Assembly (NCBI RefSeq): GCF_018476645.1
Contig: NZ_JAHCTB010000001.1
Span: 711,201 to 775,200, forward strand
DNA length: 64,000 nucleotides
Direction of reading: 5' to 3'
From: Aequorivita echinoideorum
GTDB taxonomy: Bacteria; Bacteroidota; Bacteroidia; Flavobacteriales; Flavobacteriaceae
The translations under genes and the position numbers were made by a program. Under the pieces are notes generated by a model. It saw only the letters and a list, made by a program, of their open reading frames with translations, had not been told where the DNA came from and did not search any database. Below are positions 1-64,000 of the stretch, piece by piece (position 1 is the first letter of the stretch; each line of letters opens with the position of its first letter).

Positions 1-2508
1 GATTCTGAAATAAAGCGCGCAAAACCTTCGGATTTGTTCTCTACTTCAGAATTGTTGAAAGAACAATTGAATGATTTCACGAAAATTCAATTAAAGAATA
101 CCCTTCGACAAGCTCAGGATAACACGATAGTATTTTCCACCAAACCCCAGCCATCTTTCAACAAACAATTCAATTTACTGATTGAAAATTTGAATGAAAA
201 TTCTGAGAAAGGCTATAGAAACTACATTTTCTGCAGTACCGAACAGCAGGCAAAACGTTTCCACGATATTTTTGAGGATGCACAGCAAAATGTGCAACAG
301 TTTGAAACCATTGTGTTCCCACTATTTCAAGGGTTTATAGATGATGATTTAAAGATTGTTTGCTACACCGACCATCAAATTTTTGAGCGCTACCATAAAT
401 TTCAACTGAAAAACGGCTATGCCAAAAAACAGGCGATCACTTTAAAGGAAATAACCAATCTTGAAGTGGGCGATTATGTAACGCACATTGACCACGGCAT
501 CGGGAAATTTGGCGGTCTTCAGAAAATTGAGGTTGAAGGAAAAATGCAAGAAGCCATCAAACTTTTTTACGGCGAGCGAGATATTCTCTACCTAAGCATC
601 CATTCGTTGCATAAGATTTCAAAATACAATGGCAAGGACGGAAAGGAGCCCAAAATCTACAAACTGGGCAGTGACGCGTGGAAAAAACTGAAGCAGAAAA
701 CCAAAACGCGCGTCAAGGAAATCGCTTTCAATTTAATTGAATTATACGCCAAACGCCGCACGCTAAAAGGCTTTGCGTTCGATCCCGATAGTTATTTGCA
801 GGCAGAGTTGGAATCTTCTTTTATTTATGAAGATACGCCAGATCAAAGCTCCGCCACCGAAGACGTAAAAAAAGATATGGAAAACGAGCGCCCAATGGAC
901 CGATTGGTTTGTGGCGACGTGGGTTTCGGGAAAACGGAGGTTGCTGTTCGCGCAGCTTTTAAGGCGGTAGACAATGGGAAACAAGTGGCGGTTTTGGTGC
1001 CTACCACCATTTTGGCGTTTCAGCATTTTAAAACTTTCAGCGAACGTTTGTCCGAAATGCCCGTAAAAGTTGATTATCTCAACCGTTTTCGGACTGCCAA
1101 AGAACGAAAAACAGTTTTGGAGGAATTGAAAAACGGCAAGCTCGACATTGTAATCGGCACGCATCAATTGGTAAACAAATCGGTTGAATTTAAGGATTTG
1201 GGACTTTTAATTATTGACGAAGAGCAGAAATTTGGCGTGGCCGTAAAAGATAAATTGAAGACCATCAAAGAAAATGTGGATACGCTCACGCTCACGGCGA
1301 CGCCCATACCGCGTACGTTGCAGTTCAGTTTGATGGCCGCGCGCGACCTTTCGGTCATTACCACGCCACCGCCCAACCGTTACCCCGTGGAAACGCACGT
1401 GATTCGATTTGGAGAGGAAAGCATTCGCGATGCCATTCGGTATGAAATCTCGCGCGGCGGACAGGTTTTCTTCGTTCACAACAGGATTGAAAACATAAAA
1501 GAAGTCGCCGGAATGCTCCAACGTTTGGTGCCGGATGCGAAAATTGGCATCGGTCACGGGCAAATGGACGGTAAGAAATTGGAAGATTTGATGCTTCGGT
1601 TTATGAACAATGAATTCGACGTTTTGGTTTCAACCACCATAATTGAAAGCGGACTCGACGTGCCAAATGCGAACACCATTTTCATCAATAATGCGAATAA
1701 TTTCGGTCTTTCCGATTTGCACCAAATGCGCGGTCGTGTGGGCCGAAGCAACAAAAAAGCATTCTGTTATTTCATCACTCCGGATTATTCGGCGATGACG
1801 GACGAGGCGCGAAAACGCATTACGGCTTTGGAACAATTTAGTGAATTGGGAAGCGGGATCAACATTGCGATGAAAGATTTGGAAATCCGCGGTGCGGGTG
1901 ATTTGTTGGGTGGCGAACAAAGCGGGTTTATCAATGAAATCGGTTTTGAAACCTATCAAAAAATTCTTGCCGAAGCCATTGAGGAATTGAAAGACAAAGA
2001 ATTCAAAAGTCTTTATGAAGAAACGGAAGGGCCGAAGAAAAATTTTGTCAAGGAAATGACTATCGATACCGATTTCGAATTACTGTTTCCCGATGATTAC
2101 GTCAATAATATTACGGAAAGACTCAATCTCTACACGAAACTCAACGAGCTTAAAAACGAGGCCGAACTTCAGAAATTTGAAAAGGAATTGCTGGATCGTT
2201 TCGGCGAAATGCCCAAACAGGCCGAGGATTTGCTGAACAGCGTTCGCATAAAATGGATTGCTATTGCAATGGGCTTGGAACGCGTAATTATGAAACAGAA
2301 AAAATTGGTCGGTTATTTTGTGGCAGACCAGCAAAGCAGTTTTTACCAAAGCGAAGCATTTACAAAAGTGTTGCAATACGTGCAAAGCCATCCCCAAAAA
2401 GTAACGATGAAGGAAAAACAGACCCGTACCGGATTGCGACTGTTGTTGACTTTTGAAGAAATTTCTTCCGTTGAAAAAGCTCTTCGGGCACTGGAGCCAT
2501 TTGTTTAA
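1..2508 (+). CDS. mfd: Transcription-repair coupling factor Mfd, 3' part
   Basis: The reading frame is open from base 1, so the gene enters from the left and about a quarter of the usual 1,100-residue protein (N-terminal UvrB-like part) is missing. Mfd is a cytoplasmic DNA translocase that removes RNA polymerase stalled at lesions and recruits UvrA. Visible parts in order: a CarD-like RNA-polymerase-interaction domain (GDYVTHIDHGIGKF), Walker A GDVGFGKTEVA encoded near 913, a DEEQ box (LLIIDEEQKFGV), the TATPIPRT motif, helicase motifs VI region (QMRGRVGRS) and a C-terminal TRCF domain. The TTG at 34 is not a real start. It converges on the yraN-like gene with a 4-base overlap of the stops. 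Very secure call. Confidence 0.97.
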   Translation, partial: DSEIKRAKPSDLFSTSELLKEQLNDFTKIQLKNTLRQAQDNTIVFSTKPQPSFNKQFNLLIENLNENSEKGYRNYIFCSTEQQAKRFHDIFEDAQQNVQQFETIVFPLFQGFIDDDLKIVCYTDHQIFERYHKFQLKNGYAKKQAITLKEITNLEVGDYVTHIDHGIGKFGGLQKIEVEGKMQEAIKLFYGERDILYLSIHSLHKISKYNGKDGKEPKIYKLGSDAWKKLKQKTKTRVKEIAFNLIELYAKRRTLKGFAFDPDSYLQAELESSFIYEDTPDQSSATEDVKKDMENERPMDRLVCGDVGFGKTEVAVRAAFKAVDNGKQVAVLVPTTILAFQHFKTFSERLSEMPVKVDYLNRFRTAKERKTVLEELKNGKLDIVIGTHQLVNKSVEFKDLGLLIIDEEQKFGVAVKDKLKTIKENVDTLTLTATPIPRTLQFSLMAARDLSVITTPPPNRYPVETHVIRFGEESIRDAIRYEISRGGQVFFVHNRIENIKEVAGMLQRLVPDAKIGIGHGQMDGKKLEDLMLRFMNNEFDVLVSTTIIESGLDVPNANTIFINNANNFGLSDLHQMRGRVGRSNKKAFCYFITPDYSAMTDEARKRITALEQFSELGSGINIAMKDLEIRGAGDLLGGEQSGFINEIGFETYQKILAEAIEELKDKEFKSLYEETEGPKKNFVKEMTIDTDFELLFPDDYVNNITERLNLYTKLNELKNEAELQKFEKELLDRFGEMPKQAEDLLNSVRIKWIAIAMGLERVIMKQKKLVGYFVADQQSSFYQSEAFTKVLQYVQSHPQKVTMKEKQTRTGLRLLLTFEEISSVEKALRALEPFV

Positions 2509-2867
2509 AAATGATAGAAAGCATTTTCGAAATGCTGCAACTTTTCTTCTTTTTGGTTCTTCAGAACGGCAATAATATCGAAACGCACTTCGGCATTTAG
2601 GTTGTTTGAAATTATATATTCATTGGCGGCCTTAACCAAAAGTTTGATTTTATTTTTGGTTACAAATTCCTGCGGATCTCCAAAAAATGCGCTGTTTCGC
2701 GTTTTTACTTCCACCATTACAACGGTATCTTTTTCTTTTTGGGCAATGATGTCAATTTCGGCTTTATCAAAATAAAAATTTCGGCGCAGAATACTGTAAC
2801 CATTCTTCAGAAGATATTGGGCGGCTATTTCCTCGCCAATTTTTCCAAGTTCGTTATGTGTTGCCAT
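2505..2867 (-). CDS. YraN family (UPF0102) endonuclease-like protein
   Basis: A 120-residue protein of the YraN/UPF0102 family, a restriction-endonuclease-like fold related to Holliday junction resolvases; its cellular role is not established. It starts with the typical helix (GKIGEEIAAQYLLKNGYSIL), followed by the core acidic motif: FDKAEIDIIAQ gives E-x-D and VMVEVKTRN gives the E-V-K of a PD-(D/E)XK site. Length is normal for the family. The start ATG at 2865-2867 fits the conserved N-terminus. It is convergent with mfd and its last four bases overlap the mfd stop. Its upstream neighbour is the divergent TetR gene. Confidence 0.9.
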   Translation of the reverse strand: MATHNELGKIGEEIAAQYLLKNGYSILRRNFYFDKAEIDIIAQKEKDTVVMVEVKTRNSAFFGDPQEFVTKNKIKLLVKAANEYIISNNLNAEVRFDIIAVLKNQKEEKLQHFENAFYHF

Positions 2868-2975
2868 AGTTCGATTTCTTCTTTAAAGCATTTATAAAGT
2901 GTTTGTTCCTTTGCCCAAAAATTGTTCAACACTATTAAATATTAGTTAAACATTATTTTTTGATAGTATTACTTT

Positions 2976-2983
2976 TAATTTTG
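2976..2983 (+). promoter_or_regulatory. -7 element TAATTTTG of the TetR-ABC-HlyD-TolC operon
   Basis: TAATTTTG matches the Bacteroidota -7 consensus TAnnTTTG. It sits 12 bases before the first possible GTG start (2995) and 21 before the second (3004). No convincing -33 TTG at the usual distance is seen. If this is the promoter the leader is very short, which favours GTG 3004. Confidence 0.45.
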
Positions 2984-2994
2984 CAAGTTCAAAA

Positions 2995-3672
2995 GTGATT
3001 TGTGTGAAATTATCGTGTATAAATATAAGCGTTGATGATTCATTATTCATCAAAAATCCAGAAACTACTGATCTTGGAAAGAAGATAGTGGAAAATGGGA
3101 TTTCATTGATGGTGGAACTGGGGTATGAAGCGTTTACTTTTAAAAAGCTGGGCGAGGCCATTGGTTCCAATGAAAGTTCCATTTATCGGTATTTTGAAAG
3201 CAAACATTCCCTGCTGTTATATTTTGTAAACTGGTATTGGTCGTGGATTGAGTACCGTCTTGTGTTACAGACCCACGCTTTGCAAGATAAACAGGAAAAA
3301 CTGAAAATTGCTATTAAAATACTTACCGAAAAAGTCACCGAGGACAAGCAGATTTCATTTGTAGATGAGGCGAAGCTATACAAAATTATTATGTGCGAAG
3401 CTACAAAGGCCTATTACATCAAGGAAGTAGATCAAGAAAATAAAAAGGGATATTACAGAGCATACAAAAGAGTGGTGCAACGTGTAAGCGATATGGTTCT
3501 GGAAATAAACCCAGAATTTAAATTTCCGCATATGTTGATTTCGACCATAATTGAAGGCTCACATAACCAATATTATTTTTCAGAACATCTGCCATCATTG
3601 ACTGATGTTAACAATAAAAACACGAATGTAGTTGAATTTTACACCACGCTGGTCCAAAAAGTAATCTCATAA
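2995..3672 (+). CDS. TetR/AcrR family transcriptional regulator
   Basis: Up to 225 residues. Residues about 22-70 form a TetR-type helix-turn-helix (ENGISLMVELGYEAFTFKKL ... ESSIYRYFESKHSLL), with the family hallmark S-x-Y-R-Y-F before the third helix. The remaining part would be the ligand-binding/dimer domain and has no clear effector signature. Both possible starts are GTG (2995 or 3004); no ATG precedes the HTH. The stop is 3 bases before the ABC transporter gene, so it is very likely the first gene of the export operon 2995-8142 and probably represses it in response to an exported compound. The substrate cannot be inferred. Confidence 0.88.
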   Translation: MICVKLSCINISVDDSLFIKNPETTDLGKKIVENGISLMVELGYEAFTFKKLGEAIGSNESSIYRYFESKHSLLLYFVNWYWSWIEYRLVLQTHALQDKQEKLKIAIKILTEKVTEDKQISFVDEAKLYKIIMCEATKAYYIKEVDQENKKGYYRAYKRVVQRVSDMVLEINPEFKFPHMLISTIIEGSHNQYYFSEHLPSLTDVNNKNTNVVEFYTTLVQKVIS

Positions 3673-3675
3673 TTT

Positions 3676-5346
3676 ATGGAAAAAGAAATAACCCCTTGGA
3701 GGCGCTTTGTGAACCTCTTAAAAATGGATAGACGCGATATATATCAAATCGTGTTTTATGCCACTTTTGCTGGGCTTGTAAGCCTTACGTTGCCTTTGGG
3801 GATACAGGCTATCATCAATTTAATTCAAGGCGCGCAGGTAAGCACCTCGTGGATTGTTCTTGTTGTGCTGGTGACGCTGGGCGTGGCTTTTCAAGGAACC
3901 CTGCAGATAATGCAAATTCGAATTTTGGAAAATGTACAGCAGAAAATCTTTATGCGTTCTTCCTTTGAATTTGCATACCGTTTCCCGAAAATAAAACTGA
4001 AGGAACTCGTTAATTCCTATCCCCCAGAAATGGCCAATCGATTTTTTGATACGTTGACCATTCAAAAAGGTTTGGCAAAGTTGCTGTTAGACTTTCCCAC
4101 GGCGATTATTCAGATTGTGTTTGGGCTTATACTTCTTTCCCTTTATCATCCATTCTTTATTTTATACGGCTTTCTTCTTATTCTATTTATCACTTTGGTT
4201 TTTCAGTTTACATCCAAAAAGGGACTCAGCACGAGTTTGAAGGGAAGCAAATTGAAATACAAAGTAGCCTACTGGTTGCAGGAAGTGGCACGATCGCTTC
4301 TTACCTTTAAACTTTCAGGAAAAACTAGCCTTGCCATGGACAGAAATGATACCCTCACGGATTCATATCTATTTGAACGCGAAAAGCATTTTAAGGTTTT
4401 GCTGGTTCAGTTTTCCATGATGGTGGTGTTCAAGGTATTGGTAACAGCTGGATTGTTGTTAATTGGCGGTATGCTCGTGCTTAATCAACAAATGAATATT
4501 GGTCAATTTGTAGCGGCAGAAATCATTATTCTTCTGGTCATTACCTCCGTTGAAAAATTAATTACAGGGCTGGAAATTTTTTACGATGTACTCACCTCAT
4601 TAGAGAAAATGGGAGAAGTTGTGGATAAAGAACTAGAGCCCCAAGAAGGAATAAATCCATTTCAGAACAATGGCGAAGTAAATCTTGAACTGAAGAATAT
4701 TTCTTTCACAAACCATTACGGAAATGAAATTCTGAAAAATATAGATTTTATGGTGCGCCCACAGGACCGAATATTTATTGATGGCGATCCCGGCGCAGGC
4801 AAGGCGACGTTTTTTAAGATACTTGCGGGATTGATTTCCCCAACGTTTGGCAGTATTTACATCAATGATAACTCGGTAAAGGGAATCCACCCCAATGCTT
4901 ACCGTTCTGTGGTTGGGCTGGTTTTGCCGGAGCAACTTCCATTCGAGGGGACTATACGTGAGAACATCTGCTTGGGAAACCAAGAGATAGATCAGGATTA
5001 TTTAAATGAAATCTTGAAAAACACCCGTTTGCTGAAATTTTTAAAACAACAACCCAATGGGCTAAATACCATTTTGCAACCGGACGGGCAGGAAATACCC
5101 AGAAGTGTTTCCAGCCGCATCGCGCTTGCCAGGGCTATTATAAATAAACCGAAAATCCTTGTGCTCAAGGATACGCTCACTTATTTTGACAAGGATGAAG
5201 CCAAGGAAGTGGCGGAATATCTCGCTTCAAAAGATAGACCGTGGACGCTTATTATTTCAGATTCTAGAAATCATTGGAAGCGCCACTGCAACAGATTTTA
5301 TTTATTGAAGGATCAAACCTTAAAACCGATAGAAAAAGATGCTTAA
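3676..5346 (+). CDS. ABC exporter-like half transporter with degenerate ATPase domain
   Basis: 556 residues: an N-terminal transmembrane domain (about 1-310, several hydrophobic spans from FYATFAGLVSLTLPLGIQAI onward) fused to a nucleotide-binding domain (about 335-556), the arrangement of type I exporter half transporters. Every ATPase motif departs from consensus: Walker A at residue 370 is GDPGAGKA (last Ser/Thr is Ala), the LSGGQ region reads IPRSVSSR, Walker B is LVLKD instead of LxLDE, and the switch region is LIISDSRN with no His. The sequence is otherwise intact with no stop or frameshift. It overlaps the HlyD gene by 8 bases and lies between TetR and HlyD/TolC genes, so it is presumably the inner-membrane part of a three-component export machine, but ATP hydrolysis by this subunit is doubtful. 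Confidence 0.88.
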   Translation: MEKEITPWRRFVNLLKMDRRDIYQIVFYATFAGLVSLTLPLGIQAIINLIQGAQVSTSWIVLVVLVTLGVAFQGTLQIMQIRILENVQQKIFMRSSFEFAYRFPKIKLKELVNSYPPEMANRFFDTLTIQKGLAKLLLDFPTAIIQIVFGLILLSLYHPFFILYGFLLILFITLVFQFTSKKGLSTSLKGSKLKYKVAYWLQEVARSLLTFKLSGKTSLAMDRNDTLTDSYLFEREKHFKVLLVQFSMMVVFKVLVTAGLLLIGGMLVLNQQMNIGQFVAAEIIILLVITSVEKLITGLEIFYDVLTSLEKMGEVVDKELEPQEGINPFQNNGEVNLELKNISFTNHYGNEILKNIDFMVRPQDRIFIDGDPGAGKATFFKILAGLISPTFGSIYINDNSVKGIHPNAYRSVVGLVLPEQLPFEGTIRENICLGNQEIDQDYLNEILKNTRLLKFLKQQPNGLNTILQPDGQEIPRSVSSRIALARAIINKPKILVLKDTLTYFDKDEAKEVAEYLASKDRPWTLIISDSRNHWKRHCNRFYLLKDQTLKPIEKDA

Positions 5347-6727
5347 CATTGCTAAAGAATCGATTCATAGATTTGTAGATCTATCGAAGTATAATGCTGC
5401 CAAAAGAGTTTCAAGGCCTAATCATTATAAATATTTCAATAGGTTTTTGCTGGTATTTATGCTAATAGCCATCATAGTACTGTTTCTTCCGTGGACACAG
5501 AACGTGAGCGGCAATGGGTATGTTACCACACTTACGCCGGGACAGCGGCCGCAGACCATCCAATCTCCCATTCCGGGACGTATAGAAGAATGGTACGTAA
5601 ACGAAGGCGATTTTGTGAAAAAAGGCGATACTATTTTACATATTTCAGAAATTGTGAACCAGTATCAAGATCCCTATCTGGTTGAAAGAACCATTGAACA
5701 GCAAGAAGCTAAATCACGTTCGGCATCATCTTATTCAAATAAAATTATCGCCTTGGAAAATAGAATAAATGCACTTGGGCAAGAACGTAATTTAAAATTG
5801 AGTCAGGGAGAAAATATGGTACGGCAACTTGAATTTACTATCATTAGCGATAGCACAGACTTGATTGCCATGCGGAATAATTTGGAAATCGCCCAGCGGC
5901 AGTATGAGCGATTCAGGCAATTGAATGAAGAGGGATTAAAATCACTGTCTGACGTTGAAGCCAAAAGGTTGAAACAGCAGGAACTTTTGGCAAAAGTGGT
6001 TTCACAAGAAAATAAATTGCTCACAAGTAAAAATCGCCTTTCAAACGCTATTACAGAGTTGAACCGGATAAAAGCGGAGTACAGCGATAAAATTTCCAGT
6101 GCACAGAGCGATATAGCATCGGCAGCATCGTCCCAATTTGAGGCAGAAGCAGAAGTTTCAAAATTGGCTAATCAGTCCACTAATTACAGCATACGGCAGT
6201 CTTTTTATTACGTAACCGCCCCTCAAAGTGGTTATATTAACAAGGCTTTGCGAAGCGGTCTCGGTGAAACTTTTAATGAAGGCGAACAACTTGTGGGCAT
6301 TATGCCTGCCAATTATGACCTTGCTGTTGAAGCCTATGTGGACCCACTCAATCTGCCGTTGCTCCACACGGGTGAAAACGTACGTTTGCAGTTTGATGGT
6401 TGGCCCGCTATATTTTTTAGCGGTTGGCCCAATGCTTCCTATGGGACCTACGGCGGAAAAATAGTAGTGGTGGAAACCTTTAGAAGCCCCAACGGAAAAT
6501 TCAGGATTCTTATCGCTCCAAATGAATCTGAAAAAGAATGGCCAGATAGATTGCGTGTAGGCAGCGGTGCTTATATGATAGCTCTGTTGGAAGATGTGCC
6601 CATTTGGTATGAAATATGGCGAAAGCTCAACGGTTTCCCACCAAATTATTACCAACCCGCAAATTCTGGTGATCCATCTATTCTCGATGGTTCAACAAAA
6701 TCAATGAAACCAAAAAATTCAAAATAA
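5339..6727 (+). CDS. HlyD family periplasmic adaptor protein
   Basis: 462 residues. A membrane anchor lies at about residues 38-57 (LLVFMLIAIIVLFLPW). It is followed by a lipoyl/barrel-sandwich half motif (PIPGRIEEWYVNEGDFVKKG), a long coiled-coil hairpin (about 115-285, rich in E, Q, K and L), the second lipoyl half (YVTAPQSGYINKAL) and beta-barrel domains. Adaptors of this type connect an inner-membrane ABC unit to a TolC channel. The ATG at 5339 lies within the last codons of the ABC gene (8-base overlap), and the stop shares one base with the TolC start, indicating translational coupling. The C-terminal tail is Pro/Ser/Lys-rich and not conserved in appearance. Confidence 0.92.
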   Translation: MLNIAKESIHRFVDLSKYNAAKRVSRPNHYKYFNRFLLVFMLIAIIVLFLPWTQNVSGNGYVTTLTPGQRPQTIQSPIPGRIEEWYVNEGDFVKKGDTILHISEIVNQYQDPYLVERTIEQQEAKSRSASSYSNKIIALENRINALGQERNLKLSQGENMVRQLEFTIISDSTDLIAMRNNLEIAQRQYERFRQLNEEGLKSLSDVEAKRLKQQELLAKVVSQENKLLTSKNRLSNAITELNRIKAEYSDKISSAQSDIASAASSQFEAEAEVSKLANQSTNYSIRQSFYYVTAPQSGYINKALRSGLGETFNEGEQLVGIMPANYDLAVEAYVDPLNLPLLHTGENVRLQFDGWPAIFFSGWPNASYGTYGGKIVVVETFRSPNGKFRILIAPNESEKEWPDRLRVGSGAYMIALLEDVPIWYEIWRKLNGFPPNYYQPANSGDPSILDGSTKSMKPKNSK

Positions 6728-8142
6728 TGTCAATGCAACGGTTCATTTTATTGGCACTTTTCGGTTTATTAATGTCCCTTGCTGGACGTTCGCAGGAGCG
6801 GGTTTTGAACGACTCCATTCTTTCTTTTGAAGAATATATTGCATACATAAAAGAGTACAACCCGCTGGTAAAACAGGCAAACCTAAAACTTACCGAGGGA
6901 GAGGCCACATTGCTTGCGGCACGAGGTGGTTTTGATCCCAAAGCAGAAGTATACACGGACAGAAAGGATTTTAAGGATACCGAATATTGGGATAAACTTA
7001 AAGGTACCTTCAGCATTCCTACATGGTACGGCGTGGAATTCAAGGCAAATTACGAAGATTACACAGGCACCTATCTCAATAACGAATTGACGGTTCCCGA
7101 GGACGGATTGTATTCGGCAGGGGTTTCACTCAACCTCGCCCGGGATTTGCTCATCAATAAGCGAATGGCAGATTTAAAAAGCGCCAGAGCATACGTAAAC
7201 CAAACACAGGCAGAGCGGGATTTGCTGGTCAACAATTTTATTTATGAAGCCGGCCTCGCATACCTCAAGTGGGTTGAAGCATTTACGGAACGTGAAATTT
7301 ATCGCTCCTTCGTTGAAAACGCCCAAGAACGTTTGAACAATATCGAAATTAGCGTAAGGGCCGGAGATATGGCGCGTATTGATATTACCGAAGCTAGAAT
7401 CCAGCTTAAAAATAGACAGTTGAGTTTGGAGATGGCAAATCTAAATACACGGAAAGCGTTATTGGAAGCTTCTTCCTATTTATGGTTTGAGGAAGTCCCA
7501 CTGGAAATTGAGCCAAATGTGGTTCCGGCATTGCCGGCGCCAACGGTTCTATCCTCTTCGCTGCAAGTTCTCATTTCTGAAGACGAAGCGAGTTTAAATG
7601 AAAATCATCCAAAACTCCGTAGCCTTAACGCAAAAATTGAAGGTCTTGAAGTGGATAGAAATTTGAAAAGAAACAATCTTCTCCCTAAAATTACTCTAGA
7701 TTACTATTTTCTTTCAGATGAAGTTGAGCAGCTTTCAGAATTTAATACCCAAAATTACAAAACGGGACTTACCTTTTCCATGCCGTTATTTTTAAGAAAG
7801 GAACGCGGGGAATTGAAATTGGCAAATGCCAAATTACAATCCACAATCTTTGAAAGACAGAGCACACTGCTTACGTTACAGAACAAAATAAAAGCAATCA
7901 ATCAAGAAATAAATTCTATCCAAACCCAACAACAATTGATTGGTGAAATAATTACGGGGTACGATGAGCTTGTGATTGCTGAGGTACGAAAATTCGAAAT
8001 TGGCGAAAGTTCCCTTTTTTTGATAAACCAGCGGGAAGTGAATTTGATAGAAGCATTTCTGAAAGAAAACAATTTAAATATTAAGGAATTGCAGGCCATC
8101 TTTACCTTATTCAATACATTGGGTACGCAAGTTAGGACCTAA
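6727..8142 (+). CDS. TolC family outer membrane efflux protein
   Basis: 471 residues with an N-terminal signal peptide (MSMQRFILLALFGLLMSLAG, cleavage near RSQ). The rest is the TolC pattern: two related halves of long amphipathic helices (YIKEYNPLVKQANLKLTEGE ... and NLKRNNLLPKITLDYYFL ...) with short beta-strand regions. It forms the outer-membrane channel of the tripartite exporter encoded by the two upstream genes. The start codon overlaps the HlyD stop (TAATG). It ends the operon; 12 bases later the convergent LD-carboxypeptidase gene ends. Confidence 0.92.
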   Translation: MSMQRFILLALFGLLMSLAGRSQERVLNDSILSFEEYIAYIKEYNPLVKQANLKLTEGEATLLAARGGFDPKAEVYTDRKDFKDTEYWDKLKGTFSIPTWYGVEFKANYEDYTGTYLNNELTVPEDGLYSAGVSLNLARDLLINKRMADLKSARAYVNQTQAERDLLVNNFIYEAGLAYLKWVEAFTEREIYRSFVENAQERLNNIEISVRAGDMARIDITEARIQLKNRQLSLEMANLNTRKALLEASSYLWFEEVPLEIEPNVVPALPAPTVLSSSLQVLISEDEASLNENHPKLRSLNAKIEGLEVDRNLKRNNLLPKITLDYYFLSDEVEQLSEFNTQNYKTGLTFSMPLFLRKERGELKLANAKLQSTIFERQSTLLTLQNKIKAINQEINSIQTQQQLIGEIITGYDELVIAEVRKFEIGESSLFLINQREVNLIEAFLKENNLNIKELQAIFTLFNTLGTQVRT

Positions 8143-8154
8143 TATGAAGAATTT

Positions 8155-9054
8155 CTAAAGATATTTTAATTCAATTTTTTCTGAAATTTCCAGTTTAATT
8201 TTTCTCCCGAAAATCAAGGCACGGTTGTCGTCAATATGGCCGGCAGGAAAATTGAAACAAACGGGATAATTGTATTCTGAAATGGCATCAGTTATAATTT
8301 CTTCCGCCGTTTTCCCAAATGGAATTTTGCTGTCGTGCATAGTAGTCATTCCGCCCACAATAAGTCCTGCAAGATTTTTCAGCATTCCATTTCGTTTTAA
8401 ATTCAGCATCATCCTATCCACGTGGTACAAATATTCATCAAGATCTTCAATAAAAAGAATTTTCCCGCGCGTATCAATTGCAGAAGCGCTTCCGCAAAGC
8501 GAATATAAAATTGAAAGATTACCGCCTACCAACTGGCCTTCAGCCGTGCCAAATTTGTTGCCGGAATGTTTTTCAGAAATATAATTAAGGGATGCATTTT
8601 CGCCGAAAAGCGAAGCATAAAGCGTCCTTCGCGCCTCCTCACTTTTCTTTTCAATATTCTCACAAATCTGGGCGTGCAAAGTCTCGATCCCCAATGTATG
8701 TATGTGCGAATGCAGCACCGTAACATCGCTGTAGCCAACAATCCATTTCGGGTTTTTTACGAATTCGGAAAAATCCAATCCATCGAGCATCCGCACCGTT
8801 CCATAACCGCCCTTGGCGCACCAAATCGCAGAAATGCTGGGATCGTCCATCATATTTTGAAAATCTTTTTTACGAAGTGCATCACTACCCGCAAATTGAT
8901 TTTCCTCGGCGCCAATTGTTTCGCCCAAAACATACTTTAACCCCCATTTTTCCAGTAAATGCAATGCAGGTTCAATGGTTTCTTTTGAAATTTTTCGGGC
9001 CGTGGAGACGATGGCAACGGTATCTCCCTTCTTTAGATAAGCCGGAGTTTTCAC
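8155..9054 (-). CDS. LD-carboxypeptidase (peptidase family S66)
   Basis: 299 residues, the usual length for S66 enzymes, which remove the terminal D-Ala from tetrapeptides during murein recycling. Family landmarks are present: WCAKGGYGTVRML, the nucleophile serine in WIVGYSDVTVLH, the glutamate in LFIEDLDEYLYHVDRMM, and the histidine in FNFPAGHIDDNRAL, in the order Ser-Glu-His. No signal peptide is seen, so it is cytoplasmic. The start overlaps the stop of the upstream lipoprotein gene by 4 bases (ATGA), so the two are one minus-strand operon. Whether it also acts like the MccF immunity branch of the family cannot be told from sequence. Confidence 0.92.
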   Translation of the reverse strand: MKTPAYLKKGDTVAIVSTARKISKETIEPALHLLEKWGLKYVLGETIGAEENQFAGSDALRKKDFQNMMDDPSISAIWCAKGGYGTVRMLDGLDFSEFVKNPKWIVGYSDVTVLHSHIHTLGIETLHAQICENIEKKSEEARRTLYASLFGENASLNYISEKHSGNKFGTAEGQLVGGNLSILYSLCGSASAIDTRGKILFIEDLDEYLYHVDRMMLNLKRNGMLKNLAGLIVGGMTTMHDSKIPFGKTAEEIITDAISEYNYPVCFNFPAGHIDDNRALIFGRKIKLEISEKIELKYL

Positions 9055-9707
9055 AATTGATTGGATTTTGAAGGTTCAAAAATGATTTTATTCACATAAA
9101 GATCCAGCTTGGCAGCTTTTGCTTGCTCAAAGGTGTGTGGCGTATCTCCCATTAATGATTTATCAATTTTTTTATCCGTTTTTAAATAGACACTGATGTT
9201 CTGCGCTTCTAGTTGTCCATCATTAAATTTTACGGCACCTGCAAAATCCCACCCAAACCCATAGAAATCAACTGGTTTTCGGTTTACGGAATTCAGCCCA
9301 TCAATGGTCATACCCGGTTTTACGCCCGTCTGTGAAGCATATTTATTTTCTTTGCCTTCCACCGTTACCCGAAAAACCTTAGTGGAATCCTTCGGCTGAA
9401 AATCGATTCGCACTTCGTTTTTACTGCCTTTATTCACATAAATAACTTTTACGTTGCCCATTCCCTCATTTATTGAAACCATTTCTGTATTTATTTCGGC
9501 GTCGCCAAATGCCTCAAAAAGCATTTTAGCATTGGCCAATTCAGCAATTTTTTCAATGGTGAAAGATTCTTCCTCTATGGGAATTTCTGTGATTGGATTT
9601 TCAGTATTTTCAATACTTTCAGCGGGTATGGTTTCTTTTTTCATATTTTGATTGCAACCAAAAAAAAGGAAAATCCCAATAAAAAATAGAATAGAAAAAC
9701 GTTTCAT
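9051..9707 (-). CDS. Lipoprotein of unknown function
   Basis: 218 residues beginning with a lipoprotein signal (MKRFSILFFIGIFLFFGC; Cys of the lipobox at residue 18), so an exported, lipid-anchored protein. After an acidic linker comes a compact beta-rich domain with the phrase GVKPGMTIDGLNSVNRKPVD, resembling small conserved lipoproteins that carry a G-M-T-x-x-x-L element; I do not assign a family. It is the promoter-proximal gene of a two-gene operon with the LD-carboxypeptidase (4-base overlap), hinting at an envelope role. It is divergent from metG. Confidence 0.75.
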   Translation of the reverse strand: MKRFSILFFIGIFLFFGCNQNMKKETIPAESIENTENPITEIPIEEESFTIEKIAELANAKMLFEAFGDAEINTEMVSINEGMGNVKVIYVNKGSKNEVRIDFQPKDSTKVFRVTVEGKENKYASQTGVKPGMTIDGLNSVNRKPVDFYGFGWDFAGAVKFNDGQLEAQNISVYLKTDKKIDKSLMGDTPHTFEQAKAAKLDLYVNKIIFEPSKSNQL

Positions 9708-9781
9708 AGCATTGTTTTTTTAAAGATAAAAATCTTCAGCGTTTAGCAAAATATCTTTTATCTATTTCTTTTTGAAAGCAG

Positions 9782-9789
9782 TACCTTTG
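9782..9789 (+). promoter_or_regulatory. -7 element TACCTTTG upstream of metG
   Basis: An exact TAnnTTTG match 17 bases before the metG ATG at 9807. No TTG is visible at the ideal spacing. It predicts a leader of about 10 bases. Confidence 0.5.
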
Positions 9790-9806
9790 CGCATTAAAAT
9801 TTGAAT

Positions 9807-11915
9807 ATGAATTCACCTCAAAAACCCGCCACGGCGGACAAATATACCATTACCGCCGCTTTGCCCTACACAAACGGCCCTGTGCACATTGGCCATTTGG
9901 CTGGCGTTTACGTTCCGGCAGATATTTATGCGCGCTATCAACGCCTTCAAAATAAGGATGTTGCCTTTATCTGCGGAAGCGATGAGCACGGTGTTGCCAT
10001 AACGTTAAAGGCGAAAAAGGAAGGAATTACGCCACAGGAAGTGGTGGATAAATACCACGCCATCATCAAAAAAAGCTTTGAAGATTTCGGGATTTCATTT
10101 GATAATTATTCGCGCACTTCGGCGGAAATACACCATAAAACCGCTTCGGAATTTTTCAGAAAAATGTACGATGCCGGACAATTTATAGAGGAGGTTACCG
10201 AGCAGCTTTTTGACGCAGAAGCCAACCAATTTTTGGCAGACAGATTTGTAGTTGGTACCTGCCCTAAATGTGGTTTTGAGGAAGCCTATGGCGATCAATG
10301 CGAAAAATGCGGAACCAGCCATAATGCTACGGATTTAATTAATCCGCGCAGCGTAATTTCTGGAAATAAACCCGTTTTAAAAGAAACAAAACACTGGTTT
10401 TTACCATTGGAAAACTACGAGGATTTTCTGAAACAGTGGATTTTGGTCGATCATAAAAAAGATTGGAAAACCAATGTGCTTGGCCAATGCAAAAGCTGGC
10501 TGGATGATGGACTGCGACCGCGAGCCGTAACCCGCGATTTGGATTGGGGAATTCCCGTGCCGGTAAAAGGCGCGGATGGAAAAGTGCTTTACGTTTGGTT
10601 TGATGCGCCCATTGGTTATATTTCTTCAACCAAGGAATGGGCGGAGCGCGAAGGCAAAAATTGGGAAGATTATTGGAAAGACGAAAACACCAAACTTCTA
10701 CATTTTATAGGGAAAGACAACATCGTTTTCCATTGCATTATTTTTCCGGCAATGCTGAAAGCGGAAGGAAGTTACATTTTGCCAACAAATGTTCCCGCAA
10801 ATGAATTTTTGAATCTCGAGGGAAATAAAATTTCGACCAGTAAAAATTGGGCGGTTTGGCTGCATGAATATTTGGAGGATTTTTCAAACCAACAAGATGT
10901 TTTGCGTTACGCGTTGACTGCGAATGCGCCGGAAACAAAGGATAACGATTTTACTTGGGCCGATTTTCAGGCGAGAAATAACAACGAATTGGTTGCCATT
11001 TTTGGGAATTTCATCAATCGCGTGATGGTTTTGACCGATAAATATTACGAAGGTATTATTCCCGAACCAGCAACTTTTTCTGAAGTAGACGAGCAAACTT
11101 TAGCGGAATTGAAAGCCTATCCCGAAGTGATTGCGAGTTCTTTGGAACGTTATCGCTTCCGCGAAGCGCAAGCAGAATTGATGAATGTTGCCAGACTCGG
11201 GAATAAATATTTGGCAGACGAAGAACCGTGGAAAACCATCAAGATTGACGAAGAACGCACCAAAACCGTAATGTATGTGGCGTTGCAGATTGCTTCGGCG
11301 TTGGCGGTTTTAAGCGAACCGTTTTTGCCGTTTACGAGTCAAAAACTCAAAGAAATGTTGGGTCACGCTGCGCTTGTCGAAGCGCTTTCGTGGAACGACA
11401 TTTCCACAAAACCGGAATTGCTAAAACCCGGTCACAAAATAAATAAGGCCGAATTGCTATTCAGCAAAATTGAAGATGAACAGATTGAAAACCAATTGAA
11501 TAAATTGAAACAAACTAAAATGGAGAACACAGAAAATAAGGAAAAGATTGCTTCGGCTGAAGCCTCGCAAGTTACTCCGCAAAAGGAGACTATTCAATAT
11601 GATGATTTCGCAAAACTCGATTTGCGCGTGGGAACAATCATTGAAGCCGAAAAAATGCCCAAGGCAGATAAACTTTTAGTCTTAAAAATTGACACAGGAA
11701 TCGATGTTCGCACCATTGTTTCCGGTATCGCCGAAAGTTTTAAACCCGAGGAAATCATTGGAAAAAAAGTTACAGTTTTGGCAAATCTTGCACCGCGTGC
11801 GCTTCGTGGCGTGGAAAGCCAAGGAATGATTTTAATGACTGAAAATGCTGACGGGAAATTGGTTTTTGTAAATCCGGGCGAAGATGGCGTTGAAAATGGG
11901 GCTACGATTAACTAA
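9807..11915 (+). CDS. metG: Methionyl-tRNA synthetase
   Basis: About 702 residues. Charges tRNA-Met with methionine in the cytoplasm. Visible: the HIGH box in [13 protein letters not shown], a zinc knuckle with four cysteines (CPKCGF ... CEKCG), a KMSKS-type loop ([10 protein letters not shown]), the anticodon-binding helical domain, and a C-terminal EMAP-II/Trbp111-like tRNA-binding domain ([20 protein letters not shown]) that permits dimerisation. A TTG at 9801 would add two residues, but the ATG at 9807 is preferred. The strong -7 element lies just upstream. The following gene starts within or just after its stop. Confidence 0.98.
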
Positions 11916-11928
11916 AAATATTAAAATT

Positions 11929-13416
11929 TTGAAACAGTTATTTAGGCTATTTTTCATTGTTTCACTTCCGCTTTTTGCGCAAAAACAAGTGGTACAATTA
12001 GAAAATATTGAATATTCCAATTTTATAAAAGATGAAACGGCTTTTTCACTTTCCAATTCAGAAACGGGTGAACTGGCATTGGTTATTCCTGATAAAAGGA
12101 GTGTGACGGCATATCTTTTTGATGAAAATTTTGAAAGAACAGATTCTATAACAGCTGAGAGTCTTCGGATAAAATTTAAAGATATAATTGGGTATCGAGT
12201 AACTAATAAACATTATACAACCTTATTTTCTACTGAAAACAAACAGTTTTTTGGGGTAGTGGATTTCGATTTTAAAACAGGAAAGACCGTAACGGAGCAA
12301 CTGGACATAGATTTGAAAAATGAGCAGCTTTTAGAAACTGTGACTTACGACAATCGTTTTTTTCTTTTAACTCTGGATGATGATTATAATGGTATTGTAA
12401 TACGTGAGCTTTTAGAAGATAGAACATTTGCCACACACAAAATAGAAATAAACGGGCCGGTCTCCTTTGAGGATATGTTGCGGCTGCGCAATAAAGCAGA
12501 TGATCTTGGAGAGCTCAAAGGCAGTGTTTTTAACGATGTTTTGCCGCCTCAAATAATAGAAATCGATCATAAAAACCCAAATTCTTTAGAGACAACTTCT
12601 AGGCTGAATAAACTGTATGCCAAAGACAATAACCTAATCTTGACATTCGATAATTTTCAAGAATTCACATTAGCCTATTTTATTGACCTCGAGAATTTCT
12701 CGGTTTCAGAAAAGAGATTTCAGAAACAACTAATTGATAATCAAAATTTAGAAAAAAGTAATTCATTTATATACCAAAACTATTTTTTTCAGATAGTAGT
12801 AGATAATGATCGAATGGTTTTAACGATTGATGATTTTGTCACAGGTAATAATATTAAAACATATAGAGCAACAAAAGAGCAAAATATAAATTTTAAAAAT
12901 TCTGAAATTTTACAAAAAAATGGTGCTTTTATGGCAAGCGATGGTGTTAGGGAATTGAACATGACTTCCCAATACTTGCGAAAAATTGCTAACGGTCAGC
13001 CGGGTATTGCAATCCAACAAATCAATGGTATTTACCAAGCAACAATTGGCGGGTTACAAAGTTCACAAGATGGAGGTTCGAGTAATGCAATTGTGATAGG
13101 TGTTACGGTTGCTGGTCTGGCTGGAGGAATGATAGGCGGAATGGCTATTACACCTTTTTATAATCCCACTTATGCGAGTTTCGGAAGTTATGCTACTACA
13201 AAATCCATTTATGTTGAATCACTTTTTGATACAGATTTTAATCACATTGAAGGATATCCAGTTGAGAACGTTTTCGATAAAATTGAAACTTTCCAAGAAT
13301 CCTTGAAAAAAGTTGATGCTGAAGAAGTTTTCTCGCATAATGGGAAAGTTTTTTTCGGGTATTTTGAGAAGAGAACGCACACCTATAACATTATCAGTTT
13401 CAGCACTGAAGAATAA
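11929..13416 (+). CDS. Exported protein of unknown function
   Basis: About 495 residues if started at TTG 11929, which gives a clean signal peptide (MKQLFRLFFIVSLPLFAQ). An ATG at 11884, inside metG, is in frame but would bury that signal. The mature part is beta-rich with repeated phrases such as TGELALVIPDKRSVTAYLFD and FDENFERTDSI, as in bacterial propeller-like proteins. A Gly-rich hydrophobic stretch near residue 405 (IVIGVTVAGLAGGMIGGMAI) could be a membrane or hinge segment. I recognise no family. It is overall reminiscent of the other exported protein at 53244-54821, but no alignment was made. It probably shares a transcript with metG. Confidence 0.72.
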   Translation: MKQLFRLFFIVSLPLFAQKQVVQLENIEYSNFIKDETAFSLSNSETGELALVIPDKRSVTAYLFDENFERTDSITAESLRIKFKDIIGYRVTNKHYTTLFSTENKQFFGVVDFDFKTGKTVTEQLDIDLKNEQLLETVTYDNRFFLLTLDDDYNGIVIRELLEDRTFATHKIEINGPVSFEDMLRLRNKADDLGELKGSVFNDVLPPQIIEIDHKNPNSLETTSRLNKLYAKDNNLILTFDNFQEFTLAYFIDLENFSVSEKRFQKQLIDNQNLEKSNSFIYQNYFFQIVVDNDRMVLTIDDFVTGNNIKTYRATKEQNINFKNSEILQKNGAFMASDGVRELNMTSQYLRKIANGQPGIAIQQINGIYQATIGGLQSSQDGGSSNAIVIGVTVAGLAGGMIGGMAITPFYNPTYASFGSYATTKSIYVESLFDTDFNHIEGYPVENVFDKIETFQESLKKVDAEEVFSHNGKVFFGYFEKRTHTYNIISFSTEE

Positions 13417-13433
13417 GACTCAAGCGTCGTACA

Positions 13434-15593
13434 ATGTATAAACTTTTTGATTATATAACCTCCCACACCCAGCTCCCCCAAAAAAGTGTTGAAAATACAG
13501 TAAAACTTTTAAACGAAGACTGCACCATTCCCTTCATTTCGCGCTATCGAAAAGAACTGACGGGCAATCTCGATGAGGTTCAAATTGGCGAAATTGTAAA
13601 ATTCAAAGAGCAATTTGAAGCGTTGGAAAAGCGAAAAGCCGCAATCCTAAAATCGTTGGAAGAGCAGGAGGTCTTGACTGCGGAGCTTCAAAAGAAAATT
13701 GAGGAGACAACAGATTTAATCGCTTTGGAAGATTTGTATCTTCCCTATAAAAAGAAGCGCAAAACCAAAGCCGACACCGCACGCGAAAACGGTTTGGAGC
13801 CATTGGCGAAAATAATAATGGCGCAATCCAGAACCCTCGGGACTTCCGACATCTCTTCCATTGCCTTAAAATATGTAAAAGGTGAAGTAAATTCCGAAGA
13901 GGAAGCGTTGGAAGGCGCGCGCCACATAATTGCAGAATGGATCAACGAGCGCACCGATATTCGGAATATGCTTCGAAACCAGTTGGAACGCTTTGCCGTG
14001 GTTTCAACCAAAGTGGTAAAGAAGTTTGAAGATGATGAAAAAGCACAAAAATTCCGGGATTACTTCGACTGGAACGAAGCGTTGAACAAAATTCCATCGC
14101 ACAGATTATTGGCAATTCTCCGTGCCACTTCAGAAGGATTTATTCGTCTCAAAATTGATCCCGATAGCTATCGGGATGACGACGAAAAGGCACTTTCAAA
14201 AATTGAAAAGCGCATCATAAAATCAAATAATGCCACTTCAGAACAAATAAAACTTGCCATTGAAGACAGTTATAAGCGACTGTTGTTTCCAGCGATTTCA
14301 AACGAAATTTTAACTACCGCAAAGGAAAAAGCAGATGAAACCGCGATCCAAGTTTTTGCTAAAAATCTGAAACAATTGTTGTTGGGTTCTCCTTTAGGCG
14401 AAAAGCGGGTGTTGGCAATCGATCCCGGTTTTAGGACTGGTTGCAAAGTGGTTTGCCTCGATGCGCAGGGAAATTTACAGCACAACGAAACCATTTTTCC
14501 GCATCCGCCAAAAAACGATACTTCCACAGCAATAAAAAAAATAAGTTCGCTCGCCGATGCCCATAAAATTGAGGCAATTGCGATTGGCAACGGAACGGCT
14601 TCGCGCGAAACGGAACAATTTATAAAACGAATCCATTTTAAAAATGCGATGCAGGTTTTTGTGGTAAGCGAAGCTGGGGCATCCATTTATTCGGCTTCCA
14701 AAATTGCGCGGGATGAATTCCCAAACTATGATGTTACGGTTCGTGGTGCGGTTTCCATAGGTCGGCGTTTGCAGGATCCGTTGGCGGAATTGGTGAAAAT
14801 TGATGCAAAATCCATTGGCGTTGGGCAATATCAACACGATGTTGACCAAGCAAAACTGAAGCGTTCGCTGGATACTTCTGTGGAATTGTGCGTAAATGCC
14901 GTGGGCGTAAATGTGAATACGGCAAGTGTTCCGCTGTTGAGTTATGTTTCGGGAATTGGTCCAAAATTGGCTGAAAACGTTGTGAATTATCGAGAAGAGA
15001 ATGGGGCATTTTCTTCCCGTGAAGCCATTAAAAATGTAGCGCGCTTGGGCGGAAAAGCCTTTGAGCAAGCCGCTGGATTTCTTCGAATAAAAAATGGTAA
15101 TAACCCGCTCGATGATTCTTCGGTGCATCCGGAAAGTTATGCGGTAGTTTCAAAAATGGCGAAAGATGAAAATGTAAAAGTATCAGAATTGATTGGAAAC
15201 AAAGCGCTTCTTCAAAAAATAAATCTGGAAAAATACATTTCAGAAAAAATTGGGCTGCCGACTTTAAAAGATATCATTAAAGAACTTGAAAAACCGGGGC
15301 TCGACATTCGCGAAGAGGCAAAAGTGTTTACTTTCAACCAAAATATAAAAACCATAAATGATTTACGGGAAGGGCAATTGCTTCCCGGGATTGTGAACAA
15401 CATCACCAATTTTGGGGCTTTTGTGGATATTGGGATTAAAGAAAGTGGCCTCATTCACGTTTCCAATCTTTCAGATTCTTTTGTGAAAGATGTAAATGAA
15501 CACGTGCATCTGCAGCAACAGATTGTGGTAAAAGTGCTGGATGTTGATGTTCCGCGCAAGCGAATTCAGTTGAAATTGCATCATTTAAATTAA
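13434..15593 (+). CDS. tex: Tex family RNA-binding transcription accessory protein
   Basis: 719 residues with all Tex parts in order: an N-terminal helical region (IPFISRYRKELTGNLDEVQI), a YqgF/RNase H-like domain (VLAIDPGFRTGCKVVCLD; AIAIGNGTASRETE), tandem helix-hairpin-helix repeats (SYVSGIGPKLAENVVNYREE), and a C-terminal S1 RNA-binding domain (LPGIVNNITNFGAFVDIGI ... SGLIHVSNLS). Tex proteins are conserved cytoplasmic nucleic-acid-binding factors affecting transcription; the exact biochemical role is not settled. It stands 18 bases after the previous gene. Confidence 0.96.
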   Translation: MYKLFDYITSHTQLPQKSVENTVKLLNEDCTIPFISRYRKELTGNLDEVQIGEIVKFKEQFEALEKRKAAILKSLEEQEVLTAELQKKIEETTDLIALEDLYLPYKKKRKTKADTARENGLEPLAKIIMAQSRTLGTSDISSIALKYVKGEVNSEEEALEGARHIIAEWINERTDIRNMLRNQLERFAVVSTKVVKKFEDDEKAQKFRDYFDWNEALNKIPSHRLLAILRATSEGFIRLKIDPDSYRDDDEKALSKIEKRIIKSNNATSEQIKLAIEDSYKRLLFPAISNEILTTAKEKADETAIQVFAKNLKQLLLGSPLGEKRVLAIDPGFRTGCKVVCLDAQGNLQHNETIFPHPPKNDTSTAIKKISSLADAHKIEAIAIGNGTASRETEQFIKRIHFKNAMQVFVVSEAGASIYSASKIARDEFPNYDVTVRGAVSIGRRLQDPLAELVKIDAKSIGVGQYQHDVDQAKLKRSLDTSVELCVNAVGVNVNTASVPLLSYVSGIGPKLAENVVNYREENGAFSSREAIKNVARLGGKAFEQAAGFLRIKNGNNPLDDSSVHPESYAVVSKMAKDENVKVSELIGNKALLQKINLEKYISEKIGLPTLKDIIKELEKPGLDIREEAKVFTFNQNIKTINDLREGQLLPGIVNNITNFGAFVDIGIKESGLIHVSNLSDSFVKDVNEHVHLQQQIVVKVLDVDVPRKRIQLKLHHLN

Positions 15594-15623
15594 ATTTTAT
15601 TCAGAAATAATCATCGACTTTTA

Positions 15624-16181
15624 ATGAAAAACGGAATTGTACTAATCGTCCTATTGTTTGCAGCCCAGTTAGCAAACGCTCAGTTTATCAAAGAAAAATC
15701 TATCAATGCCCAAATTGGACTCGGTCTGAGTTATCCGTACGAAAGTAGCGATAACATTGCTAGTTTTGGGTTTTTCACACAAGGTGAATTGGTTTTAAAA
15801 ATTACTTCGTGGTTTGCTTTAAGACCTTATGCTGGCTTGATTATCACAAATTCTGACGGAACGGACTTAAACGATAACCCCACAAATGAAAGAACAGAAA
15901 CAAAGGCTTTTCTGTTAGGCGGAAAAGCTAGAGTTAGAGCGCCAATACCTTGGGTTGCTCCCTACATTGAATTGGGATTAGGAGCTTCAGTAGGAAAATT
16001 TGAGACTTTCACCATTTACGATTCTATAGACAAAGGTGGTATAATCTATCATATTCCAGTATCTTTTGGATTGGAGTTGGGAAGAAACCATAATGTGGAT
16101 TTGGGATTATATTATTTTTACCAACCCACTGTTCGTCAATATTTGGGGAGTTTAGCGGTTGGGGTAACTTTTCCTATTTAA
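15624..16181 (+). CDS. Small outer-membrane beta-barrel protein
   Basis: 185 residues with a signal peptide (MKNGIVLIVLLFAAQLANAQ). The mature part alternates hydrophobic and polar residues with aromatic girdles and tight turns (LVLKITSWFALRPYAGLIIT, VAPYIELGLGASVGKF), ending in a phenylalanine strand (LAVGVTFPI), as expected for an 8-stranded outer-membrane barrel. No substrate or partner can be named. It lies 30 bases after tex and 17 before the deacetylase gene. Confidence 0.78.
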   Translation: MKNGIVLIVLLFAAQLANAQFIKEKSINAQIGLGLSYPYESSDNIASFGFFTQGELVLKITSWFALRPYAGLIITNSDGTDLNDNPTNERTETKAFLLGGKARVRAPIPWVAPYIELGLGASVGKFETFTIYDSIDKGGIIYHIPVSFGLELGRNHNVDLGLYYFYQPTVRQYLGSLAVGVTFPI

Positions 16182-16198
16182 TTTTTTGAATTGATCTT

Positions 16199-17101
16199 TT
16201 GCTTAAAATAGCATTCCATCCCATTTACAAATACCAATTGCCACCGGGCCATCGCTTCCCGATGGAAAAATATGAGCTATTGCCACAACAATTGTTGCAC
16301 GAAGGCACTTGTAAAGCCGAAAATTTTTTTGAGCCGAAAATCCTTTCCGAAGAAAATATTCTGGCTGTCCATACAAAAGAATATTTTGAAAGTTTATTGA
16401 ATTTAACTTTGGATAAAAGCGCTGCAAGAAAAATTGGCTTTCCGCTTTCTGAAACGCTTGTAAAAAGAGGAAGAATTATTTCGCAGGGAACAATAGACTG
16501 TTGTGAATTTGCCCTGAATTATGGAATTGCGATGAATATTGCGGGAGGCACGCACCACTCCTATGCAGACCACGGCGAGGGTTTTTGCCTGTTTAACGAC
16601 CAAGCAATAGCGGCAAAATATCTTTTGAAAAAAGGATTTGCAAAACGTATATTAATTGTGGATTTGGACGTGCACCAAGGCAACGGAACAGCAAAAATTT
16701 TTGAAAATAACGATTCCGTTTTTACATTTTCCATGCACGGCGCGGGCAATTATCCTTTCAAAAAAGAAAAAAGCAATTTGGATATCGCAGTACCCGACGG
16801 AAGTGGTGATGCTGTTTATCTTCAAATTTTAAAAAAGACCTTGCCGAAATTAATAGAAGAACAAAAACCAGATTTCATTTTTTATTTAAGCGGAGTCGAT
16901 ATTTTGGAAACCGATAAATTGGGAAGATTGAATTGTACGGTTGAAGGCTGCAAAGAGCGCGATCGGTTTGTGCTGCAAACGTGCAAGGATTTACATATTC
17001 CCGTGGAAGTGAGTATGGGCGGCGGCTATTCGCCAGAAATAAAGATAATTATCGAGGCACACGCAAACACGTTTCGGTTGGCGCAGGAAATTTTCTTTTG
17101 A
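16199..17101 (+). CDS. Histone deacetylase family (HDAC/AcuC-like) hydrolase
   Basis: 300 residues, cytoplasmic. Zinc-dependent deacetylase fold: the paired histidines in GGTHHSYADHGEGFCLFND, the metal-binding aspartate/histidine in IVDLDVHQGNGTA, FSMHGAGNYPF, and the second aspartate in YLSGVDILETDKLGRL. Bacterial members act on acetyl-polyamines, acetyl-lysine proteins or small molecules; the substrate is not evident. The start appears to be TTG at 16199 (MLKIAFHPIY), since no ATG precedes the conserved N-terminus. A small Lys-rich gene follows after 3 bases and is probably co-transcribed. Confidence 0.93.
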   Translation: MLKIAFHPIYKYQLPPGHRFPMEKYELLPQQLLHEGTCKAENFFEPKILSEENILAVHTKEYFESLLNLTLDKSAARKIGFPLSETLVKRGRIISQGTIDCCEFALNYGIAMNIAGGTHHSYADHGEGFCLFNDQAIAAKYLLKKGFAKRILIVDLDVHQGNGTAKIFENNDSVFTFSMHGAGNYPFKKEKSNLDIAVPDGSGDAVYLQILKKTLPKLIEEQKPDFIFYLSGVDILETDKLGRLNCTVEGCKERDRFVLQTCKDLHIPVEVSMGGGYSPEIKIIIEAHANTFRLAQEIFF

Positions 17102-17104
17102 ATT

Positions 17105-17338
17105 ATGGGAAAAGATAAAAAGGACCTAAAAGACCTAAAAGACAAAAAGGACAAAAAGGACAAAAAGGACAGAAAAGATAAAAGGAAAAAGGATAAAAAA
17201 ATTTTCAAAACTGAATGCTGCGAAAAGTATCTCAAAAAAGGAGAGCACAAACGTTGCAAACGCTGTCCTTGTTTTGATCTTCCAGAGGCAGAACGGAAAA
17301 AAAGAAAGGCCGCCCTTTTGGACGACCTTTTAGAGTAG
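17105..17338 (+). CDS. Lys/Asp-repeat small protein with C-terminal Cys cluster
   Basis: 77 residues. The first half is a low-complexity run of KKD/KDL tripeptides, encoded by near-identical 9-base units (AAAAAGGAC). The second half has a compact cysteine/histidine cluster (ECCEKYLKKGEHKRCKRC followed by PCFDLPEAE), which looks like a small metal-binding knuckle. Small proteins ending in such a CCxKYxKGKxCKxCP cluster seem familiar from other Bacteroidota, from memory. Function is unknown; nucleic-acid or metal binding is a guess. It begins 3 bases after the HDAC-like gene, ends next to the slipin gene, and its ATG is the only plausible start. Confidence 0.7.
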   Translation: MGKDKKDLKDLKDKKDKKDKKDRKDKRKKDKKIFKTECCEKYLKKGEHKRCKRCPCFDLPEAERKKRKAALLDDLLE

Positions 17339-17339
17339 G

Positions 17340-18443
17340 TTATTTACCCGAGGCAAATATTTCCTTTAACTGCTTCACCATACCTCCGTTTCCGGAAACT
17401 GTGATTTCGCCAATTTTGTCGGCGATGGTTTCAACAAATTCCATTTCCTTAAGCTTGTAAAGCATTTCGTTTTCTTCCATCAATTTGGCGGTGTTCAACA
17501 AGCTTCTGGTTGAAGCTGTTTCTTCACGCCTAGTGATTACGTTGGCTTGCGCTTTCTTTTGCGCCACCAATACTTGGTTCATAATATCCTTCATTTCACC
17601 GGTCAAAATTACATCACGGATACCGCAGTTCAATACCGCTACACCCAACTTAGCCGCGGCTGTCTTTGTGTCTTCAAACACAGCTTTCGCAATTTGCGCT
17701 TTGTTTTCCAAAAGCTCATCAAGTGTATATGTTCCCACGTACGCACGCAGCGCGAGCTGCAACGCAACGTACAATTGCTTTTCAAAATCCTTGTTTTCCA
17801 ACAACGCTTTCTCAATATCTATTACTTTGTACTGCGTGTCAAAGTTGATACGGATTGCAGCTTTGTCTTTGGTCAACAATTCCTGTCCGGCAACCTCAAA
17901 TTGCAATTGACGCAAATCTACCTTTGCGATTTTAATGGTTGTGTCATTTCTCCAGAAACGGTATGTACCGCTTTCCAAAGTTTTTACATACACATCGTCC
18001 ACAATGAATACCGCTTTTTCAAAAGCCGCCACCTCAAAAACCCTGATGTATTTGCTTAATTCAACATTGCTGAAAAGCGCTTTATCAATTTTTTCGGTGA
18101 TGTAGATTTTGCTCAAATCCGCAGTTGTGAATTCATACTCCATCAAACCTTTCCAAAAAGCGTAGCGTCCGGATTTCAAAACTTGGCTAAAGCGTCCATT
18201 TTTGTAAACCAAAACCAATTCGTTATCCTTCACTTCAATGATGTGAAGCATTGCTTTCAATTTTTCATCTTTCAGCAAAATTTCCAATTCCTTGGGTGCG
18301 TTAAAGGCTGCCGCCATGCTATATTGCAGCACCGTTTTGCCAAAACCCAACCAGTGGATACCTTGGGTGATTACGCCTTGGTAATCGCCCCTTTTAAAAA
18401 CCAAACCTACATTTCCCGCGTTGATTCTTACTCTTTTCATCAT
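17340..18443 (-). CDS. Slipin/SPFH (band 7) family protein
   Basis: 367 residues. An N-terminal region (NAGNVGLVFKRGDYQGVITQ; YKNGRFSQVLKSGRYAFWKG) is followed by an SPFH domain (KDKAAIRINFDTQYKVIDIE; LALRAYVGTYTLDELLENKA; LGVAVLNCGIRDVILTGEM) and a C-terminal charged helix (MNQVLVAQKKAQANVITRREE). Unlike classical slipins, no N-terminal transmembrane segment is evident. SPFH proteins assemble into oligomeric rings or cages at membranes. The 5' side on the same strand carries about 1 kb of structured non-coding DNA with tRNA-like RNAs (18966-19446), an unusual setting. From memory, some bacterial slipins occur near RNA-repair genes (RtcB, Ro60, Y RNA), but none of those are in this window. 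Either Met1 or Met2 may be the start. Confidence 0.9.
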   Translation of the reverse strand: MMKRVRINAGNVGLVFKRGDYQGVITQGIHWLGFGKTVLQYSMAAAFNAPKELEILLKDEKLKAMLHIIEVKDNELVLVYKNGRFSQVLKSGRYAFWKGLMEYEFTTADLSKIYITEKIDKALFSNVELSKYIRVFEVAAFEKAVFIVDDVYVKTLESGTYRFWRNDTTIKIAKVDLRQLQFEVAGQELLTKDKAAIRINFDTQYKVIDIEKALLENKDFEKQLYVALQLALRAYVGTYTLDELLENKAQIAKAVFEDTKTAAAKLGVAVLNCGIRDVILTGEMKDIMNQVLVAQKKAQANVITRREETASTRSLLNTAKLMEENEMLYKLKEMEFVETIADKIGEITVSGNGGMVKQLKEIFASGK

Positions 18444-18550
18444 TTCTACTTTTTATTATTCAACATTAATTTGACTGCGCCCGTCAAGGCATGTCCACTT
18501 ACTTTTCAAGCTACCGGTGCTGCTTTTGGGTAAGTTTATTTTGGGCGTTC

Positions 18551-18583
18551 CCCAGAGATTGCTTCGTTTCTCGCAATTCTGGG
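18551..18583 (-). other. Stable hairpin in the slipin leader region
   Basis: CCCAGA-G-ATTGC pairs with GCAAT-TCTGGG around a 10-base loop (18563-18572), an 11-bp stem with one bulge. It lies about 110 bases before the slipin start on the coding strand, in a GC-richer patch (18541-18605) that differs from the surrounding AT-rich DNA. It may be part of a repeated intergenic element; I have the impression of similar GGGCGTTCCC...GGGTCGGGCT patches in other Bacteroidota but did not check. Confidence 0.45.
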
Positions 18584-18965
18584 TCGGGCTTTCGGCACTC
18601 GCTTTTATTTTTATTTTCAAAAAAAATAAAGAGCTCAAACAAAGCCTTAATCCCTAACGCACTTCATCTTCAATAATACCTACAAGGTTTTGAAAACCTT
18701 GCAGGAAAGGAAAACAGTAAAGGAAAACCATCCTTCCGGCACGGAAATACTGAGAATTTAAAAGAAAACTAATTGGTTTTATGCGAAGGGATTCAGCCGA
18801 AAGATTATTCAAAAAAGCGAACAATCCTTTCAAAAGAACCCGATTGCGAAAAGCAACTACTTTCGGTTTTTAAATTTGTCAGTATTTCAAAGTACTTTTT
18901 GGACTGTTTTTATTTCCGAAGAAATAGCAACCGATTTTCCATTTACTCTTTTCATCACAATTTTT

Positions 18966-19005
18966 ACAGCGTGACAGGCTGTTGGTCTGTTTTTAAAAGT
19001 TGACC
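18966..19005 (-). ncRNA. tRNA-Asp-like D-arm plus anticodon-arm element
   Basis: On the minus strand a D-arm-like hairpin (GGTC 19005-19002 with GACC 18987-18984, 14-base loop) is followed by one A and by a perfect 5-bp anticodon arm, ACAGC-CTGTCAC-GCTGT (18982-18966), with anticodon GTC (Asp) and T33 in place. No variable loop, T-arm or acceptor follows. The loop end and 3' stem (CACGCTGT) are identical to the 3' half of the permuted Asp element at 19198-19191, so the two are related. Confidence 0.55.
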
Positions 19006-19040
19006 TTCTTTGTTGAATGGTGGATTTTTAATCCTTTTCA

Positions 19041-19121
19041 TAGATGCTAGAACCTAAATCTAGTGCGTTTACCATTTCGCCATCCGCCAAATTGCGGAGC
19101 AGGAATCGAACCTGCAATCTA
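19041..19121 (-). tRNA. Permuted tRNA-Leu(UAG): 3' half before 5' half
   Basis: Reading the minus strand: TAGAT (19121-19117, variable-arm 3' strand), T-arm GCAGG-TTCGATT-CCTGC (19115-19099), acceptor 3' strand TCCGCAA (19098-19092), two linker bases, acceptor 5' strand TGGCGGA (19089-19083), T8-G9, D-arm GCG-loop with GG-CGC (19080-19065), and anticodon arm CTAGA-TTTAGGT-TCTAG (19063-19047) with anticodon TAG. Then comes ATCTA (19045-19041), which pairs perfectly with the TAGAT at the beginning. So all arms of a Leu tRNA with a long variable arm are present, but the order of halves is swapped and the ends lie in the variable arm. The acceptor pairs 6 of 7 (one G-A mismatch). This is drawn from pairing by eye; function and processing are unknown. 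Confidence 0.7.
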
Positions 19122-19123
19122 CT

Positions 19124-19198
19124 CCTGTTGTTCTAACCAAACTGAACTAACTCAAATCAAAATTGAGTGTGGGAGTCGAACCCACGACCTACAGCGTG
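19124..19198 (-). tRNA. Permuted Asp-type tRNA: 3' half before 5' half
   Basis: Reading the minus strand: CAC plus anticodon-stem 3' strand GCTGT (19195-19191), variable loop AGGTC (19190-19186), T-arm GTGGG-TTCGACT-CCCAC (19185-19169), acceptor 3' strand ACTCAAT (19168-19162), five linker bases, acceptor 5' strand TTTGAGT (19156-19150), T8-A9, D-arm GTTC-AGTTTGGTTA-GAAC (19147-19130), A26, and anticodon-stem 5' strand ACAGG (19128-19124). Acceptor strands pair 6 of 7; anticodon strands pair 4 of 5 across the permutation; D and T stems are perfect; the variable loop has the normal 5 bases. The break falls in the anticodon loop. The Asp assignment rests on the CACGCTGT match to the complete GTC anticodon arm at 18966-18982. 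It abuts the permuted Leu element. Confidence 0.68.
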
Positions 19199-19203
19199 TG
19201 ATC

Positions 19204-19278
19204 GTTTTTTGGGAAACAACCAAAACCTTCAAGTCAAGTTGGATATAAAACCGCAATGTATTGCTGCAACGGTTTATA
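19204..19278 (-). other. Two hairpins ahead of the permuted tRNAs
   Basis: On the minus strand, TATAAACCG-type pairing (19244-19253 with 19270-19278, one bulged A) encloses an inner GCAAT/ATTGC stem. It is followed by GTTTTGG (19226-19220) pairing with CCAAAA..C (down to 19204). Both lie between the canonical tRNA-like gene and the permuted halves and could be processing or spacer structures. Evidence is by eye only. Confidence 0.35.
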
Positions 19279-19373
19279 CAATGGTGCTATACTGAAACAC
19301 GCAACAAGACTTACTTGATAACTTAAATTCCAAATACCTGAAACTTTTAACTTGAAACTTGAAACTACTTTCG

Positions 19374-19446
19374 CAGTACCGATGGGACTCGAACCCATAC
19401 CTTCCCCATAGACAGTGGGGCGCTCTAGCCTTTGAACTACGGTACT
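19374..19446 (-). tRNA. tRNA-Asp(GUC)-like, canonical cloverleaf
   Basis: A 73-base minus-strand cloverleaf with every stem perfect: acceptor AGTACCG/CGGTACT, T8-A9, D-arm GTTC-AAAGGCTA-GAGC, anticodon arm CCCCA-CTGTCTA-TGGGG (anticodon GTC at 19413-19411), variable loop AAGGT, T-arm ATGGG-TTCGAGT-CCCAT, discriminator G; CCA is not encoded. G73 and G10 fit Asp identity, but position 38 is A where C is expected for Asp tRNAs, and the acceptor sequence is unusual. It may be a divergent or specialised tRNA. It stands 26 bases after the TPR gene stop and upstream, on the same strand, of the permuted tRNA elements and the slipin gene. Confidence 0.75.
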
Positions 19447-19448
19447 AA

Positions 19449-19468
19449 ATTCCTGCGAAAGCAGGAAT
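19449..19468. repeat. GNRA-loop inverted repeat between TPR gene and tRNA
   Basis: ATTCCTGC-GAAA-GCAGGAAT, a perfect 8-bp stem with a GAAA loop. It stands right after the TPR gene stop. It could be a terminator (only a short T-run on the minus side) or a processing structure for the tRNA that begins 3 bases later. Confidence 0.45.
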
Positions 19469-19472
19469 CTCT

Positions 19473-20006
19473 TTATTTTTTCTCCTTTCTTTTAGTTTTA
19501 CTTTTTTTCTTTGCCTTCCTTTTTTTCGGAAGCTTTTTCTTTATTCGTTCAATTTCGTTTTCCGCGAAAGTGATAAAATGATTGTTCAGCCCCAATTTTA
19601 GTCCGCACTTGTATGCTTTCAACGCTTTTTTGTTGCGCTTTTGAGCTTCAAAAAGTTGACCTTGCAAAAGGTTTAATAATGCTTTGTCTGCACCTTTTAA
19701 TAGTAATGCGTAATCCAAAACTTTTTGTGCTTCGTCAAAATCCTCGTTACGTATCAACGTGTAAACGTAATCTGGATAAATTCTTGGAAGCTCCATTTTG
19801 CTGGCAACCGCGGCTTCAAAATAATGCTTGGCAGCTTCAAAATCGTTTAGTTGATCAGCTTGTAAATTCGCCATTAAGCAAAGTGCCTGTACATTTTTTT
19901 CGTCATAAGACAAAGCGTAGTTTAAGGCTTCAATCGCTTCTTCCAAAGCAAAAGGATATGCGTCCAGCGCCTTGAACAAATAAATATTTTGTGTATTTGT
20001 GTCCAT
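19473..20006 (-). CDS. TPR-like repeat protein
   Basis: About 177 residues when started at the ATG 20004-20006 (MDTNTQNIYLFKALDAYPFA). The longer frame upstream begins in non-coding sequence. The body is made of tetratricopeptide-like helix pairs (EEAIEALNYALSYDEKNVQA; DEAQKVLDYALLLKGADKAL; KKALKAYKCGLKLGLNNHF), a protein-interaction scaffold. The C-terminal 25 residues are an extremely basic Lys/Arg tail (KKKLPKKRKAKKKSKTKRKE), which could bind RNA or nucleic acid. It lies just upstream of the tRNA-like/slipin stretch on the same strand, so a functional link to those RNAs is possible but unproven. Confidence 0.78.
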   Translation of the reverse strand: MDTNTQNIYLFKALDAYPFALEEAIEALNYALSYDEKNVQALCLMANLQADQLNDFEAAKHYFEAAVASKMELPRIYPDYVYTLIRNEDFDEAQKVLDYALLLKGADKALLNLLQGQLFEAQKRNKKALKAYKCGLKLGLNNHFITFAENEIERIKKKLPKKRKAKKKSKTKRKEKK

Positions 20007-20098
20007 TACAGTTTTGTTATTACTAGTTTTATCAGAATTGATTCTGAATTCATTTTTCCACTGTAACGGAGAGGGATACGTCAAAAATTGACATAAAA

Positions 20099-20130
20099 AA
20101 ATCCGAAACAGTTTTGTTTGCTTCGGATTT
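20099..20130 (-). terminator. Rho-independent terminator of small ORF B
   Basis: AAATCCGAA (20099-20107) pairs with TTCGGATTT (20122-20130) around a 14-base loop. On the minus strand the stem is followed by a T-run (complement of 20094-20100). It stands 20 bases after the stop of the 26-codon ORF at 20150-20230. Confidence 0.7.
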
Positions 20131-20149
20131 TCATAGAAGAGTTTATTTT

Positions 20150-20230
20150 CTAACTATAATAGTTCCGAAGCTGGTTCTCTGGCGAATCATCTATCCAGTT
20201 TTGTCCTTTTGTGATCGTTAGGTAAAACAT
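20150..20230 (-). CDS. Small ORF B, 26 residues, own promoter and terminator
   Basis: ATG at 20230-20228 to TAG at 20150: MFYLTITKGQNWIDDSPENQ followed by LRNYYS. No family is recognised; it is polar, not a membrane peptide. What supports it is the transcription-unit context: a -33/-7 pair upstream (20325-20328 and 20297-20304), a leader with a GCAGTT/AACTGC hairpin (20264-20292), and a strong terminator just downstream. The unit could instead be a small regulatory RNA with a chance ORF. Confidence 0.5.
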   Translation of the reverse strand: MFYLTITKGQNWIDDSPENQLRNYYS

Positions 20231-20296
20231 AGCTTCTTAGTTTATATATTATTATTTCGTTTTGCAGTTGAAATGTTTTTCTCTAAAACTGCGGTG

Positions 20297-20328
20297 CAAA
20301 TATTAAATGCATTTTTGAATTACACAAA
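20297..20328 (-). promoter_or_regulatory. Promoter of small ORF B
   Basis: Minus strand TTTG (20328-20325), 20-base spacer, AATATTTG (20304-20297), one mismatch to TAnnTTTG, followed by CACC. It shares ATATTTGCACC with the promoter of small ORF A. Confidence 0.5.
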
Positions 20329-20520
20329 TAAAATTTTAATTTATTTCGTTGAAAATTAAATAGTTATATTGAATTTAGGGTGAAGAATTCCTGTTCGGTT
20401 TTTCACGAACTTTGGAATAATCTGCAACGTACTGTCTATCATTTGCTTATTACTCAACTGCTATTTTGGCTTAGATACTTTTCAAATACAATTAATTTTT
20501 AAAAAAAATCCATAAAAAAA

Positions 20521-20542
20521 GGCGCCCGATGTATCGAGCGCC
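20521..20542 (-). terminator. Terminator of small ORF A
   Basis: GGCGC (20521-20525) pairs with GCGCC (20538-20542), with an inner CGAT/ATCG stem. On the minus strand it is followed by a T-run (complement of the A-run at 20513-20520). It ends the short unit containing the 36-codon ORF. Confidence 0.7.
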
Positions 20543-20574
20543 TGTAAAAATCTTTTTATAGGTGTTAAATCACT

Positions 20575-20685
20575 TCAAAAATAATTACATAACGCTCCGT
20601 ATCGTAAAAATGGATCAACCATTTTGCGATATTCAGACTGAAAAATTAGTCCTTTGGGTGTATTATGTAAACTTATGCTTTTCAT
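20575..20685 (-). CDS. Small ORF A, 36 residues, own promoter and terminator
   Basis: ATG at 20685-20683 to TGA at 20575: MKSISLHNTPKGLIFQSEYR followed by KMVDPFLRYGALCNYF. No family is recognised. It has a promoter-like pair (TTTG, 21 bases, CATATTTG) ending 8 bases before the ATG and a GC-rich terminator 33 bases after the stop. So this is a short self-contained transcription unit between the recQ 3' end and small ORF B. It contains no hydrophobic span, so not a typical type I toxin. It may also be a small RNA. Confidence 0.5.
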   Translation of the reverse strand: MKSISLHNTPKGLIFQSEYRKMVDPFLRYGALCNYF

Positions 20686-20692
20686 TATGGTG

Positions 20693-20725
20693 CAAATATG
20701 CGGTAAATTTTGGCTAATTACCAAA
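20693..20725 (-). promoter_or_regulatory. Promoter of small ORF A
   Basis: Minus strand TTTG (20725-20722), 21-base spacer, CATATTTG (20700-20693), one mismatch to TAnnTTTG, then CACC and the ATG at 20685, which implies a nearly leaderless message. Confidence 0.5.
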
Positions 20726-20742
20726 TGATTAGTGAATGGATT

Positions 20743-22821
20743 TTATAAATAAAGTCCCATTTTTATTTTCCAATACTGAAATTTTCCTTCGAAATATTCA
20801 AAATATGGTTTTAATGCCTCAGTGTTTTCAAGTATTTTTTGAGCATTTTTTATTTGTTCGATTTCTTCGGAAGAAATAAATTCAGAAAAGTCAAAATCTT
20901 TGCCCGATTGATGCATTTTTATGAAATGTCCATAAATGGAATCTTCGGAAAGCCCACGTTTTGCTGCAATTTGAGAAGGTGAAAGATTTTCTATTTTAAA
21001 CATTCTATAACTTTTTTCGTGTGAAGGCAAGTCCTTTTCCTGTGCGTCCAAATGTTTATTGATCACTTTTAGAAAATCATCAGCATATTTTTCAAGTTTC
21101 GCATCGCCCACTCCGGAAACCTCGGCAAATTCCTCACGTGTCCGTGGTTTTTTAAATTCCATATCTTCCAAAGTAGCATCGCTGAAAATTACGAATGCGG
21201 GTTTGTCTATTTCCTGTGCTAATTTCATTCGTAAATTGCGCAATTGGTCAAATAATTCGGCACGTTTGCGCGGCGTTTTTTCTGAAGCAACTTGGTTTTT
21301 CTCCTGATTTATATGAGCCAACCGTACTTTTTTTCCTTCAAATAAAACTTTTTTGGCGGAAGGCGAAAGCAACAATCTCCCGTTTTCGTGAAAATGGATT
21401 TCAAGAATTCCCTGATTCAAAAGTTGAATAATGTATTGTTGCAGATCACGCCAGGAAATATCTTTTGCCGCGCCAAAAGTTTTAATATTTTGATATCCTT
21501 TTTCAAAAACCTGCGCGTTTTGCGAACCACGAAGTACGTCTAAAACCATTCCCAATGCTTCCTGTTCCTGCAATCGAGCTACTGCAGAACAAACTTTTTG
21601 GGCGATGAGCGTACCGTCAAAATACTTAGGTGGCGTTTTACAGATATCGCAATTGCCGCAATCTTCGGTTATGTGTTCCCCAAAATAACCGAGCAATGCT
21701 CTTCTTCGGCAGCTCAAGGCTTCGGCATATTGTTGCATTCTTTCCAGTTTTGCCAGTTGATATTCTTCATTGGCGGCACCTTCGGTGAATTTCCGAAGCA
21801 TAATTATATCTGAAAAACTATAAAAAAGAATGGTGTGCGCAGCGAGGCCATCACGTCCACTTCTACCGATTTCCTGATAATACCCATCAATATTCTTGGG
21901 CATATTATAATGGATTACCCAGCGCACGTTGCTCTTGTCGATGCCCATTCCAAAGGCAATTGTGGCTACGATAATGGGTGTAGTGTCGTTCAAAAAAGCA
22001 TCTTGAACCGTATTCCTTTCTTCCGAAGTTAAACCTGCGTGATAGGCTTCAGCTTTGTATCCTTTCGCTTTTAGGGTTGAAGCGAGTTTCTCTGTGCTTT
22101 TTCTGCTCAAACAGTAAATTATGCCGCTCTGTTCTCCACGCTTTGAAAGAAAATTTAAAATTTGTTTGTTGCGATTTTGTCCTGGGCGAACGTCTAAATA
22201 TAAATTTGGCCTATCAAACGAAGCTATAAAAGTATTGGCGTTCGGGATCGAAAGTTGGTTGGCAATATCTATCCGGGTGGCGCGATCTGCCGTTGCGGTG
22301 AGTGCGATTATAGGGGTATTGGGAAATTGCTTTTTTAAATTTCCAAGCTGAGTGTAAGCAGGCCTAAAATCGTGGCCCCAACTGGAAATACAATGTGCTT
22401 CATCAATTGCGAAAAGACTGATTTTAATTGAATTTAAGATGAAATTCAACTGCGGAAGACTTTCTGGAGCAACATAAAGTAATTTCAATTCTCCTTTCTG
22501 AAAATTTTTTAAAACGGTTTGCTGTTCTTCGGAAGGTTGTGAACTGTTGAAAAAAGATGCTGAAATTCCATTAGCTTTTAAAGCGTCAACTTGGTCTTTC
22601 ATCAAAGCAATTAATGGTGAAATTATAACAGCCGTGCCCTCTAAAGCCAAGGCCGGGAGCTGAAAGCACAATGATTTGCCACCGCCAGTAGGCATAATGG
22701 CAATGGTGTCTTTTTTATTTAAAACGTTATTGATTATTTCTTCTTGATTTGGAAGAAACCTATCATAACCAAAATAAGTTTTGAGCAAATCGTTCGTTGT
22801 ATGCTTTGTGTCTGTTTTCAT
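20743..22821 (-). CDS. recQ: ATP-dependent DNA helicase RecQ
   Basis: 692 residues. A 3'-5' DNA helicase for recombination and fork repair. Motifs in order: motif 0 (FGYDRFLPNQEEIINNVL), Walker A (IMPTGGGKSLCFQLPA), DEAH (LFAIDEAHCISSWGHDFRP), SALTAT-like (IIALTATADRATR), motif VI (YYQEIGRSGRDGLAAHTILF). A zinc-binding RQC region follows (CRRRALLGYFGEH; CGNCDICKTPPKYFDG), then an HRDC domain near 525-600 (REEFAEVSGVGDAKLEKYAD), and a C-terminal helix-turn-helix-like region. The upstream gene is ssb on the same strand, but a terminator lies between them, so recQ probably has its own promoter. Confidence 0.97.
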   Translation of the reverse strand: MKTDTKHTTNDLLKTYFGYDRFLPNQEEIINNVLNKKDTIAIMPTGGGKSLCFQLPALALEGTAVIISPLIALMKDQVDALKANGISASFFNSSQPSEEQQTVLKNFQKGELKLLYVAPESLPQLNFILNSIKISLFAIDEAHCISSWGHDFRPAYTQLGNLKKQFPNTPIIALTATADRATRIDIANQLSIPNANTFIASFDRPNLYLDVRPGQNRNKQILNFLSKRGEQSGIIYCLSRKSTEKLASTLKAKGYKAEAYHAGLTSEERNTVQDAFLNDTTPIIVATIAFGMGIDKSNVRWVIHYNMPKNIDGYYQEIGRSGRDGLAAHTILFYSFSDIIMLRKFTEGAANEEYQLAKLERMQQYAEALSCRRRALLGYFGEHITEDCGNCDICKTPPKYFDGTLIAQKVCSAVARLQEQEALGMVLDVLRGSQNAQVFEKGYQNIKTFGAAKDISWRDLQQYIIQLLNQGILEIHFHENGRLLLSPSAKKVLFEGKKVRLAHINQEKNQVASEKTPRKRAELFDQLRNLRMKLAQEIDKPAFVIFSDATLEDMEFKKPRTREEFAEVSGVGDAKLEKYADDFLKVINKHLDAQEKDLPSHEKSYRMFKIENLSPSQIAAKRGLSEDSIYGHFIKMHQSGKDFDFSEFISSEEIEQIKNAQKILENTEALKPYFEYFEGKFQYWKIKMGLYL

Positions 22822-22850
22822 TGCTGTAAAAATAATAGTTCACAAATAAA

Positions 22851-22874
22851 AAGCCCCCATATAAATGGGGGCTT
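22851..22874 (-). terminator. Terminator after ssb
   Basis: AAGCCCCCAT-ATAA-ATGGGGGCTT, a perfect 10-bp stem, with a T-run on the minus strand. It stands 18 bases beyond the ssb stop. Confidence 0.8.
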
Positions 22875-22891
22875 GATTGGCCAGTCATTTT

Positions 22892-23227
22892 TTATTTACT
22901 CCCCAGCATGACTAGCTCATTGCATACTACCTCAGTTATATATCGCTTTACTCCATCTTTGTCATCATAAGATCTTGACGTTAATTTACCTTCGACTGCA
23001 ATTTCTTTTCCTTTGGACACATATTTTTCAATAATTTCGGCAGTTTTTCCCCAAGCTACAATATTGTGCCATTGCGTATCTGTTACGCGGTCACCCTTTT
23101 GGTTTTTGTAGGTTTCATTGGTTGCAATACTGAATTTTGCCAATTTTTTTCCACCGTCAAGATTAATAATTTCTGGGTCGTTCCCTAAATTTCCAATCAA
23201 CTGTACTTTGTTTTTTAGCGTGCTCAT
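22892..23227 (-). CDS. ssb: Single-stranded DNA-binding protein, short form
   Basis: 111 residues of a single OB-fold: MSTLKNKVQLIGNLGNDPEI, DTQWHNIVAWGKTAEIIEKY, VSKGKEIAVEGKLTSRSYDD, then YITEVVCNELVMLGSK. It binds single-stranded DNA during replication and repair. It lacks the usual glycine-rich linker and the acidic C-terminal tip (DDDIPF type) that recruits partner proteins, so it may be an accessory or specialised SSB, not the replication one. A TACATTTG -7 element lies about 60 bases upstream (23287-23294). Terminator directly downstream. Confidence 0.93.
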   Translation of the reverse strand: MSTLKNKVQLIGNLGNDPEIINLDGGKKLAKFSIATNETYKNQKGDRVTDTQWHNIVAWGKTAEIIEKYVSKGKEIAVEGKLTSRSYDDKDGVKRYITEVVCNELVMLGSK

Positions 23228-23286
23228 AATAATAAATTTTAATGTTAAACAATTGATGCTATCGAAGTTGTTATGACTCGACAGGA

Positions 23287-23294
23287 CAAATGTA
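23287..23294 (-). promoter_or_regulatory. -7 element TACATTTG of ssb
   Basis: Minus-strand TACATTTG, an exact TAnnTTTG match 60 bases before the ssb ATG. No well-spaced TTG is seen upstream. Confidence 0.45.
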
Positions 23295-23400
23295 TTTTAC
23301 GCCCCAAAAATTAGCTGGTAGTTACCCATTTACTATCGTTTATAAATGATTGTAAATGTTTGAAAACGGATAAAATTCAGAAATTCAAACTATTATAAAT

Positions 23401-23432
23401 AAAAAAATCTCAGATTTCTCTGAGATTTTTTT
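23401..23432 (-). terminator. Terminator after the ferritin-like pair
   Basis: ATCTCAGA (23407-23414), loop TTTC, TCTGAGAT (23419-23426), flanked by an A-run and a T-run that extend the stem. It lies 25 bases after the stop of the second ferritin-like gene. Confidence 0.8.
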
Positions 23433-23456
23433 CAAGTTAATTTTTGAAATATTTAC

Positions 23457-24263
23457 TTACGCAATAAATATACTTGCTATCGCATTTACTTCGGCCATTG
23501 TTAGTGGCTCATCAAATGCAGCAGTTGTTGCATCATCACCACCAAAACTTCCAAACATTCCGGAAAGATTTACTCCACCTTGCGATAAGTTGTCCTCACC
23601 AGCATATATTGCAGCAAAATCATCTGGAAGGGTATTATTATCTTGAATGATCCAACCTCTTTCTTGACGCATTCTTCTTACTTGTGATGCATGACGTGCT
23701 TCAACGGAGTGAATTTGAAGGGCATATCGCAATAATTCGTTACTGTTTGCCAATGCACCCGCTTGTCCTTTATAAGCGCGAACGCCTGTATCTTCAAATC
23801 CTTGAGCTAAAGCCATAAATGTGGGGTAATCGTTGAAAGGGTCTAACATTAGGTCACCACCTGTAAAGTCAAAAGTTGGCTTTTCGATGGCGTCGTCACC
23901 CAATGCAGCTACAAGAAATGCAACGTGAGAATCTTCGTGTTTCGAAATTTGATTGAAAACAGCTTGATCCTCAGCTGGAATTACACCGCTGTCCAATCCC
24001 ATTTGGTAAAAATCTGCTTCTAAATATTCTAAAGTAAGTGCAAAATTCAAAACATCTGTGTTTGATGCTTGAAACGCTGCAGTCGCCATAGAGCTAGTCG
24101 CGGCTTTAGTTTTTGAACTGGTAGCTGCCAAACCAAATGGAATAGAAGCTAATGCTATACCTTTACCTACGTTCTTAAATTGTTGAAATGAATCTCTTCT
24201 CGAACCTTTTTCATTTAAAAGTTCTTTGTTTGAGAGAATATCTAATATTTTTATAAAATTCAT
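23457..24263 (-). CDS. Ferritin-like domain protein, exported (second of pair)
   Basis: 268 residues. The N-terminus has an Arg-Arg pair (KGSRRDSFQQFKNVGKGIALA) before a weakly hydrophobic stretch, resembling a twin-arginine signal, though the RR is 22 residues in and the core is short. Then comes a four-helix ferritin-like (DUF4439/Ferritin_2 type) domain: NFALTLEYLEADFYQMGLDS, then helices with Glu/His such as QISKHEDSHVAFLVAAL and LQIHSVEARHASQVRRMRQE, which could hold a di-metal site. The enzymatic role is unknown. The gene follows its paralogue by 28 bases with the same domain order, so the pair is one operon. Confidence 0.85.
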   Translation of the reverse strand: MNFIKILDILSNKELLNEKGSRRDSFQQFKNVGKGIALASIPFGLAATSSKTKAATSSMATAAFQASNTDVLNFALTLEYLEADFYQMGLDSGVIPAEDQAVFNQISKHEDSHVAFLVAALGDDAIEKPTFDFTGGDLMLDPFNDYPTFMALAQGFEDTGVRAYKGQAGALANSNELLRYALQIHSVEARHASQVRRMRQERGWIIQDNNTLPDDFAAIYAGEDNLSQGGVNLSGMFGSFGGDDATTAAFDEPLTMAEVNAIASIFIA

Positions 24264-24291
24264 GATTTTGTTTTTTTTAGTTGATAATTAA

Positions 24292-25059
24292 TTACGAGTT
24301 AGGTAAGTTGTTTGCCGTAAATGGCGTTACAACAAAACCGGTGTTAACCACAGCTGTTAAAACATCTGCCGGAGGCGTAGCTTTATCGTAAGCTAGTCCA
24401 CTTCCACCAATATCAACCAATACCATATCACTTGCAAAATTGGTAGAACCTGGGCTAATTAAATCTCTAATTGCAGAGGCATGACGAGCTTCTACTGAAA
24501 CTATTTTGCCAGCAAGTGTCAAATAAGTTAGACCTGCTGAATCGCTTACATCTATTAGTTCCCCAGCACCATTATAGGCACTAACACCAGTGTCTTCCAG
24601 AATTTGAGAAATATTTAATACGTTGTCTCTGCTTCCGAAGTCAACAGTAGAAAAATCAAATTCCAAATCTGGAAGAACCAAACTTGTATCACTACCTACT
24701 GCCGCAGTAATAGCAGTTTTAAAGAATTCTCTATGGATAACTTCGTGATTTCTAAGGTCTTCAAAGATTTGCTTTTCACTTGAAGGAGCACCTGCCCAAT
24801 AAGAACCATCCAAAACACGCTCGTAAAAAGCGGCTTCAAGTTGTTCTAATGCATATGCGTAATTAAGAATCCCTAAATTACCAGGGCCTAAATCGAATAC
24901 TTCTGGATCCGGTTCTGGCATAGGCTGATCATCGTCATCGCTACATCCTGTCATAAACAGAAATCCTGATCCTACGATTGCAGCACCACTTAATTTTAGG
25001 AAATTCCTTCGATCATTTCGGATCGAATTCTGTAAATTGTTACTCTTCATTTTTTTCAT
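24292..25059 (-). CDS. Ferritin-like domain lipoprotein, Tat signal (first of pair)
   Basis: 255 residues. The signal has twin arginine (NDRRNFLKLSGAAIVGSGFL) ending in a lipobox (FMTGC), followed by an acidic linker (DDDDQPMPEPDPEV), so a Tat-exported lipoprotein is likely. The ferritin-like domain follows: LNYAYALEQLEAAFYERVLD, LRNHEVIHREFFKTAI, LAGKIVSVEARHASAIRDLI. The Glu and Glu-x-x-His positions match those of the downstream paralogue. Folded export through Tat would fit a metal cofactor loaded in the cytoplasm; this is inference. It is the first gene of the pair and has an AT-rich upstream region. Confidence 0.87.
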   Translation of the reverse strand: MKKMKSNNLQNSIRNDRRNFLKLSGAAIVGSGFLFMTGCSDDDDQPMPEPDPEVFDLGPGNLGILNYAYALEQLEAAFYERVLDGSYWAGAPSSEKQIFEDLRNHEVIHREFFKTAITAAVGSDTSLVLPDLEFDFSTVDFGSRDNVLNISQILEDTGVSAYNGAGELIDVSDSAGLTYLTLAGKIVSVEARHASAIRDLISPGSTNFASDMVLVDIGGSGLAYDKATPPADVLTAVVNTGFVVTPFTANNLPNS

Positions 25060-25393
25060 AACGGTTCTACTTTTTAGTTAATTGTTAAATGTACGTTCAT
25101 AACTTCCGCACAGTTTTTATATTTCAGTTAAACTTTTGTTACAACAATCACATTCTATGTTAAAAGGATTTTGTTTTTCTTAATAATTGTTAAAAAAAAG
25201 CCTTATCAACATCATTTCGAAAACATTTAGAATGAAATCTTAATATTTCAAATCAAACGTGAATGTGTAATATGTACGAATAAGTTGCTGACCTTGGTTT
25301 TCAAAAACTAAAAGAATCTTTCAAAATGACTGATTTCTATATTATGAAATATTGAGATTATATAATTCGTATTTTTAAAACTTAAAACGTAGG
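25060..25393. other. AT-rich intergenic region between divergent genes
   Basis: 334 bases between the ferritin-like pair and the M28 peptidase, transcribed away from each other. It presumably holds both promoters, but I see no exact TAnnTTTG box, no RNA gene, no long repeat and no ORF with support. The plus side ends in TTGAGATTATATAATTCGTA, a weak promoter candidate. Confidence 0.4.
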
Positions 25394-27739
25394 ATGAAAT
25401 TTTTTAGCGCAATTCTTTCAGCAGTTATAATCGTTGCACTGGTTTATTTGAGTTTTTTCTGCCTTATGCCAAATAACGGCAGTGATGCTGCTACGCCTAG
25501 TACCGAATTTTCAACGGAACGTGCTTTGGTACCATTGCAAACCATTTCATCCGCGCAACACTATATAGGTACGGAGGCACACGAAGGGGTTCGTCAATTT
25601 TTGGTTTCAGAATTTGAGAAAATGGGATTGGAAGTAGAGATCCAAGAAGATTTTGTACTTAACAATAAGTCTCGCAGCCTGGATAAGCCAAAAAATATTA
25701 TTGCCAGAATAAAAGGGAGCGGTACAGGAAAATCCCTTCTTCTGCTATCACATTACGATAGTGCGCTAACCCCTTCCTATGGTGCGAGTGATGCGGGAAG
25801 CGGTATTGTTACTATTCTTGAAAGCTTGCGGGCATATTTGGCGGGAGGCAATAAACCTATTAATGATATTATCATTCTGTTTACCGATGCAGAGGAAATA
25901 GGTTTGGACGGCGCCTATCTTTTTGTAACGGAACATCGCTGGGCAAAAAATGTGGGACTGGCATTGAATTTTGAAGCACGCGGAAGTGGCGGTCCCAGTA
26001 ATATGATTTTGGAAACGAATGGTGGAAATAAAAATTTAATCAACGCTTTCATAGAAGCAAATCCAGATTTTCCGGTTGCGTCTTCTTTGATGTATAGCGT
26101 TTATAAAATGCTCCCGAATGACACCGATAGCACAGTTTTGAGGGAAGAAGCAGATGTTGACGGTTTCTTTTTTGCTTTTATTGATGATCATTTTGATTAT
26201 CATACCGCAAATGACACGGTCGAAAATCTTGATATTAATACATTACAACATCAAGGGAGTTATTTATTGCCTCTTTTAAAATATTTTTCCAATGCAGATC
26301 TCTCCCAATTAAAATCTGCGGAAGATGATGTTTACGTCAATTTTCCTCTCGTTAAAATGATCAGTTATCCATTTTCGTGGATTTTACCAATGCTTATCAT
26401 CGCGATCATAATTTTTCTTTTTCTCATTTTTTATGGCTTCTTCAAAAGAAAGCTGGATCTTAAAATTGTAGGAAAAGGATTTGCTACTTTTTTGGGTGCC
26501 TTGCTTTTGTGTGGGTCACTGGGATTTTTTGGATGGAAACTTTTATTGAATATTTATCCGCATTATAACGAAATTTTACACGGCTTCAAATACAATGGTC
26601 ATAGTTACGTCGCTTTTTTCGTGCTCTTTTCTATTTCCATTTTATTCGCATTATATAAAAATTACGGAAGAAGGGATCAGATTGCTAGCTTGTTAGTGGC
26701 CCCCGTAACCTTTTGGTTAATTATAAACGCGCTGGTATTTTGGAAATTGAAAGGCGCAGCTTTTTTTATCATTCCCGTGTTTTTTTCGCTGATTGCATTA
26801 TTTCTATTGATACGCCAAGAAAAGCCAAATCTATTTGTAATGGTTTTTTTGGCAATTCCGGCAATTTTTCTCTTTTCTCCACTTATTCAGTTTTTTCCGG
26901 TGGGTCTAGGCTCTTCAATGGTGGTAATAAGTTCTGTTTTTACCGTGCTCTTATTTGGACTTTTACTACCGGTCTTCGGATTTTATAAATGGAAAAACAC
27001 CCTCGCAGCTCTTTGTTTTCTTTCTGCTGTTGGTTTTCTAATTAAAGCCCATATAACAAGTGATTTTTCTGAAAATAGACAAAAGCCGAACAGTTTAAAC
27101 TATTTTGAGGATAAGGATTCCAATCAAAGTTATTGGCTTACGTATGATGGGATTCTGGACAGTTGGACTCAAAATTATTTGGGTGAAAATCCGGAGGATG
27201 CAACTAAATTTATCAAGAATTTTTCCACGAGCAAATATAATTCTGGATATACCTTTGCCGCTCCGGCACCTTTTAAGAATCTGGAACATTTCGAAATTAT
27301 TTTAGAAAAGGACTCTGTAGGCACAGCGAATAAATACGCTGCTTTCACAATTTTTCCAAAGAAGAATAGCAACCAAATAGAACTCTATGTGCCGAAAAAT
27401 ATAGAATTCAAAAACTTGGAGTTTAATGGAAAACAAGCCGAATTCAGCAAACGGGAATCTAATTTATTGCTTCGCTACTATATTTCAGATAGCGATTCGC
27501 TTCATATTAATTATAGCATTTCTAAAGATATTCCCGTGGCATTCACAGTTTTTGAATCCTCATTCGATTTATTAAAAAACAGAAATTTCTCAATCCCCAA
27601 AAGACCAAAAAGTATGATGCCAAAGCCTTTTGTGGTGACAGATGCCGTAATTGCAAAACGAAGTTTTACGCCGGATACGCTTCAAAAAAAGAAAAGGGAT
27701 TCCATATTTATTTTATCTGAAATTCTTTCAACCCAATGA
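25394..27739 (+). CDS. M28 family zinc peptidase with C-terminal membrane domain
   Basis: 781 residues. An N-terminal membrane anchor (FFSAILSAVIIVALVYLSFF) is followed by an extracytoplasmic aminopeptidase-type M28 domain (about 40-310). Metal and catalytic residues are visible in order: LSHYDSAL (His/Asp), GASDAGSG (bridging Asp), FTDAEEIGLDG (general-base Glu pair), ALNFEARG, and DYHTANDTVENL (last His). Roughly eight transmembrane helices follow (about 330-570), then a beta-rich periplasmic tail. This membrane-anchored design is common in Bacteroidota and resembles eukaryotic ER metallopeptidase architecture. The stop overlaps the next gene by 4 bases (ATGA). Substrates are unknown, probably peptides. 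Confidence 0.92.
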   Translation: MKFFSAILSAVIIVALVYLSFFCLMPNNGSDAATPSTEFSTERALVPLQTISSAQHYIGTEAHEGVRQFLVSEFEKMGLEVEIQEDFVLNNKSRSLDKPKNIIARIKGSGTGKSLLLLSHYDSALTPSYGASDAGSGIVTILESLRAYLAGGNKPINDIIILFTDAEEIGLDGAYLFVTEHRWAKNVGLALNFEARGSGGPSNMILETNGGNKNLINAFIEANPDFPVASSLMYSVYKMLPNDTDSTVLREEADVDGFFFAFIDDHFDYHTANDTVENLDINTLQHQGSYLLPLLKYFSNADLSQLKSAEDDVYVNFPLVKMISYPFSWILPMLIIAIIIFLFLIFYGFFKRKLDLKIVGKGFATFLGALLLCGSLGFFGWKLLLNIYPHYNEILHGFKYNGHSYVAFFVLFSISILFALYKNYGRRDQIASLLVAPVTFWLIINALVFWKLKGAAFFIIPVFFSLIALFLLIRQEKPNLFVMVFLAIPAIFLFSPLIQFFPVGLGSSMVVISSVFTVLLFGLLLPVFGFYKWKNTLAALCFLSAVGFLIKAHITSDFSENRQKPNSLNYFEDKDSNQSYWLTYDGILDSWTQNYLGENPEDATKFIKNFSTSKYNSGYTFAAPAPFKNLEHFEIILEKDSVGTANKYAAFTIFPKKNSNQIELYVPKNIEFKNLEFNGKQAEFSKRESNLLLRYYISDSDSLHINYSISKDIPVAFTVFESSFDLLKNRNFSIPKRPKSMMPKPFVVTDAVIAKRSFTPDTLQKKKRDSIFILSEILSTQ

Positions 27740-28545
27740 TCAAAAATATTGCTATTGTAGGCTTGGGATGGCTCGGCCAGCCCTTGGCAGTGCGTCTTTC
27801 CACAATCGGTTACATCGTAATAGGTTCTGTCACCACCTTGGAAAAAGCCAAAACGCTCCAACAAAATGGAATCAATGCCTTCAAGCTTGAAATCTCTGAA
27901 AATGGAATTTCAGGTGAAATAAAAGTCCTCATGAAAAATACGGATTGCCTAATTATTATGGTTCCACCGGGACTTCGGAAAAACACGGGAGCAAATTATG
28001 TATTGAAAATGAAACACTTGCTAAAAGTAATCGAGGCTTCCGAAGAAAAAAAAGTAATTTTTATAAGCAGTACTTCCGTTTATGGCGATGCACAGGGGAA
28101 AGTTACCGAAAATGATGCGCCGAAACCGGAAACCAATGCCGGCCAACAATTATTGGAAGCGCAAAATTTATTTGCTGATTCAAAAAAAATTGAAACTGCC
28201 ATAGTGCGTTTCGGTGGTTTGTACGGTGGGAGCCGGGAACCTGCAAGGTTTCTGGCAGGAAGAAAAGATTTAAATGATGGAAATGCCCCGGTAAATTTGA
28301 TTCATAGAAAGGATTGCATCGCCATTATTGAAGAGATTTTGAAAAGGGAATCATTCGGTTATGTCTTTAATGCCGTAAATCCACAACATCCCAAAAAATC
28401 AGACTATTATATAATGAGAGCGAAAGCGTTGGGCCTGGAACCTCCCACTTTTTCCGAAGCCAACGAAGGTGAAACTTTTAAGCAAGTGGATTCGGAAAAC
28501 CTGCAAGAAATTTTAAAATATCAATTTACAAGTACTCTTGTTTAA
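27736..28545 (+). CDS. NAD(P)-binding SDR/epimerase family protein
   Basis: 269 residues. Rossmann motif at the N-terminus (IAIVGLGWLGQPLAVRL), then IIMVPPGLRKNTGANY, the active-site-like SSTSVYGD segment and VRFGGLYGGSREPARFLAGR, as in the YeeZ-like group of extended short-chain dehydrogenases. The usual YxxxK pair is not evident: after the SSTSVYG strand the region reads NAGQQLLEAQN, so it may bind a nucleotide or sugar without classic catalysis. It is translationally coupled to the peptidase gene. A bidirectional terminator follows. Confidence 0.82.
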   Translation: MIKNIAIVGLGWLGQPLAVRLSTIGYIVIGSVTTLEKAKTLQQNGINAFKLEISENGISGEIKVLMKNTDCLIIMVPPGLRKNTGANYVLKMKHLLKVIEASEEKKVIFISSTSVYGDAQGKVTENDAPKPETNAGQQLLEAQNLFADSKKIETAIVRFGGLYGGSREPARFLAGRKDLNDGNAPVNLIHRKDCIAIIEEILKRESFGYVFNAVNPQHPKKSDYYIMRAKALGLEPPTFSEANEGETFKQVDSENLQEILKYQFTSTLV

Positions 28546-28550
28546 ATAAA

Positions 28551-28577
28551 AAAAGGAGCCCAATAAAGGCTCCTTTT
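28551..28577. terminator. Bidirectional terminator between convergent genes
   Basis: AAAAGGAGCC (28551-28560), 7-base loop, GGCTCCTTTT (28568-28577), with A-run before and T-run after. It separates the SDR gene and the M13 peptidase gene, which converge. Confidence 0.85.
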
Positions 28578-28598
28578 TCAATCAATAATTTTATTAAA

Positions 28599-30665
28599 TT
28601 ACCAAATGCGCACGCGATCTTCGGGAGCCAAATACATTGGGTCTCCTTCTTTTATATCAAAGGCTTCGTAAAAAGCATCCACATTTTGTAATGGTTGCGT
28701 TGCTCTATAGCGGCCCGGCGAATGTGGATCCGTTTTTACCTGGTTGCGCAAGGCTTCTTCGCGGGCTTTGGTTCTCCAAACGGTTGCCCAACTCATAAAG
28801 AAACGTTGCTCTGGAGTGAACCCGTCAATGTTTTCAGGTCTTCCATTTTCTTTGTAAAAACGTTGCAAACCATCGTAAGCTGCAAGAACGCCGCCAAGGT
28901 CACCAATGTTTTCACCCAAGGTAAATTTTCCATTGATATAAACGCTGTCCAAAACGGCAACATTGCTGTATTGGTCTGCCAATTTATTTCCACGGGCGGT
29001 GAAATTTTCAAGGTCTTTTTCGGTCCACCAGTTTACTAGATTTCCATTGGCATCAAAACGGGCGCCGCTGTCATCAAACGCGTGCGATATTTCGTGACCT
29101 ATCACGGCTCCCATTCCGCCATAATTTACAGCTTCATCTGCTTTGTAATCATAAAACGGTGGCTGAAGAATTGCAGCTGGGAAAACAATTTCATTGTTGA
29201 ACGGATTGAAATATGCATTTACCGTTTGCGGGCTCATTCCCCATTCGGTGCGGTCCACGGGCTCATCAATTCTGTCAAGATTATCCTTTTTGTTCCATTT
29301 TTGAACAGCAACCATATTGTCGTAGAAAGTATTTCCTGGTTTTACTTCCATAGCGCTGTAATCTTTCCATTTGTCTGGGTAACCAATTTTAACGGTGAAT
29401 TTATCCAGCTTTTCGATAGCTTTCGTTTTGGTACTATCAGTCATCCAGTCCAGTGCTTGAATTCTGTCTTTATAGGCTGCAATTACGTTTGCAATCATTT
29501 TTTCAGCCTTTTCTTTTGCTTCCGGAGGAAACATTTCATCAACATACAGTTTTCCAAGCGCTTCGCCCACACTTCCGTTCACGGTTTCCAGCGCGCGCTC
29601 ATCTGCAGGCTTCTGTTTTTTGGAACCATTCAACGTTGCGCTGTAAAAATCCCAGTTCGCTTTTTCCATTTCTGGAGTGAGCATGCCGGCGGCATCATTT
29701 AGTGTAGACCAGCGAAGCACTGTTTTCCAGGTTTCCACATCATTCTTAGCTAAAATATTCTGAACCGTCTCCATATACTTTGGCTGCATTACAAAAATGG
29801 TATCCGGAATTTTTTTGATGTCAAGATTTTTCAAAACCTGTTCCCACTGGAAGGCAGGAACCATTTTTTGAACCTCGGCAAGCGTTCTTGGATTATTGAA
29901 ATTTCTGAAATCACGGCTAGCAACTTTATCCAGTCGGGGGGTAGCAAGCTTGGTTTCAAAATCCAAAATTGTTTTTGCCTGGGTACGTGCAGATTCTTCC
30001 GAATCTCCCAAAAACTGAAGCATTCGTGTAATATGGTCTACATACTGCTCACGAATTTTTACAGAGGCAGGATCTGTATTTGTGTAAAAATCACGGTCCG
30101 GCAATCCAAGTCCGCCCGGTGCAAGATAAGCCGAATTCATTGAGCTGTCATTGGGATTTGAAGTTGCGAAGAGCCCAAAGAATGGCTGTGAAATGGTTAC
30201 TGAATTTTCAGAAATTACCTTTTGCAAATCTGCCGCGGTTTTAATGGAAGCAATTTTGTCAAGCTCAGGCTGTAGCGGTGCAATTCCTGCTTTTTCTCTG
30301 GCAACGGTATCAAGCTCAGATTCGTAGATCATTATTGCTTTTGCTTGGTCTGTATTTTCTCCGTATTTATCGCTCTTTTTTGCGCGGTCAAGAATATCCA
30401 GCACATTGGCCGCGGTTTGTTTGCGTAGAATTGTAAATCCACCCCAGCTGGTCTGATCGTCTGGAATTTCATTATTCTTCATCCAGTTTCCGTTTACGTA
30501 ATTGTAGAAATCTACTTTTGGGCTTACGGTGGTGTCCATATTTGCCAAAATAATTCCGTGTGGTTCGGTATCCGCTTTTGCAACTTCGGTTTTTTCCTTG
30601 CAGGCCATAACTGAAACAGCAAGCGCAGCCGTTGCAAGCATTGGTTTTAGAAAATTGTTTTTCAT
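28599..30665 (-). CDS. M13 family metallopeptidase (neprilysin/PepO-like) lipoprotein
   Basis: About 688 residues from the ATG at 30665 (MKNNFLKPMLATAALAVSVM, lipobox Cys next after Ala); a longer frame with ATG at 30680 or 30704 exists. M13 zinc endopeptidases cleave short peptides outside the cytoplasm. Features: N-terminal M13 domain beginning VDFYNYVNGNWMKNNEIPDD, the zinc site HEISHAFDDSGARFD (HExxH), the third ligand region LGENIGDLGGVLAAYDGL, the substrate-binding NAYFNPFNNEIVFPAAIL, and the C-terminal RVRIW. Full length for the family, intact. It is likely a periplasmic or outer-membrane-anchored peptide scavenger. Confidence 0.95.
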   Translation of the reverse strand: MKNNFLKPMLATAALAVSVMACKEKTEVAKADTEPHGIILANMDTTVSPKVDFYNYVNGNWMKNNEIPDDQTSWGGFTILRKQTAANVLDILDRAKKSDKYGENTDQAKAIMIYESELDTVAREKAGIAPLQPELDKIASIKTAADLQKVISENSVTISQPFFGLFATSNPNDSSMNSAYLAPGGLGLPDRDFYTNTDPASVKIREQYVDHITRMLQFLGDSEESARTQAKTILDFETKLATPRLDKVASRDFRNFNNPRTLAEVQKMVPAFQWEQVLKNLDIKKIPDTIFVMQPKYMETVQNILAKNDVETWKTVLRWSTLNDAAGMLTPEMEKANWDFYSATLNGSKKQKPADERALETVNGSVGEALGKLYVDEMFPPEAKEKAEKMIANVIAAYKDRIQALDWMTDSTKTKAIEKLDKFTVKIGYPDKWKDYSAMEVKPGNTFYDNMVAVQKWNKKDNLDRIDEPVDRTEWGMSPQTVNAYFNPFNNEIVFPAAILQPPFYDYKADEAVNYGGMGAVIGHEISHAFDDSGARFDANGNLVNWWTEKDLENFTARGNKLADQYSNVAVLDSVYINGKFTLGENIGDLGGVLAAYDGLQRFYKENGRPENIDGFTPEQRFFMSWATVWRTKAREEALRNQVKTDPHSPGRYRATQPLQNVDAFYEAFDIKEGDPMYLAPEDRVRIW

Positions 30666-30741
30666 TGGATTATATTTCATTTTATCTATTTGGGTAATGT
30701 TCAATTGTATATTAGTTGTGAAAAATCTAAAAAGTTACAAA

Positions 30742-31326
30742 TCATCTGTTTTTATTATCCTGAAGCTCAAGTCTGTAAATGGAATCCGAAAATTGCTTCT
30801 GTTTTTTTAGTTCATTTTCCTCATCTTCCCTTCGTTCATAATCTATCATTTGCTTTCGGAATTTTTCATTCAACTGAATGACGAAATTTTCTACCGAAGT
30901 ATTGAATTCCAAAATGGAATTTTGCACCTGCGCCGAATCTATTCTGGACTCATGCGCGACTTGGTATAACAGGCTGGTACGTGTTTTTATTACTTTTAGC
31001 CTACTTTGTATAAAATTAGTGTTTAACGTATCCGGAATCATTTTTATTACCGAATCTGCATATTCCTGCAACCTTTCAGAACGATTTTTCAGCGCTTCAA
31101 AATTACTGCCGTTTACATTATTTGCTTCCGCAAGCAGGTCTTCAAGTCCTCCCCATTTCAGCATTTCCTCCCGCGCTGGGGCAGAGAGTTGGGGCAGGGA
31201 AAAGTTTTTTTCACCAAAAACAATGGAAAAATCTGGTGATGTATCCTCGGGCAAGGTTTGCTGGCTGTTGTTTCTGCAGGAATAAAGCAGAAATAAACAA
31301 AGGAATAGTGGAAATAAAAACTTCAT
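30742..31326 (-). CDS. Lipoprotein with coiled-coil region, unknown function
   Basis: About 194 residues from the ATG at 31326, which gives a lipoprotein signal (MKFLFPLFLCLFLLYSC). The mature part starts with a short variable stretch and continues with helices that look like coiled coil (ALKNRSERLQEYADSVIKMI; QLNEKFRKQMIDYERREDEE). No domain recognised. The gene stands alone between the M13 peptidase and tdh, with a separate transcription unit likely. A longer ORF upstream to 31374 would hide the signal peptide. Confidence 0.72.
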   Translation of the reverse strand: MKFLFPLFLCLFLLYSCRNNSQQTLPEDTSPDFSIVFGEKNFSLPQLSAPAREEMLKWGGLEDLLAEANNVNGSNFEALKNRSERLQEYADSVIKMIPDTLNTNFIQSRLKVIKTRTSLLYQVAHESRIDSAQVQNSILEFNTSVENFVIQLNEKFRKQMIDYERREDEENELKKQKQFSDSIYRLELQDNKNR

Positions 31327-31439
31327 ATTTAATATAAGAGCACAAATATACTTGATATAAAGAATATGGTACATTATTTTTTGATGTGAAAAAGCCTTTG
31401 GAATGGCTATATTTACACTCGATTATTTCAAAAATTATT

Positions 31440-32375
31440 ATGAAAAAGAGAATTCTCATCATTGGAGCTTGCGGACAGATAGGCACGGAGTTAACGGCGT
31501 ATTTAAGAAGTATTCACGGAAATCACAAGGTTATAGCAAGCGATATTCGTGAAGGAGATGCTGCTATGATGCAATCCGGACCTTTTGAGGTATTGGACGC
31601 AATGGATTACGATGCGGTTGAAGAGGTGGTAATTCGCCATGAGATAACCGATGTATATTTAATGGCCGCCATGCTATCCGCAACCGCTGAGAAATTCCCA
31701 ATGAAAGGATGGAACCTAAATATGGATTCCCTTTTTCACGTGCTCAATTTAGCAAAGGACAAAAAAGTAGATAAGGTTTTTTGGCCTTCCAGCATCGCGG
31801 TATTTGGTCCATCAACCCCCAAAACCGATACGCCCCAGCGCACAGTGATGGAGCCAACAACCGTTTATGGAATCAGCAAACAAACAGGAGAGCGCTGGTG
31901 CGAATATTATTATAATCGATACGGTGTGGACGTGCGCAGTATACGTTATCCGGGATTGATTAGTTACAAAACATTGCCCGGCGGTGGTACAACAGATTAT
32001 GCCGTGGATATTTATCATAAAGCGCTTAAACACAAAAAATATATTTGTTTTCTGAATAGTGAAACCACGCTTCCTATGATGTTTATGGACGATGCCATTA
32101 AAGCGACCGTTGGGATTATGGATGCGCCAAAAGAAAATATCAAAATAAGATGCTCATACAATCTTGCCTCTATGAGTTTCAACCCTGAGGAAATTGCCGA
32201 AAGTATAAAAAAACATATACCTGAATTCCAAATAAGCTATGAGCCGGATTTTCGGCAGGCAATAGCAGATAGTTGGCCACAAAGTATTGATGACAGCGAA
32301 GCGCAAAGAGATTGGGGTTGGAAAAGTGAATTTACACTGGATGAAATGACCAAAACAATGCTCGATAATTTATAG
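31440..32375 (+). CDS. tdh: L-threonine 3-dehydrogenase, short-chain (epimerase-like) type
   Basis: 311 residues from the ATG at 31440. The flavobacterial/Bacteroidota and animal-type TDH oxidises L-threonine with NAD+ to 2-amino-3-oxobutyrate, which is then split to glycine and acetyl-CoA. The sequence matches this family closely: IIGACGQIGTELTAYL (NAD site), VYLMAAMLSATAEKFPMKGW, VFWPSSIAVFGPSTPKTDT, the catalytic YGISKQTGERW (Tyr-x-x-x-Lys), YPGLISYKTLPGGGTTDYAV, PDFRQAIADSWPQSIDDSEA. The related sugar epimerases lack the last two blocks. A partner ligase (kbl) is not in this window. Confidence 0.93.
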   Translation: MKKRILIIGACGQIGTELTAYLRSIHGNHKVIASDIREGDAAMMQSGPFEVLDAMDYDAVEEVVIRHEITDVYLMAAMLSATAEKFPMKGWNLNMDSLFHVLNLAKDKKVDKVFWPSSIAVFGPSTPKTDTPQRTVMEPTTVYGISKQTGERWCEYYYNRYGVDVRSIRYPGLISYKTLPGGGTTDYAVDIYHKALKHKKYICFLNSETTLPMMFMDDAIKATVGIMDAPKENIKIRCSYNLASMSFNPEEIAESIKKHIPEFQISYEPDFRQAIADSWPQSIDDSEAQRDWGWKSEFTLDEMTKTMLDNL

Positions 32376-32389
32376 TCGAATAAATTTTT

Positions 32390-33271
32390 TTATTCGTTCT
32401 TTTCCTCTTCAAATTCAACTTCGAGGATAGTTGCAGTGCCATTTTTACCTTCGTTTGAAATAAAAATAGCTCCCTCGGCACCAAAGTCAATACCTTCTGG
32501 TTGCGGAAAGGCTTCAGCATCCAGCGGATGCAATTCTATAGGTTTTCCAGTAGCATCTGTAATCAAGAGTCTGGCGGGATTGCTTTGCAAAATGTAGATA
32601 TTGTTTGTGGTAGGGTGTACAGCAATATCTGAAGGATAAAAGGAAGGGTCAATTTCATCGTCATCGTCCGCATCCTTACTTTGAAATATTGGGTCATTTA
32701 ATGAAATACGAATTATGGGGTTGGTTTCTACGGCTTTATTTTCCAGATTAAAAGCATAGATGCCTTTATGGCCGTCATCTTCGGGACCTTTGTTCTTTGT
32801 AATCAAAAGAAGCCTATTGTTTTTCTTGTCCAGCGTCAATGATTCCATATTATTTTTTCCGGTAAAAGCAGTCTTATGTTGTGTTACGCTGAAATTTGGA
32901 TTTAGATAATTGGCAACTTCAAAAAGAACACCATCGCTTCGTAGCACATAGGCCGTACTGTCTACAATGGACAATGCTTCGTAATCGCCAGGCTTTCCGA
33001 AATTTATCTGCTTTTCAACCAAAGAGGTTGAGAGATTATATATAAAGATAATTCCCTCCTCATCCTGAACGCAGGCAATATTGTTCTCATCAACAACTGA
33101 AATTCCGGAGATTTCATCTAGCGGCACCGGCATATTCCACTTTCTGCTAATTACGTAGCTTACTTCTTCTAGTCGGGGATTTAGCGCGGGGTTTTCAAAC
33201 ATATACCACATTACCCCTACAAATGCCAAGACTCCCACAATTATTGCCGCTGCTATCCCGTTTTCTTTCAT
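32390..33271 (-). CDS. SdiA-regulated-like (YjiK family) beta-propeller, membrane-anchored
   Basis: 293 residues. One N-terminal membrane anchor (AAAIIVGVLAFVGVMWYMF), then a beta-propeller-like domain with the SdiA-regulated/YjiK pattern: LDEISGISVVDENNIACVQD, KPGDYEALSIVDSTAYVLRS, NMESLTLDKKNNRLLLITKN, PSDIAVHPTTNNIYILQSN, PQPEGIDFGAEGAIFISNEG. Each block is one propeller blade. The acidic stretch DADDDDEIDPS may bind calcium. Function of this family is not defined, although esterase or phytase-like activity has been suggested for similar folds. The gene converges on tdh. Confidence 0.85.
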   Translation of the reverse strand: MKENGIAAAIIVGVLAFVGVMWYMFENPALNPRLEEVSYVISRKWNMPVPLDEISGISVVDENNIACVQDEEGIIFIYNLSTSLVEKQINFGKPGDYEALSIVDSTAYVLRSDGVLFEVANYLNPNFSVTQHKTAFTGKNNMESLTLDKKNNRLLLITKNKGPEDDGHKGIYAFNLENKAVETNPIIRISLNDPIFQSKDADDDDEIDPSFYPSDIAVHPTTNNIYILQSNPARLLITDATGKPIELHPLDAEAFPQPEGIDFGAEGAIFISNEGKNGTATILEVEFEEEKNE

Positions 33272-33397
33272 TATTAGTTAAACTATTTTAAGTTGAAAAG
33301 ATGGATAAAATAAAGGAAAATATACGTTTCTTTACTTAAAATTTTTATAAAAAGCGAAAGATTGGATTTTGGGTTCACACAATTGCGATGAATTTAT

Positions 33398-33516
33398 TGT
33401 AGCCTCACCAACCGCGAGGCTTAGGGGGAAGGTGGAATCTGGGTCTATGGGACTTTGTAGCCTCACCAGCCCTGAGGCTTCGGGGGAACGTGGGATCTGG
33501 GTCTATGGAATTTTGT
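33398..33516. repeat. 58-base tandem direct repeat rooted in the tRNA-Arg 3' end
   Basis: The motif TGTAGCCTCACCA begins at 33398, 33456 and 33514, exactly 58 bases apart. The third copy is the 3' end of tRNA-Arg itself. Between them the 58-base units are nearly identical (shared CCCCCKAAGCCTC and CCATAGACCCAGA on the minus strand). Each unit carries an AGCCTC/GAGGCT inverted repeat (33401-33421 and 33459-33479), so the RNA can fold. On the minus strand the repeats lie directly downstream of the tRNA. Confidence 0.85.
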
Positions 33517-33587
33517 AGCCTCACCAAGAATCGAACTTGGATCTAAAGTTTAGGAAACTTCTATTCTATCCATTGAACTATGAGGCC
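33516..33587 (-). tRNA. tRNA-Arg(CCU)
   Basis: Minus-strand cloverleaf: acceptor GGCCTCA/TGAGGCT, T8-A9, D-arm GTTC-AATGGATA-GAAT, anticodon arm GAAGT-TTCCTAA-ACTTT (anticodon CCT), variable loop, T-arm CCAAG-TTCGATT-CTTGG, discriminator A; CCA not encoded. Anticodon CCU reads AGG. It is preceded on the strand by tRNA-Asn with a terminator hairpin between, and followed by two 58-base repeats that begin with its own last bases. Confidence 0.92.
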
Positions 33588-33592
33588 CAAAC

Positions 33593-33623
33593 AAAAAATC
33601 CCAACAGAAATGTTGGGATTTTT
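33593..33623 (-). terminator. Terminator between tRNA-Asn and tRNA-Arg
   Basis: ATCCCAACA (33598-33606), loop GAAA, TGTTGGGAT (33611-33619), with A-run and T-run flanks. On the minus strand it follows tRNA-Asn directly. Confidence 0.8.
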
Positions 33624-33624
33624 G

Positions 33625-33698
33625 CTCCTCCTCTTGGGCTCGAACCAAGGACCCTCTGATTAACAGTCAGATGCTCTAACCAACTGAGCTAAGGAGGA
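33625..33698 (-). tRNA. tRNA-Asn(GUU)
   Basis: Minus-strand 74-base cloverleaf: acceptor TCCTCCT/AGGAGGA, D-arm AGCTCAGTTGGTTAGAGC region, anticodon arm with CTGTTAA loop (anticodon GTT), T-arm CTTGG-TTCGAGC-CCAAG, discriminator G; no encoded CCA. A standard tRNA gene with every stem paired. Confidence 0.95.
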
Positions 33699-33850
33699 AT
33701 ATTTCTTTTTATTACACCATCCCGAAGGCTGTTTGTAATGCTAAATATATGGCTTTTCTCATTTAGCGGTTGCAAATATACCTATTTTTTAATTCCATCA
33801 AAATAAAAAATAGAACTTTCTGAAAATTTTGAAATCTTTTCTGCCAATGC

Positions 33851-34585
33851 TTATTCCAAATCTTTCAATCGTTGTAGCAACGAAACACTTTCCGAAGTAT
33901 TTATGTGTTCCAAAATTGTCTTTGCCTCGCTTATTTTTCCATCGTTAATTTTACTCAAAGCCAAATAGTATCGGGCATCGTCGTTGAAGATGCTGTTTTT
34001 TTTAATGGTTACATTTTCCAAGAAACCAGATGCTTGGCTCGAGTTACCCTTTGCCAGATACGCCACGCCTACAAAATAATTCAAAGTATCACTTTCTTTA
34101 TTTTTTTGAAGAAGCGGTTGCCATTTTTCTAAAGCCTCATCATATTTTTTTCTTTTGTAATCTACCATTCCTTCATAGAAAACATAATCTTCTGAAGGGC
34201 CCATTGTAGTGGGTAGGCCAGGGTCCGGTCTAAAATTTTCAGCAAATACGGACTGTGGTGTTTCATTTTGAAAAAAAAGCGCCCAACTTGTGACTCCAAT
34301 AATTACAAGGATGGCAGCCGCTGCGGCAAACCAAAACGAGCGATTTTTTGTTGAATTTTCCGTATACATTTCACGATGGAAAACGTCAAGAGAATCACGC
34401 AAAAAATATTCCTCCGCGCCATCTGTAATAGCTTTCTGTTCTTCAACCGCCGCTTTCAAAATAGTATCGCTCTCCAATCTTTTCTCGAACGCATCAAGCT
34501 GGTTTGCTGGCAATTCTCCGCGCAGATATTGATCAATTTGATCTTGAATAAGCTGCGCTCTGTGTTTGTTTTTATCGGTTTCCAT
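33851..34585 (-). CDS. Membrane-anchored TPR protein, probable anti-sigma partner
   Basis: 244 residues. The N-terminal 90 residues (IDQYLRGELPANQLDAFEKR) resemble the cytoplasmic zinc-free anti-sigma helper domains of Bacteroidota. One transmembrane segment follows at about 100-118 (FWFAAAAAILVIIGVTSWAL), and the periplasmic part is made of TPR-like repeats (YKRKKYDEALEKWQPLLQKN; VGVAYLAKGNSSQASGFLEN). It overlaps the ECF sigma gene by 14 bases, so a sigma/anti-sigma pair is a reasonable inference. No enzymatic motif is present. Confidence 0.75.
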   Translation of the reverse strand: METDKNKHRAQLIQDQIDQYLRGELPANQLDAFEKRLESDTILKAAVEEQKAITDGAEEYFLRDSLDVFHREMYTENSTKNRSFWFAAAAAILVIIGVTSWALFFQNETPQSVFAENFRPDPGLPTTMGPSEDYVFYEGMVDYKRKKYDEALEKWQPLLQKNKESDTLNYFVGVAYLAKGNSSQASGFLENVTIKKNSIFNDDARYYLALSKINDGKISEAKTILEHINTSESVSLLQRLKDLE

Positions 34586-35147
34586 TTGGGGTGGACTCTG
34601 TTTTTTTTCTAAGTTGCTCTAGGCAACGATATTTTGCATTTTTTGCGGAAGCTTCATCTATTGAAAGAATTTCGGCAATAATTTTAAAGGATTTCTTTTC
34701 AAAATAAAATAGTTTTAAAATCAATTGGCATTTTTCACCCAAATGCGAAATGGCTTCAAGAATTTTTTCAATTTGTTTATTTTTGATTCGGATCTCTTCG
34801 GTTTCCGGCTCATAGAATTCAATTTCCCTATTGATGAACGTCTTGTTTTTATAGGCCGCCGAACGTAAATGGTCCAGCCATTTGTTTTTGGCAATCTGAA
34901 AAAGATAGCCATTTATCGCTGTTGGACTTTCCGCGGTAAATTTGTTTGCCTTTACATTTTTCCACATCGCCACAAACGCCTCTTGGTAAATGTCCTTTGC
35001 CTCGGCAATACTTCCGTTATTTTTGAGGATATAGGTTTTTACTTTTGAAAAATTGGTTGTGTACACTTTTTTAAGTGTAGCGCTGTCATTCTGTATAATT
35101 AGCGCAACAATTTGGTTTGATTGGTCTTGTGTTCGGGAAATTTTCAA
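34572..35147 (-). CDS. ECF-type RNA polymerase sigma factor
   Basis: 191 residues with sigma region 2 (EAKDIYQEAFVAMWKNVKAN; AINGYLFQIAKNKWLDHLRS) and region 4 (EKCQLILKLFYFEKKSFKII; DEASAKNAKYRCLEQLRKKT), no region 1 or 3, the layout of extracytoplasmic-function sigma factors. It directs RNA polymerase to a small regulon, usually in response to envelope or stress signals. It is translationally coupled to the downstream membrane-anchored TPR protein, its likely regulator. The targets are not visible here; the next minus-strand gene upstream, rseP, encodes the protease that commonly releases such sigma factors, but it is separated by a terminator. Confidence 0.92.
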   Translation of the reverse strand: MKISRTQDQSNQIVALIIQNDSATLKKVYTTNFSKVKTYILKNNGSIAEAKDIYQEAFVAMWKNVKANKFTAESPTAINGYLFQIAKNKWLDHLRSAAYKNKTFINREIEFYEPETEEIRIKNKQIEKILEAISHLGEKCQLILKLFYFEKKSFKIIAEILSIDEASAKNAKYRCLEQLRKKTESTPNGNR

Positions 35148-35290
35148 TTCCTGTGAAATTTTTTAAACAGAACAGAAAGATACAATTTATCCCGTGTGCA
35201 TTCCAAAAATTTAATAGTACCAATATTTTTTTCTAATAAATTTTCAATCCTCTAAAATAGAATCGAAAATAGGAATGAAATGTCATCAAT

Positions 35291-35322
35291 AAAAAAACCC
35301 CGGAATATTCCGGGGCTTTTTT
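35291..35322 (-). terminator. Terminator after rseP
   Basis: CCCCGGAA-TA-TTCCGGGG (35298-35315) flanked by an A-run and a T-run, 18 bases beyond the rseP stop on the minus strand. The palindrome is perfect, so it may also work in the other direction. Confidence 0.85.
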
Positions 35323-35339
35323 ATAATACAAAGAAATTT

Positions 35340-36659
35340 TTATCCGAATAACCAACGGTAAATATCATTTCCGTTTGCGAACAAAACAAGGGCAATCAAT
35401 ATGAAGAAACCTACCATTTGCGCATATTCCATAAATTTATCGTTCGGTTTTCTGCCAGTCACTATTTCATACAGCAGAAACATAACGTGCCCGCCATCCA
35501 GCGCTGGGATGGGAAGAATGTTCATAAAGGCCAAAATGATTGAAATGAGTGCAGTGGTTTCCCAAAAACGGCCCCAGTCCCAAGCATCGGGGAACAAATT
35601 GCCAATGGCGCCAAAACCGCCAACCTGGGTTGCGCCTTTTTTCGTGAAAACATATTTAAACTGTTTAACATAGTCCACCAAAATATTGGTCCCGTACCCT
35701 ATGCCACCGGCAATGCTTTCACCCAACGAATATTCTACTTTTGTCTCGCCCAATTTCAATTCCTTCCCGAAGGACATAAAACCAAATTTCCCTTCTTCAT
35801 TTGGCTTCACCTGAATGGTTTCCAATTGATTATTTCTAGAGACTACAAAAGTGTTTTCAGCATCCTTATTTACATAGGTGTCAATTTGGTTATAGTGGTC
35901 TATTGGTTGGCCGTTTACCTCCACTATTTTGTCGCCCACCTTAAATCCTGCCTTTGCGGCCGGATAATCGGGGAAGAGGGTGTCCATTACCGCCAATCTC
36001 ATAGGCTCAAAAGGGCGCAACACATCGTTTTTGAACATTTGGGTTCCGGCATCTTCAGGCACAGCAATAGTTTCGGTACTTCCATCAGCATGCCGTACTT
36101 CAATATTTTCAACATCCCTTAAAAAAAGATATTTGTTTACATCCATCACATTGGTGAGTTCTTCACCATTCACCTTTAAAACATGGTCGCCATCTTGAAA
36201 ACCATATTTCTTGAATTGTTCAGCCACCGCAAAACCTTTTGGAAGGTCATCATTCGTTGTTATATCGCGGCCGTAGAAATATAAAATTCCCATATAAATA
36301 ACAAATCCCACGATAATATTTACCGTAACACCGCCAAGCATAATTATCAATCGTTGCCAAGCTGGTTTGCTGCGGAATTCCCACGGCTGTGGCGGTTGGG
36401 CCATTTGCTCCTTGTCCATGCTCTCGTCAATCATCCCAGAAATTTTCACATAACCACCAAGCGGCAACCAACCTATACCATAAACGGTTTCGCCTATTTT
36501 CTTTTTGAAAAGTGAAAATTTGACATCAAAAAAAAGATAGAATTTCTCGACCCGGGTCTTAAAAAGTTTTGCGGGAATAAAATGCCCCAACTCGTGAAGG
36601 ACAATTAATATGGACAAGCTTAAAATAAGCTGAATAGCTTTAACAGCGAATGGACTCAT
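35340..36659 (-). CDS. rseP: RIP metalloprotease RseP (site-2 protease family M50)
   Basis: 439 residues. An intramembrane zinc protease: active site HELGHF in transmembrane segment 1 (IVLHELGHFIPAKLF), two PDZ domains in the periplasmic loop (QFKKYGFQDGDHVLKVNGEE; AAKAGFKVGDKIVEVNGQPI), and the second active-site motif in the C-terminal helix (NILPIPALDGGHVMFLLYEI, with LDG). RseP cleaves membrane-bound anti-sigma factors and leftover signal peptides. Full length and intact. The ECF sigma/anti-sigma-like pair lies just downstream on the same strand, but with a terminator between. Confidence 0.96.
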   Translation of the reverse strand: MSPFAVKAIQLILSLSILIVLHELGHFIPAKLFKTRVEKFYLFFDVKFSLFKKKIGETVYGIGWLPLGGYVKISGMIDESMDKEQMAQPPQPWEFRSKPAWQRLIIMLGGVTVNIIVGFVIYMGILYFYGRDITTNDDLPKGFAVAEQFKKYGFQDGDHVLKVNGEELTNVMDVNKYLFLRDVENIEVRHADGSTETIAVPEDAGTQMFKNDVLRPFEPMRLAVMDTLFPDYPAAKAGFKVGDKIVEVNGQPIDHYNQIDTYVNKDAENTFVVSRNNQLETIQVKPNEEGKFGFMSFGKELKLGETKVEYSLGESIAGGIGYGTNILVDYVKQFKYVFTKKGATQVGGFGAIGNLFPDAWDWGRFWETTALISIILAFMNILPIPALDGGHVMFLLYEIVTGRKPNDKFMEYAQMVGFFILIALVLFANGNDIYRWLFG

Positions 36660-36872
36660 AGGTATCTAAATATATTCTTTATAAAATATCAGACTCAATT
36701 GTAAGCAATACGTTACCAAAAACGAGTCCATAAAAACGTACGCTTCAATCATTTTCTGAAGCCGTAAAAATGAAGGCACAAAAGTAATCTTTTACAACGT
36801 GCAAAAAAAATAAGCCAAAGCGTTTACTCGGTATTTTATGATTCAGAAATTTAATGTGAAAAAATTAGGGCG

Positions 36873-36880
36873 TATTTTTG
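36873..36880 (+). promoter_or_regulatory. -7 element TATTTTTG upstream of the SCO gene
   Basis: Exact TAnnTTTG, 36 bases before the ATG at 36917. A matching -33 is not clear. Confidence 0.45.
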
Positions 36881-36916
36881 CCAAAATATATAGCTTCATC
36901 GCCTAAATAGTTGAAA

Positions 36917-37582
36917 ATGCTCACGTTTTTCAGAAAATATAAATTCTTCGGAATTGTCCTTCTCATTCTTTCCGTTATTATTATTTCCATCATCTACTCC
37001 ATAATGAAACCGAAGCCGGTGTTAAAAATCTTCCAGCCGGCCGATGTTGCCACGGAACTTGTTGATACCACCATTCAATACGTAAAAAAATACCACACCA
37101 TTGCCGATTTTTCGCTTACAAACCAAAATGGTAAAACCATTACCCAAAAGGATTATGAGGGAAAGATTTATGTGGCGGACTTTTTCTTCACAACCTGCCA
37201 GAGTATTTGCCCAATTATGACAGATCACATGGCTAAAATTCAGCAAAAAATAGAAAATGATGATGAGGTGCTGCTGCTCTCACATACCGTAACACCAGAA
37301 ATTGATACCGTGGCGCAATTAAAAAGGTACGCGCTGGAAAAAGGGGTGAACGATAAAAAATGGAATTTGGTGACCGGCGATAAAAAGGAAATTTACAATT
37401 TGGCACGAAAATCATACTTGGTCGCCAAAGACGCACAATACAATCCATACGATTTAATACATACCGAAAATTTTGTGCTCGTAGATAAGAAAAAACGAAT
37501 ACGCGGATTTTACGACGGCACAAACCCAGAGGAAATTGAAAAACTATTGGAGGATTTAAAAATTCTAAAGCGGGAGGATTGA
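36917..37582 (+). CDS. SCO1/SenC family copper-chaperone-like thioredoxin-fold protein
   Basis: About 221 residues from the ATG at 36917 (a TTG at 36911 adds two). An N-terminal membrane anchor (FFGIVLLILSVIIISIIYSI) is followed by a thioredoxin-fold SCO domain (ADFSLTNQNGKTITQKDYEG; VADFFFTTCQSICPIMTDHM). The copper/redox residues are the Cys pair in CQSIC and the histidine in YDLIHTENFVLVD. SCO proteins help assemble the Cu-A centre of cytochrome c oxidase or defend against thiol stress. It is directly followed by the iron-uptake genes feoAB; a joint role in metal supply is plausible but they have their own -7 box. Confidence 0.93.
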   Translation: MLTFFRKYKFFGIVLLILSVIIISIIYSIMKPKPVLKIFQPADVATELVDTTIQYVKKYHTIADFSLTNQNGKTITQKDYEGKIYVADFFFTTCQSICPIMTDHMAKIQQKIENDDEVLLLSHTVTPEIDTVAQLKRYALEKGVNDKKWNLVTGDKKEIYNLARKSYLVAKDAQYNPYDLIHTENFVLVDKKKRIRGFYDGTNPEEIEKLLEDLKILKRED

Positions 37583-37637
37583 TTCCAGTAATCCTCAAAA
37601 AAACTGCCTTGCCTTTTTCTACGTCCTTTTTTTCAGT

Positions 37638-37645
37638 TACTTTTG
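37638..37645 (+). promoter_or_regulatory. -7 element TACTTTTG of the feo operon
   Basis: Exact TAnnTTTG, 35 bases before the feoA ATG. The nearest TTG (37608-37610) is 27 bases upstream, longer than usual. Confidence 0.4.
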
Positions 37646-37679
37646 CTTGTTTAAAATCAATCTAAATAATTTCCTCAGA

Positions 37680-37904
37680 ATGCTTACCATTGCGTCCCTC
37701 AAAAAAGGCCAGCGCGCCATCATCAAGGAATTTTCCGTGGATGTAGTGCCCTTAAAACTTTTGGAAATGGGCTGTCTTCCCGGAAACGAAGTCCATTTGG
37801 TCCAGACCGCGCCTTTTCAGGATCCACTGTATCTAAACATCAATGGGAGCCACCTCGCCATACGCCGGGAAACCGCGAGTAAGATTGAAATTGAATTGAT
37901 TTAA
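37680..37904 (+). CDS. feoA: Ferrous iron transport protein FeoA
   Basis: 74 residues from the ATG at 37680. A small SH3-like beta-barrel: LTIASLKKGQRAIIKEFSVD, then LLEMGCLPGNEVHLVQTAPF, typical of FeoA, which assists the FeoB ferrous-iron channel in the cytoplasm. A longer upstream frame to 37647 runs across the promoter and is rejected. It ends 4 bases before feoB. Confidence 0.92.
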   Translation: MLTIASLKKGQRAIIKEFSVDVVPLKLLEMGCLPGNEVHLVQTAPFQDPLYLNINGSHLAIRRETASKIEIELI

Positions 37905-37908
37905 CAGA

Positions 37909-40008
37909 ATGGCAAAACAAATAAATGTTGCCCTTATTGGAAACCCAAATACAGGAAAAACCTCGGTATTCAACAGGCTCACGGGGCTTAACCAAAAAGT
38001 GGGCAATTATCCTGGAATTACCGTTGAAAAAAAACAGGGAATCTATAAATACGGCCGCGGCAGAAAAGTACATATCCTCGATCTGCCCGGAACATACAGC
38101 CTCAACGCCTCTTCGGTTGATGAAAATGTGGTTATTGAATTATTACTGAATAAAAACGATAAAGATTTTCCCGATGTTGCCGTGGTAGTGGCAGATGTTG
38201 AAAATCTAAAACGAAATTTATTACTATTTACCCAAATTAAAGATTTGGGAATACCCACCATCCTCGCCATAAACATGGCAGATAGAATGAAGCGAAAAGC
38301 CATAACGCTTGATGTTCAGTTGCTTGAGGAAAAGCTGAAAACCAAAATTGCACTAATTAGCTCCCGCAAGAATGAAGGTTTTGACAACCTGAAGGATTTG
38401 ATTGAAAACTATGCTACTCTTTCAACCAAGCCAAGTTTGAACGCTTCGCGGATTGCGCCCGAATATTTTGATAGATTGCGCAAAGCCTTTCCGCAGCAAG
38501 ATCTTTACAAACTTTGGCTCGTTATTACACAAGATGTAAACTTCGGAAAGCTTGATAGGCAGGAATTTAAAGGTATCGCTTCATTTAAAACGGAATCCGT
38601 CAGTAATCTGAAAAGGCTTCAACAAAAGGAAACCGTAGCGCGATACCAATTCATAAACGAGACTTTAAAGGAAACACTTCATATTGACGTAGAAAATGCC
38701 AAGGATCTACGGAGTCGTCTGGATCGTGTATTGACCCATAAAATCTGGGGCTATGTAATTTTCTTCGGAATTCTACTGCTCATTTTTCAAGCTATTTTCG
38801 ATTGGAGCAGCTACCCAATGGATTTTATAGACACCACGTTCGCTTCTTTAAGCGAATGGACTAAAACTACGCTTCCGCCGGGAGATTTTACAGATTTAAT
38901 TGCGGAGGGAATTATTCCCGGCCTCGGTGGAATCGTTATTTTCATTCCCCAGATTGCATTTCTGTTTCTGTTTATTTCCATTCTCGAGGAAACGGGATAT
39001 ATGAGCCGCGTAGTTTTTTTGATGGACAGGATTATGCGGCGTTTTGGGTTAAGCGGAAAAAGTGTCGTTCCATTAGTGGCGGGCACTGCCTGCGCCATTC
39101 CAGCAATTATGGCAACCCGTAATATTGAAAATTGGAAAGAAAGGTTGATCACCATTTTGGTTACGCCCTTCACAACCTGTTCTGCACGGTTACCTGTTTA
39201 CCTCATAATAATTGCATTGGTAATCCCAGACGATCGCGTACTGGGAATCTTCAGCTTGCAAGGGCTTACGCTCATGTTTATGTACTTGCTCGGCTTCGGT
39301 GCGGCTATATTTTCAGCGTATATTTTGGACAAAGTTTTAAAGATTCGCTCCCGTAGTTTTTTTGTGGTCGAAATGCCCAATTATAAAATTCCGTTGCCCA
39401 AAAACGTACTCATTACCGTAGTTGAAAAAACCAAAGCTTTTGTGCTAGGCGCGGGAAAAATAATTCTTGCCATTTCCATAATTCTCTGGGTATTGGCATC
39501 ATACGGCCCGGGAAGTTTCAATGACGCGGAAAGTATCGTGCGCCAACAATTTGCTTCCGAAAATTTAAATGAAGAAGAAATTGCGATGCACGTGGATTCC
39601 TATAAACTCGAAAATTCATATATAGGAAAAATTGGCCACGCTATTGAGCCCGCGGTACGGCCTTTGGGGTACGATTGGAAAATTGGTATTGCCATTGTAA
39701 GCTCTTTCGCCGCGCGCGAAGTATTTGTAGGTACCCTCGCAACTATTTACAGCGTGGGCAGCGAAGAGGAGGAGACCATAAAAAACCGAATGGCGGCCGA
39801 GGTCAATCCCGTTTTGGGTACGCCACTTTTTAATTTTGCCAGCGGCGTTTCACTATTGTTGTTTTATGCCTTTGCGATGCAGTGTATGAGCACACTCGCC
39901 ATCGTAAAACGTGAAACCAATAGCTGGAAATGGCCTATGTGGCAATTGGTGGTAATGAGCGCAATTGCTTATGTTGTGGCGCTTGCGGCATTTCAATTTT
40001 TGAAGTAA
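37909..40008 (+). CDS. feoB: Ferrous iron transporter FeoB
   Basis: 699 residues. An N-terminal G-domain: G1 IGNPNTGKTSVFNRL (residues about 9-23), G2/T in NYPGITVEKK, G3 LDLPGTYSLNA, G4 LAINMADRMK. It is followed by a helical GDI-like domain and a C-terminal membrane domain with about eight spans. The Gate motifs are visible (GIVIFIPQIAFLFLFISILE; VPLVAGTACAIPAIMATRNI; TTCSARLPVYLIIIALVIPD). FeoB imports Fe2+ across the inner membrane. Operon: feoA-feoB-small Cys protein. A DtxR-type regulator lies downstream on the other strand. Confidence 0.97.
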   Translation: MAKQINVALIGNPNTGKTSVFNRLTGLNQKVGNYPGITVEKKQGIYKYGRGRKVHILDLPGTYSLNASSVDENVVIELLLNKNDKDFPDVAVVVADVENLKRNLLLFTQIKDLGIPTILAINMADRMKRKAITLDVQLLEEKLKTKIALISSRKNEGFDNLKDLIENYATLSTKPSLNASRIAPEYFDRLRKAFPQQDLYKLWLVITQDVNFGKLDRQEFKGIASFKTESVSNLKRLQQKETVARYQFINETLKETLHIDVENAKDLRSRLDRVLTHKIWGYVIFFGILLLIFQAIFDWSSYPMDFIDTTFASLSEWTKTTLPPGDFTDLIAEGIIPGLGGIVIFIPQIAFLFLFISILEETGYMSRVVFLMDRIMRRFGLSGKSVVPLVAGTACAIPAIMATRNIENWKERLITILVTPFTTCSARLPVYLIIIALVIPDDRVLGIFSLQGLTLMFMYLLGFGAAIFSAYILDKVLKIRSRSFFVVEMPNYKIPLPKNVLITVVEKTKAFVLGAGKIILAISIILWVLASYGPGSFNDAESIVRQQFASENLNEEEIAMHVDSYKLENSYIGKIGHAIEPAVRPLGYDWKIGIAIVSSFAAREVFVGTLATIYSVGSEEEETIKNRMAAEVNPVLGTPLFNFASGVSLLLFYAFAMQCMSTLAIVKRETNSWKWPMWQLVVMSAIAYVVALAAFQFLK

Positions 40009-40026
40009 AATAACTATCTTAGTACT

Positions 40027-40185
40027 ATGCAGACCCTTTTAGTCTTAATCACATTTATTATTGCCGCAGGCTTTTTGCTTAAAAAATTTATATGGAATCC
40101 CATTTTTGAAGGACGCCAAAATGCGAGCAGTACCTTAGACGGCGGAAAAACCAAATGTGGGAAAAAAGACTGCGGTTGCCATTAA
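40027..40185 (+). CDS. FeoB-associated Cys-rich small membrane protein
   Basis: 52 residues, starting 18 bases after feoB: a single membrane helix (MQTLLVLITFIIAAGFLLKK), then a C-terminal Cys-rich tail ending TKCGKKDCGCH. This matches the FeoB-associated Cys-rich family (Pfam FeoB_associated) found at the end of many Bacteroidota and Firmicute feo operons; it is thought to assist FeoB, maybe by iron sensing. Too short for ordinary ORF calling. It overlaps the convergent lipoprotein gene by 4 bases. Confidence 0.85.
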   Translation: MQTLLVLITFIIAAGFLLKKFIWNPIFEGRQNASSTLDGGKTKCGKKDCGCH

Positions 40186-40604
40186 TTTTCTGAAGCATCT
40201 TCCTTTGTAATTTCGAGCACGTAACCTGAGATTTCATTATTGCTGTCCTTTGGGTATGGTTTTAATTCTGAAGCTTGTAAAATATATTCACCTGTCTTTA
40301 GAACCATCTTCGTATCATTTTCACCTTCGCGGGTTTCCCCTAAAATGATTTTTTTCTCAACCGGTGCCTTTCCACTTTCAGCAATGGTTACTGAAACTTT
40401 TGCTCGTCCCGCCCACACGCACTGTACATTGGTTGGACAGCGGGAATCCTCAGTTACTTCATTGAAAGTGATACTTGTACCATCCATAGTAACAGTCTGC
40501 TTCAGCGAAAGCTCTAGTGGAAATTTAATGGTTTCCGCCATTTTCTTTTGCCCCGAAGAGCAACTTGCTAGAACCAAAATCGAAAGAATAAGTATATATT
40601 TCAT
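40182..40604 (-). CDS. Small lipoprotein of unknown function
   Basis: 140 residues with a lipoprotein signal (MKYILILSILVLASC; Cys at 15). The mature domain is small and beta-rich, with one Cys pair in DSRCPTNVQCVWAGRAKVSV, a motif frequent in small exported Bacteroidota proteins. Role unknown. It converges on the feo operon, with its stop inside the small Cys-rich gene. Confidence 0.8.
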   Translation of the reverse strand: MKYILILSILVLASCSSGQKKMAETIKFPLELSLKQTVTMDGTSITFNEVTEDSRCPTNVQCVWAGRAKVSVTIAESGKAPVEKKIILGETREGENDTKMVLKTGEYILQASELKPYPKDSNNEISGYVLEITKEDASEN

Positions 40605-40664
40605 TATAAATTTTTTTCGGAATAAATAAAGATACTTAAAATAGTTTTGCGGAAGCGATAGCGG

Positions 40665-41486
40665 TTATCCCAGGCCTACGTCCAGAAACATCATAAACAT
40701 AAATCCTCCAATAAATCCTACCGTGGCGATGTCAGTATTGTTACCGCGTTGGCTTTCAGGCACTACTTCCTCCACCACAACAAAAATCATAGCTCCCGCG
40801 GCGAAGCATAGCGCGTAGGGCAAAATTGGCTGAAATGTCATAACCGCCCAAGCGCCCAAAACCGCGGCAATTGGCTCTACGGCTGCAGACAAATGCCCAA
40901 AGTTAAAGGATTTCCATCGGCTCATTCCCTGCCCACGCAACGGCATTGCAACGGCAAAGCCTTCGGGAAAATTTTGAAGTCCAATCCCAATGGCAAGCGC
41001 AACGGCACCGGCAATGCTCGCGCCCTCAAAACCCATTGCCGCTCCTCCAAACAATACTCCAATGGCCAATCCCTCGGGAATGTTGTGCATTGTTATGGCC
41101 AAAGTCAAAAGCACAGAGCGATGCCACGGGGTTTTTATGCCTTCGGCTTCGCTTTTCCTGAAATTGATATGCAAATGCGGTAAAATTTTATCGAGTATAA
41201 ATATAAAGAGTGCTCCCAGTCCAAAGCCTACAATAGCGGGAACGGTTTTTGAAAATCCTTCACCGGGGCTCATTTCTATTCCTGGGGCCAAAAGCGACCA
41301 AAAACTTGCCGCCACCATCACCCCGCCCGTAAAACCGAGCATGCCGTCAAAAATCTTTCTGTTCATTTCCTTAAAGAAAAAAACAAGTGCTGCGCCCAAA
41401 CCAGTCACCGCCCAAGTAAAAAGTGTGGCATAAAATGCGGCCTTTACGGGGCCTATAGATTCAAAATAATTGATTATGCTATCCAT
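40665..41486 (-). CDS. ZIP family metal transporter (GufA-like)
   Basis: 273 residues with eight predicted membrane spans. The two metal-binding signatures of the GufA/ZIP branch are TMHNIPEGLAIGVLFGGAA and LQNFPEGFAVAMPLRGQGM, with an additional His-rich cytoplasmic loop (LPHLHINF). It moves zinc or related divalent cations (Zn, Mn, Fe) across the inner membrane; direction and preferred metal are not decided by sequence. It follows the DtxR-type regulator by one base, so the two form an operon controlled by metal availability. Confidence 0.92.
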   Translation of the reverse strand: MDSIINYFESIGPVKAAFYATLFTWAVTGLGAALVFFFKEMNRKIFDGMLGFTGGVMVAASFWSLLAPGIEMSPGEGFSKTVPAIVGFGLGALFIFILDKILPHLHINFRKSEAEGIKTPWHRSVLLTLAITMHNIPEGLAIGVLFGGAAMGFEGASIAGAVALAIGIGLQNFPEGFAVAMPLRGQGMSRWKSFNFGHLSAAVEPIAAVLGAWAVMTFQPILPYALCFAAGAMIFVVVEEVVPESQRGNNTDIATVGFIGGFMFMMFLDVGLG

Positions 41487-41487
41487 T

Positions 41488-42141
41488 TTATAAAGTTTGA
41501 ACGTACAGGTTTTCCGCTATTTTAATTGAAATGAAGAATTGCTCTTCACTTACCTGAATCACCATAGAGCCATCAAAAAATTCCTTGCCCAAAACCTTGA
41601 TTTTAGTTCCGATGCTGATTTTCTTTTTATCCAAATATTGAAGAAATTCCGGACTGCTTTCCTTTACTCCCACACAAATGCCGCTTTGATTTTTTTCTAT
41701 TTCTGAAAGCAATTTTTTCTCGGTGCGCTTCAATACTCCGTGCTTGTCTGGAATTGGGTCGCCGTGCGGATCAAAGTCTGGGCTTCCCAAAAATTTGTCC
41801 AAGCGCGAAATCAATTCTTCAGATTGAATGTGTTCCAACTGTTCCGCAATCTCGTGGACTTCATCCCAGTGAAAGTTTAATTTTTCGACCAAGAAAACCT
41901 CCCACAATCGATGCTTTCGTATTACTCCGGCGGCAATCTTTCGGCCAGATTCGGTTAATTGCGCACCTTTATAACGTTTGTAAACCAACATCTTCTTTTC
42001 AGCCAATTTCTGAACCATATCCGTAACCGAGGAAGGTTTGGTTTCCATGCTTTCAGCAATGGCATTGGTACTAACTTCTCCTTCAGTTTCCAATTCTAAA
42101 TGAAAAATGGCTTTTAAATAATTTTCTTCGGCAAGGGTCAT
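41488..42141 (-). CDS. DtxR/MntR-type metal-dependent transcriptional repressor
   Basis: About 217 residues from the ATG at 42141 (MTLAEENYLKAIFHLELETE). Residues 8-65 are the winged helix-turn-helix (AIAESMETKPSSVTDMVQKL) and 70-140 the metal-binding/dimer domain with His and Glu ligands (VIRKHRLWEVFLVEKL; HWDEVHEIAEQLEHIQS; DFDPHGDPIPDKHG). A C-terminal FeoA/SH3-like domain follows (KKISIGTKIKVLGKEF). It is a full three-domain repressor. Its operator candidate TTTAG-N6-CTAAA lies at 42192-42207, between it and the divergent TonB receptor, so it likely controls both transcription units. It overlaps nothing; ZIP follows by one base. Confidence 0.92.
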   Translation of the reverse strand: MTLAEENYLKAIFHLELETEGEVSTNAIAESMETKPSSVTDMVQKLAEKKMLVYKRYKGAQLTESGRKIAAGVIRKHRLWEVFLVEKLNFHWDEVHEIAEQLEHIQSEELISRLDKFLGSPDFDPHGDPIPDKHGVLKRTEKKLLSEIEKNQSGICVGVKESSPEFLQYLDKKKISIGTKIKVLGKEFFDGSMVIQVSEEQFFISIKIAENLYVQTL

Positions 42142-42159
42142 TTCAATTTTAAATTTATA

Positions 42160-42189
42160 CAAATATATATTTTTTTAAACTAAAACAAA
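42160..42189 (-). promoter_or_regulatory. Promoter of the dtxR-zip operon
   Basis: Minus strand TTTG (42189-42186), 18-base spacer, TATATTTG (42167-42160), an exact -7 match. The start of transcription would fall just before the ATG at 42141. Confidence 0.65.
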
Positions 42190-42191
42190 TA

Positions 42192-42207
42192 TTTAGCTTT
42201 GCCTAAA
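42192..42207. promoter_or_regulatory. Candidate DtxR-type operator overlapping the TonB receptor -7 box
   Basis: TTTAGCTTTGCCTAAA: the arms TTTAG and CTAAA are exact inverted repeats, spaced by 6, similar in form to DtxR/MntR/IdeR boxes (TTAGGCTAACCTAA type). The TAGCTTTG inside (42194-42201) is also an exact TAnnTTTG -7 box for the TonB receptor gene, so binding would block that promoter. It is 2 bases upstream of the -33 of the divergent dtxR promoter. Confidence 0.6.
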
Positions 42208-42241
42208 AGTATTATTACTCAAAACTAATTTCAGTTGCTCA

Positions 42242-44596
42242 ATGAAGAATATTCTTTATATATTTTTGTCTTCAATTACATTTGCCGCTGCCCAAAATGA
42301 AAAGGGAACTGTTTCGGGTACAATTTCAGCAGACGGAAATCCCATTTCTTTTGCCAGCGTTTTTGTAAAAGGTGGCACAGAAGGTACGAGTGCAGATGAA
42401 AATGGAAATTTCCAATTAAAAGTTACGCCAGGCTCAATGACCATTGTTGTCCAATCGCAGGGATATGCCTCCCAAAATAAAACGATAAACATTGCAGCCG
42501 GGGAAATAAGGAAGTTGAATTTTCTTTTAACTGAAGATGCGCTGGGCCTAGAGCAAGTCGTGGTCAGCGCTACCAGAAACCGAATAACAAAAAAGGAGGC
42601 GCCCGTAATTGTAAATGTCCTCAGCTCCAAAATGCTTAACGCCACCCAATCCCTCACGCTAGCGGAAGGATTAAATTATCAGCCTGGCGTGCGCACGGAA
42701 ACCAATTGCCAAAATTGTGGTTTTACGCAGGTACGTCTCAATGGATTGGAAGGTCAATACACGCAGATTTTAGTCAACAGCAGGCCGATTTTTAGCGCAT
42801 TAAATGGGGTGTATGGTCTGGAGCAAATTCCCGCGAGCATTATTGATAGGGTCGAGGTGGTACGCAGCGGCGGTTCCGCTTTGTTTGGCTCAAATGCCAT
42901 TGCGGGAACTATTAATGTGATAACCAAGGAGCCAGTAATTAATACGTGGGATATAGCTTCAAATTTTGGATATATAGACGGAACAGCACTGGACCGAAAT
43001 ATTACTGCAAATGCATCCTTTGTGAATGAAAGTCTGAGTGCTGGAACAACATTTTACGGGATTTTTAGGGATCGGGAAGCGTTTGATGCCAATAATGATG
43101 GCTTTTCTGAAATTACAATGCTGAACAATAAATCAGTGGGGGCAAAAGCCTTTTACCGTCCCAATGATAATAGCCGCATTGGAGCAGATTTTAGTTTTAT
43201 AAATGAATATCGAAGAGGGGGTGATCGCCTTTCTTTGGAGCCACAATTTACAGATATCACCGAAGAATTGGATCATCGCACTATTTTCTCGGGAATTGAT
43301 TATGAATTTTTTGATGACAGCCGAAAAAATAATGCCTCAGCCTATATTTCAGTGCAACATACTAACAGGGATAGTTATTATGGAGGTTTGGGTGGCGGAA
43401 GGACACGTGCTGATAGTATTTCAGCGAATAATGCTTTTGGGAATACAAAAGATCTTGCTCTGGTGGCTGGCGTGAAATATTCGCATAATTTTAAAAATGA
43501 AGATGTTATAACCACAGGAACGGAGTATCAACTTAATGATACCGAAGATGCCATTCCCGGCTACAATCGCACCATCGATCAGCGAGTGAATAATTTTGGA
43601 CTGTATGCTCAATATGAGTGGAAGCCCGTTGAAAAATTCACCGCGCTAGCTGGGGCGAGATTGGATCACGTCCAAGTAGATGGTTTTTATGAAATTCAAA
43701 CAATTTCAAGGGCATCCCAGGTTTCACAAACCGTATTGAGTCCGCGGTTGACATTGCTTTATAGCGTAACGGATGCCCTTCAATTTCGGGGAGGTTATGC
43801 CCGCGGGTTTCGGGCACCGCAGGCTTTTAACGAGGATCTACACATATCATCAGTAGGCGGGGAGCAACGTTTTGTAATACTTTCAGAAAATTTGGAAAGT
43901 GAATTTTCAAACGCTTACACGGCCAGCTTTAACTTTACGCGAAGTTTTAAAAAGGTTCAAACCAATTTTTTATTGGAAGGATTTCACACAGTCCTTCAAA
44001 ATCCATTTACCATTGTGAGCACCGGCAATTCGCTGCCCAGCGGAAGTCTTTTGGAAGAAACGCGAAACGGCGCCGGCGCTACAGTAACCGGAGTGAATAT
44101 TGAAGGTTCCGTTTCCCCTTCGTCCCAATTGTATTTTCAGGCAGGGATAACATTACAGAAATCCCAATATAACGAGCCGCAGTTGATTTTTGAATCAAGC
44201 GGCAATTTTCCCGATGAAGAAAATGTTTTTCTAAAACAATTTCCGCGCGCGCCAAATACCTACGGTTTCATCAATACCAATTGGACGGTTACAGATGCGC
44301 TGAAGCTGGATTTTACGGGCAGCCTTACAGGACCCATGGACGTGCCGCACGTGGTAGGCGAAAACGGGTTTGTGGTATTGGAAAGATCACAAACATTTTT
44401 TGATCTCACTTCAAAAGTTACTTACCATTTTGACCCATCAGAAAATTTTCACGTGGAAATAAGTGGTGGTGTACAAAATGTTTTGAACAGTTATCAAAGC
44501 GATTTTGATCGCGGGCCGCACCGGGATTCAGATTATGTTTATGGTCCCAATAAACCGAGAACCCTATTTTTGGGATTGAAAATTGGCGATTTTTAA
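42242..44596 (+). CDS. TonB-dependent receptor with CarboxypepD_reg-like domain
   Basis: 784 residues. Signal peptide (MKNILYIFLSSITFAAAQ), a carboxypeptidase-regulatory-like repeat (about 25-100: GTVSGTISADGNPISFASVF), the plug domain (ALGLEQVVVSATRNRITKKE; VRLNGLEGQYTQILVNSRPI; IDRVEVVRSGGSALFGSNAI), and a C-terminal 22-stranded barrel ending in LFLGLKIGDF. It transports a metal complex or siderophore-like substrate across the outer membrane, powered by TonB. The operator-overlapped promoter and DtxR-ZIP neighbours support metal acquisition. A thioredoxin-like protein follows after 12 bases. Confidence 0.92.
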   Translation: MKNILYIFLSSITFAAAQNEKGTVSGTISADGNPISFASVFVKGGTEGTSADENGNFQLKVTPGSMTIVVQSQGYASQNKTINIAAGEIRKLNFLLTEDALGLEQVVVSATRNRITKKEAPVIVNVLSSKMLNATQSLTLAEGLNYQPGVRTETNCQNCGFTQVRLNGLEGQYTQILVNSRPIFSALNGVYGLEQIPASIIDRVEVVRSGGSALFGSNAIAGTINVITKEPVINTWDIASNFGYIDGTALDRNITANASFVNESLSAGTTFYGIFRDREAFDANNDGFSEITMLNNKSVGAKAFYRPNDNSRIGADFSFINEYRRGGDRLSLEPQFTDITEELDHRTIFSGIDYEFFDDSRKNNASAYISVQHTNRDSYYGGLGGGRTRADSISANNAFGNTKDLALVAGVKYSHNFKNEDVITTGTEYQLNDTEDAIPGYNRTIDQRVNNFGLYAQYEWKPVEKFTALAGARLDHVQVDGFYEIQTISRASQVSQTVLSPRLTLLYSVTDALQFRGGYARGFRAPQAFNEDLHISSVGGEQRFVILSENLESEFSNAYTASFNFTRSFKKVQTNFLLEGFHTVLQNPFTIVSTGNSLPSGSLLEETRNGAGATVTGVNIEGSVSPSSQLYFQAGITLQKSQYNEPQLIFESSGNFPDEENVFLKQFPRAPNTYGFINTNWTVTDALKLDFTGSLTGPMDVPHVVGENGFVVLERSQTFFDLTSKVTYHFDPSENFHVEISGGVQNVLNSYQSDFDRGPHRDSDYVYGPNKPRTLFLGLKIGDF

Positions 44597-44608
44597 TTTG
44601 AAATTTTT

Positions 44609-45076
44609 ATGAAAATATTCTTCTCTACCATACTATTCATCACCATTTCAATGAACTGTTTTTCACAGGAAACTATTAAAATACAATGGAAATCTTGGAA
44701 TGAACTTGAAAGCGCGCTACGGGAAAAGCCAAAACCGGTATTGCTTTTTTTCCACACAAAGTGGTGCGTCTATTGCAAAAAAATGCAGCGTGAGGTTTTT
44801 ACAAATAAAAAAATTATCAAAAAAATGAATGAAGAATATTACGCAGTTGAAATGGATGCGGAAAGTGTGGAAAAAATAGTTTTTGATGGTGTAGAATTTA
44901 TAAATACGGAAGCTCTCAAAAAACGAAACGGAATCCACCAAATTCCATTGTTATTGGCATCCCGTGAAGACCAACCATTTGTACTGCCGGCAACTATAAT
45001 TCTTGATGCCAACTTCAAAATAAAACAAAGATTTTTTGAATATCTATCTTCCGAAAAGTTGCTTCAAATTTTATAA
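44609..45076 (+). CDS. Exported thioredoxin-fold protein
   Basis: 155 residues. Signal peptide (MKIFFSTILFITISMNCFSQ) then a thioredoxin-like domain with the active-site Cys pair in FFHTKWCVYCKKMQREVF (C-x-x-C). It is a DUF255/thioredoxin_7-type protein (motif QREVFTNKKIIKKMNEEYY; VLPATIILDANFKIKQRFFE). It probably reduces a periplasmic partner or copper/heme-type metal site, in keeping with its TonB receptor neighbour. It ends just before the duplicated 22-base segment at 45085-45106. Confidence 0.85.
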   Translation: MKIFFSTILFITISMNCFSQETIKIQWKSWNELESALREKPKPVLLFFHTKWCVYCKKMQREVFTNKKIIKKMNEEYYAVEMDAESVEKIVFDGVEFINTEALKKRNGIHQIPLLLASREDQPFVLPATIILDANFKIKQRFFEYLSSEKLLQIL

Positions 45077-45084
45077 AAATTTTT

Positions 45085-45106
45085 AAAACCCGCGCTCTTT
45101 CTGAAG
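45085..45106. repeat. 22-base direct repeat, left copy
   Basis: AAAACCCGCGCTCTTTCTGA plus AG, identical to 48938-48959. The right copy is the 3' end of the djlA-like gene (last codons LQKERGF); this copy stands alone, and on the minus strand it still reads GGG TTT TAA. The two copies bracket the TonB receptor/GLPGLI/peptide operon. Confidence 0.85.
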
Positions 45107-45128
45107 ATTTTCACATAATGATTAAAAT

Positions 45129-47810
45129 TTAAAAGCGAACTTTTGCCTTCAATATGAAGAACCTTGGCAAAAGCCGATATTCTGATTGAAAAACTCCCGT
45201 ATCATCGACCATCAGATTTCTTAAAGTCCTCGTATTCAACAAGTTTTTTCCCATCACTGCCAAAGAAACAGTATTTTTTATAAGAGGATAGCTTCCTTCG
45301 AAATCCATAAAGTAGTAGGCGTCATTATCTATATTCAATCCTGAAAAAAAATAGCGTGAGGAGTTTAGGGATAGGTTCAAGTTTTTTATAGGCTCATAGA
45401 CAATGTCCAAAAATGTTCTGTTCCTTAAATTTTCTTGTTCTGTAATATTTGTTTTGTAGTTGCTTTGAAACCATTCAGTCCCAATATGAAAATTAATAGG
45501 ACTGCCGAAGGCAGATCTCAATTCGCCCCCATAGTTTAATGTTGAGGCATCCACTTGGCGAAGACTTCCATTTACAATATTTTCAAATCGCTGTTCATTA
45601 TAACCAATTTTTACTTTTGCGTTTGAGGCCAATGATTTGATGAATATGTTTAGTTCTGTCTGGATATTTGCAAATTCTTTGTCTTTTAACCTTGTTAGTT
45701 CATTTAAAATATAGTCACGCGTAAATTCAGATTTTAACCCAAGATATTCGTCATTTTTAATATATATAAAAGAGGTGTTTGCGTAAAATGTACTTAAGAT
45801 GGTGCCCAACATGTAGTTTACAAAAAAAGTACTGTTATCCAAAGGGTCTATTTGTTGCAAGCCTTTTGAAAATGTATTGTACTGTGTAAGAACAAAACCA
45901 TCCTGAACACTTTCAGTAGATGGCATTTTGTTTTCGTGTTTAAAAAATGAGGTAATTCGATTCTTTTTGTTTAGTTCCCAATCTAGAGTAATTTTCGGAT
46001 TTATAAAAAAAGGTGATTTTTTTAAAATTACGTTTTTGGAGTCTAACGTGGTGATGTTTTGCGTAAAGTTAATATTTCCCGTAAACGCAAATGCTCCCAG
46101 CTTAAGTTTGTAAGAAGGCTCAAAATAAACATTGAATTGATTGAATATTGAGCTATTCTGGAATCCCGCAGGCCTTTCGTCCAGACCCTCTATTGTAAAA
46201 TTTGAAGTGTAATTGTTGTTGAAAAAATTTGTGCCAACTTTTGCTTGAAGCAAATCACCGTTCTTCCGCTTGTTGAATAGGCTGGCATCCACGCCAGCAA
46301 CATTCATTTTGTGCATGCTTAACTGATGCACGCCATTATTGCCGCCATTGCTTTCAAATAAATCCACAAATAAAAAACGGCTGCTCTTATATTTTTGCGG
46401 ATTTTTTGAATGGATGTAATACCCGTTAATTGACAGGGCGCGGTTGGGTCTAAGTCTATTGGTGTATTTAAAAGTTTGATTGGTCGAAAATGGACTTTCT
46501 TCCAGAAATTCTTTTGAAAAATCATTGTTGAACAAAAGCGAGGTATTTGTTTCCATACTGCTTCCATTGAATTTTCCGGAGTATTCAAATATTTGGTCTT
46601 TTGAAATATCAAAGGTTAATTCTGCATTGGCGAAGCCGGAAAAAGTCCTTCCATATAGATCATAATCCTCTATGGTGGTAAAAGTTCCAGTGGGCAGAAA
46701 ATAAGTGTCCAGTGAATTTCTGAAAAACTTATTCTCGTCCCAATCCAAAAAACCAATTGTCTTTAGCTTCAATCTTGGGCTAAAAGAGTAAATATTATTG
46801 AGAGAAGCCATTTCGGCATTATTGAAATTGGTGCGCTCATCGCCAACATCGGGTTTGTAATTGATAAGTTTTATAAATGAAATTGCGCCTTGTTCACTTT
46901 CCATACTTTCAAAATTAGTTTCCGAACCAGAATCCGTCATCTCAGAAAGGGCAGCTGTTGTTTCTATCCCTACGTTATTAAAATTAGTAAAACCATAAAA
47001 TTTATTTTTTTCCCGAAACGAAATAATATTTGCACTGGCATCATACCTATTTTCAGATGCAAGTCCATAGCCTGGTTTAAGTACTCCAAATATTTTGTTT
47101 TTCACATTGTTTTTTAAAGTAAGATTTAGGGCTACTCGCTCACTTTCTTCAATGCCTTTTAACAAACGATTATTAGAGTAACGGTTATAAACCTCTACTT
47201 TATTTATAACGGATGCATCGAGATTCTTGGTAAGCATTTTATAGCCTTTTGCAAAAAGATCATCTCCTTCAACCATCACTTTTTCTACTTCTTTCCCTCC
47301 TATTTTAATTTTCCCATCACTCTCCACATTAATTCCCGGAATATTTTTTAATAGATCTTCAACGGTTTCTTCGTTCCCACTTTTAAAGGCATCTGCCTTA
47401 AAGATGATGGAATCCTTTTTTACGGTTATTGCCTTGTCTGTGTTTACAATTACTTCATCAAGCGCAAAAGTTTCTTCTTTTAGATTGGCATCAATTTTAT
47501 ATTCTTTATCTTTTTCCAAAAAGATGGATTGGATGTTTTTTTTAAATGAGATTGAGCTAAAGGTAAGTTCGAAATTACCTTCTTTATCTGTAAGGATTTT
47601 GTAGGTTCCATTTTCTGTGGTCGTGGAAAAGGCGATTATTCCATCTTGGTTTTCAGCCTTCAATAAAACATTTACATAAGGTATGGGGTTCTGCAATGTA
47701 TCCTTTACGGTTCCGGAAATGACGCTTTGGGAATAAGCAAAATTGCCCGATAGCGAAAGTATCAGGCAATTTGATAATAATATGAAATATCTCTTTATTC
47801 TTTTTCCCAT
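45129..47810 (-). CDS. TonB-dependent receptor-like outer-membrane protein
   Basis: 893 residues. Signal peptide (YFILLSNCLILSLSGNFAYS), CarboxypepD_reg-like domain (about 30-115: VISGTVKDTLQNPIPYVNVL), a plug-like region (EETVEDLLKNIPGINVESDG; KVMVEGDDLFAKGYKMLTKN) and a long beta-barrel. It is of the type often found next to GLPGLI genes and is distinct from nutrient SusC. The substrate is unknown; a secreted peptide neighbour hints at peptide traffic. It overlaps the GLPGLI gene by 16 bases. The block 45107-48937 is flanked by 22-base direct repeats and appears more AT-rich than its surroundings. Confidence 0.88.
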   Translation of the reverse strand: MGKRIKRYFILLSNCLILSLSGNFAYSQSVISGTVKDTLQNPIPYVNVLLKAENQDGIIAFSTTTENGTYKILTDKEGNFELTFSSISFKKNIQSIFLEKDKEYKIDANLKEETFALDEVIVNTDKAITVKKDSIIFKADAFKSGNEETVEDLLKNIPGINVESDGKIKIGGKEVEKVMVEGDDLFAKGYKMLTKNLDASVINKVEVYNRYSNNRLLKGIEESERVALNLTLKNNVKNKIFGVLKPGYGLASENRYDASANIISFREKNKFYGFTNFNNVGIETTAALSEMTDSGSETNFESMESEQGAISFIKLINYKPDVGDERTNFNNAEMASLNNIYSFSPRLKLKTIGFLDWDENKFFRNSLDTYFLPTGTFTTIEDYDLYGRTFSGFANAELTFDISKDQIFEYSGKFNGSSMETNTSLLFNNDFSKEFLEESPFSTNQTFKYTNRLRPNRALSINGYYIHSKNPQKYKSSRFLFVDLFESNGGNNGVHQLSMHKMNVAGVDASLFNKRKNGDLLQAKVGTNFFNNNYTSNFTIEGLDERPAGFQNSSIFNQFNVYFEPSYKLKLGAFAFTGNINFTQNITTLDSKNVILKKSPFFINPKITLDWELNKKNRITSFFKHENKMPSTESVQDGFVLTQYNTFSKGLQQIDPLDNSTFFVNYMLGTILSTFYANTSFIYIKNDEYLGLKSEFTRDYILNELTRLKDKEFANIQTELNIFIKSLASNAKVKIGYNEQRFENIVNGSLRQVDASTLNYGGELRSAFGSPINFHIGTEWFQSNYKTNITEQENLRNRTFLDIVYEPIKNLNLSLNSSRYFFSGLNIDNDAYYFMDFEGSYPLIKNTVSLAVMGKNLLNTRTLRNLMVDDTGVFQSEYRLLPRFFILKAKVRF

Positions 47811-48580
47811 GGATATTCAAGTTCAATACCGTTTTTCTTGATATCGGTTGAAACAAGTTTAGTGCCTTCTGGTGAACGAGCGAGAATAGCTTGTGTGATT
47901 TTGTTTATATTACTAGTGCCTTTTTCTACAAATTCTTGATAGCTTATTACAGTTCCGACCTTAGGATTTTGAACTTTTTGATTAGCTTGAGTATATGGAA
48001 TTTCTATACGTTCTGCGCTAAAATAAACCTCTCCGGTTTGATCGTAAATTTCTAAAATCAATCCCGGCAATCCGCGAAATTTATAGGGGCCAAATGATAA
48101 AGGGATTTCAGTTGTAAACCAAGCCACATAATTTCTTCCTCTAAATTTGGCAGTAGCTTTTTGACACTTGTACGTAGAAATTTCTTTAAATTCAGCATGG
48201 AGTTCCCATTCTATTTTAACAATATCCTCGTAAATGTAGTAGTTTAAATTTCTATCATCATAAAGAGCCTCTCTGCAGACCAATTTATTACTTTGCAAAT
48301 TGGAAAAATATACATTACCGATAGAATCACTACCCAACCTAATTTTTATATTAGTAGTCTTCTTATTTTCGTCATCTTTATTGATGTTTTCATCTTTTCC
48401 AGTTCTATTAATTTTATCTATTTCATTTTGATAATATGATTTGCCATTATTGAAATATAGAAAGCTAGTTTTTTCTATGGGTTCATAGCCATTGAAATTC
48501 AAATTTGATGAATATGTAATTTTACCAGTTTGTGAATAACAGAATGATATTGAAAGGAAAAAAAGAAAGAAATATTTCAT
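47795..48580 (-). CDS. GLPGLI family exported protein
   Basis: 261 residues. Signal peptide (MKYFFLFFLSISFCYSQ) and the defining motif in YKFRGLPGLILEIYDQTGEV. GLPGLI proteins are exported Bacteroidota proteins of undefined function, regularly next to TonB-receptor-like proteins. Two more conserved blocks are visible (VNLLKAEN-like part is absent; NYVAWFTTEIPLSFGPYKF and KLVSTDIKKNGIELEYPWEK). It is the middle gene of a three-gene operon: a small secreted peptide 10 bases upstream and the TonB receptor overlapping downstream. Confidence 0.93.
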   Translation of the reverse strand: MKYFFLFFLSISFCYSQTGKITYSSNLNFNGYEPIEKTSFLYFNNGKSYYQNEIDKINRTGKDENINKDDENKKTTNIKIRLGSDSIGNVYFSNLQSNKLVCREALYDDRNLNYYIYEDIVKIEWELHAEFKEISTYKCQKATAKFRGRNYVAWFTTEIPLSFGPYKFRGLPGLILEIYDQTGEVYFSAERIEIPYTQANQKVQNPKVGTVISYQEFVEKGTSNINKITQAILARSPEGTKLVSTDIKKNGIELEYPWEKE

Positions 48581-48590
48581 AAAGCATCAT

Positions 48591-48827
48591 TTATCCCGCA
48601 GAAATGGGGCAGGGCTCATAAGTTACAACGGTAATTGTTTCTATATATGTACCGTGATCTATTGTAATGATCGTTGTCACTTCTATCACACAATTAATTG
48701 GAGCAAAGTTTTCTGAAAAAACTTTTGAATTTTCCAATAAAATTAAAGATTGATTGTCATTATTGCCAAAGGCAAATGCACCAAGTGAAAATAAACAGAT
48801 TGATAATGTAAAAAATAATTTTTTCAT
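48591..48827 (-). CDS. Small secreted peptide heading the GLPGLI operon
   Basis: 78 residues: signal peptide (MKKLFFTLSICLFSLGAFAF), then a mature part of about 58 residues with a beta-hairpin-rich centre (CVIEVTTIITIDHGTYIETI) and a C-terminus TVVTYEPCPISAG. The mature part has two cysteines that could bond. No family recognised. It is 10 bases upstream of GLPGLI and has its own promoter region, so it is likely co-expressed; its link to the receptor is unknown. Confidence 0.68.
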   Translation of the reverse strand: MKKLFFTLSICLFSLGAFAFGNNDNQSLILLENSKVFSENFAPINCVIEVTTIITIDHGTYIETITVVTYEPCPISAG

Positions 48828-48858
48828 AATGTTGAAATTTAAGATTTATTAATCAGTT

Positions 48859-48870
48859 ATGTTCGAACAT
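48859..48870. promoter_or_regulatory. 12-base palindrome upstream of the secreted-peptide operon
   Basis: ATGTTCGAACAT, a perfect palindrome 31 bases before the operon ATG, next to a 12-base T-run (48883-48894). It is a plausible regulator binding site; the regulator is unknown. Confidence 0.4.
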
Positions 48871-48935
48871 TTGCAAGATATGTTTTTTTTTTTTGATATT
48901 CGGCAAAATTTTAACAAATCTTTTCAGTTCTATTT

Positions 48936-49664
48936 TCAAAACCCGCGCTCTTTCTGAAGTTGTTCGTACGCTTCCTGCACTTTTTTGAACTTTTCCTCGC
49001 CGCCCTTTTGGTGGGCTTCGTCCATATGCTGCAGTTTATCGGGGTGGTATTTTTTTACCATGGCACGGTACGCACTTTTTATTTCTGAAACAGTTGCGGT
49101 TCTATCAATCTCCAGAATTTTGTAAGCGCTGTCCGGATTCTTGAAAAACATCGCTTTTATACTTTCAAAATCACGGGCATAAACGCCCAGAAAACCTGCC
49201 ATGCGGTTGATTTCATTTACCTCTGGCGTGGACACGTTTCCATCTGCATTTGCTATGCTGAACAAAAAGTGTAGAATCTGCAATCTGCTTTCGTAACGCG
49301 TTCTTTGCCGTAAAAGAGTACAGATATTCTGGGCAGAAATCTGTCTGTTCTTTATCACTTCGTTGAAAACCTTGAAAGTGGCATTCGCCCTTTCGCGCCC
49401 GTAGGCCTGCACAAAATATTGGCGCACGTAATCCAGTTCGGTCTGGTTTACGTTCCCGTCTGCCTTTATCACTAAGGAAGCTAATGAAAGCAGATTCAAT
49501 TCAAAATCTGCAGGCGTAACATTTTGGGTTCGGGAACCCATAGTAGTTTTAAAACTTCCCTTTACCCTGAAATTATCGAAGATACTTCCTATCAAAAACC
49601 CGATAACCGCACCCGGAAATCGGTAGAGAGCAAAACCAAGAACGGCCAATAACCATCGAAGCAT
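48936..49664 (-). CDS. DjlA-like protein: membrane anchor, TerB-like and J-domain
   Basis: About 242 residues from the ATG at 49664 (MLRWLLAVLGFALYRFPGAV). An N-terminal membrane segment is followed by a TerB-like helical domain (LASLVIKADGNVNQTELDYV; ILHFLFSIANADGNVSTPEV) and a C-terminal J-domain (AYKILEIDRTATVSEIKSAY; the YHPDKL motif with HPD). DjlA recruits DnaK to the inner membrane. The 120-codon longer frame upstream runs into antisense of the bacilliredoxin gene and is rejected. The last 22 bases of this gene are duplicated at 45085-45106. Confidence 0.9.
   Translation of the reverse strand: MLRWLLAVLGFALYRFPGAVIGFLIGSIFDNFRVKGSFKTTMGSRTQNVTPADFELNLLSLASLVIKADGNVNQTELDYVRQYFVQAYGRERANATFKVFNEVIKNRQISAQNICTLLRQRTRYESRLQILHFLFSIANADGNVSTPEVNEINRMAGFLGVYARDFESIKAMFFKNPDSAYKILEIDRTATVSEIKSAYRAMVKKYHPDKLQHMDEAHQKGGEEKFKKVQEAYEQLQKERGF
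48938..48959. repeat. 22-base direct repeat, right copy (djlA-like 3' end)
   Basis: Identical to 45085-45106. It encodes the last residues LQKERGF of the DjlA-like protein on the minus strand, so this is the parental copy. Confidence 0.85.
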
Positions 49665-49777
49665 AACTGTATTTTTTCTTTTAAGAGCGCACAAAGGTAA
49701 CCATTTAAAATTCCAAACCTTAAATCGCAAATTCCAAAGTATCAATATTGAGATTCCAGGGAATTTGTGATTTGTAA

Positions 49778-49812
49778 TTTGGGATTTTTCCTTTCTGGAA
49801 TTTGTATCTTTG
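49778..49812 (+). promoter_or_regulatory. Promoter of the bacilliredoxin gene
   Basis: TTTG (49778-49781), 23-base spacer, TATCTTTG (49805-49812), exact -7 consensus, 37 bases before the ATG. Confidence 0.55.
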
Positions 49813-49848
49813 CGGTCAATATTATTTTTAAACTTTAAAAGAAAAAAT

Positions 49849-50259
49849 ATGTATCCACCAGAACTTGTAAAACCAATGCGCGAAGACCTAACAAAAGTGG
49901 GTTTTGCTGAATTATATACTGAAGAAGATGTTGCAAATGCCCTTGAAAAGGAAGGAACTACCCTTGTTGTGGTAAATTCCGTTTGTGGTTGCGCCGCAGC
50001 CAATGCACGCCCAGGTGCAAGCATGTCTTTAATGAATGATAAAAAACCGGATCATTTGGTTACCGTATTTGCCGGTGTGGACCGTGAAGCCGTTGATGCC
50101 GCACGTTCCAGAATGGTTCCGTTTCCTCCCAGTTCTCCATCTATGGCATTGTTCAAAAATGGCGAATTAGTACATATGCTGGAACGCCACCACATTGAGG
50201 GACGCCCGGCACAAATGATTGCCGAAAATTTGAAGGACGCTTACAACGAATATTGCTAA
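49849..50259 (+). CDS. BrxA/BrxB family bacilliredoxin
   Basis: 136 residues from the ATG at 49849. A thioredoxin-fold protein that removes bacillithiol or similar adducts: active site SVCGCAAANARPGASM (C-G-C), preceded by TTLVVVNS and followed by FPPSSPSMALFKNGELVHML. The C-terminal Cys (NEYC) is present. It is cytoplasmic. A clear promoter lies upstream. The next gene is a small membrane protein after 19 bases. Confidence 0.93.
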   Translation: MYPPELVKPMREDLTKVGFAELYTEEDVANALEKEGTTLVVVNSVCGCAAANARPGASMSLMNDKKPDHLVTVFAGVDREAVDAARSRMVPFPPSSPSMALFKNGELVHMLERHHIEGRPAQMIAENLKDAYNEYC

Positions 50260-50278
50260 GCAAAAACAGTTGCCATTT

Positions 50279-50530
50279 ATGCAATTGACAAAACCTATTA
50301 CGGTTGTAGTTGGAATTTTGGCGCTTGGCGCTCTTATTTTCAATTTTTATCAGGATTCAAAAGTTTCCTATTTATTTGGAAGGGAGATAAATCCTTGGCT
50401 ATACCGTGCATTTTGGCTGGTAGTTGTGGGCATTTGCATTTACAATTATATTTATATTGACCGAAACACGTTGAAAAATAAGTCGGCTGCAAGACGTGGT
50501 AACAAACTGAAAATTAGGTCACGTAACTGA
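50279..50530 (+). CDS. Small membrane protein, two spans
   Basis: About 83 residues from the ATG at 50279 (a TTG at 50270 adds three). Two hydrophobic spans (TVVVGILALGALIFNFY; LYRAFWLVVVGICIYNYIYI) and a basic tail (NTLKNKSAARRGNKLKIRSR). No family recognised. It probably shares a transcript with the bacilliredoxin gene and ends before a terminator at 50560-50587. Confidence 0.68.
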   Translation: MQLTKPITVVVGILALGALIFNFYQDSKVSYLFGREINPWLYRAFWLVVVGICIYNYIYIDRNTLKNKSAARRGNKLKIRSRN

Positions 50531-50559
50531 CAGCGTAAAAAATCAGAATTACAAAAAGG

Positions 50560-50587
50560 GAAAACCGTCTTTTTAAAGGCGGTTTTC
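50560..50587 (+). terminator. Terminator after the small membrane protein
   Basis: GAAAACCG pairs with CGGTTTTC (with an inner CTTT/AAAG stem). It stands 30 bases after the stop and just before the acyltransferase start. Confidence 0.7.
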
Positions 50588-50602
50588 TTATTTTTGAACG
50601 CA

Positions 50603-51346
50603 ATGAACGTACTCCTAAAAATCATCAGTTACCCGTTTTCGGCACTTTTTTATTTGCTGTTTGGTATTACAATTGTCGTTTTTCATCCCATCCAGAGCAT
50701 TTGTTTTCGGGCATTTGGCTATGAGGCCCACAAAAAAAGCGTGGATTATCTTAACTGGGTTTTATTGCGCTGCCTTAATGTATTGGGGACAACATTTCAC
50801 GTTAAAATCAATACTAATATTCCGAACGACCTCCCGCTGGTAATAGTCTCAAACCACCAAAGCATGTGGGACATTCCGCCCATCACGTGGTACCTCAGAA
50901 AGTACCATCCCAAATTTATTTCAAAAGTGGAATTGGGCAAGGGGATTCCGTCCATTTCCTATAATCTAAAACACGGCGGCTCCGTACTTATAGACCGAAA
51001 AAACCCCCGGCAAGCCATTGTTGAGCTGGTCAAATTTTCAAAATACCTTCAAAAATTCAAGAGAAGCGGCGTTATCTTTCCCGAGGGAACCCGCAGCAAA
51101 ACCGGAGTGCCAAAGCCCTTCCGCCGTAGTGGACTGCAAACGCTTTTCAAAAAAATTCCCGATGGGTATGTGGTTCCCGTTACTATCAATAATTCGTGGA
51201 AACTGCAGCGCTGGGGGATGTTTCCCGTACAAATGGGCGTGCGTCTGGAAATGATTGCCCATCCCGCCATAAAAATTTCTGAATTTGAAATTGAAGCGCT
51301 TATTGATAAAGTGGAAGAAACCATCACTTCAAAAATTCACAGATAA
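50603..51346 (+). CDS. 1-acyl-sn-glycerol-3-phosphate acyltransferase (PlsC-like)
   Basis: About 247 residues from the ATG at 50603 (a TTG at 50594 adds three). An N-terminal membrane segment (YPFSALFYLLFGITIVVF), then acyltransferase motif I NHQSMWDIPP (H-x4-D), motif II-like GSVLIDRKNPRQA, and motif III FPEGTRSKTGVPKPF. It transfers the second acyl chain to lysophosphatidic acid in the inner membrane for phospholipid synthesis. The stop overlaps the HD gene start by one base (TAATG). Confidence 0.93.
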   Translation: MNVLLKIISYPFSALFYLLFGITIVVFHPIQSICFRAFGYEAHKKSVDYLNWVLLRCLNVLGTTFHVKINTNIPNDLPLVIVSNHQSMWDIPPITWYLRKYHPKFISKVELGKGIPSISYNLKHGGSVLIDRKNPRQAIVELVKFSKYLQKFKRSGVIFPEGTRSKTGVPKPFRRSGLQTLFKKIPDGYVVPVTINNSWKLQRWGMFPVQMGVRLEMIAHPAIKISEFEIEALIDKVEETITSKIHR

Positions 51347-52008
51347 TGGCTGTATTTTCTTCGGAAGAAATCATAGCGCGAACCATCGATTTCGTAAAAA
51401 ATGAATTGCAGGATGCCGAAGGTGGCCACGATTGGTTTCACATAGAACGTGTCTATAAAAATGCGCTTCTCATTTCAGAAACTGAAGAGGTGGACAAAAC
51501 AGTGGTATCCCTGGGCGCACTGCTACACGATATTGCAGATTCAAAATTCCATAACGGCGATGAAACGGTGGGCCCAAAAAAGGCAATGGATTTTCTTTCT
51601 TCGGAAAATATTTCAGCTGAAATTTTGGAACACGTGATTAAAATCATTGAGAATATTTCATTTAAAGGCGGAAATAAAATTCAGAAATTCCATTCAAAAG
51701 AATTGGCTGTTGTACAGGATGCCGATAGGCTGGATGCCATTGGCGCCATTGGTATTGCCCGGGCTTTTAATTATGGCGGTTTCAAAAATAGAAAAATGTA
51801 CGATCCCGAAATTGAGCCAAATCTAAATATGACCCCTTCGGAATACAAAGCTTCCGGTGCGCCCACAATCAATCATTTCTACGAAAAATTATTGCTCTTA
51901 AAAGACAGGATGAATACGGAAACAGGCCGAAAAATCGCCGAGGAACGACATCTTTTTATGGAAAAATACCTTCAGCAATTTTATGATGAATGGAATGGTG
52001 TGAAATAA
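51346..52008 (+). CDS. HD domain phosphohydrolase-like protein
   Basis: 220 residues. HD-superfamily metal-binding residues: GGHDWFHIERVYKNALLI (H), LGALLHDIADSKFHNGDE (HD pair), and VVQDADRLDAIGAIGIARAF (D). It resembles the YedJ-like phosphohydrolases acting on nucleotides or similar phosphates. The natural substrate is unknown. It starts on the last base of the acyltransferase stop, so the two are translationally coupled. Confidence 0.9.
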   Translation: MAVFSSEEIIARTIDFVKNELQDAEGGHDWFHIERVYKNALLISETEEVDKTVVSLGALLHDIADSKFHNGDETVGPKKAMDFLSSENISAEILEHVIKIIENISFKGGNKIQKFHSKELAVVQDADRLDAIGAIGIARAFNYGGFKNRKMYDPEIEPNLNMTPSEYKASGAPTINHFYEKLLLLKDRMNTETGRKIAEERHLFMEKYLQQFYDEWNGVK

Positions 52009-52096
52009 GAATGGGAACTATTACACCTAAAAACTATTGCAAAACCTTTTAAAATCCAAGTAATCCCGAATCCTACTCCCATTGATTTTAAGTCCC

Positions 52097-53167
52097 TCAA
52101 AATAGCTTCATCTGCGGATTTTTAAGCTGCTGATAGTGGGAAACATCCAGCGGTTTTCTTTCCCTGTTCTTCAAATATCTGTTTTTCGCAATCGCCATGG
52201 TATTTTTTACCTGTTCGCTTATGGTACCCTCGCCTTTCATGCGTCGTCCCCAGTTGCTATCGTTCAACTTACCGCCGTGGCATTCTGCAATTTGATTTAA
52301 AATCCGTTCGGCTTTATCGGGAATGGTTTTGTGCGCCCAATCCTTAAAAATTTCGGCTATTTGCCCATTCAGCCGCACAATGGTGTAGCCAACATCCACC
52401 GCGCCAAGTTCCGCCACTTTTTTTACCAGCGGAAGAATTTCATGGCTGTTAAGCGAAGGAATTATAGGCGCCATCATCACCCGTACCGGAATTCCATTTG
52501 CTGAAAGCGTTTCTACGGTTTTCAATCGTTGTTTGATACTTGCCGTTCGTGGCTCCAGCAATCTGCGCGTATCTTCGGAAAGGGATGTGATTGAAATGTT
52601 TGCTGAAATAATATTCAGTTTTGCCATTTCCTTCAAAATATCAAGGTCACGAAGAATCAACGAATTTTTGGTGATAATGCCCGTGGGGTGTTTCCATTTC
52701 AGCATAACCTCAAGGCATTTTCTTGTAATTTCCAGTTTGCGTTCCAAAGGTTGGTAACAATCCGTATTCCCTGAAAAAATAATGGTGTCTCCTTGCCAAT
52801 TCTTTGAGGTGATTTTCTCTTCCAAAAGTTGCGGGGCGTTTCTTTTAAATAAAATATTCCGCTCGAAATCCAGTCCCGCGCCGTAGCCCCAATATTCATG
52901 ACTGTTTCTAGCGTAACAATACACGCAACCGTGCTCACAGCCTTGGTACGGATTGGCGGAAAATCCCATTCCCACATCTGGACTATCAACCTTGTTTACA
53001 AAACTTTTAGGGAAAACTTCAATATGGTTGGTCTTGTTCGTGTCTGCTTCCTCGCCTTCCGCTTCGCAATAATTCAAAAAGTCGTCCAGCGCTTCGTGAC
53101 TGTTCTCGAAGAAACGGTTGTGCACATTCTTTTGGGCGCCGCGGCCTTTTAGAAAATTTTCTGGCAT
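52097..53167 (-). CDS. PA0069-like radical SAM protein
   Basis: 356 residues. Radical SAM cluster motif GCEHGCVYCYARNSHEYWGY (C-x3-C-x2-C), then the fold with TIIFSGNTDCYQPLERKLEI, GIITKNSLILRDLDILKEMA, SISLTSLSEDTRRLLEPRTA-like strand pattern and VRVMMAPIIPSLNSHEILPL. It is an SPL/PA0069 branch protein that cleaves S-adenosylmethionine to a radical; substrate unknown. Intact, and stands alone between the HD gene and the exported protein. Confidence 0.92.
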   Translation of the reverse strand: MPENFLKGRGAQKNVHNRFFENSHEALDDFLNYCEAEGEEADTNKTNHIEVFPKSFVNKVDSPDVGMGFSANPYQGCEHGCVYCYARNSHEYWGYGAGLDFERNILFKRNAPQLLEEKITSKNWQGDTIIFSGNTDCYQPLERKLEITRKCLEVMLKWKHPTGIITKNSLILRDLDILKEMAKLNIISANISITSLSEDTRRLLEPRTASIKQRLKTVETLSANGIPVRVMMAPIIPSLNSHEILPLVKKVAELGAVDVGYTIVRLNGQIAEIFKDWAHKTIPDKAERILNQIAECHGGKLNDSNWGRRMKGEGTISEQVKNTMAIAKNRYLKNRERKPLDVSHYQQLKNPQMKLF

Positions 53168-53243
53168 AAAAAAACTTTGAGAAATTGGATGTCCCCAAAG
53201 TTAATTATTATTTGGAATTATTCCAACATTATGGAAATAATCC

Positions 53244-54821
53244 TTAGTTGATTATCGTTTTCAGAAATTGTTTCTTACTTTTTCTTCTGCCAATAAATAC
53301 CATATTCTTTCCGGCAGCATCAGTAATAATACCTTCTTTTACAAAATAGGGTACTTCGGTATCCTCATTGTCCACAACACTTTGGAAGCTGTACTCACCA
53401 ACGGAATTTATTTTAATGGCATAAAGATTTAAATTTTTGGTGCCTCCCTGTTTAAATTCCAATCTGTCGTTGCTGATTTTTCTTATTTTATCGGAGCAGT
53501 TAATATAAATGTAGGTATCATCTCCCACGGCAGTTGAGGAGAATGAAAGATATTCAAGGGAAATCCCAGCACTGGCCTGACGTTTATTGATATTCCTGGC
53601 CCAAAGCAATTTTCCGTCTTTATCCATTTTCACGGAAACGATATCATCAAAATGGTATACAGTTGTGGTGGTCATGCCCGCTCCGGGAGCCATATTTTGC
53701 TGAACGGTGATATAATATTCCTCAGCGTTAAGCACCAAATCCTCATTTTCAGTCAAAATTGCCTTGCGCAATTTTAAATTTCGCAGTTCCTTGTCTTTCA
53801 CTTTTCCATATTTGTCCTTCATAAATTTCTCAGAAAATGGAGAGTAGACCGTATTTGTGATAGCAAGGGTTTCAGGATCCAAGTTAAAGCGGCAAACACC
53901 TTTATAACGGTGGTCATTTCTTTCGGAATAAAATCCGGCGCAGCTAAGCGCTTTATCACCATACACCGTAAATAGGGAGCCTACAAAATTTTCTTCAGTC
54001 TGAAAACTGGTGCTTATCTGGTCTGTTGGAGTAATTTTATAGAGTTCGAAATGGTAATTCGCCTTGCCCTTCTTTTTAGTTTGGATACTATTGTTTTCAT
54101 AGACTTTACCCAAAAGAAATAAATTTCCATTGGCGTCATCCACATCTATATTTTCATAATCAAACTGTCTATCTTTTACATCGCGCAAAAATTCTTTCTG
54201 AAAAACAAGATTGAAACTTTTGTCGTAAACAAAAAGTCGCTGGGTCTGGTTGTCCTTGTCCTTTATATCGAAGTTTACGCAGAAGAAGTTTTTGTTTTTT
54301 GAAAACGTTACCTCTCCCGAAGAACTTGAATCCCATTGGCTTGAGCCGTTGTCCCAAGCAAAAATGCCAAATACGAAACCGAAATATTTCTTGATATCAT
54401 TTTCATCAAAACTGAAAAGGGATTTTTTCTGAAAATCGAAACTGCCAAAGGAAGTTTCCCAAACATTGTAGCTAAAGGTGTCCGCTTTTTTGTCGAGAAC
54501 CGATTCCAGCAAAAAGATTTTGCCATTGTCCACCATTAAACCTTTTATGCGGTTGTTGTCAACCTCAATTTCAGTTTCATTGAGCAACTTCAGGTTTTTG
54601 TCGTAATGCTCAACGTAATACCCTTTTAGACTCCTAAGCAATCCACCGAAGTAGCTGCGAACCGTTACAAAGCCACCTTGGCCATCGCTCTCTGAAAAGA
54701 GCAGGCCGGTATGCTTTTTATCATCCTTAAAAACATCACTCTGGGTAGTGCTGATTGAAATTTCTTGCGCGCCGGCACTTACTGCGCAACTAAAAATAAA
54801 TAGGTATAAAAATTTTCTCAT
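53244..54821 (-). CDS. Exported beta-rich protein of unknown function
   Basis: 525 residues with a signal peptide (MRKFLYLFIFSCAVSAGAQ). The mature part has repeated strand patterns (LNETEIEVDNNRIKGLMVDN; FFCVNFDIKDKDNQTQRLFV; GKLLWARNINKRQASAGISL) suggesting a beta-propeller-like shell. No motif of a known enzyme is seen. It reads similarly in style to the protein at 11929-13416, but this was not aligned. The gene stands alone, upstream of the radical SAM gene on the same strand, with 76 bases between. Confidence 0.75.
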   Translation of the reverse strand: MRKFLYLFIFSCAVSAGAQEISISTTQSDVFKDDKKHTGLLFSESDGQGGFVTVRSYFGGLLRSLKGYYVEHYDKNLKLLNETEIEVDNNRIKGLMVDNGKIFLLESVLDKKADTFSYNVWETSFGSFDFQKKSLFSFDENDIKKYFGFVFGIFAWDNGSSQWDSSSSGEVTFSKNKNFFCVNFDIKDKDNQTQRLFVYDKSFNLVFQKEFLRDVKDRQFDYENIDVDDANGNLFLLGKVYENNSIQTKKKGKANYHFELYKITPTDQISTSFQTEENFVGSLFTVYGDKALSCAGFYSERNDHRYKGVCRFNLDPETLAITNTVYSPFSEKFMKDKYGKVKDKELRNLKLRKAILTENEDLVLNAEEYYITVQQNMAPGAGMTTTTVYHFDDIVSVKMDKDGKLLWARNINKRQASAGISLEYLSFSSTAVGDDTYIYINCSDKIRKISNDRLEFKQGGTKNLNLYAIKINSVGEYSFQSVVDNEDTEVPYFVKEGIITDAAGKNMVFIGRRKSKKQFLKTIIN

Positions 54822-54881
54822 AATAAATTGGTTGTTGTTTTTACGGGAGCAAAATACAAAACCAAACCTTATAAAAAATTT

Positions 54882-55664
54882 TTATTTTCCGGGAAAATCA
54901 GCTTTTCGTTTTTGAAGAAATGCTTGTGTACCTTCTTTAAAATCTTCGGTTCCAAAACTTTCCCCGAAATTTTTTATCTCCGTCTCAAAACCATTTACGC
55001 CATCCTCATAATTGGCATTGATTGCTGAAATAGCCGAAGCAATGGCTACGCTGGAATTCTTCATGATTTTTCCTGCGATTTTTTCAGTGAATTCAAGTAA
55101 TTCCTCCAAAGAGGTTACGTGGTTTACCAATCCGTACTGCAAGGCTTGGCTGGCATCTATCATGCCCGCGGTCATAATCATTTCCATCGCTCTTCCTTTG
55201 CCCACCAATTGCGGAAGGCGCTGTGTACCGCCATAGCCAGGGATTACTCCCAGTGACACTTCCGGTAGGCCCATTTTTGCATTTTCTGAAGCAATACGAA
55301 AATGTGCCGCCATAGCAAGTTCCAGTCCGCCGCCAAGCGCGAACCCGTTAATGGCAGCGATTACGGGCTTGGAAAGATTTGCCACAAAATCGAACAATAA
55401 TTCTTGCCCTTTTGCAGCCAACTTTTCACCTTCCCCAACTGAAAAATCGGCGAATTCGCTAATATCGGCGCCGGCAACAAAAGCCTTTTCGCCGCTTCCG
55501 GTGATGATTATTACTTTGGTTTTTGATGAATTTTCAGCTACGGCAAGCGCATCGTGTAACTCTTGGATGGTCTCACGGTTAAGCGCATTCAATTTTGAAG
55601 GTCTATTTATGGTAAGGGTTGTGATGCCATTTTCAGTTTCAGAAAGTATGTTGGTGTAATTCAT
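54882..55664 (-). CDS. Enoyl-CoA hydratase/isomerase family protein (crotonase fold)
   Basis: 260 residues. Typical crotonase features: SKLNALNRETIQELHDALAV, the oxyanion-hole segment VAGADISEFADFSVGEGEKL, NGFALGGGLELAMAAHFRIA, GLPEVSLGVIPGYGGTQRLP with the catalytic Glu pair (E-x-S-L-G and the second Glu in the ELAMAAH region), and C-terminal ADFPGK. It hydrates trans-2-enoyl-CoA in beta-oxidation or a related pathway. It starts at 55664, near the heptamer tandem repeat. Confidence 0.94.
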   Translation of the reverse strand: MNYTNILSETENGITTLTINRPSKLNALNRETIQELHDALAVAENSSKTKVIIITGSGEKAFVAGADISEFADFSVGEGEKLAAKGQELLFDFVANLSKPVIAAINGFALGGGLELAMAAHFRIASENAKMGLPEVSLGVIPGYGGTQRLPQLVGKGRAMEMIMTAGMIDASQALQYGLVNHVTSLEELLEFTEKIAGKIMKNSSVAIASAISAINANYEDGVNGFETEIKNFGESFGTEDFKEGTQAFLQKRKADFPGK

Positions 55665-55684
55665 TATTTCGTTTTAGATAAAAA

Positions 55685-55754
55685 GATTCAAGATTCAAGA
55701 TTCAAGATTCAAAATTCAAAATTCAAAATTCAAAATTCAAAATTCAAAATTCAA
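55685..55754. repeat. Tandem heptamer array, 10 units
   Basis: Four GATTCAA units (55685-55712) followed by six AATTCAA units (55713-55754). It is intergenic between the enoyl-CoA hydratase start and the histidine kinase stop. A perfect 7-base period, so copy number may vary by slippage; no gene is frame-shifted by it. Confidence 0.9.
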
Positions 55755-55786
55755 AATTCTTAAGCAAGCCACGAAGATACAAAACC

Positions 55787-57244
55787 TTATAGTATTGCGG
55801 GAAAGCTAATTTTAAATGTGGTTTTTTCTGGGGAAGAGTCCAAAGTTATTTTGCCGCCGTACGTTTCCACAATATTTTTTACCATTCCAAGGCCCAAGCC
55901 CATGCCGCTGGTTTTTGTGGTAAATTGCGGTTCAAAAATACTTTCCCTGTTTTCAAGAGGTACGCCTACGCCATTGTCCGTTACGGCAACGGAAACCCAC
56001 GTATTTTCAGTAGTTACGGTCACGTCAATGCGTGGTTGCCTTGTATTTTTCTGTTCTATGGATTGGATGCTGTTCTTTACCAAATTTGTAACGGCGCGGA
56101 TCAACTGTGTACGGTCAAAGCGCGCGCGGATTTCATCTTCTTCAGAAAAGAAATAAATGTAATCCTCATTAAAAATATCGAGGCCCAACTTGGTGATTTT
56201 TACCACGTTCAAGGTTTCGTCCTGCTGTGCGGGCATTTTGGCATAGGTTGAAAAAGCTGAGGAAATGGAGCTTAACGTGTCAATTTGCTGAAGTAAAATA
56301 TTGGTGTATTCTGATACTTTTTCATCCACATTGGGGTCGTGGCAGTCAAACTTTCGCTGAAAGCTTTGTACGGTAAGCCTCATGGGCGTCAACGGATTTT
56401 TAATCTCGTGCGCCACTTGTTTGGCCATTTCGCGCCAAGCCGTCTCGCGCTCGCTGGCGGCCAATTGCGCCGCACTATTTTCCAGTTCGTCTATCATGCC
56501 GTTATAGGCATTCACCAACACCGCGATTTCCTGTGGGGTATCGCTCAAATGGATTTTCTTATTGCGGGTATCAAATCTGGTTTCGGATAATTTTTCACTT
56601 ATTTCCTTCAGCGAACGCGTAATGTATTTTGAGAGAAAATAGGCCAGCACGATGGCCGCCAACAACATAAAAAAATACGCAACGCCAAGTCTGTAAAGGT
56701 ATTCCGTGAGTTCCTTTGTAATAAAACCATCATCCTCAATATAGGGCAAATGGAGAATTGCAAGCGGTTTAAAATAGCTGTCAGTGATGTACGTGTAGGA
56801 AGATTGGTATTTCTGTCCGCCTTCCTCAAATTCCCTAATATAATTTTTTGTGGGTGAATTCTGAAGTTTTTGAAGTTCCTGATTGGGAATTTGGGCAGTC
56901 ACCGTATCCCTGAAAAAGGAAGGTCTTGAGGATTTTAAAAGATTTCCATCGAGGTCGTACAAATAGATTTCAAGACTGTGGATGTCCTTGATTTCATAAA
57001 TTTTATCTTTAAATATCAAAGGAATCTGTTGTGTTTCAACAGGGTATGTAGTAGTCTTTAGAATATAATTGATGTTTTCCCTAATGGCAATTTCCTTTCG
57101 AAGCAATCTATCGCGATGGTAATCCTGTGCTTCCTTTTTATATTGAAAAACGGTAACAATGGCTATCAGGATAGAGGCGCCAACCACCAAAAGAAGCATG
57201 GATAGGAAAATACGGGTGCGAAGGGATTTTTTGTAAAAATACAT
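55787..57244 (-). CDS. Two-component sensor histidine kinase (NtrY-like)
   Basis: 485 residues. Two membrane spans (about 13-34: IFLSMLLLVVGASILIAIVT; and about 190-213: YRLGVAYFFMLLAAIVLAYF) enclose a periplasmic sensor domain of about 155 residues. After the HAMP-like region comes the phospho-acceptor in AKQVAHEIKNPLTPMRLTVQ, then the ATPase boxes: NLVKNSIQSIE (N), VTDNGVGVPL (G1), TKTSGMGLGLGMVKN (G2) and KTTFKISFPAIL. The IKNPLTPM phrase is typical of NtrY-type kinases. The ligand is unknown and no partner response regulator is seen in the window. Confidence 0.93.
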   Translation of the reverse strand: MYFYKKSLRTRIFLSMLLLVVGASILIAIVTVFQYKKEAQDYHRDRLLRKEIAIRENINYILKTTTYPVETQQIPLIFKDKIYEIKDIHSLEIYLYDLDGNLLKSSRPSFFRDTVTAQIPNQELQKLQNSPTKNYIREFEEGGQKYQSSYTYITDSYFKPLAILHLPYIEDDGFITKELTEYLYRLGVAYFFMLLAAIVLAYFLSKYITRSLKEISEKLSETRFDTRNKKIHLSDTPQEIAVLVNAYNGMIDELENSAAQLAASERETAWREMAKQVAHEIKNPLTPMRLTVQSFQRKFDCHDPNVDEKVSEYTNILLQQIDTLSSISSAFSTYAKMPAQQDETLNVVKITKLGLDIFNEDYIYFFSEEDEIRARFDRTQLIRAVTNLVKNSIQSIEQKNTRQPRIDVTVTTENTWVSVAVTDNGVGVPLENRESIFEPQFTTKTSGMGLGLGMVKNIVETYGGKITLDSSPEKTTFKISFPAIL

Positions 57245-57321
57245 TTACATCAATTTTTGGAAAAGAAAGATAGCAATAATTAAACCATCTGAATTCTGTA
57301 AACAGATTTCTGAAATGAGAA

Positions 57322-57864
57322 TTATTTTCTTTCCCGAATTCTTTTATAGATTTTGAAACCCATCATTAAAAGAATGGCGAAAACAACAATGCCCACAGTA
57401 CCATAAATCCAGTTAATTCCATCTTTCAGAATAACCAAAAATACTACGGAAAACAGAATAATCGTAGGCGCTTCATTGAAGAGCCGCATAAAATTAGGAG
57501 TGTAGTTGACCTCATTTTTTTGAAGTTGGTTGAAGATTTGTTGGCATTTAAAATGGTAGATTATTAGAAGCGCAACAAAGCCTAACTTTACCTGCATCCA
57601 GTCTTCCGAGAGCCAAGCGGGTACTTTTACAATCAAGATTATCCCGAACAAAAGCGCCAAAATCATGGATGGCCAAGTGATGATTTTCCAAAGTCGGGAA
57701 GCCATAATTTTTAGTTGATCGCCAATAATTTCCCGTTCGGGTGAAGGTTTTTGGGAGGCTTCAATTTGATATACAAACAAACGCACAATGTAAAAGAGCC
57801 CCGCAAACCAAGTGATTATAAATATTAAGTGAAGTGATTTTATGTAGGGATAATATTGATCCAT
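57322..57864 (-). CDS. hemJ: Protoporphyrinogen oxidase HemJ (CopD family)
   Basis: 180 residues with four or five membrane spans. HemJ oxidises protoporphyrinogen IX to protoporphyrin IX. The family's conserved His is in YIKSLHLIFIITWFAGLFYI, and the later blocks MKVKLGFVALLIIYHFKCQQ (with QVKLG) and NFMRLFNEAPTIILFSVVFL are typical. The next heme enzyme, ferrochelatase hemH, lies 2 kb away on the same strand, separated by a toxin-antitoxin pair and a MATE pump, so heme synthesis is grouped here. The arrangement is not one tight operon. Confidence 0.9.
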   Translation of the reverse strand: MDQYYPYIKSLHLIFIITWFAGLFYIVRLFVYQIEASQKPSPEREIIGDQLKIMASRLWKIITWPSMILALLFGIILIVKVPAWLSEDWMQVKLGFVALLIIYHFKCQQIFNQLQKNEVNYTPNFMRLFNEAPTIILFSVVFLVILKDGINWIYGTVGIVVFAILLMMGFKIYKRIRERK

Positions 57865-57879
57865 TGTTTTGGCAGAGGA

Positions 57880-58170
57880 TTATTTGGGTTTATTTTTTGG
57901 GTTTCTACTTGTGTGGAAAGAAGAAGCTATATAAATAGAATTTTCTTTTACTTCATAAATAATTAAAAAAGGAAATCTGCTTACGGAAGCTTCATAATAG
58001 CCCAGGTTATTTTTGCGAAAAAGAAATGGATTTTTTTGAAGATGATTATAAAGTGTTTTAACTTCTGTCAAAAATTCATTCCCAAAACCTTTTCTTCTAG
58101 ATTCGTAAAAACCCACGGCTTCATCCAATTCCTGTTTTGCAATATGAAGAATAAAAATTTTATAGATCAT
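57880..58170 (-). CDS. ParE/RelE-type toxin
   Basis: 96 residues of the RelE/ParE fold: a short N-terminal strand (YKIFILHIAKQELDEAVGFY), an amphipathic helix region (FGNEFLTEVKTLYNHLQKNP), then strands with the fold's positive patch (LGYYEASVSRFPFLIIYEVK, and SIYIASSFHTSRNP). Such toxins cut mRNA on ribosomes or inhibit gyrase; which one is not resolved by sequence. The start overlaps the antitoxin stop by 11 bases, as usual for a type II system. It lies in the gap between hemJ and the MATE gene. Confidence 0.87.
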   Translation of the reverse strand: MIYKIFILHIAKQELDEAVGFYESRRKGFGNEFLTEVKTLYNHLQKNPFLFRKNNLGYYEASVSRFPFLIIYEVKENSIYIASSFHTSRNPKNKPK

Positions 58171-58459
58171 ATTTTTTTCTAAGCGCTACCTCAAATTCTT
58201 CCCAAGGGGTTGCAGAAATCTCTCCATTTGCCAATTTTTCGCTCTGCTCCTTCAACAAATCCCAATGCGCTTGTGGAACAATAGAGGTATGTTGGGTTTC
58301 GTAATTGGCTTCGGCTTCTTTTGCTTCAATATAAGTACGGCTTGAAGGCGATGGGCCAAGTAAAACAAGCAACGCTTCGAGTAATAGGTCGTTGTTTTCG
58401 CAATTTTCTATTTCTTCAAGTAAGGCTTTTTTTAAATCTTCGTTCTTCATAATTTTCAT
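58160..58459 (-). CDS. Cognate antitoxin
   Basis: Up to 99 residues; the ATG at 58450 (MKNEDLKKALLEEIENCEND-type start) is equally plausible. It is acidic and rich in Glu, without a recognisable DNA-binding domain in the N-terminus. The C-terminal half (ANGEISATPWEEFEVALRKK) looks like a toxin-binding tail of the addiction-module type seen beside ParE/RelE toxins. Operon position upstream of and overlapping the toxin supports the pairing. Confidence 0.8.
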   Translation of the reverse strand: MKIMKNEDLKKALLEEIENCENNDLLLEALLVLLGPSPSSRTYIEAKEAEANYETQHTSIVPQAHWDLLKEQSEKLANGEISATPWEEFEVALRKKYDL

Positions 58460-58548
58460 CTTTTCAGCATATAAAAAAACTATTTTTTGGTCATCATTCC
58501 GAGAGTCTTTTAAACTGATAGATTAATAAATATACTGAAAAAATCAAC

Positions 58549-59892
58549 CTACTCCGTTAGCGTCTTCCGTATTTCCCTATTTAAAAAATATCCCGTTACA
58601 ATCGTGGAAAGCACATCTGCCGCCGGAAAGGAAATCCAAACGCCCAATTCCCCAAAATAATGCGGGAGAATAAAAATCAACGGAATAAAGAAAAAACCTT
58701 GCCGCGTCAATGTGAGCAATAACGCAGGAGTAGCTTTCCCTATCGCTTGAAAATAAGCGGAACCAATCAGCTGTATGGCAATAATGGGCGTTGCCGCAAA
58801 AACCCACCGCATATAATGTGGCGTTTCTGAAAGGATGGCCGCATCATCCGTAAATATGGAAATTATGGCTTCCGGGAAAATCATAATCACCGCAAAAATT
58901 ACCAACCCCAATCCGCCTGCATACAGAATGGCTTTGTTCACACTTTCGCGCACCCGCGGATATTTGTGGGCGCCATAATTAAACCCTGCAATGGGTAAAA
59001 AACCCTGGGTTACCCCTAAAACTGGGAACAGTGCGAACATCAGCATACGGCCAATAATTCCGTATGCTGCTACGGAAGCTTCGCCGCCCAGATTGAAGAG
59101 AATATTGTTCATCAGCAAATACGTAACGCTCACTACCGCTTGCCGTGCCAGCGTTACAAAACCAAGAGCGGACATTTCTTTTAAAATGGAAATATCCAAC
59201 CCAAAATGGGAAAGGCTTATCTTAAGTTCAGAATGATCACTTATGAAAAAATAGAGCACATACAGAAAACAAAACCCGTACGAAATTGTGGTGGCCCAAG
59301 CCGCGCCCGCCATTCCCATATCCAAAAGATTGATGAGAATATAGTCCAAAAGCAGATTTCCCACAGAAGGGATTATCATCGCAATCATGGCAAATTTCGG
59401 TTTCCCTTCGGCGCGTATCACGTTGTTCCCCATCATACAAAGTGCCAATAGCGGCACGCCATACAATACGATGCGGTAATAGACTTTTGCGGGTTCAAAA
59501 ATGTCGCCCTTTCCGCCAAAGGCGGGAATCAATTCATCGATAAAATAGAGGCCAAAGCCCACCATAAGCACCGTCAACAGTAGCGTGAGGGTAATCTGGT
59601 TTCCAAAGGTCTTAAGCGCACGCTCTTGGTTTTCTGCGCCCAAGGCACGTGAAATGATGGACGAACCACCAATACCGATAGCCATCCCCAGCGCAGCGAT
59701 AAAAAATGAAACCGGCAAGACCACATTGATGGCGGCAATGGCAATGGAACCAATCCAGTTACCAACAAATATGGTGTCCACCAGGATGTTGAGCGACATC
59801 ACTAAAATTCCGATAGATGCCGGAACAGCCTGTTTTATCAAAAGGTTTCCAATTGATTCTGTTCCTAGGGCAGCGGATTGGTTTGGCTTCAT
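58549..59892 (-). CDS. MATE family multidrug/metabolite exporter
   Basis: 447 residues with about 12 membrane spans in two related halves (KQAVPASIGILVMSLNILVD; and EMSALGFVTLARQAVVSVTY). Typical MATE features: G-x-x-x-x-V-D-T in the first span, AIGIGGSSIISRALGAENQE. It expels drugs or metabolites in exchange for Na+ or H+. Intact, with the stop codon 89 bases before the TA antitoxin start. It has no obvious role in heme synthesis despite lying between hemJ and hemH. Confidence 0.93.
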   Translation of the reverse strand: MKPNQSAALGTESIGNLLIKQAVPASIGILVMSLNILVDTIFVGNWIGSIAIAAINVVLPVSFFIAALGMAIGIGGSSIISRALGAENQERALKTFGNQITLTLLLTVLMVGFGLYFIDELIPAFGGKGDIFEPAKVYYRIVLYGVPLLALCMMGNNVIRAEGKPKFAMIAMIIPSVGNLLLDYILINLLDMGMAGAAWATTISYGFCFLYVLYFFISDHSELKISLSHFGLDISILKEMSALGFVTLARQAVVSVTYLLMNNILFNLGGEASVAAYGIIGRMLMFALFPVLGVTQGFLPIAGFNYGAHKYPRVRESVNKAILYAGGLGLVIFAVIMIFPEAIISIFTDDAAILSETPHYMRWVFAATPIIAIQLIGSAYFQAIGKATPALLLTLTRQGFFFIPLIFILPHYFGELGVWISFPAADVLSTIVTGYFLNREIRKTLTE

Positions 59893-59929
59893 GTAATTTT
59901 TTTAGAGGGACAATATATCCCCTTTGGGG

Positions 59930-60973
59930 TTAGTGGGTGGCAATGGCGGTTTTTAAATCTGTAATCCGCCAGGAATCAATCCATCCGGTAAGCACCTCAA
60001 CCCAATCATCACGGTCGTTTAGGCAGGGAATCACGGTGAATTCCTTTCCACCCGCCTCGTGGAAAATTTCCTCCCCTTCCATGGCTATTTCTTCAAGGGT
60101 TTCCAAGCAATCGCTTACGAAAGCAGGCGTTACTATTGCCATTTTCTTGGTTCCGTTCAGGCCCATTCTTTCAATGGTCCGGTCTGTATAGGGCTGCAAC
60201 CAAGGATCAAAACCCAATCTAGACTGAAAGCTCGTGGAAAAGGTTCCCGGTTGCAGGTTCAATTTTTTCGCTACGAGATCCGTAGTTTTCAAACATTGGT
60301 GGCGATAGCAGAATTGGTGTGCGGGAGAAGGTGTAACACAGCACGATTGATCAATTTTACAGTGGCTTTTGGTAATATCGCTTTTGCGGATATGCCGTTC
60401 CGGAACGCCGTGATAGCTAAAGAGCAAATGCTCGTAATCCACATGTTCCAATTTTTCTGAAATACTTTTTGATAGCACCTCGATGTACTCCGGTTTATGG
60501 AAAAAAGCGGGAAGGGAAGTGATTTGAAGCTGTGGGAAAAATTCTTTTTTAAGCTCATCCACCTTTACATCAATGGTTTCCGTGGTTGCCATGGCAAATT
60601 GCGGGTACAGCGGGATTACCAATACATCATCTACCCCTTTGTCCACCAGCTCCTGTAATCCTTTTTTTAAGGTCATACTCCCATAACGCATCGCCAGTGC
60701 AATGGGAACGGTTGTTTTTTCCTGAATTTTTTGTTGCAGCCGCGCCGAGATCACAATAAGCGGTGAGCCCTCTTTCCACCAAATGCGTTGGTAGGCCTCT
60801 GCCGATTTCTTTGGGCGTGTGTTTAGAATGATACCCTTTACCAAAAAAGCACGGAGCCAGTAGGGTACATCAATTACCCGCGGGTCCATTAAAAATTCAT
60901 CGAGGTATTTTTTTACATCCTTGGGGTCTGTACTATCTGGCGAACCCAGATTTACGAGAAGCACTCCTTTCAT
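59930..60973 (-). CDS. hemH: Ferrochelatase HemH
   Basis: 347 residues. Inserts Fe2+ into protoporphyrin IX as the last step of heme b synthesis. Motifs: GVLLVNLGSPDSTDPKDVKK, the catalytic His in LLFSYHGVPERHIRKSDITK, TSFQSRLGFDPWLQPYTD, and the conserved acidic helix SDCLETLEEIAMEGEEIFHE. A clear promoter (TTG, 20 bases, TAATTTTG) lies just upstream at 60995-61025. hemJ is 2 kb downstream on the same strand. Confidence 0.96.
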   Translation of the reverse strand: MKGVLLVNLGSPDSTDPKDVKKYLDEFLMDPRVIDVPYWLRAFLVKGIILNTRPKKSAEAYQRIWWKEGSPLIVISARLQQKIQEKTTVPIALAMRYGSMTLKKGLQELVDKGVDDVLVIPLYPQFAMATTETIDVKVDELKKEFFPQLQITSLPAFFHKPEYIEVLSKSISEKLEHVDYEHLLFSYHGVPERHIRKSDITKSHCKIDQSCCVTPSPAHQFCYRHQCLKTTDLVAKKLNLQPGTFSTSFQSRLGFDPWLQPYTDRTIERMGLNGTKKMAIVTPAFVSDCLETLEEIAMEGEEIFHEAGGKEFTVIPCLNDRDDWVEVLTGWIDSWRITDLKTAIATH

Positions 60974-60994
60974 AAAGGCAATTTTTTATAGGTA

Positions 60995-61025
60995 CAAAAT
61001 TAGGCTTTTCAAGGGGATTGTTCAA
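60995..61025 (-). promoter_or_regulatory. Promoter of hemH
   Basis: Minus strand TTG (61025-61023), 20-base spacer, TAATTTTG (61002-60995), exact -7 consensus, about 20 bases before the ATG. Confidence 0.6.
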
Positions 61026-61265
61026 GGATGATGGGTTTTTATAACTATGGTGGTATTGGCAATAATTATTATGGTAGCTTTTAAGCGGGGTGTAGTTTTT
61101 ATTTCAATTTGTTTTGGGCTGATTTTGGGTGCAGCTGATGGGGAACAATTATAGTAATAGGAGAAATCAATCATCGATAACGTGATGTGATTAAGAGCGA
61201 GACGCTTTGTGGTTCATATTTATGCGAGAACAAGCTATTACTGGGCGCCATTTTTTCGCAGCATT
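61026..61265. other. Intergenic stretch without a supported gene
   Basis: About 240 bases between the hemH promoter and the DUF4919-like gene. Short open frames rich in Gly/Asn/Tyr (for example MMGFYNYGGIGNNYYGSF on the plus strand) have no promoter or conservation to support them. No tRNA or clear repeat is seen. Confidence 0.4.
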
Positions 61266-61949
61266 TTATTCTTTAAACATTTTTGACATTGAGTTCAAAC
61301 AAGGGGTTACATCAAAATACAGCCCTTCTAAATTTGCTTCATTTTCAGCAAGAGTCAAGTAATCGTAATGTTCAATTAAACTTTGGGATCCTCCAAATTC
61401 AAATCCAAGAATATTTAGTAAAGCATATTCGTGTGAGGTGTAAATTACATAAAATGCGTCTTCCTTACTTTTTCCATTTCCCGAACTCATTAAAACATCA
61501 ACCACTGTTCTAAATTGGGTCACTTTTTTATTGAAAGTTGTTTTATCTCCCAGTTGTTCCAAGGAATATAATTGATAATTAATTGCATTTAAGTCAAAAG
61601 GGTTGTCAACAAGCATTTTATTTGTAAAATCGACTACTTTCTTTAAATCTACGCTGTCTAACTTTTCTTTTTGCAAAACAGCTCTTAAACTATCACCATA
61701 CTCAGAACGTGAATACGGTGAGTATTTTTCATCAAATGTATAACCGTAATACAAGTGTCTTTTTTCCTCTAAAGTCATTGTTGAGTCTGCGTTCTGAAAC
61801 CTTTCCATCAAAGATTCGTAGAAGAGATTGGAGTTTTTCTTTTTAATATTTTTTTCAATTTTTTGGTAATCAGGTTTTTCAAAATCCCAATCTTGGGAAT
61901 AAGAAAAGAAGCTAATTAAGATGAGTGATGCTAAAATTATTTTTTTCAT
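61266..61949 (-). CDS. DUF4919-like exported protein
   Basis: 227 residues. Signal peptide (MKKIILASLILISFFSYSQ), then an alpha-helical domain with the phrases EKRHLYYGYTFDEKYSPYSR, FDLNAINYQLYSLEQLGDKT and LEGLYFDVTPCLNSMSKMF, which I recognise as the DUF4919 family of flavobacterial exported proteins. Function unknown. It is followed upstream, across a hairpin-forming repeat, by the KAP-like gene. Slightly different base composition and isolated position suggest an accessory gene. Confidence 0.82.
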   Translation of the reverse strand: MKKIILASLILISFFSYSQDWDFEKPDYQKIEKNIKKKNSNLFYESLMERFQNADSTMTLEEKRHLYYGYTFDEKYSPYSRSEYGDSLRAVLQKEKLDSVDLKKVVDFTNKMLVDNPFDLNAINYQLYSLEQLGDKTTFNKKVTQFRTVVDVLMSSGNGKSKEDAFYVIYTSHEYALLNILGFEFGGSQSLIEHYDYLTLAENEANLEGLYFDVTPCLNSMSKMFKE

Positions 61950-61965
61950 TATAGTTTTTTAATGG

Positions 61966-62098
61966 TGTAAAACGGTCACGTATAAGCGTAGTTCGGGGTT
62001 AGAAGCACTTTACTTTCGGTTTAGCGATATGTTTGTAAATATTCAATTCGTTTAAGTTTAACACTTTCGCTCGCATTACGCTTATACATTGTTGGCAT
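61966..62098. repeat. Long inverted-repeat element resembling a cassette recombination site
   Basis: Ends GTATAAGCGTA (61980-61990) and TACGCTTATAC (62077-62087) are exact inverted repeats of 11 bp, separated by 86 bases, with extra partial pairing inside. The whole 130-base element could form one hairpin. It lies between two minus-strand genes, where integron-like attC sites are found in cassette arrays; the R/L core boxes are not clear, so this is only a resemblance. Confidence 0.4.
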
Positions 62099-62105
62099 TC
62101 TTACT

Positions 62106-63914
62106 TTATTCTGGGAAATTTTTAATTGAATCAATTATTTTTTCATCTAAAAATTTTAAAGCTACTTTTTTCAATTTTTCTGTGTTTTTATTCGAAATTG
62201 AATCCTCAATTTTTTTGTTCAAGTTTTCTAAGAATATTTTTTCAGGGAAAATCTTTTCATAAATATTCCTTTGATATCTACTTTCAAAATAGAAAGCAAG
62301 ATTTATGATTTGTGAATTATCCAGTTTTTTAATTATTCTCCACGTTTTACTGAAGTCAAATTTAGTAAAATAAGGTGTGAACATAAACTCATTATTCATC
62401 TCCTCAACTTTTTCTAAGAAAGAATTAAAATCAGATGAAAATAAATTAAAAATGTCAGTTAGTTCTTTTAATTCTTGATGCTCTTTAATTCCTTTATTTA
62501 TTTTTAGACAATATTCAACAATTTCTTTCAGGTCATCATAAAATTCACTTGTTCTATCAACTGATAGTCGAAAATGAATATTTCTCTCGTATTTGTAATC
62601 ATCCTTACCCGCATGTATTCCTTTTTTAAATCTTTTTTTTAGGTTTTCAATATTGTAACCAAGCAAATTGTTAAATCTTGTTACGTAATGAAAAACGGTT
62701 GGATATTGTTCTAAGGAAAACTCTCCTTTATCTACATATTTTAAAATTGAAGATGTAATCGAACGATATTCTGAATGTTTTAAATCAACGCAACCCCAAT
62801 AGTTTAATTTAGAAATCAACTTCTCTCGTTCTGGAATCGTGTTATCCTCAAACTTGTAAATTAAATTTAACTCATTTGATAATAGCTCAATTTTAAAAGA
62901 AGTTTTCCCAATTATGTAATTGAAAATAGAATCAAAATACTTTCTTTGGATGTTGTCGTCTGGTAAATATTTTTCTTTAAATAATTCAGGGTAGGTTTTA
63001 GGCTCTTTTTTTTTATTGGAATCTCCAAGAAATCTTGATAGATTAAATAAAAAACCTTGATAAATTTCTATTATTTCAGAAAAATTTGAAGTGTTTAATT
63101 TACCTAATTTGTACTCAATTGATATCGGCAATGTGAAGTTCAAAATTGTTTCGAGTATATCTTTTTTTATACTGTCGAATTTACTCTCTGAAGAAAGATA
63201 GGCAGATGTTTCTTTAAAGATTATTTTAAAATGTTCTAAGAAAAACAATAGATTTCTAAGATTGTCTTTATTAAGCGAAATTTGATTGACTATAGTTTTT
63301 TTATGCTCACTCAAAAAGTCAAAATATGATTTGTTTTCAGCTTTGTATTTTGATTCAATAATTCTATCAAAGGTTAGTGAAACATTGGAGTTAAAGTTTA
63401 TTGATATGCCAATTACTTTTTCTCTCAAAAGTGAATAATTATCAATATCGTCAGTATTTATTTCTTTTCTGAGTTCATCTTCGTTTGCAATTAGTAAAAT
63501 TTTTGCACTGAGGTTTTCTACAAGATTGTTTACAAAACCGAAAACTTCTTTTAAGTCAAGTTCTGAACTCTTTCTGTCTATATCATCAATACAAATAAGA
63601 ATTTTTCTGTAATCTGTTAGGCTTTCGCTTGATGTTCCTGTTTCTGACAATAAATCTTTAAGGTTACTACCAAAATATTTTAAAACTGTATTTCCTAAAC
63701 CTGCTACTATTTTGATTCCCCTTTTTTTTAAAATAGGATATAGTTCAACAAAAATTTGATTTTGAATATCTTCTATTGATTTAGCTCCAAATAAAGATAT
63801 TAAAACAGGAATATATGTTTCGTCATTTTCCGAATATGGTATTTTTAATTTAGCAATTTTAGGGAAGAGGTGATTTGTATTATACTGAAATAGGTTGACC
63901 TTTTTTGGTTTCAT
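62106..63914 (-). CDS. KAP-like P-loop NTPase without visible Walker A
   Basis: 602 residues. It has a clear Walker B (RKILICIDDIDRKSSELDLK) and the following sensor (SAKILLIANEDELRKEINTD), which place it near KAP-family NTPases. The segment YIPVLISLFGAKSIEDIQNQ is typical of what follows the Walker A in that family, but no G-x4-GK[ST] precedes it; the ATG starts only about 33 residues before this point, and an in-frame stop lies at 63933-63935. So the gene may be 5'-truncated (damaged) or a real Walker-A-less relative. KAP proteins are often membrane-linked and some are in phage defence. The C-terminal two thirds is helical without a recognised domain. Confidence 0.72.
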   Translation of the reverse strand: MKPKKVNLFQYNTNHLFPKIAKLKIPYSENDETYIPVLISLFGAKSIEDIQNQIFVELYPILKKRGIKIVAGLGNTVLKYFGSNLKDLLSETGTSSESLTDYRKILICIDDIDRKSSELDLKEVFGFVNNLVENLSAKILLIANEDELRKEINTDDIDNYSLLREKVIGISINFNSNVSLTFDRIIESKYKAENKSYFDFLSEHKKTIVNQISLNKDNLRNLLFFLEHFKIIFKETSAYLSSESKFDSIKKDILETILNFTLPISIEYKLGKLNTSNFSEIIEIYQGFLFNLSRFLGDSNKKKEPKTYPELFKEKYLPDDNIQRKYFDSIFNYIIGKTSFKIELLSNELNLIYKFEDNTIPEREKLISKLNYWGCVDLKHSEYRSITSSILKYVDKGEFSLEQYPTVFHYVTRFNNLLGYNIENLKKRFKKGIHAGKDDYKYERNIHFRLSVDRTSEFYDDLKEIVEYCLKINKGIKEHQELKELTDIFNLFSSDFNSFLEKVEEMNNEFMFTPYFTKFDFSKTWRIIKKLDNSQIINLAFYFESRYQRNIYEKIFPEKIFLENLNKKIEDSISNKNTEKLKKVALKFLDEKIIDSIKNFPE

Positions 63915-64000
63915 TTTTCGTTTATTAAAAGGTCAAAAAATCTAAATTTTGTTTGTTTTTTTTGTAGGAATGGTATGCTACATTTTGTTTTATATGAACA

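Follow-up and report, generated by a model that had tools for sequence, protein, structure and literature searches.

Tandem permuted tRNA-like units upstream of an SPFH/Band-7 gene in Aequorivita echinoideorum and other Bacteroidota, a predicted tRNA mimic

The locus and its two permuted units

The window, that is the whole stretch of 64,000 nucleotides of Aequorivita echinoideorum DNA analysed in this study, carries on its minus strand a gene for an SPFH/Band-7 protein of 367 amino acids (17340..18443), which was identified with the Pfam Band_7 family (E 5.4e-28, residues 142-308). Directly upstream of this gene and on the same strand, a non-coding RNA consisting of a 5' block, two tRNA-like units (unit 1 and unit 2) and a 3' block is proposed at 18705..19320; its ends are approximate and follow conservation, and its transcription is predicted. 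An ordinary but divergent second tRNA-Asp(GTC), called by ARAGORN at 19373..19446 of the minus strand, lies just upstream of the RNA block. The preliminary description of this DNA was limited to 19041-19198, and the two units are found there, but the feature reaches beyond them as a block of about 0.6 kb before the SPFH gene.

Both units, read on the minus strand from 19200 to 19041, present the T-arm and the 3' acceptor strand first, followed by the 5' acceptor strand and the D-arm. This is the permuted order of halves that had been claimed earlier, and each of the pairings listed for it is present in the letters. Unit 1 starts with the 3' strand of the anticodon stem, GCTGT (19195-19191), and the variable loop AGGTC (19190-19186), both recognized from the sequence and from the strands of relatives. 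These are followed by the T-arm (19169..19185), the acceptor 3' strand ACTCAAT (19162..19168), the 5-nt linker TTTGA (19161-19157), the acceptor 5' strand TTTGAGT (19150..19156, six of seven pairs), the D-arm (19130..19147) and the 5' strand of the anticodon stem, ACAGG (19124..19128, four of five pairs with GCTGT), after which the anticodon loop is missing. Unit 2 is a complete permuted cloverleaf with an anticodon loop. It comprises the variable-arm strand TAGAT (19117..19121), the T-arm (19099..19115), the acceptor 3' strand TCCGCAA (19092..19098), the linker TT, the acceptor 5' strand TGGCGGA (19083..19089, again six of seven pairs), the D-arm (19065..19080), the Leu(UAG)-like anticodon arm CTAGA TTTAGGT TCTAG with the triplet TAG (19047..19063) and the second variable-arm strand ATCTA (19041..19045), which forms five of five pairs with TAGAT. 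All these elements lie on the minus strand. The T-arms were assigned from the sequence and from relatives, the acceptor strands from covariation, the D-arms from the sequence and RNAalifold and the variable-arm strands from the sequence and a pairing comparison, whereas the linker and 5' anticodon-stem strand of unit 1 and the anticodon arm of unit 2 were read from the sequence. A recount of the pairs agreed with the earlier claims for both acceptor stems, for the 5-base Asp variable loop, for the Asp anticodon stem and for the Leu variable arm, and the statement that a tiny loop joins the natural ends, closing the acceptor, was also right.

The genus set comprised 28 genomes, the window's own included, and blastn recovered the region at 82-91% identity in three of the 27 others, one of the matches being partial. 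Genomes G003 and G025 match the region at nearly full length and G020 matches its 3' part only, because the G020 contig ends there. In the G020 assembly, breaks flank the region of the tRNAs and permuted units on either side (contigs C2 and C159), as though short-read assembly had failed there. The place occupied in the window by the second tRNA-Asp holds Phe, Lys, Glu and Asp tRNAs in G003 and Asp and Tyr tRNAs in G025; the extra tRNAs here thus form an array that varies between genomes.

Both G003 and G025 conserve unit 1; their unit 2 is Lys(UUU)-like, in place of the Leu(UAG)-like one of the window. The permuted acceptor of unit 2 differs between these two genomes by paired changes (TCCTAAC with ATTAGGA versus TCTCGAT with ATCGGGA). 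RNAalifold, run on the window with G003 and G025 (the latter shortened at its 5' side), found the T-arm, acceptor and D-arm of both units unprompted and in permuted order, and 7 of 37 pairs were changed on both sides among the window and these two closest full-length relatives. The paired changes, the switch of identity and the RNAalifold result therefore indicate that order and pairing persist through changes of sequence and identity. Folded by itself, the window stretch did little better than its shuffles (z -1.9); this fold forms the unit 1 T-arm, six unit 1 acceptor pairs and five pairs of the unit 2 permuted acceptor, and is without the unit 1 D-arm, the unit 2 T-arm and the unit 2 anticodon stem.

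Standard tRNA tools did not recover this architecture. ARAGORN called neither unit in the window, the ordinary tRNA-Asp (19446-19373) being its sole call nearby. The Rfam tRNA model, which assumes canonical order, matched the window at 19089-19017 with 29.7 bits (cut-off 29), G003 with 36.0 bits (no T-arm) and G025 with 36.7 bits (no anticodon arm), and partial matches of this kind at or above the Rfam cut-off were also found in several other loci. Of the matches in G003 and G025, each lacks an arm or spans two units, and neither agrees with the paired changes. A model (R1) was built from six units and 20 artificially permuted native tRNAs, so that its matches in the window, G003 and G025 hold by construction; over 397 family genomes it gave a match in 382, and many of the 30 loci inspected were tandem ordinary tRNAs, which makes it unsuited to counting carriers. 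A known large RNA was also considered and rejected: at the gathering score, Rfam returned only tRNA, one tRNA-Sec and Flavo-1 in 17 further loci, and in a lenient scan of the window region all names other than tRNA, YrlA and a tmRNA fragment were far below their gathering scores.

Conservation of the permuted stems and of the SPFH link

A single DNA pattern, describing unit 1 as a T-arm, a gap and a D-arm with an anticodon-stem strand, was scanned over one genome per species in 84,980 species. It gave 63 stretches, all Bacteroidota by title, including Flavobacterium, Winogradskyella, Tenacibaculum, Aquimarina, Kordia, Mesonia, Zunongwangia, Ulvibacter and one Saprospiraceae. A 64th match (L152), the only one from viral contigs, reads as ordinary neighbouring tRNAs and was removed before the counts. 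Together with the window, G003 and G025, the stretches make 66 loci; L090 and L120 are from one assembly, and the counts are of loci, not of species.

The acceptor strands of unit 1 were placed by position and not by complementarity, as the seven bases after the T-arm and the seven before TAGTTCAG. There are 46 distinct stems in the 66 loci and 90.4% of their cells are paired, as against 52.9% (sd 2.7, maximum 62.1) when the 3' and 5' strands were re-dealt 2000 times. Positions one to six show four to six standard pair types each; positions six and seven, beside the hairpin loop, are looser (39/46 and 25/46 paired). For unit 2, 52 distinct stems in 62 loci gave 89.3% paired, a figure that is biased because the register was chosen for pairing; three loci (L121, L127 and L128) were omitted from this count because their automatic register was judged wrong. 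Over the 65 loci of the unit 2 table (L112 had no T-arm match), the mean best pairing was 6.2 of 7 with a locus's own tails and 5.2 with the tails of other loci. The variable arm of unit 2 showed longer own pairing than swapped pairing in 9 loci (means 5.7 versus 4.3). Covariation in the anticodon stem of unit 1, where TCTAT/ATAGA, TCTGT/ACAGA, ACTAT/ATAGT and GCTGT/ACAGC pairs occur among relatives, was weak (12 distinct stems, 91.7% versus 82.5%, the best shuffle being equal to it).

The preliminary description had proposed to look for the cross-half stems in relatives and had argued that random decay does not account for them; the stems proved to be strongly conserved, and covariation across the loci bears out the argument. 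That the units are decayed remains of a tRNA array, as the extra tRNA genes adjoining the block might suggest, is refuted by the covariation over so many distinct stems and is also opposed by the conserved flanks and the gene link, which leaves this explanation with almost no likelihood. The permuted layout is due neither to chance nor to decay. In a strict scan, where six of six inner acceptor pairs were demanded, three units were found in 2 of the 66 loci, two in 29, one in 28 and none in 7, and the rest of the same loci (869,353 bases, both strands) gave 14 background matches. Three permuted units were seen by eye in L104 and L122 and by the model in L165 and L166; unit number is therefore not fixed.

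Conservation extends to the flanking blocks. The conserved block begins with TATCAAG or a close variant (at 19320 in the window), and the end of a tRNA gene lies at most 6 nt from the block start in 4 of 61 loci. The upstream motif GTGTTTCNGTATNGCAC was found with a strict pattern in 45 of 64 loci, the false match L152 being among the misses, and most of the remaining loci have it off by a base or two, by eye. The first 100 nt or so of the block are predicted to contain a long-range stem, with its 5' strand (YCAAR-CNRG) near the RNA start at 19302..19320 and its 3' strand CAACTTGACTTGAAGG at 19226..19241, both on the minus strand; as judged by eye in 61 loci the partners vary together, for example TCAAGCTAG/CTAGACTTGA and TCAAACAAG/CTTGATTTGG.

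Downstream of unit 2, a short hairpin is read from the sequence at 19022..19034 of the minus strand, and in many relatives it resembles an anticodon arm (GGA CTCAAAA TCC). Anticodon-arm-like hairpins with changing triplets follow the unit 2 acceptor in 58 of 65 loci, compared to 11 of 65 shuffled segments, in a scan that demands the loop form and in which the hairpin is unit 2's own anticodon arm in many loci. A free-standing hairpin, ACAGC CTGTCAC GCTGT (18966..18982, minus strand), has the loop of the native Asp anticodon arm, and in G025 its stem is CCAGC/GTTGG, one pair being changed on both sides. Many other carriers have different hairpins at this position. A three-piece Asp tRNA using this hairpin was considered and rejected, as its flanks are not kept matched to unit 1 in relatives. 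The 3' block also contains the conserved motif GTACTTTGAAATACTGACA (18877..18895, minus strand), whose core ACYTTGAR occurs in 27 of the 64 loci with enough sequence and in 2 of 64 after shuffling. The RNA is closely followed, at 18679-18705, by a near-perfect palindrome of 27 bases, CCTACAAGGTTTTGAAAACCTTGCAGG, which has no second copy in the window. A near-identical copy is located within the 3' block of the G025 homologue (L035), and the palindrome therefore looks like a small mobile repeat.

The link with the SPFH gene was found in both search directions. ORF clustering placed the gene downstream and on the same strand in 60 of 63 loci, 430-871 nt after the unit 1 T-arm; the remaining three are uninformative because their stretches end too soon (123, 182 and 764 nt past the match start). 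Conversely, an SPFH profile search of 395 genomes of a phylum sample detected 20 carriers, the window's own genome included, and 19 of these (18 of 19 without the window) have a permuted-unit match about 270-750 nt upstream of the gene, with two or more such matches in 17 genomes. In the one exception (L179), inspection by eye shows ATCAAC/GTTGAT after a T-arm. A phage origin was rejected on both levels, since phage records held no similar sequence except a 37-base tRNA-Leu piece and no SPFH relative at 1e-10, and none was confirmed in viral contigs. Plasmid records gave no DNA match to the region.

This arrangement brings in the main rival to a separate RNA partner, namely that the block acts in cis as the leader of the SPFH gene and that its tRNA-like units work as a switch of SPFH expression that responds to tRNA cleavage or to the supply of tRNA. 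The position directly upstream on the same strand is in line with such a leader, and so is the nearly constant spacing of 14 loci (13 of them titled Flavobacterium), where the SPFH start lies 430-437 nt after the unit 1 T-arm. The palindrome, read as a terminator-like hairpin (18705-18679) before the SPFH gene, would also fit, but it is weak evidence because it is found inside the G025 block as well. In our judgement, the length of the block and its tandem units exceed the apparent need of a switch, and we regard a leader as an unlikely though serious explanation.

Comparison with known systems and gene content

The preliminary description had stated that no standard description of such genes exists from bacteria, and this does not hold: according to PMC8394870, the bacterial YrlA RNA includes a domain that resembles a tRNA and has the D, T and acceptor arms. 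The Rfam YrlA model alignment (RF02553) has the order T-arm, acceptor, D-arm, as in the units of the window, and YrlA shares with them the character of a permuted tRNA mimic with a closed acceptor. At a lenient threshold this model matched the window at 19208-19100 over its full length (E 1.2e-4, 31.4 bits), and in two relatives unit 2 scored 45.4 and 41.7 bits; all three scores are below the gathering score of 69, and none of 17 further loci gave a match at that score. According to PMC8394870 and PMC7790460, YrlA stands with rsr and rtcBA in Salmonella and is described as an RNA of 90-150 nt with one tRNA-like domain, bound by the TROVE protein Rsr, whereas the present locus has an SPFH partner gene, usually two units in a block of about 0.6 kb and an anticodon arm kept in unit 2. 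The TROVE (Ro60/Rsr) protein was found in none of the 28 genus genomes, in a search that was positive in one of 14 control genomes (Deinobacterium). A bacterial Y RNA of the YrlA type, bound by Ro60/Rsr, is in spite of the shared order of arms an improbable identity for this RNA.

The window's genome (completeness 99.96%) and those of G003 (89%), G025 (99%) and G020 (87%) gave no match for RtcB (PF01139) or for an Rnl2-type RNA ligase (PF09414), the two families covered by the ligase searches. RtcB is present in two of the 28 genus genomes, neither of which has a DNA match to the region. It is therefore unlikely that the halves are re-joined into a tRNA. The window's genome has 34 other tRNA matches, and the ARAGORN calls include ordinary Asp, Leu(UAG) and Lys(UUU) tRNAs, so that a use in decoding would need another ligase and adds nothing obvious. 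Since RtcB, PF09414 and TROVE are all undetected in the four carriers, a repair role there is unsupported by the gene set.

These observations bear on whether the units are tRNA genes at all. Permuted tRNA genes of algae and archaea likewise have the 3' half before the 5' half, and according to PMC3978253 they yield decoding tRNAs through splicing enzymes, of which there is no sign here. By this explanation a circularised transcript would be opened at the acceptor end to give decoding tRNAs. The full permuted cloverleaf of unit 2 with its anticodon and the short linkers joining the acceptor ends agree with it, and so does the ACCA that follows the acceptor strand at the start of the unit 2 linker in 3 of 65 loci (L093, L100 and L133). 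These ACCA linkers hint at a descent of these units from encoded tRNA 3' ends or at a likeness to such ends that persists. CCA also occurs elsewhere in five unit 1 linkers and in the unit 2 linker of L098; it is missing from most linkers, the window's own two among them. Set against this explanation are also the missing anticodon loop of unit 1, the undetected ligases, the ordinary tRNAs for the same codons and the different identity of unit 2 between close relatives, and we consider it quite improbable. From the earlier claim of permuted tRNA genes, the permuted order and the closed acceptor are retained and the designation as tRNA genes is not, the few ACCA linkers being the point in its favour.

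A two-piece tRNA was likewise considered, in which RNase P and a 3'-end enzyme would cut the linker and the unit 2 strands would work unjoined, in the manner of the two-piece tmRNA. The latter, according to PMC3978253, arises from permuted genes and has a permuted tRNA-like domain in bacteria, whereas the window and its relatives gave only weak Rfam tmRNA matches, below the cut-off. Unit 2 is opened in its variable region with the anticodon arm kept, which would suit such a molecule, as would the ACCA of a few linkers. The unit 1 linkers of 0 to 24 nt, the lack of CCA in most linkers and the strongly altered D-arms of the Flavobacterium unit 2 copies speak against it and make it very improbable.

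RNA-repair genes recur beside the locus in some relatives. The neighbourhood of the 63 loci contains RtcB in 11 (in six of them soon after the SPFH gene), an Rnl2-type RNA ligase in 5, RlaP in 4, a WYL protein in 9, an RNase_T exonuclease in 7 and a TPR-like protein in 21. The names are those of the Pfam family of one member each, and TPR was named from the window's copy, just under the Pfam cut-off. Most of the 63 loci have no RNA-repair gene nearby. A 'novel tRNA-like molecule' is reported by Burroughs and Aravind (2016, NAR 44:8525) to accompany SPFH/Band-7 modules in RNA-repair systems. The SPFH/Band-7 gene, the neighbouring RNA ligases and RlaP and the tRNA-like RNA resemble this module; in contrast, no ligase was detected in the window's genome.

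Outside Bacteroidota, SPFH homologues were found in a plasmid collection from Citrobacter, E. coli, Burkholderia, Photobacterium and Subdoligranulum, and in Citrobacter the gene order is rtcR, slipin, nucleotidyltransferase. The leaders of Citrobacter and E. coli have a T-arm followed by TTTCAT/ATGAAA and ATTCAT/ATGAAT, respectively, which is a paired change, and the Subdoligranulum record has TACATCC/GGATGTA after its T-arm. Upstream of the SPFH homologues of Burkholderia and Photobacterium (L159 3998-4070; L160 4467-4608), ARAGORN called tRNA-like elements in normal order with mostly odd anticodons, so permutation is not universal; the Burkholderia leader pair gave no useful alignment. With the leaders of Photobacterium, Burkholderia, Subdoligranulum and Citrobacter interpreted by eye, tRNA-like leaders appear to accompany the SPFH family beyond Bacteroidota, and to be permuted in some lineages.

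Among the literature matches listed, permuted tRNA-like RNAs beside SPFH genes are not described. A tRNA-like RNA with SPFH has reportedly been described before. What appears to be new here is the presence in Bacteroidota of tandem, permuted units that swap identity, even where no repair ligase is detected.

Predicted role of the RNA

In our study, the locus is best read as a non-coding one in which two permuted tRNA-like units are fixed to an SPFH/Band-7 gene, and its RNA is probably a tRNA mimic that helps the SPFH protein to respond to tRNA damage, as a scaffold or as a decoy. The predicted RNA is likely to be a mimic and not a working tRNA, and its role as the partner of the SPFH protein in such a response is inferred. 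The block at 18.7-19.3 kb would be transcribed, and the SPFH protein may bind the RNA, probably as a ring or cage like its fold relatives. The closed acceptor end would bar the units from charging and translation, and the tRNA elbow, together with the anticodon arm of unit 2, would be left as bait for tRNA-binding enzymes, which may be tRNA-cleaving toxins or processing or repair enzymes. Unit identity is exchanged (the anticodon is Leu-like here and Lys-, Met- or Asn-like elsewhere), which would fit a bait that tracks changing attackers. The closed acceptor, the intact elbow, the anticodon arm of unit 2 and the change of identity would be explained together by a decoy or tether. Some points do not favour this reading: the ACCA of the three unit 2 linkers is unneeded by a pure mimic, seven loci have no unit in the strict scan, and the RNA next to the SPFH gene could equally be its regulatory leader.

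Reports on other bacteria offer some support for a mimic acting with the SPFH protein, none of them being directly on the present RNA. According to PMC10272220, Anabaena without TrcR showed a 42-fold increase of a slipin gene and a 77-fold increase of rtcB, and TrcR was also found to repress a 26-tRNA operon. The rtc locus of P. aeruginosa contains an SPFH gene, according to PMC13086221, and in PMC7790460 it was suggested that YrlA inhibits an anticodon nuclease by competition.

A more specific and tentative extension of the decoy reading can be speculated. The eukaryotic vault is composed of the major vault protein and vault RNA. By analogy, Bacteroidota may possess a vault-like ribonucleoprotein in which an SPFH protein with tandem beta repeats cages a long RNA with tandem permuted tRNA mimics, forming a tunable anti-toxin decoy; the acceptor stems and anticodons of the mimics would have been exchanged over evolution. 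This is possible, though we would not presume it.

The findings show that permuted tRNA architecture has been maintained as a solution by many bacteria outside the Y RNAs, and they tie it to one protein family. There is also a gain for annotation, as tRNA gene finders overlook these units or report fragments of them as normal tRNAs. With acceptor and anticodon sequences that change fast while the fold stays fixed, the units provide a natural panel of tRNA mimics, and a comparison of this panel with local toxins that cleave tRNA would offer a direct test of the decoy idea.
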